Shown: one piece after another, positions 1 through 40,124 of the stretch
Layout of the letters: each line of letters opens with the position of its first letter
How positions within the stretch are numbered: position 1 is the first letter of the stretch
Made by a program: the position numbers and the translations under genes
Notes under the pieces: generated by a model
What the model was told of the DNA's origin: nothing
The model's input: the letters and a program-made list of their open reading frames with translations, nothing else
The model's database searches: none
Source of the DNA: Sneathiella sp.
GTDB lineage: Bacteria; Pseudomonadota; Alphaproteobacteria; Sneathiellales; Sneathiellaceae
DNA: 40,124 nucleotides
Assembly (NCBI RefSeq): GCF_029233945.1
Contig: NZ_JARGOQ010000029.1
Span: forward strand, 1 to 40,124
Reading direction: 5' to 3'

Positions 1-37
1 GTTGCCGGGGTGTCGCGGGATATTTGCAGGCTTGGCG

Positions 38-967
38 CTAATATTTCCGTTCGATAGCAAATCCTTTTTCCTTGAGTAGAGAGAGAATTCCTTCATCCCC
101 TGGAAGATGAAGCGCGCCGATACCGACAAACGCGTTCCCGCGGGCCAGTTCGGGGAGCATCCGTTCCACCATGCGATGGTTTCGGATGTAAATAAGATCC
201 GCTGTCATTATCTTGCTGAGCGCCGCACTCATATCTTCAAGGGTTTCTTCAAGGTCGCAGGCGATCCAGCCCGTATTGCCGGATAGATAATAGCTCGTCA
301 TTTGTTCGAGTTCTTCATCGAGCTCGGAATGTTCCGCCATTGCCTGATCCAGATATTCAAGTTGCACGGCCCCTGACATGGAGTTGAAAATATCCAGCTG
401 CTCTTTGTTGCTCTCCAGGGAGATGACACGCTTGCCAGCGTTTCGGGCGGATTTTTCAAGTTCCTTATCTAGCAAGGTAAGGGTGCGGCTGTCATTTCCT
501 CCAGCAGGCAAAGGCTGGCTGATAATGGTTGCTGCGGCCCATATCTTTATCCGGTCGAGCGTGGCCGGGGTCATTCCATAGGGCGCGACGAGCCTTGTGA
601 GTTCTGTAAAGCGGTTATCGCCGATTTTTCCTCGCAAGCTTTCTCCGGGTTTGAGTAACAGCAGTTGCTGGTTGCGGGCCAATTCGTCATCTTTTAGTGA
701 AGTTTCAAAGATTGCCGTGCTGGAGGCGATGAAAACCTGCATGACCACGCCGGGAAGATGGAGGATACGTGGATCCCGTGAATGCATGGTGCCAAAAATA
801 TAGCTCGGCGGAGTGCCCTCCCGCGATATCTTCCAGAGGCGCCCTTCATCGAAAGGCCGATCGGCGCAGTTTTCCGGCGGAAGTGGTTTGGCGAGAGCAG
901 GGGATGACGACCCCACGGACAGGAGCAGGAAGATAAAGGCAAAGAAAAGCCTTGCAAGCATCGTCAT
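38..967 (-). CDS. TraB/GumN family protein, exported
   Basis: Protein of 309 residues. The first 26 or so form a classical signal peptide (short basic start, hydrophobic run of Leu/Phe/Ile, then an Ala-Leu-Ala-Lys cleavage area), so it should act in the periplasm or be envelope-attached. The TraB/GumN signature appears as YIFGTMHS near residues 56-63 and as GIGALHLPGDEG close to the C-terminus; in this family the two GxxH motifs are thought to build a metal-dependent, protease-like active site. The physiological substrate in bacteria is not established. The start at 967 has GAGG a few bases upstream. The gene diverges from modA across about 94 bases, so both promoters lie there. No partner gene points to a specific pathway. 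Confidence 0.85.
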   Translation of the reverse strand: MTMLARLFFAFIFLLLSVGSSSPALAKPLPPENCADRPFDEGRLWKISREGTPPSYIFGTMHSRDPRILHLPGVVMQVFIASSTAIFETSLKDDELARNQQLLLLKPGESLRGKIGDNRFTELTRLVAPYGMTPATLDRIKIWAAATIISQPLPAGGNDSRTLTLLDKELEKSARNAGKRVISLESNKEQLDIFNSMSGAVQLEYLDQAMAEHSELDEELEQMTSYYLSGNTGWIACDLEETLEDMSAALSKIMTADLIYIRNHRMVERMLPELARGNAFVGIGALHLPGDEGILSLLKEKGFAIERKY

Positions 968-1061
968 TGATAAACCTCGTCAATTGCGAATACGCCGGAT
1001 AAATCCTACACTAGCATATAGTTTCGTATTTTCACCTGGTAGCCGAAAAAGGAGCGAAGAG

Positions 1062-1853
1062 ATGATGGCCGTTGAATACTATCAAATGTTTTTGAAGCGG
1101 TTATTGATGCTGACAATGCTCTTCACCGGAATGGCGGCGACGGTTCATGCCTCAGAGGAGGACGTGGTCGTCTTCGCGGCGGCCAGTATGTCTGAAGCCA
1201 TATCAGCGCTGGGCACAGAATTTGAAAAACGTACCGGCTTTCCGGTCATCGCTTCCTTCGCGGGGAGCGGAACCCTGGCGCGTCAGATAACGGAAGGCGC
1301 GCCAGCAGATATTTATATTTCAGCGAATTTGTCCTGGATGGACTATCTTGATCAGTCGGCTTTGCTTGAGCCGGGAAGCGAGGTGGTAATTGCCTCTAAT
1401 AAGCTGGTTCTTGTGGCCCCAAGTGAGACAAAACTTCCAGACCCTTTCCAATTCGAGAAGTTGCCGGTTATTCTCGGGACGGGACGGCTTGCAATCGGTA
1501 ACCCGGCGCATGTGCCCGCAGGCACCTACGCGAAGGCGGCACTTGAATCACTCGGACTGTGGGAGAAAATTGAGGGTAATCTGGTGATGTTGCCGAATGT
1601 CCGGGCGGTTCTGGCCCTTGTGGACAGGGGGGAGGTGCCGTTCGCGATCATCTATGAAACGGATATGCGGCTTGCTAAGAATATTCAGCTTGCCGCCGTG
1701 TTCCCGCGTGATTCCCATCCGCCGATTTCTTATGCCATGGCGAAGATTAAGGGGAATGACGGCCATTCAACCGGTCTATTTTATAAATTTGTGCGATCAG
1801 AGGAGGGGCGAGAAATTCTCCGGCGGCATGGCTTCCTCGCGTTCGAGAATTAG
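1062..1853 (+). CDS. modA: Molybdate ABC transporter periplasmic binding protein ModA
   Basis: Substrate-binding component for molybdate (possibly tungstate). The product is 263 residues. A signal peptide runs over residues 1-34, ending near VHASEED. It is followed by family motifs: [20 protein letters not shown] and [11 protein letters not shown], which carry the oxyanion-binding Ser and Ala residues, and later [13 protein letters not shown] chose the ATG at 1062 because AAGGAG lies 7 bases upstream; an in-frame opening back to 813 is only an antisense extension over the neighbour. No modB (permease) or modC (ATPase) is adjacent, so it must work with components encoded elsewhere or be a stand-alone copy. 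Its stop codon overlaps the end of uvrB on the other strand by 4 bases. Confidence 0.9.
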
Positions 1854-4024
1854 CCGTTGCGGGATCGCCCGCCAAGCACATGGCCGCTTCCAGACCGTCC
1901 CTTGCTTGAGCGACCTTGCGGTCGACCGGTGTTCGGACCGCCAATGCCAAGCTCACGATCCTGCAACTTCTTGATTTCATCGCGTAGCCGGGCTGCTTCT
2001 TCAAATTCCAGGTCTCCGGCCGCGGTACGCATTTTCTTCTCAAGGTCTTCGATATGGGCTTCAAGATTATGCCCGATCATATGACTTGCATCTTCGAGAC
2101 CCAGGCTGACGTTATAATGATCTTGCTCATAGACGCTCTGCATGACGTCGCCGATATTCTTCCGGATCGACATGGGCGTGATGCCATGTTCTGCGTTAAA
2201 CGCCTCTTGTTTATCCTTGCGCCGTTTGGTCTCATCAAGGGCGAATTGCATGCTTTTCGTGATCTTGTCCGCATAGAGAATGACGCGGCCATCCACATTC
2301 CGGGCCGCACGGCCGATTGTCTGAATCAATGAAGTGGAGGAGCGGAGGAAGCCCTCTTTATCTGCATCAAGGATCGCCACAAGCGCGCATTCGGGGATAT
2401 CCAGTCCCTCCCGCAGCAAGTTGATGCCAACCAGCACGTCAAAGGTGCCGAGGCGGAGATCGCGAATAATTTCAATGCGTTCCAGAGTGTCGATATCCGA
2501 ATGAAGATAGCGGACCTTGATGCCGTTTTCATGGAAATACTCGGTCAGGTCCTCCGCCATTTTTTTGGTCAGGGTGGTAACCAGCACGCGCTCGCCTTTC
2601 GCGGCGCAGAGCTTGCTTTCGCGCATCAGGTCGTCCACTTGCTGTTCAACAGGACGGATAATGCAGTCTGGGTCTGTCAATCCGGTGGGGCGGATGACCT
2701 GCTCCACGAATGCACCGCCGGTTCGTTCCATTTCCCAGGGACCGGGAGTGGCGGAAACGAAAACGGTCTGCGGCCGCATGGCCTCCCATTCCTCGAACTT
2801 GAGTGGACGGTTATCCATGCAGGAGGGCAGGCGAAAGCCATAGTCGGAAAGCGTTGATTTTCGGCGGAAGTCGCCTTTATACATGGCGCCGATCTGGCTG
2901 ACGGTAACATGGCTCTCGTCAACCATCAGCATGGCGTTGTCCGGCAGATACTCAAACAGGGTCGGCGGTGGCTGTCCTGGGCCGCGACCGGATAGATAGC
3001 GGGAGTAATTCTCGATCCCCGCGCAGGCACCCGTTGCTTCCATCATTTCGAGGTCAAACATGGTCCGTTGTTCCAGACGCTGCGCTTCAAGTAGCTTGTT
3101 CTGTGCGTCAAACTCCGCAAGGCGGGATTTCAGCTCCTGCTTGATCTGTTCCTGCGCCTGTTTCAGGGTCGGTTTTGGTGTTACATAATGACTGTTCGCA
3201 TAGACGCGTACTTCCGAGAGGCTGCCTGCCTTCTCTCCCGTCAGGGGATCAAACTCCGTGATACTTTCCAGCTCATTGCCGAAAAGTGAGAGGCGCCAGG
3301 CGCGATCCTCCAAATGGGCCGGGAAAATCTCAACGGTGTCGCCGCGCACCCGGAACGTACCGCGCGTAAAACTTGCATCATTCCGGCGGTACTGGATTTC
3401 CACCAGCTGACGGAGCAGGTTCTGCCGGTCGAATTCCTTGCCGACTTTCAGATCAAGGGTCATCTCACTATAGGTCTCAACCGAGCCGATACCGTATATG
3501 CAAGAGACCGAGGCGACGATGATAACGTCATCACGTTCCAGAAGGGCGCGCGTGGCCGAATGGCGAAGCCGGTCGATCTGCTCATTCACCGAGGCGTCTT
3601 TTTCAATATAGGTATCCGTCCGGGCGACATAGGCCTCGGGCTGATAATAGTCATAATATGAGACGAAATACTCGACGGCGTTGTTGGGGAAAAACGCCTT
3701 CATCTCGCCGTAGAGCTGCGCGGCAAGCGTCTTGTTATGGGCGAGAATGAGGGTGGGCCGTTGCATTTCCTCGATAACCTTGGCCATCGTGAAGGTTTTA
3801 CCGGAGCCGGTTACACCTAGGAGCACCTGATCTTTTTCATGCTGTTTTATGCCCGCGACAAGGTCGCTAATGGCCTCGGGTTGATCGCCGGCCGGTTCAT
3901 ATTCCGAGACGACCTCGAACGCGATGCCGCCTTCCGACTTTTCAGGCCGGAGCGGACGATGCGGAATGAACGGCGCCGAAGCGTCTTCCAATCCGGATGT
4001 TTCATTTTTGTTCTCAATTTGCAT
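1850..4024 (-). CDS. uvrB: Excinuclease ABC subunit UvrB
   Basis: DNA damage-verification helicase of nucleotide excision repair. It is handed to lesions by UvrA and recruits UvrC. The product has 724 residues; the Walker A motif GVTGSGKT is at about 70-77, and the tyrosine-rich beta-hairpin that inserts between the strands follows at about 122-150 ([13 protein letters not shown]). A DEAD-like VDESH motif and the helicase C motifs ([23 protein letters not shown]) follow. The C-terminal UVR motif, which contacts UvrC, lies near 660-688. Compared with the roughly 670-residue E. coli protein there is an N-terminal extension of about 40 residues and a Gly/Ser/Arg-rich tail of about 36. No clear Shine-Dalgarno precedes the ATG at 4024. 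It is convergent with modA, overlapping it by 4 bases. Confidence 0.97.
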
Positions 4025-4127
4025 AGATTGGTTATAGGGTGCTTGACCTCAAATTTCCAACTATATCTGAGTCAGTTTATGAAATTTTGGTGATTGGCTG
4101 CGGTGGCCAATATCAGGATTTGAGGGT

Positions 4128-4175
4128 GCCGCCCGGACGTCCTTGGACAGGGGGAAGGGGACAGTTCCGGGCGGC
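4128..4175 (-). ncRNA. Long hairpin with C/U-rich loop, 3' of the DUF1127 gene
   Basis: A perfect 10-bp inverted repeat (4128-4137 with 4166-4175, GCCGCCCGGA on the minus strand) encloses 28 bases. In the DUF1127 transcript the loop reads CCUUCCCCCU within a smaller GUCC/GGAC stem. It starts about a dozen bases after the DUF1127 stop and is not followed by a T-run, so it is not a typical intrinsic terminator. In Rhodobacter a DUF1127 gene (CcaF1) is co-transcribed with CU-rich-loop small RNAs (CcsR family). The placement here is similar, but the exact CCUCCUCCC core is absent. Confidence 0.4.
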
Positions 4176-4187
4176 GGCTTGAAAGAC

Positions 4188-4418
4188 TTAAGACTGCCAG
4201 AAAGATTTTGCAGTTTCTGATTTTGCTTCTGAGGCGGAAAGCCCCATGTCGGTTAAATATACCTTATCCAGGCCGGCAAGCTGATGCCGCATGGTTTCCC
4301 GTTCCTGCCATTGCATAATTGTTGAGGCAATAGATCCGATGATGCCGTTGCCGCTAACATGTCCATTGGCAGGTGCAAGATGTATGTTTCCGCCATTTAT
4401 ATATGATTTTGTTGCCAT
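4188..4418 (-). CDS. DUF1127 domain small protein
   Basis: Small protein of 76 residues. The C-terminal half carries the YjiS/DUF1127 pattern: a Trp-rich helix (IMQWQERETMRHQLAGL) then LTDMGLSASEA and a terminal KSFWQS. The N-terminal 30 residues are Gly/Asn-rich and probably disordered. DUF1127 proteins are small Arg-containing proteins; in alphaproteobacteria some act in phosphate and carbon metabolism or RNA turnover, and CcaF1 of Rhodobacter binds RNA and affects small-RNA processing. The start at 4418 is preceded by AAGGAATAGGAA. A strong hairpin with a C/U-rich loop follows the stop. The gene diverges from the LysR regulator at 4569, leaving about 150 AT-rich bases for promoters. Confidence 0.8.
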   Translation of the reverse strand: MATKSYINGGNIHLAPANGHVSGNGIIGSIASTIMQWQERETMRHQLAGLDKVYLTDMGLSASEAKSETAKSFWQS

Positions 4419-4568
4419 TTTCCTATTCCTTCACTTACGTAGAGGAGCCTCCTTGCGGGCTTCTCCGGTTATTCTGATGGAGTATATTTGACAATTTTCA
4501 GACTTGATTACAAACGACAAATTCTAATAGAATGAGTTAGTTTTTCTAATCTGAAATGGGAACTGAAT

Positions 4569-5504
4569 ATGCGCCTTCCCCCTTTAAAGGCACTCCGCAG
4601 CTTTGAGGCCGCCGCCCGGCATTTAAGTTTTTCTAAGGCAGCGGAGGAATTGTTCGTGACCCCTGCTGCCGTCAGCCATCAGGTCAAGGCACTGGAGGAT
4701 TGGCTCGGTGTTTCTTTGTTCAAGCGATTGAACCGGGCAGTTATCCTGACAAATGAAGGTCAGAATTATGTTGTCAATATCCGCAACGGCCTCGAGATGA
4801 TTGGGTCGGCAACCGAGAAAATCATGCAGGAGGACGCATCCGGCGCGTTGCATGTGGATACATTGCCGTCATTCGCAGCGCGCTGGCTGTTGCCGCGCCT
4901 CAGCCGCTTTCGGGATGAACATCCAGATATCGACGTGCGGCTTTCCGCTTCCGATCATCTTACCGATTTCAACCGGGAGGATGTGGATGTCGTTATACGA
5001 TACGGGCATGGAAATTATCCGGGCCTCCGGGTGGACAATCTCCTGACAGAGGAGGTGATGTTCCCGGTTTGCAGCCCGAGCCTGTTTGAAGGAAAGCATC
5101 CTCTGCGCACGCCGGAAGACCTTAAATACCATACATTGCTGCATGACGATATGCGGATTGACTGGCAGGCATGGTTGACCATGGCTGGAGTGGTGGATGT
5201 AGATCCGAAAAAGGGGCCAAGCTTTAACGACAGCTCCATGTTGCTCACGGCGGCGATGGAGGGGCAGGGTGTGGCTCTGGGCCGTAGTACGCTTGCCGCG
5301 GATGATCTGATTGCCGGGCGGTTAGTTCAGCCCTTCGATATCCAACCAATGCAGGCCGGTCATGCCTATTACCTTGTGAGTCCCGAAGATATGGCTGATC
5401 GCCCGCGCATTGCCGCATTTCGCCGCTGGATTCTGGAAGAGGCGTCGGTGAATTCCGGGCGGTTTAAATCCCGCACCGAACAATCGATTGAGCCGTCCTC
5501 ATAA
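4569..5504 (+). CDS. LysR-family regulator, GcvA-like
   Basis: Transcription factor of 311 residues. The N-terminal winged helix-turn-helix (about 1-62) starts with LPPLKALRSFEAAARHLSFSKA... and contains the GcvA-type recognition stretch AAVSHQVKALEDWLG. A LysR substrate domain spans about 92-290. In E. coli GcvA controls glycine cleavage genes, but alphaproteobacterial relatives regulate many pathways (beta-lactamase, amino-acid use), so I give no gene symbol. The Shine-Dalgarno is weak (GGGAAC). The upstream AT-rich region shared with DUF1127 probably holds its operator. It is followed after about 190 bases by aspC on the same strand, but there is no evidence for co-transcription or for a regulatory link. 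Confidence 0.88.
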   Translation: MRLPPLKALRSFEAAARHLSFSKAAEELFVTPAAVSHQVKALEDWLGVSLFKRLNRAVILTNEGQNYVVNIRNGLEMIGSATEKIMQEDASGALHVDTLPSFAARWLLPRLSRFRDEHPDIDVRLSASDHLTDFNREDVDVVIRYGHGNYPGLRVDNLLTEEVMFPVCSPSLFEGKHPLRTPEDLKYHTLLHDDMRIDWQAWLTMAGVVDVDPKKGPSFNDSSMLLTAAMEGQGVALGRSTLAADDLIAGRLVQPFDIQPMQAGHAYYLVSPEDMADRPRIAAFRRWILEEASVNSGRFKSRTEQSIEPSS

Positions 5505-5662
5505 GAAGCGATTAGCTTCGTAGTTTATAATCGGTGCGAAAGCCGACCTGATGCTGTCTCCGGTTTATCAAGAAATTAGCTTCTGCCATCAAAAAGCGGG
5601 TGGTCTCAAGGTGGAATAAGCGCTATAGATCAGTTGCTTGTAGGCGCGCATTTGCGCCCTGA

Positions 5663-6895
<1,233 letters not shown>

Positions 6896-6914
6896 TCCGC
6901 AATAAATGGTTGCT

Positions 6915-6947
6915 AAAAGGCGGTCGATGATTCGGCCGCCTTTTTTT
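6915..6947 (+). terminator. Intrinsic terminator of aspC
   Basis: AAGGCGGTCG pairs with CGGCCGCCTT (one G-U pair) across a 4-6 base loop, followed by seven T residues. It lies about 20 bases after the aspC stop. Confidence 0.9.
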
Positions 6948-7087
6948 ATGGCACCAACAAAGGGAAGAAAAATAAATCGGCGGCCGCACAATTCTGCGCG
7001 CTCCCGTAGCGTCGCGAAATTTTTTCTTGCACCGTTGGAGATGGAGGAGGAACATTAGATTTATCTAACAAATAAGGGAGGCACGTC

Positions 7088-9103
7088 ATGGTCGTAGACA
7101 AGCCAAAGGGGCCTCGCAGCATCGCGCTGGTAGGCCCCTATTCAAGCGGGAAAACTACTCTTCTGGAAGCCATCCTGCATATCTGCAACGAAACAGACAG
7201 AAAAGGAAGTGTGTCAGCGGGCACATCCTGCGGGGACAGCTCCAAGGAAGCGCGGGAGCGACAAATGAGCGTAGAGGTAAACGCTGCCCATGCTCAGTAT
7301 CTTGGCGATGAGTTCACTATTCTGGACTGCCCCGGTTCAATCGAATTTTTTCAGGAAACCGAGAATGCGCTTGCCGGAGTGGATGCCGCAGTGGTCGTTT
7401 GCGAGCCGGAGAGCGAACGTGTTTTGACACTGTCGCCATTGCTTAAAAGTCTTCAGGAAAGGGGGCTGCCGACATTTATTTTTGTGAACAAGATAGATAA
7501 GGCCTACGGCTCCGTCCATGATCTATTCAACTCCCTTCAGGCGGTGTCCGATCGCGCACTTGTCCTGCGTCAGGTGCCAATTTTCAGAGACAACATAATC
7601 AGCGGCTATGTCGATCTTGCCTCCGAACGAGCCTATGTCTATAAGGAGGGCGCTGCATCGCGCATCATCGACCTGCCGCCTGAAATGGCGGAAGAGGAGG
7701 GAACATCGCGCTTTGAGATGCTCGAAAAGCTGGCGGATTTCGATGATCATCTGATGGAAGAATTGCTTGAGGATATTGAGCCGGAGCAGGAGGAAATATA
7801 TTCGCTGTTGCAGAATGACCTTCGCGACGGGCTGGTAACGCCGGTTTTCCTTGGCTCTGCGGAAAATGAAAATGGGGTGCGCCGACTTTTGAAGGCCTTG
7901 CGTCATGAAGTGCCGGAAGCTTCGATCGCCGCGACCCGTGCGGGATATGGCTCCAATTCAGACGACGTTGTTGCTCAAATTCTCAAGACCTATATGTCCG
8001 CCCAGGGTGGGAAACTGTCTTTAGCGCGCATATGGTCCGGACATGTTAATGATGGCGACAGCTTCGATGTGGGGCGGATAGGGGGACTCTTTCGGTTGCA
8101 GGGCGGAAAGTCTGATAAGCTGGATAGTGCAAAGGCGGGCGAGATCATCGCTTTTGGGCGTCTTGAAGCCGCGCAAACCGGCGATGTGCTTATGGCGGAT
8201 AAAACAATCACTTCGCCGACAGACGCCGTTCTGGAGCCCGTTTATAGTATCGCGCTGGTGCCGGAAAAGCGCGATGACGAGGTAAAACTCTCTGCGGCCC
8301 TCAGTAAAATCCTAGAGGAGGATCCGTCTCTCAAGATGGATCATAAGCAGGAAACCCAGGAATTGCTTCTTTTGGGGCAGGGGGAAATCCATCTCAATGT
8401 TGCTCTTGACCGGCTGCGTAATAAATATGGTCTGAGCGTTAAGTCGCGCCGTCCGAAAGTAGCCTATAAGGAGGCAATCCGCAAAACCGCGAAGCAGCAT
8501 GCCCGCTACAAAAAACAAAGCGGCGGGCACGGTCAGTTTGGCGATGTGCAAATCGAAATTAAGCCATTGCCGCGCGGATCGGGATTTAATTTCAATGAGA
8601 AAATAGTCGGAGGATCAGTCCCTCGCCAATATATCCCGGCGGTCGAGCATGGCGTGAAAGAATATCTCGCCGAAGGCCCGCTCGGGTTCCCGGTTGTTGA
8701 TGTTGCCGTTACCCTGTTTGATGGACAATTCCACTCGGTTGACAGTTCGGAGAATTCGTTTCGCTCGGCCGCGCGGATTGCCATGAGCGAGGGCATGCCG
8801 AAATGCGATCCGGTCCTGCTGGAACCTATTTACAAAGTGGAACTCTCCATGCCGTCGGAATACACATCGAAAGTTAACAGCATTGTCAGCAGTCGGCGTG
8901 GACAGATTCTGGGCTTTGATGCGCGCGACGGATGGGAGGGGTGGGACGCTCTCGTCGCCATGATCCCGGAATCCGAAGTGCACGACCTGATCGTCGATCT
9001 GCGCTCCGCCACACTTGGGGTGGGAACCTATCGCAGTGAGTTTGACCACTTGCAGGAGCTGACCGGCCAGAACGCGGAAAAGGTACTCCAAAACCGGACC
9101 TGA
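7088..9103 (+). CDS. Elongation factor G-like translational GTPase
   Basis: Protein of 671 residues with the EF-G domain order: G domain (about 8-280), domain II, then domains III-V (KQSGGHGQFGDV near 480). G1 is GPYSSGKT (16-23) and G4 is NKID (134-137). G3 is DCPGS (80-84), so the catalytic His of true EF-G (DTPGH) is Ser here. The switch I sequence RQMSVEVNAA also departs from the usual ERGITI. These changes place it with the divergent EF-G paralogues annotated as EF-G-like or FusA2, whose job is not settled; it should not be taken as the housekeeping fusA, which normally sits in the str operon. AGGGAGG lies 6 bases before the ATG. It appears to be a single-gene unit. Confidence 0.88.
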   Translation: MVVDKPKGPRSIALVGPYSSGKTTLLEAILHICNETDRKGSVSAGTSCGDSSKEARERQMSVEVNAAHAQYLGDEFTILDCPGSIEFFQETENALAGVDAAVVVCEPESERVLTLSPLLKSLQERGLPTFIFVNKIDKAYGSVHDLFNSLQAVSDRALVLRQVPIFRDNIISGYVDLASERAYVYKEGAASRIIDLPPEMAEEEGTSRFEMLEKLADFDDHLMEELLEDIEPEQEEIYSLLQNDLRDGLVTPVFLGSAENENGVRRLLKALRHEVPEASIAATRAGYGSNSDDVVAQILKTYMSAQGGKLSLARIWSGHVNDGDSFDVGRIGGLFRLQGGKSDKLDSAKAGEIIAFGRLEAAQTGDVLMADKTITSPTDAVLEPVYSIALVPEKRDDEVKLSAALSKILEEDPSLKMDHKQETQELLLLGQGEIHLNVALDRLRNKYGLSVKSRRPKVAYKEAIRKTAKQHARYKKQSGGHGQFGDVQIEIKPLPRGSGFNFNEKIVGGSVPRQYIPAVEHGVKEYLAEGPLGFPVVDVAVTLFDGQFHSVDSSENSFRSAARIAMSEGMPKCDPVLLEPIYKVELSMPSEYTSKVNSIVSSRRGQILGFDARDGWEGWDALVAMIPESEVHDLIVDLRSATLGVGTYRSEFDHLQELTGQNAEKVLQNRT

Positions 9104-9204
9104 TATGGCATCCGCATACTGCTCACAGACAGTTGACTTGTAGTTGATACCCCGCCGCCCGATTATCTATCTGTAACAGTCGAATTACGGAAGGAACCGG
9201 GCGC

Positions 9205-10179
9205 GTGTTGATTAAAAATCCAAAAGGTTGGGAACTCCCTGAAGCCAAGGCAACGCCGGAAGGCGTTTATTTGAACCGACGGAATATTTTGAAAGGCATG
9301 GCGGGCGCTGGACTTATTGCCTCGATTGGCTCGAATACTGCGTTTAGCGGAGCATTTGCTGCGGAAGGCCACGACCCAAGCGCAAGCCTCTATCCGGTCC
9401 CACGCAATGATCAGTATAAGGTCACGCGTGAACTAACCCCGGAAAAAATTGTCACAACCTACAATAACTTTTACGAGTTCGGTTCCCACAAGGAGATTTA
9501 CGAGGCTGCGCAAGCGCTCAAGATAAGGCCCTGGACTGTCAAGATAGATGGCATGGTTGAAAAAGAGATGGAAATCGACATTGACGATCTGCTCGCGCAA
9601 ATGCCGCTTGAAGAACGTCTTTACCGGCATCGCTGCGTTGAGGCCTGGTCGATGGTGGTGCCGTGGAGCGGGTTTCCGATGAAGGAGCTTGTCAAGCTGG
9701 CGGCGCCGACATCCGGGGCAAAATATGTCGTCATGCAGACGTTTGAGGATAAATCCGTGGCTCCGGGACAGCGGCAGTTCTGGTATCCCTGGCCCTATAC
9801 AGACGGCCTGACGATTGAAGAGGCGATGAATGATCTCACCTTCATGGTGACGGGGCTATACGGAAAACCCCTCCCGAAGCAGAATGGCTCGCCCTTAAGG
9901 CTCGCAGCGCCCTGGAAATATGGGTTTAAGCAGGTGAAATCTATCAATCGCATCTCCTTTACCGAGGAGCGGCCTGTAACCTTTTGGGAAACCTTGATTA
10001 AGAATGAGTATGGTTTTTGGGCGAATATCAATCCGGAAGTGCCTCATCCACGCTGGTCTCAGGCGAAAGAGAGAGATATCGGCACGGGCGAGAAGATACC
10101 GACCCTCCTTTACAATGGCTATGGCGAATATGTTGCCGATATCTATAAGGACATGAAAGGCGAACGCCTCTTTATGTGA
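9205..10179 (+). CDS. msrP: Protein-methionine-sulfoxide reductase catalytic subunit MsrP
   Basis: Periplasmic molybdenum-pterin enzyme that reduces methionine sulfoxide in envelope proteins, normally taking electrons from the haem membrane protein MsrQ. The product is 324 residues. A twin-arginine signal (NRRNILKG, Arg 25-26) is followed by a hydrophobic stretch to about residue 53. The molybdenum ligand Cys is C144 in RHRCVEAWSM, and PWSGFP, characteristic of the family, comes just after. I accept the GTG start at 9205 because AAGGAA stands about 9 bases upstream and the next in-frame ATG lies inside the Tat signal. No msrQ gene is next to it; the following gene encodes a ferritin-like protein instead. 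Confidence 0.93.
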   Translation: MLIKNPKGWELPEAKATPEGVYLNRRNILKGMAGAGLIASIGSNTAFSGAFAAEGHDPSASLYPVPRNDQYKVTRELTPEKIVTTYNNFYEFGSHKEIYEAAQALKIRPWTVKIDGMVEKEMEIDIDDLLAQMPLEERLYRHRCVEAWSMVVPWSGFPMKELVKLAAPTSGAKYVVMQTFEDKSVAPGQRQFWYPWPYTDGLTIEEAMNDLTFMVTGLYGKPLPKQNGSPLRLAAPWKYGFKQVKSINRISFTEERPVTFWETLIKNEYGFWANINPEVPHPRWSQAKERDIGTGEKIPTLLYNGYGEYVADIYKDMKGERLFM

Positions 10180-10266
10180 CCTTGCTTTGCGTCATCTATG
10201 CGTGAATTTTCCGTGCGTGGCAGTTTGCGAAAGCCGCCAGTTCTGCTATCAATGTGGAACGAATAA

Positions 10267-10283
10267 ACTGGAATAATTCGAAA
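10267..10283 (+). promoter_or_regulatory. Candidate Irr/iron-control-type operator before EncFtn
   Basis: The imperfect palindrome ACTGGAATAATTCGAAA contains GAA-N3-TTC. It matches about 10 of 14 fixed positions of the iron control element of the alphaproteobacterial regulator Irr (TTTAGAA-N3-TTCTAAA, from memory). It lies about 25 bases before the ferritin start codon, where a repressor or activator could act. This is inference from a short pattern. Confidence 0.3.
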
Positions 10284-10307
10284 CTACGCCAAGGAGGGCG
10301 ATGATAT

Positions 10308-10601
10308 ATGGCCAGCGAAGGATACCACGAGTCAGTCGAGGAACTTTCTGATGAAACACGGGATATGCACAGGGCTATCGTCTCCCTGATGGAGGAACTC
10401 GAGGCTGTTGACTGGTATAATCAGCGTGTTGATGCATGCAAAGATGAGGAATTGAAGAAGATCCTCGCCCATAACCGTGATGAAGAGAAGGAGCATGCCG
10501 CGATGGTGCTGGAATGGATCCGCCGAAGAGATCCGATTATGGACAAGGAGTTGAAGGATTCTCTCTTCAAGGAAGGCCCCATCGGCCATCATCATGAATA
10601 A
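10308..10601 (+). CDS. Encapsulated-ferritin (EncFtn) type protein without cargo tail
   Basis: Small ferritin-like ferroxidase of 97 residues that should assemble through paired two-helix hairpins. Helix 1 carries MEELEAVDWYNQRVDACKD and helix 2 NRDEEKEHAAMVLEWIRR. Residues E30, E32, W36, E60 and H63 line up, with an offset of two, with the ferroxidase-centre residues E32, E34, W38, E62 and H65 described for Rhodospirillum rubrum EncFtn. In that system the protein has a C-terminal extension ending in an encapsulin-targeting peptide, and the encapsulin shell gene lies next door. Here the protein stops at KEGPIGHHHE, with no targeting peptide and no encapsulin gene nearby. A strong AAGGAGGG precedes the ATG. 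The His-rich end may bind metal. Confidence 0.85.
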   Translation: MASEGYHESVEELSDETRDMHRAIVSLMEELEAVDWYNQRVDACKDEELKKILAHNRDEEKEHAAMVLEWIRRRDPIMDKELKDSLFKEGPIGHHHE

Positions 10602-10616
10602 CCGACCATAACAGAC

Positions 10617-10740
10617 AAAAAAATGCCGGCCATATGAATGGCCGGCAAGTCTGACAGGAGGTGCATCTCGAATGGAGATGCAAAGGAACAAGTCGGATAG
10701 GGAGGAATCCTCTGCTCCTTGCCGGAAAGCCGGCACCTGA
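10617..10740 (-). ncRNA. Anti-SD-loop small RNA, copy A (cuckoo/alpha-r14-like)
   Basis: Read on the minus strand. A 5' hairpin GCCGG-CUUU-CCGGC comes first, then an imperfect stem presenting UCCUCCC in its loop, then a UGCAUCUC-type stem. A linker with CCUGUCAGACUU follows, and the RNA ends in a 9-bp GC terminator (TGCCGGCCA with TGGCCGGCA, 10624-10647) plus seven T. The anti-Shine-Dalgarno loop and the GC-rich terminator match the architecture of the alphaproteobacterial cuckoo RNAs (alpha-r14, Rhodobacter CcsR). The 5' end is approximate. Confidence 0.65.
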
Positions 10741-10840
10741 ATGATATATATTTCAATATCACTCTTTTGTTATATTGGGTTTTGTCCGCGCTTGTGAATA
10801 TGTAAACCTACATATCGGGCAAGTTTTTCAAATCTGTTGC

Positions 10841-10988
10841 AAAAAAAAGACCGGCCTCAATGAAGAGGCCGGCTTAGTCTAACAGGGAGGTATTGCCTTG
10901 CGGCAATACAGATTACATGTGATTGGGAGGAATACATGCAATCGATATCAGCAGGGAGCTGATATTAGTAAATGCTGCAATGCAACAT
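10841..10988 (-). ncRNA. Anti-SD-loop small RNA, copy B (cuckoo/alpha-r14-like)
   Basis: On the minus strand a TATAAT box at 10995-11000 suggests a start near 10988. Four hairpins follow in order: an AAUG..CAUU stem; AUAUCAGC-UCCCU-GCUGAUAU; a GAUUGCAUGU/ACAUGUAAUC stem with CCUCCC in its loop; and GUAUUGCC/GGCAAUAC. Then comes the shared linker ACCUCCCUGUUAGACU and a terminator CCGGCCTC/GAGGCCGG (10851-10872) with eight T. It shares the linker and terminator design with copies A and C, but the stems differ in sequence while the loops are kept. Confidence 0.65.
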
Positions 10989-11128
10989 TCATGCATTATA
11001 GATAGCCAATATCTACCATGGTTTCCACCGATAATATTGCAGTGCACCTATGCAAAAAACGCATATCTCTGAAAATCCCTATAAATCATGAAAAGCATTT
11101 GCAGGACTTATAGGGGTATATTTTATTG

Positions 11129-11260
11129 GAAAAAAATGCCGGCCAAATGAATGGCCGGCAAGTCTAACAGGGAGGTACTATGTCAAGAAGACATAGGATT
11201 GCAAAAATCAGGGAGGAGATTTTGCAATATCACGCGGGCTCAACGCCCTTGTGAAGACGA
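11129..11260 (-). ncRNA. Anti-SD-loop small RNA, copy C (cuckoo/alpha-r14-like)
   Basis: On the minus strand an 11-bp stem ATTGCAAAATC/GATTTTTGCAAT holds the loop UCCUCCCU (about 11199-11229). A CTATGTC/GACATAG hairpin follows (11178-11196), then the linker ACCUCCCUGUUAGACUU. The 9-bp terminator TGCCGGCCA/TGGCCGGCA (11137-11160) ends in seven T. The terminator differs from that of copy A only in the loop, so these two look like recent duplicates. The 5' end is approximate. Confidence 0.68.
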
Positions 11261-11295
11261 TTATTGCGTCGCAACATCGCCTGCGGTCTTTCTAT

Positions 11296-11341
11296 AAAAA
11301 TTGGTAGCGTTAGAAAAGATCAATCTCGTCAATGCTACCAT
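11296..11341 (-). terminator. Probable terminator of the LysR gene
   Basis: TGGTAGCATT pairs with AACGCTACCA (one G-U pair) over a loop of about 20 bases, followed by ATTTTTAT on the minus strand. It begins about 30 bases after the LysR stop and separates that gene from the small-RNA array. Confidence 0.55.
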
Positions 11342-11372
11342 GCATCGCCTGCATGGCTCTGCCGGAAGTGCA

Positions 11373-12263
11373 CTAAAATGCGTACTCTTTGATTTTCTGG
11401 ATTAGAAAATCACGAAAAATTGTCACTCGCTTGGATTTACGCAATTCTTCCGGATAGACGTAGTAAGTATCGAAAGTCGGTCCCCCTAATTCGGGCAGAA
11501 TACGAATGATATTGGTGTGACCATGGACAATATAGTCCGGCAGGCTGGCGATTCCGAGGCCGCTTTGTACCGCGAGCAGCAACCCATAGACATTATTGAC
11601 CTTGAAAACCGGCTCTTTCGTGCGGCCTGCCTTGACCAGATCCTTCAGTAGCCAGTTCAAATTCGCGATATTGGTCGGCGCTTCATCACCATAGGTAATA
11701 AGGTTGCTATCCAGGATATCGTCCAAATGCGTGGGCGTGCCATGCTTCTTCAGAAAATCCGGAGAGGCGTAGACATGGTGGTTCACGGTCATCAATTTGC
11801 GCTGGATCAGATCGGGCTGAACTGGCGCGCGTAACCGAATGGCAATGTCGGCTTCGCGCATGCCAAGGTCAAGCTCACGATCGGCAAGGATCAGGTTGAC
11901 AGTAATCTCCGGGTAAAGCTCGATGAACTCCCTTATTCGCGGTGTCAGCCAGTTGGCGCCAAGACCGACTGTCGCGGTTACCCTGAGCTCCCCGGATGGC
12001 TTTTCATGAGCATCCATCAACTGGGCTTCCGTCATGGCGAGTTTTGCGAAAACCTCATGCGCTGTCTGGAAAAGCAGCTCCCCCTGCTCGGTCAGCAGAA
12101 GGCCGCGAGCATGGCGGTGGAAGAGGGCGACCTGCAGGCTTTCCTCAAGCGCGCTGACCTGACGGCTGACGGCGGATTGGCTAAGATGCAAGGTTTCACC
12201 GGCGCGTGTAAAACTGCCAGCCTCGGCTACCGCATGGAAAATGCGTAATTTGTCCCAATCCAT
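11373..12263 (-). CDS. LysR-family transcriptional regulator next to trxB
   Basis: Regulator of 296 residues. It has a winged helix-turn-helix at 1-60 (MDWDKLRIFHAVAEAGSFTRA, with SQSAVSRQVSALEESL as recognition helix) and a LysR effector domain over about 88-290 (GELRVTATVGLGANW, then DIAIRLRAP). It lies 54 bases downstream of trxB on the same strand, so co-transcription is likely. That linkage hints at redox-related control, but no effector can be read from sequence. LysR proteins usually control a divergent neighbour; here nothing diverges, since the small-RNA array lies beyond its 3' end. Confidence 0.88.
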   Translation of the reverse strand: MDWDKLRIFHAVAEAGSFTRAGETLHLSQSAVSRQVSALEESLQVALFHRHARGLLLTEQGELLFQTAHEVFAKLAMTEAQLMDAHEKPSGELRVTATVGLGANWLTPRIREFIELYPEITVNLILADRELDLGMREADIAIRLRAPVQPDLIQRKLMTVNHHVYASPDFLKKHGTPTHLDDILDSNLITYGDEAPTNIANLNWLLKDLVKAGRTKEPVFKVNNVYGLLLAVQSGLGIASLPDYIVHGHTNIIRILPELGGPTFDTYYVYPEELRKSKRVTIFRDFLIQKIKEYAF

Positions 12264-12317
12264 ATCGATACTCGCGGTGACATTCCGGATGATCCGTCAG
12301 TTGCCCCCACGCTCTCC

Positions 12318-13286
12318 CTATTCGGCGGCTTCTGCCGAGGTGTTTTCATTTTCTGCAATGTATTTCTCGGCTTCCAGCGCCGCCATGCAGCCGGTGCCTG
12401 CGGCGGTAACGGCCTGGCGGTATATTTTGTCCTGAACGTCGCCACAGGCAAAAATACCGGGAATATTTGTCGCGGTGGAATCAGGGGCCGTAATCAGATA
12501 GCCTTCCCCATCCATATCGAGTTTGCCTTTGAACAAATCCGTGTTCGGGGAGTGACCGATGGCGATAAAGACGCCATGGACGGAAACATCCTGCGTTTCG
12601 CCAGTTTTGACGTTGCGAAGGCGTGCCCCGGTGACACCAAAGGGCTCCTCTGCGCCCAGAATTTCATCCAAGGCGTGATCCCAGATAATCTCAATCTTCG
12701 GGTTCTTCTTTAGCCGCTCGACAAGAATTTTCTCCGCGCGCAGCTCATCCCGGCGATGAACCAATGTTACCTTGTCGGCATGGTTGGTGAGATAGATGGC
12801 CTCTTCCACCGCCGTGTTGCCACCGCCAATGACCATGACCTCCTTACCGCGATAGAAAAAACCGTCGCAGGTTGCGCAGGCGGAAACGCCAAAACCCATG
12901 TATTTCTGCTCTGTCGGCAACCCAAGCCATTTCGCCGCGGCTCCGGTCGCGATGACAACCGATTGGGCGATATATTTAGTGCCCGAATCCGCCGTTGCCA
13001 CAAACGGGCGCTGATTGACGTCCAAATCGACAATATAATCGTTGAAAATGCGGGTGCCGACGTTGCGGGCTTGTGCCTCCATCTGCTCCATCAGCCATGG
13101 GCCTTGAATAGTGTCTGCAAAGCCCGGATAATTTTCCACATCGGTCGTGATCGTCAGCTGGCCACCGGGTTGTATCCCATGGACGAGAATCGGATCAAGG
13201 GACGCGCGGGCCGCATATATTGCGGCGGTATCCCCGGCCGGGCCGGAGCCAATGATAAGAACATCTGTATGATGAATTTCCGTCAT
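12318..13286 (-). CDS. trxB: Thioredoxin-disulfide reductase
   Basis: NADPH-dependent FAD flavoprotein that reduces thioredoxin in the cytoplasm. The product is 322 residues, the usual length for the low-molecular-weight type. The FAD dinucleotide motif GSGPAG is at 13-18, the redox-active CATC at 137-140 (SACATCDGFFYRG), the NADPH motif GGGNTA at 154-159, and the second FAD motif is in GIFACGDVQDKIYRQA near 280-300. The last 20 or so residues are Glu/Ala-rich. It lies between the ELM1-family gene upstream (118 bases) and the LysR gene downstream (54 bases), all on the minus strand. Confidence 0.97.
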   Translation of the reverse strand: MTEIHHTDVLIIGSGPAGDTAAIYAARASLDPILVHGIQPGGQLTITTDVENYPGFADTIQGPWLMEQMEAQARNVGTRIFNDYIVDLDVNQRPFVATADSGTKYIAQSVVIATGAAAKWLGLPTEQKYMGFGVSACATCDGFFYRGKEVMVIGGGNTAVEEAIYLTNHADKVTLVHRRDELRAEKILVERLKKNPKIEIIWDHALDEILGAEEPFGVTGARLRNVKTGETQDVSVHGVFIAIGHSPNTDLFKGKLDMDGEGYLITAPDSTATNIPGIFACGDVQDKIYRQAVTAAGTGCMAALEAEKYIAENENTSAEAAE

Positions 13287-13404
13287 GTCGAACTCCGGGA
13301 CAAAGTCGTTCTGATATCTAGGGTACAGAGTTATTTATATCTTGCGGAGAAGCCATGCAAGGGCAAGCCGTAACTTTGCCCAATATGCCGCAGTTTTCGG
13401 CAAC

Positions 13405-14391
13405 TTATAGCGCTGAAAAGCGTTTCGTAAGAATTTTCCGGACATTTTGCGCAATCTTTTGAGTCTCAAGAAGTGGTGGATAGCTCCAGCTTTCAAGATT
13501 TCCCGTGAAGGGGCGGGTATAGCCTCTCTCCCGCATGATATGATGAAAATGGTTGAACTTTGCATTGCCGCCCGGAAGCTCGAAAATATGTACCGGTTTT
13601 CCCATCGAACAGGCCTCGCAGACCATATTAACAGAATCACCAGTCACAATGAGTGAGTCCGCAAGCGCGAGATAACCGAAATACGGGTTCTCCCCGTCCC
13701 CAGTCCATATCTGATGCGGTACGTTTTTGAGTGCCGATTTCAGGATAGCTTCATTCCCTGCGCCTGTTCGCCGGGATGTCGTGACGAGATAGCTGCATCC
13801 CGTATCCTGATGTAACGCTTCCAGCTTCCGCACGAGATCACGCATCACCTCTTCGGTCATGTCGTAGCAGCCATTGCTCCCGCCGACGAGAACGGCAACG
13901 CGCGGCGGTGCAAGATGTGTGACTTGGCCTCTGAACTTCTCACCCGCTTCCTGTAGTTTCTCCGGTGTAATTCGGCCGAGTGCGCCAAGGCAGACCAGCA
14001 CATTTCCGCCGCGCAGCTTGTCATGCTCAGGCACAATGACCAGATCGAATTTCCCAGCATCGCAATTTGGTGTCTGGATATGGATGGTGAATGTTTTATC
14101 GCCACTTGCCTCTTTTATCGCCAAATTCAAGGGGATTGACTGGCGTCCACAGCTGATCAGGACGTCCGGCCATGGGGGCGTCAATATCTCTCCCCGCTTG
14201 TCGAGGGATTTGAGCGGATTGATCCAAAGCTGTGGCGGAAGCCAGCGCCAGGGCTTGGTGGTCTTTATTCTTTTTACTGTAAAATCAAGGCCTAAGGCTT
14301 CAGCCAAGCCGATGCACTGGATTTCCATGCCCGCACTGCCGTCCGTGACAACCCAGCAGGACGCCCAGTTTAATTTGCTGTCCGCATTCAT
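13405..14391 (-). CDS. ELM1/DUF1022 family protein (glycosyltransferase-like fold)
   Basis: Member of the family named after the plant mitochondrial-fission factor ELM1; bacterial members are of unknown function but have a nucleotide-sugar-transferase-like two-domain layout. Motifs are CWVVTDGSAGMEIQCIGLAEALGL at the N-terminus, SCGRQSIPLNL, the glycine-rich VLVGGSNGCYDM mid-protein, and VTGDSVNMVCEACSMGKPVHIFELPGG, which is the most conserved block. I prefer the ATG at 14391 (328 residues), because relatives begin a few residues before CWVVTDG. An alternative ATG at 14442 adds 17 Arg/Lys-rich residues and neither start has a good ribosome site. It diverges from the Lrp regulator and is likely the first gene of a unit with trxB. 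Confidence 0.82.
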   Translation of the reverse strand: MNADSKLNWASCWVVTDGSAGMEIQCIGLAEALGLDFTVKRIKTTKPWRWLPPQLWINPLKSLDKRGEILTPPWPDVLISCGRQSIPLNLAIKEASGDKTFTIHIQTPNCDAGKFDLVIVPEHDKLRGGNVLVCLGALGRITPEKLQEAGEKFRGQVTHLAPPRVAVLVGGSNGCYDMTEEVMRDLVRKLEALHQDTGCSYLVTTSRRTGAGNEAILKSALKNVPHQIWTGDGENPYFGYLALADSLIVTGDSVNMVCEACSMGKPVHIFELPGGNAKFNHFHHIMRERGYTRPFTGNLESWSYPPLLETQKIAQNVRKILTKRFSAL

Positions 14392-14545
14392 TTTTCTGGC
14401 ATAAGCCCTGCATCTGGCGCGGGTCAAGTGTTTTGGCGCCATTTGGGTAATTTTCTTACTCTTTTGGCATAGTCCCTGCTTCTATAGCTTGGCCTTGCGC
14501 ATTCTTTGTAATAATATTGCGCGTAACTGACAGTCGGAGGACATA

Positions 14546-15043
14546 ATGCAACGCGTAAAGCTGGACGAAATCGATCGCCGTATTCTGCATGATTTGCAGG
14601 AAAACGGTCGCATCACCAATGTAGAACTGGCGAAAAATGCCGGCATTTCCGCGCCTCCCTGCCTCCGGCGGGTCCGAGCTCTTGAGGAGGCGGGATATAT
14701 CGAAGGGTATCATGCACAGTTGAACTCGGAACATCTTGGCTTCGGGGTTACAGTGTTTGCGTTGGTTGGCCTGCAAAGTCAGGCGGAAACCGACCTTTCT
14801 GCCTTTGAAAGTCTGGTTAAGACCTGGCCGCTGGTTCGTGAATGCTACATGCTGGCGGGCGAAAATGACTTTATTTTGAAAGTCGTGGCAAAGGACTGGG
14901 ACACATATCAGCATTTTCTGACCCATGAACTCACAGGGGCACCGAATGTGGAGCATGTAAAGACATCGCTTGGCATTCGGGTATCGAAATTCCTGCCCGG
15001 TGTCCCGGTGGAACTCGGCGATGGCCGGGAAGAGAACGAATAA
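14546..15043 (+). CDS. Lrp/AsnC-family transcriptional regulator
   Basis: Leucine-responsive-type regulator of 165 residues, slightly longer than usual. The N-terminal helix-turn-helix covers about 5-60 (LDEIDRRILHDLQENGRITNVELAKNAG). A RAM effector domain follows from about 68 to 150, with GENDFILKVVAKD and FLTHELTGAPNVEHVKTS. These proteins form dimers to octamers and respond to amino acids. GTCGGAGG lies about 6 bases before the ATG. It diverges from the ELM1-family gene and is followed 53 bases later by an acyl-CoA synthetase. Regulators of this subgroup are often found close to trxB in alphaproteobacteria. Confidence 0.92.
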   Translation: MQRVKLDEIDRRILHDLQENGRITNVELAKNAGISAPPCLRRVRALEEAGYIEGYHAQLNSEHLGFGVTVFALVGLQSQAETDLSAFESLVKTWPLVRECYMLAGENDFILKVVAKDWDTYQHFLTHELTGAPNVEHVKTSLGIRVSKFLPGVPVELGDGREENE

Positions 15044-15096
15044 AACGAAAATTATTTCCTACCGAATTGTTTTTAGAAAAAGACTGGGAGACTCTT

Positions 15097-16722
15097 TTGA
15101 CTAAAAATCCATATCAGGCTGACCTTGAAAGCAATCGCGCGAATTACGAGCCTCTGTCACCGCTGACATTCTTGTCCCGGTCTGCGGAAGTTTACCCCGA
15201 CAAGACGGCGATCGTGCATGGCGACCTCAGCTATAATTATCGGGAGTTTTATGCGCGTGCCCGCCAGCTTGCGAGTGCGCTTGCGAAGCACGGTATCGGG
15301 GAGGGGGATACGGTCTCGATGATGGCGCCAAATATCCCGTCAGTACTGGAGGCGCATTATGGCGTGCCTATGGTCGGGGCTGTTCTCAACACGCTCAATA
15401 CACGTCTTGATGCCGAGGCGCTCGCCTTCATCCTCGATCATGCGGAATGCAAACTGCTGCTGACAGATCGGGAATATTCTCCCCTGATCAGTGAGGCGCT
15501 ATCACTGACAAAGACGAAGCCCATCGTTATCGATATTGACGATTCTCTTGCGGAAAGTGGCGAGCTGATCGGTGATATGGAATATGAGGCTTTCCTCGCG
15601 ACGGGCGATCCTGATTTCAACTGGCAGGGACCCGCGGACGAATGGCAGGCGATCTCTCTCAATTATACCTCCGGGACAACCGGCGATCCCAAGGGAGTCG
15701 TCTATCATCATCGCGGCGCTTATCTTTCGGCGATGGGAAATGCGGTTTCCTGGAGCCTGCCGAAGCACCCGGTGTATCTCTGGACCCTCCCCATGTTTCA
15801 TTGCAACGGTTGGTGCTTCCCCTGGACATTGACGGCGGTGGGCGGCACCCATGTTTGCCTTCGCAAGATTGAGGCGGGTGCAATTTATGCTGAGATGCAG
15901 CGAAATAATGTCGACCATATGTGTGGCGCGCCGATTATTCTCTCCATGCTGATCAATGCCTCGGATGAAGATAAGGCAAAGGCCCCGTCCGGCGTTAAAT
16001 TCATGGTCGCCGCCGCGCCGCCTCCGGCAACCGTACTCGCAGAAATGGACGGCATGGGGTTTGATGTTACTCATGTGTATGGCCTGACGGAAACTTACGG
16101 GCCCTCAGTTCTTTGCGACTGGAATTCGGATTGGAACGAAAAGTCAGTGGAGGATCGGGCGGCACTCAAAGCGCGTCAGGGCGTGCGTTATCACGCGCTC
16201 GCCGATCTTGATGTGATGGACCCGGAGACGATGACGCCTGTGCCGCACGACGGTGCCACAATGGGCGAAGTGATGCTGCGTGGTAACTTGATCATGAAGG
16301 GGTATTTAAAGAACCCAAAGACCACTCAGGCTTCCTTTAAGGATGGCTGGTTTCATTCCGGCGACCTTGGCGTCATTCATGAAGACGGCTATCTGGAGCT
16401 TCGTGACCGATCGAAAGATATCATCATTTCAGGTGGTGAGAATATATCCACTATCGAGGTTGAGGGCGTGCTTTATAAGCATCCGGCGGTCCTGGAGGCG
16501 GCGGTCGTTGCGCGACCGGATGATAAATGGGGAGAGACGCCTTGCGCCTTTATAACGCTGAGGGAAGGTAAATCCGTGTCAGAGGACGAAATTATCCAGT
16601 TCTGCCGTGAAAATATGGCCCGCTTTAAATGCCCGAAAACGGTTGTCTTTGAGGAACTACCGAAAACGTCTACGGGGAAGGTGCAGAAATTTGTCCTTCG
16701 CGAGAGGGCGAAGAATATCTGA
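15097..16722 (+). CDS. Acyl-CoA synthetase, AMP-dependent ligase family
   Basis: It activates a carboxylic acid (medium- or short-chain fatty acid or aryl acid) with ATP and CoA in two steps through an acyl-AMP. Motifs: A3 YTSGTTGDPKG (about 190-200), A5 YGLTETYGPS, A7/A8 SGDLGVIHEDGYLELRDRSKD then IIISGGENIS, and the catalytic Lys in PKTSTGKVQK near the C-terminus. I chose the TTG at 15097 (541 residues), which has GGGAG six bases upstream; another TTG at 15067 would add 10 residues but lacks a ribosome site. The substrate cannot be read from sequence. It may be read with the Lrp regulator gene just upstream. Confidence 0.88.
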   Translation: MTKNPYQADLESNRANYEPLSPLTFLSRSAEVYPDKTAIVHGDLSYNYREFYARARQLASALAKHGIGEGDTVSMMAPNIPSVLEAHYGVPMVGAVLNTLNTRLDAEALAFILDHAECKLLLTDREYSPLISEALSLTKTKPIVIDIDDSLAESGELIGDMEYEAFLATGDPDFNWQGPADEWQAISLNYTSGTTGDPKGVVYHHRGAYLSAMGNAVSWSLPKHPVYLWTLPMFHCNGWCFPWTLTAVGGTHVCLRKIEAGAIYAEMQRNNVDHMCGAPIILSMLINASDEDKAKAPSGVKFMVAAAPPPATVLAEMDGMGFDVTHVYGLTETYGPSVLCDWNSDWNEKSVEDRAALKARQGVRYHALADLDVMDPETMTPVPHDGATMGEVMLRGNLIMKGYLKNPKTTQASFKDGWFHSGDLGVIHEDGYLELRDRSKDIIISGGENISTIEVEGVLYKHPAVLEAAVVARPDDKWGETPCAFITLREGKSVSEDEIIQFCRENMARFKCPKTVVFEELPKTSTGKVQKFVLRERAKNI

Positions 16723-16803
16723 TCGATTTTGTAGCTGCTGCCCGATTATCAAAAAATTAACCAAGAATAGGCCATATTGACGCCAGTTCCTGGTTAGGAG
16801 GGC

Positions 16804-17082
16804 ATGAATGTGAGCCATTATTTGGTAACCGAAGAAAATCCTGAGGGTAAAAAGCTTGAGGATGTACTTTCTATGATCCGAAAGGACATTCTGGACCGTT
16901 GTGCATTGATCACCGATGACCCGCGGGCTGAAGCAAAAGCAGTTTTAACCAATAATATGCGGATCCTCAATCTACTGACAGACGCGGTATTGCTGGCAGA
17001 AGACAGCACCAACATCCTTGATAAGGCGTTCGGGCCGAGTCAGGCGTCAAAGGGCGGTCCGCCACGTATCGGACACCTGTAA
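16804..17082 (+). CDS. Small conserved-looking protein of unknown function
   Basis: Product of 92 residues that I do not recognise. It is mostly helical by composition: EEVLSMIRKD-like stretches, then RAEAKAVLTNNMRILNLLTDAVLLAEDSTNILDKAF, and an ending GGPPRIGHL. There is no signal peptide or membrane segment. It is likely real: TTAGGAGG stands 5 bases before the ATG, codon use resembles its neighbours, and a strong terminator follows the stop within about 30 bases. It appears monocistronic. Confidence 0.75.
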   Translation: MNVSHYLVTEENPEGKKLEDVLSMIRKDILDRCALITDDPRAEAKAVLTNNMRILNLLTDAVLLAEDSTNILDKAFGPSQASKGGPPRIGHL

Positions 17083-17109
17083 AGATTTGGAAATACATCA
17101 GAATTAGTT

Positions 17110-17145
17110 GAGGGGGCTGCCAAATTCGGCGCCCCCTCTTTTTTT
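17110..17145 (+). terminator. Intrinsic terminator after the 92-residue gene
   Basis: GAGGGGGC pairs with GCCCCCTC around an 11-base spacer that adds a further G-C pair, followed by seven T. Confidence 0.9.
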
Positions 17146-17255
17146 ATGCCTCAACCTGTCAGACTTGCTTCTGATGGGCCAGATTAAAACTCCGAAATCG
17201 CCTAGGAGTCAAGAGGCTATGTTACAATTTTATGAAACATTGATGGGGTTTAGCC

Positions 17256-17345
17256 AAAAAAAGAGCCGCCCTTAAAAAAGGCGGCCCAAGTCAACAGGGA
17301 GGCGTCATAAAGACTGGAATAGGGATTCCAACCTTAAGTAACCCA
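17256..17345 (-). ncRNA. Anti-SD small RNA, fourth dispersed copy D
   Basis: On the minus strand: hairpin TGGAAT-CCCT-ATTCCA (17315-17330), linker GCCUCCCUGUUGACUUGG, then a terminator stem GCCGCC/GGCGGC with an A/T-rich loop (17264-17287) and seven T. The linker CUCCCUGUU-GACUU and the layout match copies A-C 6 kb away, but the first loop is shortened to CCCU. The rest of the 390-base gap (17083-17474) holds the terminator at 17110 and an AT-rich stretch at 17345-17474, presumably its promoter. Confidence 0.55.
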
Positions 17346-17474
17346 AAGCGGGCTACAGCATTCAACTTAACCATCAATTCTTAAATTACAATTAACGAAT
17401 ATGAAGTTTTGTGAATTTTTTCGCAATTTTCCCAATGATTCGCTTTCGCGGAATTATGGACAATGCAATAAACG

Positions 17475-17657
17475 CTAGCTTTTGAAAAATCCGGCCGCTG
17501 CATTTTGGGCGGCTTCCTTCTTGGTTATTACTTTTTTCGTTTTCTCGATTTCCTCAGTCAGCGCGGCAATATAGTCGTGAAGATCATCTATCGACATGCT
17601 ATCGAAATTGACCGGTTTTTGCCCAAGGGCGGGTTTGTTATCGTCATCACTTGTCAT
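17475..17657 (-). CDS. DUF1192 domain small protein
   Basis: Product of about 60 residues. It matches the DUF1192 pattern of alphaproteobacteria: MSIDDLHDYIAALTEEIEKTKKVITKKEAAQNAAAGFFKS, here a short helical, coiled-coil-like segment with the typical ending in FF. The function is unknown. The ATG at 17657 has GAGGA about 9 bases upstream; an ATG at 17663 and a TTG at 17672 are also in frame but too close to that site. It diverges from the quinone oxidoreductase gene, an arrangement I have seen in related genomes. Confidence 0.8.
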   Translation of the reverse strand: MTSDDDNKPALGQKPVNFDSMSIDDLHDYIAALTEEIEKTKKVITKKEAAQNAAAGFFKS

Positions 17658-17765
17658 CGTCATATTCCTCAATATGCTAGGCTGTCATTTTGACAAGAAT
17701 AATGAATCGTTCCATGACTGTCTGCGACTTTGCACGGGACAGCCCAAAATAACCTGGAGAAAAAA

Positions 17766-18764
17766 ATGACAACTCTACCCGAGACAATGACAGCCATTGA
17801 GATCAAGGAGTTTGGAGGACCGGACGGATTGGTGCCCGCGAGCCGCCCGGTGCCGTCTCCCGGTCATGATGAAGTGCTGATCAAGGTTGCCGCCGCCGGG
17901 GTGAACCGTCCCGATGTGCTGCAGCGTATGGGGGGCTATGCGCCGCCTCCAGGGGCTTCTGATATACCGGGCCTTGAAGTCTCCGGTACCGTTGTAGCGG
18001 TGGGTGCGGGTGTTACAAAATATAAAGTGGATGATCAACTCTGCGCGCTGGTGGCCGGCGGCGGCTATGCGGAATATTGCGTGGCACCGGAAGCGCAATG
18101 CCTGGATATCCCGGAAGGGTTTGATCTGGTGGAAGCTGCGGCTCTGCCGGAAACCTTCTTCACTGTCTGGACAAATGTCTTTGATCGCGGGCGGCTGACG
18201 GGCGGCGAGACTTTTCTGGTGCATGGCGGGGCAAGCGGAATTGGTACAACAGCGATCCAACTCGCCAAGGCGTTCGGCGCACGCGTGTTCACGACGGCAT
18301 CGACAGATGAGAAATGCCGTGCTGTGGAAAAGCTCGGTGCTGAGCGCGGGATCAACTATAAGACTGAGGATTTCGTCTCTGTCGTCAAGGAACTCACAGA
18401 CGGTAAGGGCGTTGATCTTATTCTGGATATGGTCGGCGGAGATTATATTCAGCGTAACATTTCTGCGCTTGCGGTGGAAGGACGTCTTGTCTATATCGCA
18501 TTTCTTGGCGGAGCGGAGGTCAAAGTCAATTTCGCCGCAATGATGTTAAAGCGGCTGACGATCACCGGATCAACCTTGCGCCCGCAGTCTGTTCAGGCAA
18601 AAGCCGAGATTGGGGAGCGGCTGAAAGCAAAAGTCTGGCCCCTGCTTTCCGCTGGTACCGTAAAGCCGGTAATGGATAGTACTTTCCCTTTAAGTGAGGC
18701 GGCGGCGGCCCATCATCGCATAGATGACTCCTCCCATATCGGGAAAATCGTTTTAAAGGTTTAG
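17766..18764 (+). CDS. NAD(P)H-quinone oxidoreductase, PIG3/zeta-crystallin type
   Basis: Zinc-free medium-chain dehydrogenase/reductase of 332 residues that reduces quinones or related electrophiles with NAD(P)H. N-terminal GroES-like domain with AAGVNRPDVLQRMGGYAPPPG (typical of the PIG3 group), GLEVSGTVVAVG, then the Rossmann motif HGGASGIGTTAIQLAK (about 153-168) and the C-terminal motif STLRPQSVQAKAEI. No structural-zinc Cys cluster is present. The ATG at 17766 has CTGGAG 6 bases upstream, so I reject the in-frame start at 17730. It is followed by trcR with an 87-base gap; no terminator is obvious between them. Confidence 0.9.
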   Translation: MTTLPETMTAIEIKEFGGPDGLVPASRPVPSPGHDEVLIKVAAAGVNRPDVLQRMGGYAPPPGASDIPGLEVSGTVVAVGAGVTKYKVDDQLCALVAGGGYAEYCVAPEAQCLDIPEGFDLVEAAALPETFFTVWTNVFDRGRLTGGETFLVHGGASGIGTTAIQLAKAFGARVFTTASTDEKCRAVEKLGAERGINYKTEDFVSVVKELTDGKGVDLILDMVGGDYIQRNISALAVEGRLVYIAFLGGAEVKVNFAAMMLKRLTITGSTLRPQSVQAKAEIGERLKAKVWPLLSAGTVKPVMDSTFPLSEAAAAHHRIDDSSHIGKIVLKV

Positions 18765-18854
18765 GTGTGGACTTTAGGGCTGTTTTTCGCCATATACATA
18801 CAAGAATTACATACAGGCCCGAATATTCAGTAATCGGACCGAAAAGGAGACTTT

Positions 18855-19625
18855 ATGGTAACGCCATTATTGCCAAAGGCGACGGCTGTTTGGCTCATTG
18901 ACAATACATCCTTGTCATTCAATCAGATTGCGGATTTTTGCGGTCTGCATTCCCTAGAGGTTCAGGGAATTGCCGATGGTGAGGTTGCTGTGGGTATTGT
19001 CGGACTGGACCCGATTTCCAACGGACAGCTCACGCAGGCAGAGATTGACCGATGCCAAGGGGACACGACGGCGCGCCTTGAGATTAGCGAGCCTGCAGGC
19101 GATGTACCGCAACCCCGCCGGCGGGGAGGGCGCTATACGCCTGTATCCCGTCGCGGTGATCGTCCGGATGCGATTTCCTGGTTGATTAAGTTTCACCCTG
19201 AACTGACCGATGCTCAGATTTCAAAGTTGGTCGGAACGACGAAGACGACAATCAATGCCGTTCGCGATCGGTCCCACTGGAATTCCCAGAATATCCGTCC
19301 GCGAGATCCGGTGAGCCTCGGCATTTGCACCCAGCTTGAACTGGATGAGGCCGTCAAGAAATCCGCTCATCGCCGCACGGATGAAGACCGTGGTAAATTG
19401 ATGGAAGAGGTCGCTGCGGCCGTTGCCGCAGAGGCTGCGGCTGTTCCGCTCACGCCGTATGAGTTGAAGAAGCAGCAGGTTCAGAAAGAAGAAGCCTATG
19501 ATCCGCGCGCGGAGGCTGAAGCGGTCTTCGGGAAAGCGGCCGAGAAGAAAAAGAACGATGATGGCAGCAAAGCAGATGCCGCCAAGAATTTTGCAGATCT
19601 ATTTAAATCATCCTCTAACGATTGA
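18855..19625 (+). CDS. trcR: TrcR-type (DUF1013) cell-cycle transcriptional regulator
   Basis: Protein of 256 residues. It is conserved across alphaproteobacteria and has two helix-turn-helix-like parts: about 10-45 (VWLIDNTSLSFNQIADFCGLHSLE) and about 110-150 (AISWLIKFHPELTDAQISKLVGTTKTTI). The C-terminal 75 residues are Ala/Glu/Lys-rich and probably disordered. DUF1013 proteins are now named TrcR and linked to cell-cycle transcription, associated with RNA polymerase. GGAGACTTT precedes the ATG, and a strong terminator follows. The alphaproteobacteria-specific distribution supports the taxonomic call. Confidence 0.85.
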   Translation: MVTPLLPKATAVWLIDNTSLSFNQIADFCGLHSLEVQGIADGEVAVGIVGLDPISNGQLTQAEIDRCQGDTTARLEISEPAGDVPQPRRRGGRYTPVSRRGDRPDAISWLIKFHPELTDAQISKLVGTTKTTINAVRDRSHWNSQNIRPRDPVSLGICTQLELDEAVKKSAHRRTDEDRGKLMEEVAAAVAAEAAAVPLTPYELKKQQVQKEEAYDPRAEAEAVFGKAAEKKKNDDGSKADAAKNFADLFKSSSND

Positions 19626-19647
19626 TTAACGGCCAGTGATAAAGATG

Positions 19648-19680
19648 ACCCGCGAAAATTTGATTTTTCGCGGGTTTTTT
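19648..19680 (+). terminator. Intrinsic terminator of trcR
   Basis: ACCCGCGAAAA pairs perfectly with TTTTCGCGGGT over a 5-base loop, followed by a T-run. Confidence 0.92.
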
Positions 19681-19789
19681 GATGTCGTTGGTTTGCTCTG
19701 CGGCGCTTTGTCCCGTCGGTAACTATTGACATCTTGGTCTGACAGTTGTTTTTCTAAAATCAAATAATACAAATTCCGGGAGGCAATCA

Positions 19790-21694
19790 ATGGCCAGCTA
19801 TGAAGAAGATTACGAGAGGTCTTTGCAGGATCCAGAAGCGTTCTGGGCGGCGGCTGCGCAGGAGATCAGCTGGAGCAAGCCCTGGGACCGTGTGCTGAAT
19901 GCGGACAATCCCCCCTTTTATCGCTGGTTCGAAGGGGCAGAGATGAATACCTGCTATAACTGTCTTGATCGACATGTTGAAGATGGGCGCGGGGATCAGG
20001 ACGCTCTTATATACGACAGCCCGATGACCGGGCAGGTCAAGAAATATACATATCGGGAGCTTACCGATACTGTCGCCCAATTTGCGGGCGCTTTGGCGGG
20101 ACTTGGCATCACAAAAGGCGACCGGGTGCTGATCTATATGCCGATGGTCCCGGAGACAGCCATTGCCATGCTGGCCTGCGCGAGGATAGGAGCCATTCAT
20201 TCCGTTGTTTTCGGCGGATTTGCGCCCAAGGAGCTGGCAACGCGCATAGATGATGCCAAGCCCGTTGCGATCATTGCCGCCTCTTGCGGGCTGGAGCCGA
20301 ACCGCACTATCGCATACAAGCCCCTGATTGACGAAGCCATTGAAATGTCCACCCATAAGCCGGCCAACTGCATTGTTCTGCAACGCCCGGAATGTGAAGC
20401 GGATTTGATTGCCGGGCGTGATCATGACTGGCGCGCGCTGGAAGCCGATGCAGAGCCGACGCCCTGCGTTCCCGTTGCCGCGACCGATCCCCTCTATATT
20501 CTCTACACGTCTGGTACGACAGGTGTGCCCAAGGGGGTAGTTCGCGATAATGGCGGGCATGCTGTCGCGCTTCGATGGTCCATGAAATATGTCTATGATA
20601 TCGACCCGGGAGAGGTTTTCTGGGCGGCGTCCGATGTCGGCTGGGTGGTTGGCCATTCCTATATCGTTTACGCGCCGCTCCTGCATGGATGCACGACAAT
20701 CCTGTTTGAGGGGAAACCTGTCGGGACGCCGGATGCAGGAACCTTCTGGCGGGTGATACAAGATCATAAGGTAAAGGCCCTTTTTACGGCGCCAACAGCG
20801 TTTCGTGCGATCCGGCAGCAGGATCCGGAAGGGAAACTCATTCCCAACTATGACCTCAGCAATTTCGTTACCTTGTTTCTGGCGGGAGAACGGGCCGATC
20901 CTGATACGATTAGCTGGGCGCAGGATCAGCTTAAAGTCCCCGTCATTGATCACTGGTGGCAGACGGAAACCGGATGGGCCATTGGCGCGAACTGCATGGG
21001 CTACGGCATGAAACCTGTGAAACTCGGCAGTCCGACATATCCGGTGCCGGGCTATGATATCCGGATTATCAAGGAGGAGGATGGCAAAACCGAAATGAAG
21101 CGCGGCGAAATCGGCGTAATCGCCGTGAAACTGCCGCTGCCGCCCGGATCATTGCCGACGCTTTGGCAGAATGACGAGGGATTTGTCCGGGCCTATATGG
21201 CGGACATTCCGGGCTACTATAAGACGGGAGATGCCGGATATGTCGATGAGGACGGATATCTTTTCATCATGGCGCGGACTGATGACATTATTAATGTTGC
21301 GGGGCATCGCCTCTCCACCGGCGGCATGGAAGAAGTTCTCGCCGGTCACCGGGATGTCGCCGAATGTGCCGTCATGGGGGTTCAGGATGGGCTGAAAGGG
21401 CAAATTCCGCTGGGCTTTGTCGTCCTGAATGCGGGCGTGAATCGCGCTGATGATGATATCCAGAAGGAACTCGTCGCCCTTGTGCGGGAGAAAATCGGTC
21501 CGGTTGCGGCCTTTAAACTCGCACTTGTTGTAAAAAGACTCCCCAAAACACGGTCAGGAAAAATTCTCCGTGGCGTTATGCGGAAAATTGCCGATGGGGA
21601 AGAGTATAAGGCGCCAGCGACGATTGATGATCCGGAAGTTCTGACAGAAATCACAGAGGCTCTGTCGAAGGCAGGGTATCCGGCTGGTAGTTAG
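19790..21694 (+). CDS. prpE: Propionyl-CoA synthetase PrpE
   Basis: It converts propionate, ATP and CoA to propionyl-CoA, feeding the methylcitrate or methylmalonyl route. The product has 634 residues. An acetyl-CoA-synthetase N-terminal domain (about 5-60, with NPPFYRWFEGAEMNTCYNCLDRHV) is followed by the A3 loop YTSGTTGVPKG (239-249), DVGWVVGHSYIVYAPLLHG, WWQTETGWAIG, and TGDAGYVDEDGYLFIMARTDDIINVAGHRLSTG. The catalytic, acetylatable Lys is K591 in PKTRSGK. SYIVYAPLLHG and CNCLDRHV-type stretches favour PrpE over Acs. GGGAGG lies 6 bases before the ATG. No prpB, prpC or prpD is nearby. Confidence 0.93.
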   Translation: MASYEEDYERSLQDPEAFWAAAAQEISWSKPWDRVLNADNPPFYRWFEGAEMNTCYNCLDRHVEDGRGDQDALIYDSPMTGQVKKYTYRELTDTVAQFAGALAGLGITKGDRVLIYMPMVPETAIAMLACARIGAIHSVVFGGFAPKELATRIDDAKPVAIIAASCGLEPNRTIAYKPLIDEAIEMSTHKPANCIVLQRPECEADLIAGRDHDWRALEADAEPTPCVPVAATDPLYILYTSGTTGVPKGVVRDNGGHAVALRWSMKYVYDIDPGEVFWAASDVGWVVGHSYIVYAPLLHGCTTILFEGKPVGTPDAGTFWRVIQDHKVKALFTAPTAFRAIRQQDPEGKLIPNYDLSNFVTLFLAGERADPDTISWAQDQLKVPVIDHWWQTETGWAIGANCMGYGMKPVKLGSPTYPVPGYDIRIIKEEDGKTEMKRGEIGVIAVKLPLPPGSLPTLWQNDEGFVRAYMADIPGYYKTGDAGYVDEDGYLFIMARTDDIINVAGHRLSTGGMEEVLAGHRDVAECAVMGVQDGLKGQIPLGFVVLNAGVNRADDDIQKELVALVREKIGPVAAFKLALVVKRLPKTRSGKILRGVMRKIADGEEYKAPATIDDPEVLTEITEALSKAGYPAGS

Positions 21695-21712
21695 CGGCGG
21701 GAATTGCGGCAA

Positions 21713-22195
21713 TTATTTTAGTCTGGCGTTTGCCAGAGCGGCAAGAATGGGCGCGGCATTGGGGTCCGCATCGTCCTTGATCCGCTTCGCTGCCACATAG
21801 GTCAACAAGTCCAGATGGATTCGGATGAGAGGCAGAGACAAAGACGAGGCTTTAAAATCACGGCTCGTCAACTCACATATGCCTTCGCCGATTGTTCCCA
21901 TGATCGGATAGCCGAACGATCCCCCCATACCCTTCAAGTCATGTCCCTGACGGAAGAGGAGTGTCTGCTCGGGTTCTCCGCCGTCACCTTTTTCAAGCTT
22001 GGTCAAGGATGTCTCGATCGTTTTAATCACGGCAGGGATACCTGCAAGAAATTCCTCGGTGAGCCCGGCCATTTTCTTGGCCATGCGTTGTTCCATTTCC
22101 TTGAGCGATATTCCGCCCGAAGTGCCAACCTTATTCTTTAAAGTGGTCTTAGGATGGTGGATTTCATATCCCTCCATCTTGACAATTTTGGTCAT
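21713..22195 (-). CDS. Single-domain Hpt phosphotransfer protein
   Basis: Protein of 160 residues. The Hpt helix motif is RQGHDLKGMGGSFGYPIMG, with the phospho-accepting His at about residue 85 in GHDLKG. About 50 N-terminal residues (MTKIVKMEGYEIHHPKTTLKNKV) are of unknown role. It should relay phosphate between a hybrid sensor kinase and a response regulator; the receiver gene 54 bases upstream on the same strand is the obvious partner. I prefer the ATG at 22195 with AAAGG upstream over the TTG at 22201. No histidine kinase is encoded in the window. Confidence 0.82.
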   Translation of the reverse strand: MTKIVKMEGYEIHHPKTTLKNKVGTSGGISLKEMEQRMAKKMAGLTEEFLAGIPAVIKTIETSLTKLEKGDGGEPEQTLLFRQGHDLKGMGGSFGYPIMGTIGEGICELTSRDFKASSLSLPLIRIHLDLLTYVAAKRIKDDADPNAAPILAALANARLK

Positions 22196-22249
22196 AGCCA
22201 ACCTTTCAGTGTGGAAAGTTTAAAAGCCGGGAATGTAGACTGTGTCATG

Positions 22250-22735
22250 TCATTGCCGCCTTTCCATGCCCTCATAGCCGCGCATAGCCCGCCGACGGTC
22301 GGGGCCAATGTATTCGGATGCCTTGATAAACGCGCGAGGATTTTCGACCATCCAGACCAACCGATCATGAAGCGAGCCGACCGACACAGGTTTAGAGAGA
22401 AATTCGGTTGCGCCTGCATCGCGCGCTTCGATGACATTCTCCATCTTAGTTTGGCCCGATAATACCAGGATCGGCATATAGCGATCGACCCCTTGTTCAC
22501 TTGCTCGGATGCGCCGTATCAAATCCAGGCCGTTTTCCGGGTTTAAGGAAAGATCTGTTATAACAATGTCTGGTGGATCCTCCAACATCTCCTTGAAGCA
22601 GCTTTTTGCATCATAGCATCCCCTTGAGCTAACAATGTTCATCGCCAGCAAGATACTTTTCATGAGCAAATGCATATTTTTATTGTCATCGACAAAGATA
22701 ATATTGAGATTTCTGAAATTGTAGTAATTTGCCAT
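22250..22735 (-). CDS. CheY-like response regulator (stand-alone receiver)
   Basis: Protein of 161 residues with one receiver domain (about 10-125). Acidic pocket D16/D17, phospho-acceptor D61 (IVITDLSLN), the Ser of the switch in LVLSGQT (93) and K115 in FLSKPVS are all present. The last 25 residues form a basic tail with GPDRRR, a pattern seen in alphaproteobacterial receiver proteins. No DNA-binding output domain is present. It is paired with the downstream Hpt gene; together they make an incomplete phosphorelay lacking its kinase in this window. Confidence 0.88.
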   Translation of the reverse strand: MANYYNFRNLNIIFVDDNKNMHLLMKSILLAMNIVSSRGCYDAKSCFKEMLEDPPDIVITDLSLNPENGLDLIRRIRASEQGVDRYMPILVLSGQTKMENVIEARDAGATEFLSKPVSVGSLHDRLVWMVENPRAFIKASEYIGPDRRRAMRGYEGMERRQ

Positions 22736-22899
22736 GAGTTTAACTTAAGGTCATTTTCCGTCTCAATATGAGGTTCATTCGCAACTCTAAACAAAATTTC
22801 CTAATTTTTGATAGAGTTCAGCATTAAACAATTGCAAGGCTTTGAAAGCAACCCATTGCTGTATTCTTAATATGGAGAATATCTAAAAAGGAGGTGAAA

Positions 22900-23286
22900 A
22901 TGCCAAAAGCCATAGATATCGATGCTGTCCTAAGTACATTGACGCCGCTTCACAACCGCGGTCTCGATACATCGGAAGAAGAAGCCAGTGCAGCATTTGC
23001 CACGCTCGAAACATTTAACAATGGGGCTGTTTTTACGGGGAGTTTTGATGGAACCAGCCCATGGGAGCGACATCGTGGCGGAGATGAACTCGTTCACATT
23101 CTGAAAGGGGAGGCGTGCCTGACAATCCTGTCGGAAAATTCAGAGGGCAGATTTAACCTGAAAGCAGGGATGATGACAGTGGTACCAAAGGGCTGCTGGC
23201 ATCGATTTCACGCGCCGGACGGGGTCACGGTTTTAACAGCGACGCCGCAGCCGACGGATCATTCCACAGCGGAAGATCCGCGCTGA
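22900..23286 (+). CDS. Cupin-domain protein
   Basis: Single cupin barrel of about 128 residues. Motif 1 appears as ERHRGGDELVHILKGEACLTI (candidate metal ligands His, Glu and His) and motif 2 as VPKGCWHRFHAPDGVTVLTA (His). Small cupins of this kind may bind a metal and act as isomerases, dioxygenases or sensors; the substrate cannot be told. The ATG at 22900 has a near-perfect Shine-Dalgarno, AAGGAGGTG; an in-frame GTG at 22894 lies inside that site and is rejected. It is convergent with greA. Confidence 0.82.
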   Translation: MPKAIDIDAVLSTLTPLHNRGLDTSEEEASAAFATLETFNNGAVFTGSFDGTSPWERHRGGDELVHILKGEACLTILSENSEGRFNLKAGMMTVVPKGCWHRFHAPDGVTVLTATPQPTDHSTAEDPR

Positions 23287-23302
23287 TTCTGGTTGATACC
23301 GG

Positions 23303-23336
23303 GAGAAAATGCCCCATGGCGCGATGCGCCACAGGG
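23303..23336 (-). terminator. Probable terminator of the carAB-greA operon
   Basis: CCC..TGGCGC-ATC-GCGCCA..GGG hairpin (minus strand) followed by CATTTTCT, about 20 bases after the greA stop. Confidence 0.5.
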
Positions 23337-23357
23337 TTAGACTGATGGGAAGGCTAA

Positions 23358-23834
23358 CTAGCCGACGTAGTTGACTTCGATGACTTCATACGCCTTGGAA
23401 CCGCCGGGGGTCATTACCTCAATGCTGTCGCCCTGTTCCTTGCCGATAAGGGCGCGGGCAAGCGGCGCCGTAATGGAAAGGCGGCCTTCTTCGATATTAC
23501 TTTCGTCTTCACCAACGATCTGATAGCTCGTTTCTTCGTCCGTGTCTTCATCGGCCAGCAAAATCGTCGCGCCGAACTTGATCTGGCGCCCGGAAATGGA
23601 GGCAACATCAATGACTTCCGCGCGGCCAAGTTTATCGGCAAGCTCGGCGATGCGACCTTCAATAAGAGATTGCTGCTCTTTTGCGGCATGATACTCTGCG
23701 TTTTCGGACAAATCCCCATGCTCGCGCGCGGTCGCAATTGCCTGAATAACCGCCGGACGTGCCGTCGATTTCAGTTCTTTTAACTCTTTTTCGAGCCGAG
23801 CGTATCCCGCCGCAGTTATTGGTAGTCTTTCCAT
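23358..23834 (-). CDS. greA: Transcription elongation factor GreA
   Basis: It stimulates cleavage of the nascent RNA in backtracked RNA polymerase. With the ATG at 23834 the length is 158 residues, exactly the usual GreA size; a TTG at 23846 would add four residues. The N-terminal coiled coil (about 1-75) carries the tip acidic residues in [19 protein letters not shown], and the C-terminal FKBP-like domain contains [15 protein letters not shown] and [17 protein letters not shown]. It lies 76 bases downstream of carB in the same orientation, a conserved alphaproteobacterial arrangement. Confidence 0.96.
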
Positions 23835-23910
23835 CTGAAATCTCAATTACGTAGTTTGCCAACCGCAAAAGCTGCCTTGACTAAAGTTTCATACCAAGCT
23901 TGTCAAGGAA

Positions 23911-26900
23911 TTAAGAATAGGATTGAAGGGATTTAACTTCAAGGGTCCCTGTTATAATTTTCTCAATTGCCTGAACCGTTGCGTTAGCACCGGCAACTGT
24001 TGTTGAATATGGTGTTTTCATAACAAGGGCCGTATGGCGGATATCATAGCTGTCGCGGAGAGCTTGCGCGCCCTCCGTCGTGTTGAAGACCAATGCAATA
24101 TCGCCATTCTTCATGGTATCAACGATATTTGGCCGCCCCTCCATAACCTTGTTCACGCGCGCGACCTCAAGGCCGTGGTCACTGAAATATTTAGCGGTCC
24201 CTCCGGTGGAGACGATCTTGAACCCGAGCGCGATGAGCTTGGCGACGGCATTTTTAATCGGCTCCTTGTCCAGATCCTTGACCGACACGAAAACGGTGCC
24301 TTCGGTCGGGAGTTTGACCCCCGCCGCAATCTGGGATTTCAGGAATGCGGCACCGAAATCCGTGTCGATGCCCATAACCTCACCCGTGGAGCGCATTTCC
24401 GGCCCCAGCACCACATCGACGCCCGGAAAGCGTGAGAAGGGGAAGACGGCTTCCTTGACCGTGACATGATTAAGCGTGCGATACTCAAGATTGAAGCTGT
24501 TAAGGCATTCGCCCGCCATGACGCGCGCGGCAATCTTGGCGATGGGGTAATTGATGCTCTTGGCGACGAAGGGGACAGTGCGGCTTGCCCGCGGATTGAC
24601 TTCCAGAATATAGATGACGCCATCTTTGATGGCGAATTGCACATTCATCAATCCGACGACATTGAGCGCGAGGGCCATCGCCTCGGTTTGCCGTTTGATT
24701 TCCTCGATAAGCTCGTCTGAAAGTGTATGCGGCGGCAGCGCGCAGGCGCTATCACCCGAATGAATGCCCGCTTCCTCGATATGTTCCATAATGCCCGCAA
24801 CGAAGACGGTCTTCCCGTCGCTCAGGCAATCGACATCGACTTCGATCGCATTCTGAAGATACCCGTCGACCAGAACCGGGTTTTCGCCGGAAACAATTAC
24901 TGCTTCGCGCATGTAGCGATCGAGCGATTCACCGTCCCGAACAATTTCCATTCCACGCCCGCCAAGAACGTAGGACGGTCGGACAACAACCGGATATCCA
25001 ATTCTTTCCGCGATGTCGAAAGCTTCTGGCACTGACCGGGCAATACCATTCTCAGGCTGTTTAAGATCAAGCTTGTGAAGAAGTTGCTGAAACCTCTCGC
25101 GGTCTTCCGCGAGGTCAATCGCATCTGGAGATGTGCCAAGGATGGGTACGCCTGCCGCCTCCAGCCCTGCCGCAAGCTTGAGCGGGGTCTGTCCGCCGAA
25201 CTGAACGATCACGCCGTGAAGCGTGCCGTTCGACTGTTCCTTGCGGATGATTGCGAGAGTATCTTCAACAGTCAGAGGCTCAAAATAGAGCCGGTCAGAG
25301 GTGTCATAATCGGTGGACACAGTCTCCGGGTTGCAATTGACCATGATGGTCTCATATCCCGCCTCTGAAAGGGCATAGGCGGCATGAACGCAGCAGTAGT
25401 CAAACTCAATCCCCTGACCAATCCGGTTTGGTCCGCCGCCCAGAATAACGATTTTCTTTGCGTCGGTCGGTTCCGCCTCGCAGACGGCGTCGTCCCACTC
25501 ATTGCCTTCATATGTCGAATACATATAGGGTGTTTGGGAGGGAAATTCCCCGGCGCAGGTGTCGATACGTTTGTAGACCGGTTCAATCCCGAATTTTTTC
25601 CGTGCCGCAAATACATGCGCCTCTCGCGTCCCGGCAAGTTCGGCAAGCCGGTGATCACTGAACCCCATGGATTTTAGTTTGAGAAGACCGCCCTTGGTTG
25701 TGGGAATCCCATTTTCCTTTACCGCGTTTTCCATCTCGACGATGGATTGGATTTGAGCAAGGAACCAGGGTTCATACTTGCTGGCAGCCCGGACTTCCTC
25801 AAGCGTCAGCCCTTCGCGGAAGGCTTGCGCGATATTCAGGATGCGTTCCGGCGTAGGTTGGGCAAGAATGGCCTGAATTCTTTGCTTATCCGCCTTTCTT
25901 TCGCCGGGGCCCGCAAAATTTTGCTCATTGAGACCGGTGAGGCCGGTTTCCAGCGACCGCAAGGCCTTTTGCAGGCTCTCGGCGAATGTCCGGCCGATCG
26001 CCATCGCTTCGCCGACGGATTTCATCGCGGTCCCGAGTTTTGCCTCGGTGCCGGTAAACTTCTCGAAGGTGAAGCGTGGAATCTTGGTAACCACATAGTC
26101 GATTGTTGGCTCGAACGAGGCCGGAGTGACACCTGTGATATCGTTATCAAGTTCATCAAGCGTATAACCGACAGCGAGCTTGGCGGCGATTTTTGCAATC
26201 GGAAACCCAGTCGCCTTGGAGGCCAGCGCGCTTGAGCGTGAAACACGCGGGTTCATCTCGATAATAATCAGACGGCCGTTCTCCGGATTGACGGCAAACT
26301 GCACGTTGGAGCCGCCGGTCTCCACCCCGATTTCCCGCAATACGGCAATCGAGGCATTGCGCATAATCTGGAATTCTTTATCGGTGAGGGTCAGCGCCGG
26401 GGCGACCGTGATGGAATCTCCCGTATGGACGCCCATCGGGTCGACATTTTCGATGGAGCAGATGATGATGCAGTTATCCGCCTTGTCGCGGACAACCTCC
26501 ATCTCATATTCCTTCCAGCCGACGATACTCTCTTCCACCAGTACTTCCGTGGTGGGGGAGGCATCAAGGCCGCCGGTGACAATCTCTTCGAACTCTTCGC
26601 GGTTATAGGCGATGCCGCCGCCCGTTCCGCCCATCGTAAAGGAGGGTCGGATAATGCAGGGGAGATTTACTTCCTCCAGCACTTTCCAGGCTTCCTCGAG
26701 TGTGTGGGCGACGGCGCTTAATGGCATATCGAGGCCGATTTTCAGCATCGCAGTGCGGAACTGGTCGCGGTCCTCCGCTTTTGCAATGGCCTCCCTGTTG
26801 GCGCCGATCAGCTGTACGCCGTATCTTTCCAGTGCGCCGCTTTCCGCAAGCGCAAGAGCGGTATTGAGCGCAGTCTGCCCCCCCATCGTCGGGAGGATGG

Positions 26901-27153
26901 CATCAGGCCGTTCTTTTTCGATGATTTTCTCAACGATTTCCGGCGTGATGGGTTCGACATAGGTGGCGTCGGCTAGGCCCGGATCGGTCATGATCGTCGC
27001 CGGGTTGGAGTTCACGAGGATGACGCGGTAGCCTTCTTCCTTCAGGGCTTTACAGGCCTGAGTGCCGGAATAGTCAAACTCGCAGGCCTGGCCGATAATA
27101 ATGGGCCCGGCGCCGATGATCATGATGGATTGAATATCGGTACGTTTAGGCAT
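23911..27153 (-). CDS. carB: Carbamoyl-phosphate synthase large subunit
   Basis: It makes carbamoyl phosphate from bicarbonate, ammonia (delivered by CarA) and two ATP, for pyrimidine and arginine synthesis. The product is 1080 residues, full length. Two homologous ATP-grasp halves are visible: first half with [15 protein letters not shown] and [18 protein letters not shown], second half with [20 protein letters not shown] and [16 protein letters not shown]. The C-terminal MGS-like allosteric domain (about 940-1070) has [11 protein letters not shown] and STGGTAKYF. The start overlaps the carA stop region by 8 bases, implying translational coupling. Confidence 0.98.
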
Positions 27154-28330
27154 TTTTTCTATCGACCAGATCTATAAACCGTTTGAAAAGATATTGGCTG
27201 TCATGCGGGCCAGGGCTCGCTTCCGGATGGTATTGCACCGAGAAAACCGGCTTGCCATCGATCTCAAGTCCTTCAACCACACCGTCGAACAGGGATTTGT
27301 GGGTTTCTGTCACCCCATCGGGCAGGCTGTCGCGCTTGACGACGAAACCGTGATTTTGCGATGTGATCTCCACTTTACCGGTGATCAGGTCCTTTACCGG
27401 CTGATTGGCGCCGCGGTGACCCTGATGCATTTTCATTGTCTCCGCGCCGAGCGCGATGGCCAGCATCTGGTGGCCGAGGCAGATGCCGAAAGTGGGGACG
27501 CCGCTATCGACACATTCCCGGATTACCGGGACAGCATATTTACCGGTTGCGGCGGGGTCGCCGGGGCCGTTCGCCAGGAAAATCCCGTCAGGCTTGAGTG
27601 CCATGATGTCGTCATAGGTCGCAGTAGCCGGCACCACCGTGATGCGGCAGCCAAGCTCTGCCAGGCAGCGAAGGATATTGCGCTTCACTCCGTAATCGAC
27701 AGCGACGATATGGCGATCGGGCGTTTCCTGCGCACCGTAACCGCTTTGGATGCGCCAGTTTGTCTCCGCCCACTCATAGGGTTCTTTGCAGGAGACTTCC
27801 TTCGCAAGGTCCAAGCCTTCCAGGCCCGGCCAGCTCGCGGCCTTTTCCTGAAGAGCGGCGATATCAAATTTGCCATCCTTGCGATGGGCGATCACGCCGT
27901 TGGGCGCCCCGGATTTCCGGATAAAATGGGTGAGGCGGCGCGTATCAACGCCGGAAATGCCGACAAGCTTGCGGGTTTTCAGCCACTCATCAAGGGACCC
28001 GACCGCGCGCCAGTTGGCTGGGTCTGTGATATCGGCGCGGATAATCAATCCATTCGCAGCAATACCGGAAGTCTCTATATCCTCATCATTGAAGCCGACA
28101 TTACCGATATGGGGAAAGGTGAAAGTGATGAGCTGTCCGGCAAAGGAGGGATCCGTCAGGCTTTCCTGATAGCCCGTCATCGATGTATTGAAACAAACCT
28201 CTCCGACGGTTTCGCCCTCGGCTCCGATGCCGAAGCCGTGAAATGCGGTGCCATCGCCCAGCACAAGGACTGCTGTCGCCGTCCGTTCACTGTTCAGGTC
28301 GACTGCGCCTCCGTTGTTTTCATAAGACAT
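27146..28330 (-). CDS. carA: Carbamoyl-phosphate synthase small (glutaminase) subunit
   Basis: It hydrolyses glutamine and channels ammonia to CarB. The product has 394 residues. The N-terminal CPSase small-chain domain (about 16-150, with [14 protein letters not shown]) is followed by a class I amidotransferase with nucleophile C284 in FGICLGHQ and the triad H368 and E370 in QYHPEASPG. It is the first gene of carA-carB-greA and diverges from yqeY over 220 bases of AT-rich sequence; no obvious pyrimidine attenuator was seen there. Confidence 0.98.
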
Positions 28331-28550
28331 GATAATAGGGACCCTCTTGCGGTAGTTCCGCTGAGCCGAAATTTTTCTGGCCTGATAGCTGAATATTGCG
28401 CAGCAACATAAGCAGTTTGATGATGCGCGTCAAGTTTTTCGGCGCAAAAATAAGTGTTTAAAATCAATGTCTTAGCAATAATATTTGGTTTGCCATAAAC
28501 AGCTGTTTCCGTTAGTATGGCGGCTTTCTTCACTATAGATTCGGATATTA

Positions 28551-29009
28551 ATGTTACGGAACGAAATAAAAGAGTCGCTAAAAGAAGCAATGAAATCAAA
28601 GGATAAGCGTCGGATTTCAACGCTACGTCTTATCCTTGCTACTTTGCAGGACCGGGACCTCGCCGCGCGGGATAAAGGCGCGGAAGAGGGAATCACGGAT
28701 GACGAAATTCTGCAGATGCTGACAACCATGGTGCGCCAGCGAAAAGACTCAATTGCCGCCTATGAAAAGGGCGGTCGGGTTGACCTTGCCACTGCAGAGC
28801 AGGAAGAAATCGATATCATCTCCGATTATCTGCCAAAGCAGTTCGATGAGGCGGAGACCCGCAAGGCAGTGGAGGCGGTCATCGCGGATATCGGGGCGAA
28901 TGGCCTCAAGGATATGGGCAAGACGATGGCCGAGTTGAAAACACGGTATGCCGGTCAGATGGACTTTTCCAAGGCGAGCGCTATCGTAAAGGGCGCGCTT
29001 GGCGCGTGA
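28551..29009 (+). CDS. GatB/YqeY domain protein
   Basis: Protein of 152 residues with the YqeY fold: LRNEIKESLKEAMKSKDKRRISTLRLILA at the N-terminus, then DEILQMLTTMVRQRKDSIAAYEKGGR and KTMAELKTRYAGQMDFSKASAIVKGALG at the C-terminus. The domain resembles the tRNA-binding tail of GatB, but the stand-alone protein has no amidase activity and its role is uncertain. It precedes dnaG and rpoD, taking the place rpsU has in the E. coli macromolecular synthesis operon. There is no strong Shine-Dalgarno before the ATG at 28551. Confidence 0.93.
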   Translation: MLRNEIKESLKEAMKSKDKRRISTLRLILATLQDRDLAARDKGAEEGITDDEILQMLTTMVRQRKDSIAAYEKGGRVDLATAEQEEIDIISDYLPKQFDEAETRKAVEAVIADIGANGLKDMGKTMAELKTRYAGQMDFSKASAIVKGALGA

Positions 29010-29038
29010 ACCTGCCGGATAGATTTTAGGTGATCATC

Positions 29039-29070
29039 ATTTAATAATTTAACCGGTTAAATTATTAAAT
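29039..29070. repeat. 32-bp perfect palindrome before dnaG
   Basis: The left arm ATTTAATAATTTAACC (29039-29054) is followed directly, without spacer, by its exact reverse complement (29055-29070). It lies between yqeY and dnaG, ending 16 bases before the chosen dnaG ATG. It is far more AT-rich than its surroundings. It could be an operator for a dimeric regulator or, in RNA, a hairpin just ahead of the ribosome site. Confidence 0.9.
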
Positions 29071-29086
29071 TGGGTTGGACAAAGAG

Positions 29087-30976
29087 ATGGCCTTTCCGCC
29101 ACATTTCATGGAAGAGCTTAAGGCGCGTGTCAGCCTTGCGGATCTGATTGGCCGCCGGACAAAGCTCACCAAGAAGGGCCGGGAATATTCCGGCCTTTGT
29201 CCGTTTCACAACGAGAAAACCCCGTCCTTCACGGTCAATGAGGAGAAGGGCTTCTATCACTGCTTCGGTTGCGGTGCCAATGGCGACTTGATTGAATTCG
29301 TCAAACAGACGGAAGGGGTGGCCTTTCCTGAGGCCGTTGAACGGCTCGCCGCGCTTGCTGGTCTGGAGATGCCGGTGGAGCGACCAGAGGAGAAGGCGCG
29401 TCAGCAGCGCGCGGCAACTTTGCATGATGCCATGGAACTCGCCGCTAAATGGTTTTCCGCCCAATTGGTAAGCGGGGCCGGGGCTGGCGCGCGCGCATAC
29501 CTTGCCCGACGTCAGCTGTCGGATGCGGCGGTCGCAAACTTTCGGCTGGGGTTTGCGCCAACCAGTCGGACCGCCCTTAAAGAGGCGCTGATCGCCCGGG
29601 GTGTGACCGAGGCAACGCTGATTGAAGGGGGGCTTGTCATCAAGCCGGAGGATGGCCGGGAGAGCTATGACCGCTTTCGTGATCGCCTGATGTTTCCGAT
29701 AGCGGACCGGCGGGGACGTGTCATCGCGTTTGGCGGTCGGGCGCTCGGTGATGCGCCGGCAAAATATCTGAACTCTCCGGAGACCCCCCTCTTTCATAAG
29801 GGGCATGTCCTTTATAATTTGGCATTGGCGCGTCAGAAGACGTTTGACTCTGGGACGATCATCGTCGCCGAAGGCTATATGGATGTGATTGCGTTGAGTG
29901 AAGCGGGTTTCACGCAATCGGTCGCGCCGCTTGGAACAGCCATTACGGAAGACCAATTGCAGATCTTATGGAAGATGGCGGCTGAGCCTATTTTGTGCCT
30001 TGATGGTGACACAGCGGGCTGGCGAGCGGCCTTGCGCACGTCGGAGCGGGCTTTGCCACTTCTGCGGCCCGGCCATTCCCTGAGATTTGCATTGCTCCCG
30101 GCCGGGCTCGATCCGGATGACCTGATCCGTAAAGAGGGGGCCGGGGCGATGAAGGATATCCTCGATAAAGCCCTGCCGCTTTCGGAAATCCTTTGGCGCA
30201 AAGAGACGGAGGGACGCCCGGTTGATACGCCGGAGCGTAAAGCCGCACTCGAAAAGGCCCTGTACGGTCTGTGTGATGACATGCGTGATCCGGCGGTTCA
30301 GGGATATTATCGCAATTTCTTTAAAGATAAGCTCTGGCAGACATTCCGCAGGAAAAAAGAGGCTGCAGGTCGATCCGCAAATGGTCGTGCAGACCACAAC
30401 CGATTCGGCCGATTCGCGAATCGATCAGGTGATTCGCGCAAAATGCCGTCTGCCACCCTTCGAAAGACGGCTGTGCCTGATGGCGCCCGACGAGAGGAAT
30501 TAATCCTGTTAGCCGCCATAAATCACCCGGGCATAATAGAAAATCACTTTGAAACTCTAGCGTCCCTGCATCTCGCCGGCCCTCAACTTGACAGAATACG
30601 GCGGGCGATAATAGATATTGCAACAGTCGAATCATCACTTGACTATTCAGGCATGGCGCACCATCTAGCTAAACGTAATTTGTCTGAACAGGTAAAGAGA
30701 TTGCAGGGGCCAACAACTAAGTCGCTGGATTGGTTCGTTGATCCTGCTACGGCATATGAGGATGCGCTGAATGCCTGGTTGCATATTGTGGCCCGCCACA
30801 AGCTGGAGGCATTGCAAAAAGACCTTGAAGCGGCGGAGCGTGAATTGGGAGAAAACGCAACGGCGAAAAATCTTGATCGGTTGAAGATGGCGAAGAAAGC
30901 ATTGCAGGATGCCTCGGGTAATGAGGCGAACCTTGACGGTTTCGGACTGGCGTCCGGTCGCAATAAGATTATTTAG
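29087..30976 (+). CDS. dnaG: DNA primase DnaG
   Basis: It makes RNA primers at the replication fork. The product is 629 residues from the ATG at 29087; a TTG at 29075 would add four. The zinc-binding domain has C38, H41, C59 and C62 (CPFH, YHCFGC). The RNA polymerase core contains [18 protein letters not shown] and the Toprim acidic motif [11 protein letters not shown] near 260, with [13 protein letters not shown] at about 305. A DnaB-interacting C-terminal helical domain follows an Arg/Ser-rich linker (about 425-465). It sits downstream of yqeY and 68 bases before rpoD, in a macromolecular-synthesis-like operon. Confidence 0.97.
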
Positions 30977-31044
30977 ATAAGCAGGATCCATTTGAGCCCG
31001 CTGCGCAGGGCATATACAGCGGAATTTTTCAGGAGTTAGAATTT

Positions 31045-33123
31045 ATGGCGACAAAGAGTGCGGAAGCCGTTGATACGTCGGATCAGAGCGATGAAAGCCC
31101 CGATAGTCCGTTGATTGATGCCTCCCAGGCAGCCGTCAAGAAGATGCTCGCGAAAGCGAAGGAAAAGGGATATGTCACCTTCGACGAGTTAAACGCTGTG
31201 CTGCCTCAGGACCAGATGTCGTCGGAGCAGATCGAGGATACCATGTCCCTGCTGTCGGAAATGGGCATCAATGTTGTTGAGAATGATGAAGAGGGCGGCG
31301 ATGAAGCGCCTGCGACACAAAGTAAAGACAGTGATGACGATGATGACGATGATGACGAGGTTCCGGAAAAAAGCGTAAAGGAAACGCCGGAGAAACCGGC
31401 GTCGACTGCGGGTGATCGCACGGATGATCCCGTCCGGATGTACTTGCGTGAGATGGGCACGGTGGAGCTTCTTTCGCGTGAGGGCGAAATCGCCATCGCG
31501 AAAAGGATTGAGGCGGGCCGGGGTAAACTCATCGGGGCTATTTGTGAAAGCCCGCTTACCATCCGTGCCATTCTGAACTGGCGCGAATTGATGCTTCAGG
31601 AAAAACTCCTGCTTCGTGATGTGATCGACTTGGACGCGACTTATGGCGCGGGCGCGGCGGCCGAAAAGGCGCTGCAAGAAGGGTTCAGTGAGGATAGCGA
31701 GGATGACGAGCTTCCCGCCAAGGGCCTGAGCGATGACGACGAAGACGGCGATTCCGATTCTGAGGAAAGTGAAGAGGACAACGAAGAGGAAGACGGCGAA
31801 GAAGGCAGCAGCAAGGAAAGCGAAGACGACGACGAGGATGACGCCGAAGAAAACACGATGTCTCTCGCGGCCCTTGAAGAGACGCTGAAGCCGGAAGTCT
31901 TCGAACGCTTCGACGAAATTGCCAAGACATATAAAAAGCTGCACAAGCTTCAGGAAGCCCGGCTGACGGCGGCGCTTGAAAATGAGTCTGTCTCCAGCTC
32001 GCAGGAAAAGAAGTACGAAAAGCTGAAGCTTGAGCTGGTGAAGCTTATGGATGATGTCCATCTCACCAATAACCGGATCGAAGCGCTGGTCGATCAGCTC
32101 TATGGCATTAACCGCCGGCTGATGAGTCTGGAGGGTAAACTCCTGCGTCTGGCTGAGCGTCACAAGGTCTCCCGTGCAAGCTTCCTTGAGAATTATTTCG
32201 GAAATGAGCTTGATCCCGGCTGGGTCGATAAAATGGGCACTCTCAAGGCAAAGGGATGGAAGGATTTCGTCGCGAGCGAGACGAACAGCATTGGCGAAAT
32301 CCGCGCCGAAATCATCAAGATCAGTTCCGAATTCGGGATGCCGATGAACGAGTTCCGCCGCATCGTCAGTACGGTGCAGCAGGGCGAGCGCGAAGCAAGC
32401 CGCGCCAAGAAGGAAATGGTGGAGGCCAACCTCCGTCTCGTGATCTCGATTGCCAAGAAATACACCAATCGCGGTCTGCAATTTCTCGACCTCATTCAGG
32501 AAGGCAATATCGGCCTGATGAAGGCGGTGGATAAGTTCGAATATCGTCGCGGCTATAAATTCTCAACTTATGCGACATGGTGGATCAGGCAGGCGATTAC
32601 TCGCTCGATTGCGGATCAGGCGCGGACCATCCGTATTCCGGTGCATATGATTGAGACGATCAACAAGCTCGTCCGAACATCGCGCCAAATGCTGCATGAG
32701 ATTGGCCGTGAGCCGACACCGGAGGAACTGGCGGTCAAGCTTGGCATGCCGCTTGAAAAAGTGCGTAAAGTCATGAAGATCGCGAAAGAACCGATCAGTC
32801 TGGAAACGCCGATCGGTGACGAGGAAGATAGCCATCTCGGCGATTTCATCCAGGATGAGAATGCCGTTCAGCCGTTGGACGCGGCAATCCAGTCGAACTT
32901 GCGCGAAACCACGACTCGGGTTTTGGCCTCTCTCACTCCGCGTGAAGAGCGTGTGCTCCGTATGCGCTTCGGCATCGGCATGAATACCGATCACACGCTG
33001 GAAGAGGTGGGTCAGCAGTTTTCCGTAACCCGCGAGCGTATTCGCCAGATTGAGGCGAAAGCTCTCCGCAAGCTGAAACACCCCAGCCGATCCCGCAAAC
33101 TGAGGAGCTTCCTCGATACCTGA
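31045..33123 (+). CDS. rpoD: RNA polymerase primary sigma factor RpoD
   Basis: Housekeeping sigma-70, 692 residues. Region 1.1 lies about 28-80, then an Asp run (about 96-105) and region 1.2 ([21 protein letters not shown], about 127-150). A long non-conserved region contains a second, very acidic stretch of about 57 residues (about 215-271). Region 2 ([37 protein letters not shown], with [12 protein letters not shown]) starts near 460. Region 4, with the -35-recognising helix [14 protein letters not shown], is at about 628-690. AGGAGTT precedes the start. A perfect 11-bp hairpin follows the stop, and then a tRNA gene. Confidence 0.98.
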
Positions 33124-33147
33124 TCAGGCGCACCACTGCGTCGATAA

Positions 33148-33187
33148 AATTGGCGAAAATGTCATTTCGCCAATTGCGTCCCTTTTC
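33148..33187 (+). terminator. Probable terminator of rpoD
   Basis: AATTGGCGAAA pairs perfectly with TTTCGCCAATT over a 6-base loop (33148-33175). Four T follow nine bases later, so termination may be incomplete. Confidence 0.55.
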
Positions 33188-33252
33188 TGAACAGGCTAAA
33201 TAGTCACGGATAAAGACTATTCGCGTCAGTTTGTCATGGCGGAACATAATTC

Positions 33253-33329
33253 GGGCCTGTAGCTCAGCTGGTTAGAGCCGTCCGCTCATAACGGACTGGT
33301 CGTAGGTTCAAGTCCTACCGGGCCCACCA
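33253..33329 (+). tRNA. tRNA with CAT anticodon (Ile2 or elongator Met)
   Basis: 77 bases including an encoded CCA end. Acceptor GGGCCTG pairs with CGGGCCC (one G-U pair), the D arm has AGCTCAGCTGGTTAGAGC, the anticodon stem GTCCG/CGGAC holds loop CTCATAA, and the T arm is GTAGG-TTCAAGT-CCTAC. The anticodon CAT fits elongator Met or, after lysidine modification, Ile2. It lacks initiator features (C1-A72 mismatch, three G-C pairs in the anticodon stem). I lean to Ile2 from its resemblance to alphaproteobacterial copies, without being able to test it. The mobile element lies directly downstream. Confidence 0.95.
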
Positions 33330-33342
33330 CTAACACTTTGTT

Positions 33343-33423
33343 ATTACAGGGTTTTTTGAGATATGATGCAGTTGGTTTGCTGCGAACCAGCGACCAGTTT
33401 ATGTCTCTCAAAACCCTGTGATA
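33343..33423. repeat. 81-base inverted repeat right after the tRNA
   Basis: TATTACAGGGTTTT(TT)GAGA at 33343-33361 is complementary to TCTCAAAACCCTGTGATA at 33406-33423 (two extra T and one G-U pair). The middle holds a smaller hairpin GGTTT-GCTGC-GAACC. It may be the outer end of the element, a recombinase site or a folded RNA; no T-run follows it. Confidence 0.6.
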
Positions 33424-33731
33424 GCAAATTTTCCTAAATTTTCGATATATTTGAAGAACTGGCAGAGACTTGTCGAGGGCTCTGTGATTCTTATAATGAA
33501 TTCAAAGGGTTAAAAACTGCCTGGTTGCGAGTTCATGTGTTGTGCGGTCCACCACTCAAACTGAGGCGAACCTGGATCCAGTCCAGGTTCGCCTCTGAAC
33601 CCCGCAGAACCGGGGCCTTTGGCGATATCTGGTGATGGCAGAGACTCTCCATAGTAGCCACATTCTTTAGATTTCCCCATTCGTCTCTGCCGCCCCGTTT
33701 CAGGGTCCAGTTCATGGGATATTACGATGGA
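33424..33731. other. Non-coding end segment: hairpins, repeats, tRNA-end-like copy
   Basis: No convincing gene in these 308 bases. A degenerate copy of the tRNA 3' end lies at 33530-33562 (about 22 of 33 positions, ending GGTCCACCACTCAAACT). A perfect 14-bp hairpin GAGGCGAACCTGGA/TCCAGGTTCGCCTC sits at 33563-33595 with a 5-base loop, and CCCCG/CGGGG at 33600-33615. The 11-mer TGGCAGAGACT occurs twice (from 33460 and 33636) and GTCTCTGCC (33683-33691) is its inverse. An open frame of 60 codons on the minus strand is probably not a gene. Confidence 0.55.
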
Positions 33732-35417
33732 CTATTGATGGAAACCGAGCCGCGTTTGTTGCTCATTCCAGTCGGTTGGGAGCGGACTTATTCTTTTGAG
33801 GGATTTGACATTCAACGTTTCCGGCTGACGGCCGTTAAGAATATCCTCAATGATGGCGGGCGCCAGAAAGGCAAGTGGAAGCACACGGGTTATCTCCGTA
33901 TCAAAGACCTTTTCGCGATCCGCGATTTCCTTGACTGACTTGACCTCTCCTGATGCCAGCTGATCAAACCAGAATCTGGCCTTCGCAATCAGCTGACAAA
34001 GATCGGGATCGGGTTCTCGGTGTTGGTCAGAATGGCCGACGATTATCAGCTTTGCCTCAACTCCCTTGCGCTGCAAGGTGATGGCAAGGTTCAGAGGAAT
34101 AATGTTGTCATGCTCATTACTGGCGATATTCTCCTCCATCGTCAATAATCTGGCCAGGGCCTTGCGGCTTAGATCAATCGTGATGGCGTCGGCGTATAGG
34201 CCAACTCTGTGAATGAGTGCCTGCAGGATGGCTTGCTGATGCCCGGTATTCTCTTCAATCAGTTTGCCTGCCAATTCATCTGCCTTGAGTTTCAGTGTCT
34301 GCAACAGGGAAGGAGCGGGGTTGGCAAGTTGTAGCAAATCCATCAACCTTTGCTGGTTTTGAAGCAGTTCTTTCACCGGACGGATAACCGTCGCCTCCAG
34401 TGTTTGGGCAGACAGCCGCCACCCATTACTCTCTGACTTTGGGTCCAGCGCCAGCTGCTTCGAGATATAATAGCGATACCGCTTGCCCTTCTTGCTGGCC
34501 TGGGCTTGATAGAGCGGTTCTCCGGCTTCGTCAAAGACCAGCCCCGTCAGCAGAAACGGTGCCTTCACATTGATCGGCGAAGACCGCTCTCGGCGGTTAC
34601 CGCTCATAATCTGCTGAACCTGGTCCCAAGTCCCCTGATCGATGATGGCGTCATGCTGGCCGGGGTAAGTTTCTCCTTTATGCGGGATCATGCCGATATA
34701 AAGAGGATTGGACAGCAGCCGATACAGATTGCCGCGCAAGAACGGCTTGCCGCCTGTAACAGATCCATCCTTTCGGATATTCTGCTTGGTAACAATGCCG
34801 AGGCGATCTGCTTCAGCTTTTAAAAGCCGGACCGTCCCGAGCTTGACATAGAGCACAAACAACTGTCGGACAGTGTCAGCTTCCTTTTCATTGATCACCA
34901 GCTTGCGATCAGCAACATCATATCCGAGCGGCAGGTTGCCACCCATCCACATGCCTTTCTTCTTGGATGCGGCGATCTTGTCCCGGATACGCTCGGCGGT
35001 GACCTCCCGTTCAAACTGGGCAAAGGAGAGAAGCACATTCAATGTCAGCCGCCCCATGGAGGAGGTGGTATTGAACGCTTGCGTCACCGAGACAAAGGAG
35101 ACATCGTGTTTATCCAGATTTTCGATGATCTTCGAGAAGTCAGCGAGGGACCGGGTGAGGCGATCCACCTTATAGACGATGATGATATCGATCTCTCGCC
35201 TGTCAATGGCTGCTAACAGTTCCTTGAGGGCAGGACGGTCCATGGTGCCACCTGAGTAACCGCCATCATCAAAGGCAGTTTGCACAAGCTTCCAGCCCTC
35301 ATGTCGCTGGCTCTTGATATAGGCTTCACAGGCTTCCCGCTGGGCATGCAGGGAGTTAAAATCCTGTTCCAGACCATCCTCGGTCGATTTACGGGTATAG
35401 ATGGCGCAGCGCTTCAT
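33732..35417 (-). CDS. Large serine recombinase
   Basis: Site-specific recombinase of 561 residues. Resolvase domain about 3-150: catalytic S11 in CAIYTRKSTEDG, YKVDRLTRSLADF, then QFEREVTAERIRDKIAASKKKGMWMGGNLPLGYD, the usual joint to the recombinase DNA-binding domain (about 165-270, with PLYIGMIPHKGETYPGQHDAIID). A zinc-ribbon-like region follows (LLTGLVFDEAGEPLYQ, RYRYYISKQLA), but the Cys pairs of the canonical ribbon are absent, as in many alphaproteobacterial members. The C-terminal 200 residues are a helical region. It is preceded at 6 bases by DUF2924 and by DUF3489, a trio that travels together in alphaproteobacteria. Confidence 0.95.
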   Translation of the reverse strand: MKRCAIYTRKSTEDGLEQDFNSLHAQREACEAYIKSQRHEGWKLVQTAFDDGGYSGGTMDRPALKELLAAIDRREIDIIIVYKVDRLTRSLADFSKIIENLDKHDVSFVSVTQAFNTTSSMGRLTLNVLLSFAQFEREVTAERIRDKIAASKKKGMWMGGNLPLGYDVADRKLVINEKEADTVRQLFVLYVKLGTVRLLKAEADRLGIVTKQNIRKDGSVTGGKPFLRGNLYRLLSNPLYIGMIPHKGETYPGQHDAIIDQGTWDQVQQIMSGNRRERSSPINVKAPFLLTGLVFDEAGEPLYQAQASKKGKRYRYYISKQLALDPKSESNGWRLSAQTLEATVIRPVKELLQNQQRLMDLLQLANPAPSLLQTLKLKADELAGKLIEENTGHQQAILQALIHRVGLYADAITIDLSRKALARLLTMEENIASNEHDNIIPLNLAITLQRKGVEAKLIIVGHSDQHREPDPDLCQLIAKARFWFDQLASGEVKSVKEIADREKVFDTEITRVLPLAFLAPAIIEDILNGRQPETLNVKSLKRISPLPTDWNEQQTRLGFHQ

Positions 35418-35423
35418 AACAGA

Positions 35424-35843
35424 TCACACCCCGAAGAACCTCGGACCCGACCAGCGGGCGCCGGTAATGGTTCGGGCGATGGCTGATAACGACCGATAGG
35501 ATTTTCCCTGATAGACAAAGCCATTTTCCTCAATGTCCACCATATGCGTATTCCCCCGCCATTCACGCACCAGCCTGGTTCCCGGCACCGGCTTTGTCGT
35601 CGCCGTTGGTGTTTCAATGATTGGACCTGTCTTATAAGGCGCAGGGACATATTTTCTTAACTCACGCAATGTCGATTTTCGGATCCCACCATATTCCTTT
35701 GCCTGTCGGTTATAGTCGCAGGCGAGACGGAGTAGCCGGGTACTGATGTTTTTAGAGGGCGGCCCGCCATAGGCAAGGGACCAGGCTTTCATCAGTTCAG
35801 GCCGCGCTAGCGTTATTTGCGTCGGGGAAGCAGAAGTTGTCAT
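35424..35843 (-). CDS. DUF2924 protein
   Basis: Protein of 139 residues matching DUF2924: LMKAWSLAYGGPPSKNISTRLLRLACDYNRQAKEYGG near the N-terminus, then PVPGTRLVREWRGNTHMVDIEENGFVYQGKSYRSLSAIARTITGARWSGPRFFGV, the conserved C-terminal half with a DNA-binding-like helix. The function is unknown, but it is almost always encoded next to DUF3489 and a large serine recombinase, so a recombination accessory role is plausible. I choose the ATG at 35843 with GGAGGAG 7 bases upstream; an alternative start at 35861 overlaps DUF3489. The gap to the recombinase start is 6 bases. Confidence 0.85.
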   Translation of the reverse strand: MTTSASPTQITLARPELMKAWSLAYGGPPSKNISTRLLRLACDYNRQAKEYGGIRKSTLRELRKYVPAPYKTGPIIETPTATTKPVPGTRLVREWRGNTHMVDIEENGFVYQGKSYRSLSAIARTITGARWSGPRFFGV

Positions 35844-35847
35844 GAAA

Positions 35848-36183
35848 CTACTCCTCCGCAATCAGCTTGTAGATGGTCTCCCCGGCCGTATTCTTCTGCC
35901 GGTCAATCGGAATACCCTGTTTCCGCAAACCCGTCAGTGCCGCCCGGATGCTATGGGCTTGCCATCCGGTTGCCTTCTGCAGGTCCTGCATCCGCGCGCC
36001 TTTTGAACGTTTGACAAGCTTAAGGATAATATCGGGCTTTTTAGGGGAGGGTTTTACCGGCTTCCGTGTGCGGGAAGGGGATGCCTGTTTGTCTGCCGCT
36101 TTGGCGGGCGTTGTAATCGGTGGCGGCATTTCCGCCTTTGTTTCGATTGCCTCCGGTTTCGGTTCTGTCTCTGTTACTGTCAT
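35848..36183 (-). CDS. DUF3489 protein
   Basis: Protein of 111 residues. The N-terminal half is Pro/Lys/Ala-rich and disordered (MTVTETEPKPEAIETKAEMPP). The C-terminal 65 residues form the DUF3489 winged-helix-like domain (KPDIILKLVKRSKGARMQDLQKATGWQAHSIRAALTGLRKQG), a probable DNA-binding module. GGAGG stands 6 bases before the ATG. Its stop is 4 bases before the DUF2924 start, so the two are translationally coupled and likely co-transcribed with the recombinase. Confidence 0.85.
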   Translation of the reverse strand: MTVTETEPKPEAIETKAEMPPPITTPAKAADKQASPSRTRKPVKPSPKKPDIILKLVKRSKGARMQDLQKATGWQAHSIRAALTGLRKQGIPIDRQKNTAGETIYKLIAEE

Positions 36184-36371
36184 ATCGACCTCCGTGATTT
36201 GCCGCGGCTAGATGCCGGGGCTTGCACTGAGGCGAGCCCGGCGCCGTGGGAGATACAAGGCCGGGCTGGCGACTATGGGCGTCCGTGCGCCCTGTATCGC
36301 CGTCACAGTACCGCTCTGTTGGCGGCGGAAGTCCAGTCCTTTCTGCGCCGGGTGATCTTCGGGCAGTTTGC
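36184..36371. other. Intergenic segment with nested inverted repeats
   Basis: No gene seen in 188 bases between the nuclease and DUF3489. It contains AGCCCGGC/GCCGGGCT (36235-36267), GATACA/TGTATC (36252-36298) and, inside the latter, GGGCG-TCCGTG-CGCCC (36277-36292). The first two cross each other, so only one can form at a time. The structure lies in the transcript leader of DUF3489. Confidence 0.5.
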
Positions 36372-37310
36372 TCATGCTGCCTTTGCGATCAGCCAGTCGA
36401 CAAGCCCTGCCTTCAGCGCCTGATCAGCAAGCGCAGGCGCGTCCATCAGGAGGACGTCGCTGTCCCGGGCATCAAGACTTTGTTTGCTGGAATGATAGAC
36501 ATAAAAATACTTGTCCGCCGCCATTGCCCCGAACCTCTCGATATAGTCATCGAGCTGGGCCTGGCTGGTGGCGGACTTGACCTGGACGATGGCCCGCTCC
36601 CCGGTCGTCGGCAGGAGTAACTCGAGATCAAGTGTCTTCTGGGTGCCGCCAAGGGAACTGATGCGTTGCCAGCCGCTGCGGCTGAACAGGAGTTCGGTAA
36701 AGAGTTCAAAATCCTGCCAGGCGAGAAGTCTGATGATCTCTTCCGTTGTCGCCAGCAACTGTTGGCGAGCCGCTTGCGCCGCCCTGATCTCCGGAAGATC
36801 CTCATCCCGCAGCTTGCGCATCAGATAGTCGAGCTGATCCGGTTTGAGGGAACAGATGGTGCCCTGGTAAGCGGCAACTTTGGTAAGATTGCCGCTGAGC
36901 TCGCCGATCAGCAGCGGTGTTCCTCCGAACGAGACCTTCTGCCAGCCCGATATCGTGCGGCGGAAGCGGCTCCCTTGCGGGTATTGTTCAGGATCATGGC
37001 CGAGATATTCGACTTCAGGGGCAAGTACCGCCCACCAGAGTGATCCGCCGGAGAAGGTGATCCAGAGAACATCGGGATCGGGATCATAGAAGCTGAGCAG
37101 CTGACTGGCATGCCCGGTGGCGGTGCCGGCAGTTTTACCCAGATCGAGATAGATTTTTCTGATGGCCTCCCTGTCACCGGCCAGGGCCATCTCATGGGGG
37201 ACGTCATAATAGGCGAGGGGCGCGATGCCTTCTTCCAGACAGTGCCGTTCCCATCCGCCCCGCGCACCGAGCTTGATATAGCGGGCTTTTGTAAATGTCC
37301 TCTGTGTCAT
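36372..37310 (-). CDS. Two-domain protein with Mrr-like PD-(D/E)XK nuclease
   Basis: Protein of 312 residues. The C-terminal part (about 195-275) has a restriction-nuclease-like pattern: helix QDFELFTELLFSRSGW with E202, then TLDLELLLP (D228) and IVQVKSAT with Q243 and K245, i.e. an E...D-x14-QxK active site like Mrr-type enzymes. The N-terminal part (about 25-150) has ATGHASQLLSFYDPDPDVLWITFSGGSLWWAVL and RFRRTISGWQ, which resembles PUA/EVE-like domains that read modified bases; this is weaker. AAAAGGAG lies about 9 bases before the ATG. The gene is in the same direction as the methyltransferase upstream, so a restriction, protection or mobility role is likely. No exact family name recognised. 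Confidence 0.65.
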   Translation of the reverse strand: MTQRTFTKARYIKLGARGGWERHCLEEGIAPLAYYDVPHEMALAGDREAIRKIYLDLGKTAGTATGHASQLLSFYDPDPDVLWITFSGGSLWWAVLAPEVEYLGHDPEQYPQGSRFRRTISGWQKVSFGGTPLLIGELSGNLTKVAAYQGTICSLKPDQLDYLMRKLRDEDLPEIRAAQAARQQLLATTEEIIRLLAWQDFELFTELLFSRSGWQRISSLGGTQKTLDLELLLPTTGERAIVQVKSATSQAQLDDYIERFGAMAADKYFYVYHSSKQSLDARDSDVLLMDAPALADQALKAGLVDWLIAKAA

Positions 37311-37630
37311 CGTTCCGAACTCCTTTTAAAACTAAAAGGTCACCGGAGCGTTGCCGCCCTGGTGACCGGGAGTTAAGAAGTTGCACACAGACAACCGCGA
37401 CGATCTTTAGCCGTGAAGCCTGGACATACATCGCCGCCTCCCGGCCATAGAGGACCGAAAGGCGGCATCATTCCGGCTGATGCCAGCCGCACGTTGCAGG
37501 GTTCTTAAGCCCCGGCGGGTAAAACCATACCCGCGACCTGGACGTTAGCTTGCCTGTCCGCGGAGTTCAAGCGGATCAGGCCATGACACGCCCGGCTTCC
37601 GCAGAACAAGTGAAGACTGTGGCAAAGATG
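37311..37630 (-). promoter_or_regulatory. Structured leader between DUF5681 and the nuclease
   Basis: No convincing gene in 320 bases, but many hairpins (minus-strand transcript). Ha CGGCTG/CAGCCG at 37474-37489 and Hb GGCATCA/TGATGCC at 37464-37484 overlap, and Hb also overlaps Hc GCCGCCT/AGGCGGC at 37433-37466, so Ha plus Hc and Hb alone are alternatives. Hc buries the GGGAGG in front of a short open frame starting at 37431. Another stem, GGTCACC/GGTGACC (37338-37367), extended by AACTCC (37369-37374) pairing with GGAGTT (37318-37323), can hide the nuclease Shine-Dalgarno. GCGGGTA/TACCCGC (37515-37534) is a further perfect hairpin. Confidence 0.5.
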
Positions 37631-38050
37631 TTAGTCATAGTACGGGTCGTCATCCTCCTCATCGTCATAGACGCCCGGTGGCGGCTTGCGGGTCTTGTTT
37701 TTCTCCAATTGCTCTGCTGCCCATTCTTCCGGGGTCATCTCGGCGGGGGCCAGAAGAATAGCTCCGTTTTCGTCGATCCCGTCAGGTCGATAGTTTTCCT
37801 GCATCTGTAGAAATTTCTTCATCGCTCTCGGGCTGGCGTCTTCCAGGGCCGCCTTGCGAAGATTAAGCAGGGTGATTTGCAGCAAGGTCAGTCGTTTTTT
37901 CTTGCCGTCTTCTGTCACGACATATTCCTGCAGCATGATATCCCGTAGCATCGTTTTGAGGTTTTTCGATCCCTTTGGCCGTCCGCCCGGATTAAAGCCG
38001 TCTTTCGGAGGCATTGTTCCTGAGGTCAGTTTGGTATCGTTACTTGACAT
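37631..38050 (-). CDS. DUF5681 domain protein, second copy
   Basis: Protein of 139 residues. The N-terminal DUF5681 motif is FNPGGRPKGSKN, a basic Gly/Arg/Pro turn, followed by helices (TMLRDIMLQEYVV, KKRLTLLQITLLNLRKAALEDASPRAMKKFLQMQENY) and a Glu/Asp-rich end. DUF5681 proteins occur in prophages and mobile elements, often near ParB-type methyltransferases and terminases, and may bind DNA. GAGGAGA precedes the ATG. It starts 23 bases after the first DUF5681 gene, with which it shares domain and layout but little sequence. Confidence 0.8.
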   Translation of the reverse strand: MSSNDTKLTSGTMPPKDGFNPGGRPKGSKNLKTMLRDIMLQEYVVTEDGKKKRLTLLQITLLNLRKAALEDASPRAMKKFLQMQENYRPDGIDENGAILLAPAEMTPEEWAAEQLEKNKTRKPPPGVYDDEEDDDPYYD

Positions 38051-38073
38051 AATTGTCTCCTCTTGTCTGGCAG

Positions 38074-38478
38074 CTATCCCTCTTCAACGGGGTCTGCAAA
38101 TTGTTTCACATATTCAGCGGGGGTCATTCCCTTTGGAGCGAAGATAACGCTGCCGCTATATTCGGGGGGCGGGATATGAATAAGGCCAAATTCTTCACAG
38201 AGCTCGACAAGCCGGATCAGCGGCGTGATTTCGCCCTTCATCGCCTGCTGGACCATCTGCCAGACCATCCCTTCAAAGGGATGTATCTGTCTGGCCTTGC
38301 CGTTAATCCTCATCGTGACCGGTTTGTCGAGAATGTCCGATATATCAAGCGGACCCGTCCTTTCAGTTTTCGGCCGGCCTTTTGGATTGCCCGACTGGCC
38401 CTTCTTCCAGCGGGTTGCTTTTGGTGGCCGGCCGTGCCCGACTTCATAGTTGCCATCAGGTTCTTTCCTGTCCGTCAT
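38074..38478 (-). CDS. DUF5681 domain protein, first copy
   Basis: Protein of 134 residues. The DUF5681 hallmark RWKKGQSGNPKGRPKTERT is at about 23-41, followed by DISDILDKPVTMRINGKARQIHPFEGMVWQMVQQAMKGEITPLIRLVELCEE. Its ATG overlaps the stop of the methyltransferase by 4 bases (ATGA), so they are translationally coupled, and GGGAGGGC serves as Shine-Dalgarno inside that gene. The role is unknown; a small DNA-binding partner of the methyltransferase is an inference. Confidence 0.82.
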   Translation of the reverse strand: MTDRKEPDGNYEVGHGRPPKATRWKKGQSGNPKGRPKTERTGPLDISDILDKPVTMRINGKARQIHPFEGMVWQMVQQAMKGEITPLIRLVELCEEFGLIHIPPPEYSGSVIFAPKGMTPAEYVKQFADPVEEG

Positions 38479-39842
38479 GACGCCCTCCCTTTGCGATTGC
38501 TATTTGGGGCGGGGAGAGAGCTCTCACAGGGACCCACGGTCCTTTCCGCGGCAATCTTGTCAAATGTCTTTCCGGTCGCCTTATTGATCGCCGGGGCGTT
38601 GGCAGCTTCTGCGAGCCGTTTGACAATGACATCGCAGTAGCGGGGGTCGAGCTCGATGCCATAGCCGCGCCGTCCGGTTTGGTTGGCGGCGATCAGGGTC
38701 GTGCCGCTGCCGGCAAAGGCATCGAGGACAATGCCGTTGCGTTTCGAGCAGTCGAGAAGGGCATCGGCGACCAGGGCGACGGGTTTGACGGTCGGATGTA
38801 GGGCGAGATCAGCATCGCGGGTTTTGCCAAAGCTGTTGATCCCGGCATAGGTCCAGAGATTGGTGCGGTAACGCCCATGTTTGCCGAGTTCGACATTGTT
38901 GATATGTTTATCCGCCCCCGCCTTGAAGACAAAGACAAGCTCATGCTGCGACCGGTAAAGCGATCCCATCCCCCCATTGGTCTTGGCCCAGATACAGATA
39001 TTCATCAATGAAGAGTAGGCGATCTTGCCGGCAACGCTCATCTCGCCGATATGGCGCCAGTCCATGCAGATAAACTGCACCGCGCCGTCACTGCTGAAGC
39101 GGGCGAGGTTCCGGAAGACGGTACCCAGGAAAGCAGTAAAGCCCTCCTCATCCATTTCTCCTGCCGCCATGGCGAACTCGCGATGGCGGATCTTGCCGAG
39201 GCCGCAGACATGGCCGTCGACGGGAACGTTATAGGGCGGGTCGGTAAAGACCAGCTGCGCCCTGTCGCCCTCCAGAAGGGCAGTATAGATGTTTGCATCG
39301 GTGGCATCGCCGCAGATCAGCCGGTGAGGGCCGATCTGCCAGATATCACCTACCTGTGTGACGGCCGGTCCGGTATCAGGCAGCGGGATATCCTCAATCG
39401 GATCATCTGACGTATCCGCATTGAGCTCACCGATCAGGATATCGATCTCCGGGGTATCAAATCCGGTAAGGATAAGATCAAAGTCAAGATCGATTGTCAG
39501 CAGTTCCTGCAGCTCTATGGCCAGGATCTCGCGGTCCCAGCCGGCAAGTTCGGCAAGCCGGTTATCGGCGATGATATAGGCCCGGATCTGTTCTTGCGTG
39601 AGATCCTCAAGGCAGAGCGTCGGCACGGTTTCCATCTTCAGCAGCCGCGCCGCCTCGATCCGGCCGTGACCGGCGATGACGCCGCCCGCCCCATCCACGA
39701 GGACCGGATTGGTAAAGCCGAATGCCTCGATGCTGGCGGCGATCTGCCGGACCTGCTTTTTTGAATGGGTGCGCGGGTTGCGCGCAGCCGGGGTAAGCGC
39801 GTCAAGGCGCTGAAGGGTTATTTCCATATGTTTCATGAGCAT
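38475..39842 (-). CDS. ParB-domain/DNA methyltransferase fusion
   Basis: Protein of 455 residues. A ParB/Srx-like domain at about 7-100 (RNPRTHSKKQVRQIAASIEAFGFTNPVLVDGAGGVIAGHGR) is fused to a DNA methyltransferase (about 165-425) with catalytic motif DPPYN (201-205) before the SAM-binding DAFAGSGTTLIAA (374-386). That order and DPPY indicate a beta-class adenine-N6 (possibly cytosine-N4) enzyme, the class that includes CcrM. Fusions of this kind are typical of phages and mobile elements. The start at 39842 has AGGAG 6 bases upstream. No specificity subunit is present; the recognition site cannot be predicted. It heads the cassette with the DUF5681 and nuclease genes. Confidence 0.93.
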   Translation of the reverse strand: MLMKHMEITLQRLDALTPAARNPRTHSKKQVRQIAASIEAFGFTNPVLVDGAGGVIAGHGRIEAARLLKMETVPTLCLEDLTQEQIRAYIIADNRLAELAGWDREILAIELQELLTIDLDFDLILTGFDTPEIDILIGELNADTSDDPIEDIPLPDTGPAVTQVGDIWQIGPHRLICGDATDANIYTALLEGDRAQLVFTDPPYNVPVDGHVCGLGKIRHREFAMAAGEMDEEGFTAFLGTVFRNLARFSSDGAVQFICMDWRHIGEMSVAGKIAYSSLMNICIWAKTNGGMGSLYRSQHELVFVFKAGADKHINNVELGKHGRYRTNLWTYAGINSFGKTRDADLALHPTVKPVALVADALLDCSKRNGIVLDAFAGSGTTLIAANQTGRRGYGIELDPRYCDVIVKRLAEAANAPAINKATGKTFDKIAAERTVGPCESSLPAPNSNRKGRAS

Positions 39843-39873
39843 GACAGGCTCCTATAAAATCGGAACCAGCCAT

Positions 39874-39914
39874 AAAAAAAAGCGTAGTTCCGGAAAGTTT
39901 CCGAAAACCACGCT
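39874..39914 (-). terminator. Intrinsic terminator before the methyltransferase gene
   Basis: AGCGT..TTTTCGGAAA pairs with TTTCCGGAA..ACGCT (short internal mismatch) and is followed by eight T. It lies about 32 bases upstream of the methyltransferase ATG, so it either attenuates that gene or ends a separate RNA. Confidence 0.85.
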
Positions 39915-40031
39915 CACACCATGGAAAGCTATGGACCGTTCAGGACAGTGCGCAAGACCATGCTTCGCTTTTCCATCCACCGAAGAAGGGTTTCGACAGG
40001 GCCATGCCCGCCAATTACCTTCTTCTAAGGC
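39874..40031 (-). ncRNA. Candidate structured RNA, about 160 nt
   Basis: The minus strand from a good promoter (40038-40066) to the terminator at 39874. In order it holds H1 GAAGAAGG/CCTTCTTC (39982-40025), H2 ATGGAAAAGC/GCTTTCCAT with one bulged base (39921-39976) and the terminator stem H3. No open frame with a ribosome site is seen. Family not recognised: it may be a riboswitch or attenuator, a small RNA of the element, or an antisense RNA. Confidence 0.55.
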
Positions 40032-40037
40032 ACCACT

Positions 40038-40066
40038 AATATAGGATAAACACGCGGGGATTGCAA
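40038..40066 (-). promoter_or_regulatory. Sigma-70-like promoter of the structured RNA
   Basis: TTGCAA (40061-40066) and TATATT (40038-40043) on the minus strand, separated by exactly 17 bases. Predicted start near 40031. The last 58 bases of the window hold nothing else I can support. Confidence 0.6.
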
Positions 40067-40124
40067 GGGGAAATGTCTGCTAAGGCCTTGCGCAACAGAA
40101 GACAACTCGGGTTCATTCGGTTCC

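Follow-up and report, generated by a model that had tools for sequence, protein, structure and literature searches.

The window, which is the whole stretch of 40,124 nucleotides of Sneathiella sp. DNA that was analysed, carries three tandem small RNA (sRNA) units on the minus strand at 10617–11280, between a ferritin gene and a gene for a LysR-type regulator. The LysR gene lies upstream of this array and is codirectional with it, trxB lies upstream of the LysR gene in turn, and the ferritin gene is convergent with the array. The features are given below in the direction of the minus strand.

12318–13286, minus strand: trxB, thioredoxin reductase (NCBIfam TIGR01292, 410.1 bits against a cut-off of 343.45)
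11373–12263, minus strand: LysR-type regulator, assigned as LsrB/VtlR orthologue (Pfam; PDB 9hh1, E 1e-100)
11130–11280, minus strand: sRNA unit 3, closest to lsrB (folding, terminator scan, motif scan, Rfam)
11259–11278, minus strand: 5′ hairpin of unit 3
11211–11216, minus strand: CCTCCC of unit 3 hairpin A, with CUCCUCCC loop
11178–11196, minus strand: hairpin B of unit 3
11170–11175, minus strand: CCTCCC of the unpaired CCUCCCUGUUAGACUU of unit 3
11137–11160, minus strand: terminator of unit 3, with T-tract at 11130–11136
11041–11053, minus strand: match to the VtlR/LsrB box, GCATAGGTGCACT, upstream of unit 2 (sequence match)
10995–11000, minus strand: TATAAT, putative −10 element of unit 2 (sequence and alignment)
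10842–10990, minus strand: sRNA unit 2 (folding, terminator scan, motif scan, alignment)
10971–10989, minus strand: 5′ hairpin of unit 2
10945–10965, minus strand: extra hairpin of unit 2, with CUCCCU loop
10911–10943, minus strand: hairpin A of unit 2, with UUCCUCCC loop
10890–10909, minus strand: hairpin B of unit 2
10885–10890, minus strand: CCTCCC of the unit 2 linker
10850–10873, minus strand: terminator of unit 2
10617–10740, minus strand: sRNA unit 1 (folding, terminator scan, motif scan)
10720–10735, minus strand: short upstream hairpin of unit 1
10700–10705, minus strand: CCTCCC of unit 1 hairpin A, with UUCCUCCC loop
After hairpin A of unit 1, minus strand: hairpin B, then the linker CCUCCUGUCAGACUU
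10624–10647, minus strand: terminator of unit 1, with T-tract at 10617–10623
10308–10601, plus strand: EncFtn-like (encapsulated) ferritin (Pfam PF22277, NCBIfam TIGR04535)

Each unit is built, from 5′ to 3′, of a hairpin A with a UCCUCCC loop, a short hairpin B, an unpaired linker and a GC-rich terminator closed by a T-tract, and units 2 and 3 carry an additional 5′ hairpin of the form AUGUUGC-NNN-GCA. The linker has the general unpaired form CCUCC(C)UGUYAGACU and reads CCUCCCUGUUAGACU in the units and CCUCCUGUCAGACU in unit 1, where CCUCC stands in place of the CCUCCC of the other units. The three minus-strand units and their terminators, proposed in a preliminary description of this DNA, are thereby confirmed; its single anti-Shine-Dalgarno (anti-SD) hairpin loop per unit holds insofar as each unit has the UCCUCCC loop, and falls short in that every unit has at least two anti-SD sites, the loop of hairpin A and the unpaired linker. 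Unit 2 has a third candidate site, CUCCCU, in the loop of its extra hairpin. Judged from the candidate 5′ hairpins and the TATAAT, the 5′ ends of units 2 and 3 may lie close to 10990 and 11280, respectively, which would give lengths of about 145–150 nt.

The covariance model R1, which was built from 14 units with all three units of the array among them, matches unit 3 at 11130–11231 (111.5 bits), unit 2 at 10842–10945 (92.2 bits) and unit 1 at 10617–10720 (82.6 bits), scores on which that membership bears. Five terminator-like sites are found in 10200–11500, against 1.0 expected in shuffles; four are on the minus strand, two of them overlapping, and one is on the plus strand. The motif CCTCCCTGTYAGACT, with up to three mismatches, has six matches in the window, four of them in the array, compared with 1.03 expected, and 0 of 100 shuffles reach six. 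CCTCCC alone is not enriched in the window (31 against 24.3 expected), so the evidence lies in the arrangement of parts and not in the hexamer. Folding z-scores are −6.95, −9.15 and −6.66 for the three units and −0.83 and −1.93 for the two spacers. At gathering scores, Rfam yields only a tRNA in the window.

The array and its flanking genes also occur in Sneathiella chungangensis (L009), in a Sneathiella MAG (L059) and in two further MAGs (L008 and L047), the last of which has two units and ends its contig there. In the array's own genome R1 finds the three units and one further site at 17256–17335, and among 60 relatives, own genome included, 42 match at E 0.1, including 24 of 24 genus genomes. 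One of these (G010, 65% complete) has a single weak match of 28.6 bits; the other 23 genus loci hold three units in 21 cases and two units in two cases, with one of the two-unit loci at a contig start and L111 having one unit partly made of N. In an alignment of 66 units, 65 of them distinct, pairing holds in 94.1% of cells, two-sided changes occur in 20 of the 21 pairs, and cells with two-sided change number 370 against 110.6 in shuffles, a level reached by 0 of 500 shuffles; the alignment was fitted to the model structure and the sequences are related, both of which favour the covariation figure, though hardly to that extent. Sliding the partners lowers pairing from 94.1% to 25–50% in the same units, and hairpins A and B have two-sided changes in 12 of their 12 pairs. 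The fold of the units is under selection, and the view that stems differ while loops are kept, that stems covary in relatives and that a tandem anti-SD triplet with selected RNA structure lies here is borne out by these 66 units. In a tree of 68 units, which has few columns and many open forks, the 23 genus copies of the middle unit group together (98/98), which makes it probable that this unit had separated before diversification of the genus; the first and third units split into two species groups.

The best solved relative of the LysR protein is PDB 9hh1 (E 1e-100), the LsrB of A. tumefaciens (PMC11975290), and the protein is 52% identical to Agrobacterium LsrB, which identifies it by comparison as an orthologue of LsrB/VtlR. 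At 20 of the 22 other genus loci it adjoins the array, and the two loci where it is not seen are at contig starts. Ferritin adjoins the array in 10 of 23 genus loci, own locus counted, and is absent there in 13 of the 22 others. The constant partner of the array is the upstream LysR gene, and ferritin is incidental; the iron-storage neighbour gives no hint of function, as it is missing from the side of the array in 13 of 23 genus loci that keep the array. A gene with a molybdopterin oxidoreductase domain (window 9205–10179, plus strand) stands near the array in all 22 other genus loci and, in other families, close to lsrB at several loci; together with trxB and lsrB it looks like a redox gene neighbourhood.

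Outside the genus, related RNAs recur at the same position, next to lsrB, across many families of alphaproteobacteria. The LysR protein, searched in 385 alphaproteobacterial genomes, has matches in 213 at E 1e-75, and the 25 loci outside the genus that were best by LsrB protein alone, some of them close relatives of each other, served as test loci for R1. The model matches 23 of these 25 at E ≤1 (21 below 1e-4, two at 0.012 and 0.025), and finds nothing at L144 and L150. All 25 R1 matches are in sense orientation and lie downstream of the LysR stop, with start points 127–318 nt beyond it in 22 cases. A second model, R2, trained on genus and family units only, matches 162 of the 385 genomes at E 0.01, five of them in the genus. 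Among the matches listed (149 for LsrB; R2 to E 7.2e-5; extra genus entries not counted), the 94 R2 matches outside the genus in genomes with a listed LsrB comprise 61, in 60 genomes, within 1.5 kb downstream on the same strand, 13 at 1.7–5.7 kb and 20 elsewhere in the genome; 40 more, in genomes with no listed LsrB, were set aside.

The core common to many of these lsrB-linked RNAs is CGUCUCCCAGACG followed by CCUCCCUG. The CGUCUCCCAGACG hairpin, which has a CUCCCA loop, occurs at 17 of the 25 loci chosen by protein, at 11 of another 17 stretches (13 chosen for an R2 match, four with lsrB and no match), and 0 times in 80 ferritin loci (0.92 Mb, both strands). Neither a model match nor the core was found in four genomes with lsrB (G027, G093, G122 and G114). 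At six loci (L183–L186, L144 and L150) lsrB is kept with no recognisable sRNA of the array kind after it. Upstream of lsrB-linked RNAs elsewhere, as in units 2 and 3, a GATGTTGC-NNN-GCAR element occurs in five of the 25 and four of the 17 loci (L194, L195, L199, L202, L126–L128, L132 and L135); it may act in the RNA, as a 5′ hairpin, or in the DNA, as a palindrome to which a regulator binds.

AbcR sRNAs, which are Hfq-bound and repress ABC-transporter mRNAs, have been studied in Rhizobiaceae and Brucella in connection with nutrient uptake and host association. The Rfam family ar15 (RF02345), which we take to be AbcR in agreement with its matches adjoining lsrB in S. meliloti, was run on three Rhizobiaceae loci as a positive control: in S. 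meliloti (L176), Rhizobium leguminosarum (L177) and Shinella (L178), lsrB is followed by two ar15 matches of 97–127 bits, with trxB annotated upstream of lsrB in L176 and L177 and no annotation for L178. The L176 record (PLSDB CP090106.1) is named as S. meliloti Ak57 plasmid pSymB; because it is 3.7 Mb long and carries trxB-lsrB with two ar15 matches, it may be the chromosome under a wrong name. The gene order in A. tumefaciens is trxB-vtlR-abcR1-abcR2 (PMC7486931). In S. meliloti, AbcR1/2 stand in tandem adjoining lsrB, have anti-SD sites in the 5′ hairpin loop and between the hairpins, and are driven by LsrB (AbcR1) and RpoH1 (AbcR2) (PMC8844928).

The array occupies the same place, downstream of trxB-lsrB/vtlR, in tandem and on the same strand, with one anti-SD site of CUCCUCCC type in a hairpin loop, another that is unpaired and a match to the LsrB/VtlR box upstream of one copy. 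Additionally, the CUCCCA loop, which is frequent among lsrB-linked RNAs of other genera, is the same as AbcR motif M1 (PMC5461406). The array differs in having three units where AbcR has two, in placing its second site between hairpin B and the terminator rather than between hairpins 1 and 2, and in the sequence of that site, CCUCCCUGUYAGACU as against UUCCCCUC in AbcR; overall similarity of sequence and structure is weak. No ar15 match is listed up to E 10 in 10200–11400; ar15 shares a clan with suhB, and of overlapping matches within a clan the best is kept, but no left-out match was reported. RF02345 has no match in the array's own genome, none in 115 genomes, and none over the cut-off in 385; ten weak matches in the 385 were treated as noise, since a below-cut-off match also appears in one control genome, a Bacteroides. 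Conversely, R2 finds four of the six Rhizobiaceae ar15 copies (15.9, 13.9, 13.2 and 9.8 bits; E 0.075–1.7), and all four of its matches in 35 kb of these loci land on such copies; against the whole 3.7 Mb S. meliloti record, under stricter filters, it gives one match, at E 7 and not at AbcR. As the ar15 model failed and R2 barely matches AbcR, the array is, on the sequence evidence, a positional counterpart of AbcR and not a proven member, with a weak sequence link to the Rhizobiaceae RNAs; by analogy, it probably works like AbcR.

The VtlR box has been published as GCAT-N3-TG-N3-T (PMC7486931). Its matches in the window stand at chance level by number (seven against 6.94 expected), so that a single match proves nothing and only conserved position counts. 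In 22 of the 23 genus loci the box precedes hairpin A of the middle unit by 107–115 nt, and in the remaining one by 123/132 nt. A search in one further genus of the family (L114) places it 110 nt upstream of the first unit. Units 1 and 3 in the genus loci mostly lack it, which would fit a split control of the kind known for AbcR1 and AbcR2. In loci outside the genus, an exact box occurs within 900 nt after lsrB in 7 of 25, six of the seven in the first 250 nt, compared with 1.6% of letter-shuffled 300-nt stretches; each of the three Rhizobiaceae loci has one box after lsrB, ahead of the first AbcR copy. A sigma-70 scan of the array region gave no convincing promoter for any unit (one site against 2.2 expected), and the TATAAT of unit 2 is absent from its output.

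Several other readings of the array were weighed. The units could be a series of terminators, or an element that bounds the lysR transcript at its 3′ side, and not sRNA genes, given that a strong terminator ends each unit and that one plus-strand R1 match and some weak matches elsewhere cover little beyond the terminator; yet a terminator requires neither the covariation of hairpins A and B nor the keeping of the anti-SD loops, and this reading is extremely improbable. An array serving iron storage, either regulating the adjacent EncFtn ferritin or co-regulated with it, is scarcely more credible: besides adjacency, the ferritin ribosome-binding site contains AAGGAGGG, which could pair with the CCUCC sites, but the gene is convergent and missing at the 13 array-keeping loci noted above. 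The cuckoo/alpha-r14/CcsR family is the one to which the preliminary description had assigned the units. CcsR/CIN1 RNAs are characterised by co-transcription with a DUF1127 gene, and CcsR1–4 stand four in a row. The alpha-r14 signature consists of three hairpins with CCUCCUCCC in their unpaired part, and the NfeR1 promoter is among those bound by LsrB (PMC10746234). The array resembles these RNAs in its tandem copies, its anti-SD motifs in loops on variable stems, the three anti-SD sites of unit 2 and a probable control by LsrB, which also controls NfeR1. However, CCUCCUCCC is absent from the array, whose longest form is CUCCUCCC, in unit 3 only; the loop motif is confined to a single hairpin in units 1 and 3 and to two in unit 2, Rfam lists no ar14 match for the array region at E 10 or better, and the place is that of AbcR. 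DUF1127 has two matches in the genome on another contig and one borderline match in the window (4224–4331, minus strand, 23.7 bits against a cut-off of 23.3, an 80-aa open frame). None of the genome's matches adjoins the array, no DUF1127 operon is seen there, and the remark that the array lies away from such a gene is correct, with the nearest candidate about 6.3 kb off. Membership of the cuckoo/alpha-r14 (NfeR1) or CcsR family was therefore not upheld and is improbable.

SorX (RF02784) is the best Rfam match of each unit (E 1e-9, 7e-9 and 9e-6), at 46.1, 43.2 and 32.7 bits against a gathering cut-off of 46.6, and it also matches 18 of 27 lsrB-linked stretches with 26–43 bits (7 of the 10 sampled from the 25 lsrB loci and 11 of the 17 sampled from 20 further stretches). 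SorX itself arises by RNase E processing of the ompR-1 3′ UTR in Rhodobacter (PMC8625941). The units might accordingly be SorX-type RNAs cut by RNase E from the lsrB 3′ UTR, with no promoters of their own, and the same layout of hairpin, ACCUCCCUGUU linker and terminator, together with the lack of any minus-strand terminator found between the lysR stop and unit 3, agrees with such an origin. Against it, every match of the units is below the Rfam cut-off, and each unit has its own terminator, so that units 2 and 1 would require either read-through or a start site of their own; the box and the TATAAT of unit 2 also keep their positions. This origin is conceivable but rather doubtful. SorX differs from the units in its parent transcript, and the Rfam model (73 positions) omits hairpin A and the 5′ hairpin. 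The suhB model (RF00519, MmgR/alpha-r8), which belongs with ar15 to one Rfam clan (CL00108), is weak on the units (30.2, 24.7 and 23.3 bits, cut-off 41), and a stronger MmgR candidate elsewhere in the window, at 17249–17321 with 35.6 bits, sets the array apart from MmgR. This MmgR/alpha-r8-like sRNA candidate (17249–17402, minus strand) has CCUCCCUGUUGACU and a terminator and also matches BjrC1505 with 41.7 bits (cut-off 50); weak model matches about 6–9 kb from the array recur in congeners.

The reading favoured here, and held with good confidence, is that the array represents, in Sneathiella, the sRNA locus located after lsrB (vtlR) in alphaproteobacteria, with an expansion to three paralogues that would act as LsrB-controlled anti-SD translational repressors. 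AbcR1/2 and NfeR1 use their anti-SD sites to pair at ribosome-binding sites and so block translation (PMC8844928, PMC10746234). Because the units carry sites of this kind two or three times, the same action is the natural reading, and a role as translational repressors under LsrB is likely by analogy. Each unit would be transcribed from the minus strand and ended by its own terminator, offering the UCCUCCC of hairpin A, the CCUCC(C) of the linker and, in unit 2, CUCCCU. These two or three sites would pair with GGGAGG(A) ribosome-binding sites and so block translation. Unit 2 is probably activated by LsrB via the box that precedes its hairpin A by about 110 bp, whereas units 1 and 3 may have diverged promoters, or unit 3 may be cut from the lsrB 3′ UTR.

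Candidate target sites of the form GGGAGGA-N4-9-ATG number 74 in the genome, against 11 for the reversed pattern. The 70 of these 74 places that were fetched (the array and three others were left out) gave 34 frames of at least 100 aa, and the best 25 of 53 families include four DctP members, one NMT1, two ABC_tran and one BPD_transp_1. A control set built on AAGGAGA, in which the 70 places fetched out of 98 gave 39 frames of at least 100 aa, includes, in the best 25 of 51 families, one each of DctP, SBP_bac_5, Bmp, Peripla_BP_5 and Peripla_BP_6. By counts alone the difference is small, with no clear enrichment.

A wider proposal, put forward tentatively and at slightly less than even probability, is that an alphaproteobacterial lsrB generally has its own anti-SD sRNA behind it, with a near-invariant core of CGUCUCCCAGACG hairpin, CCUCCCUG and terminator. 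The regulator–sRNA pair would then be an ancestral redox module with no Rfam family. The AbcR pair of Rhizobiaceae would descend from it as a derived branch, and the triplet of Sneathiella would be an expansion of its own, with promoter control split among paralogues. Searches of open-access PMC literature by title and abstract start found no report of lsrB-linked sRNAs outside Hyphomicrobiales, an absence that is weak evidence, and open-access PMC literature likewise yielded no report on small RNAs of Sneathiella; papers listed for the linker sequence have titles on other subjects, and in the accessible text of an Azospirillum sRNA study, AbcR appears in the reference list only (PMC7685610).

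The presence of related sRNAs at the same lsrB position in many alphaproteobacteria suggests that the rhizobial circuit may be older and wider than thought. If the lsrB–sRNA pair is ancestral to the class, its first function would have been in free-living bacteria, and redox-sensing LsrB would have controlled metabolism via an anti-SD sRNA throughout. The conserved core supplies the search model that is missing from Rfam, and the Sneathiella triplet offers a natural test of how work is divided among duplicated sRNAs.
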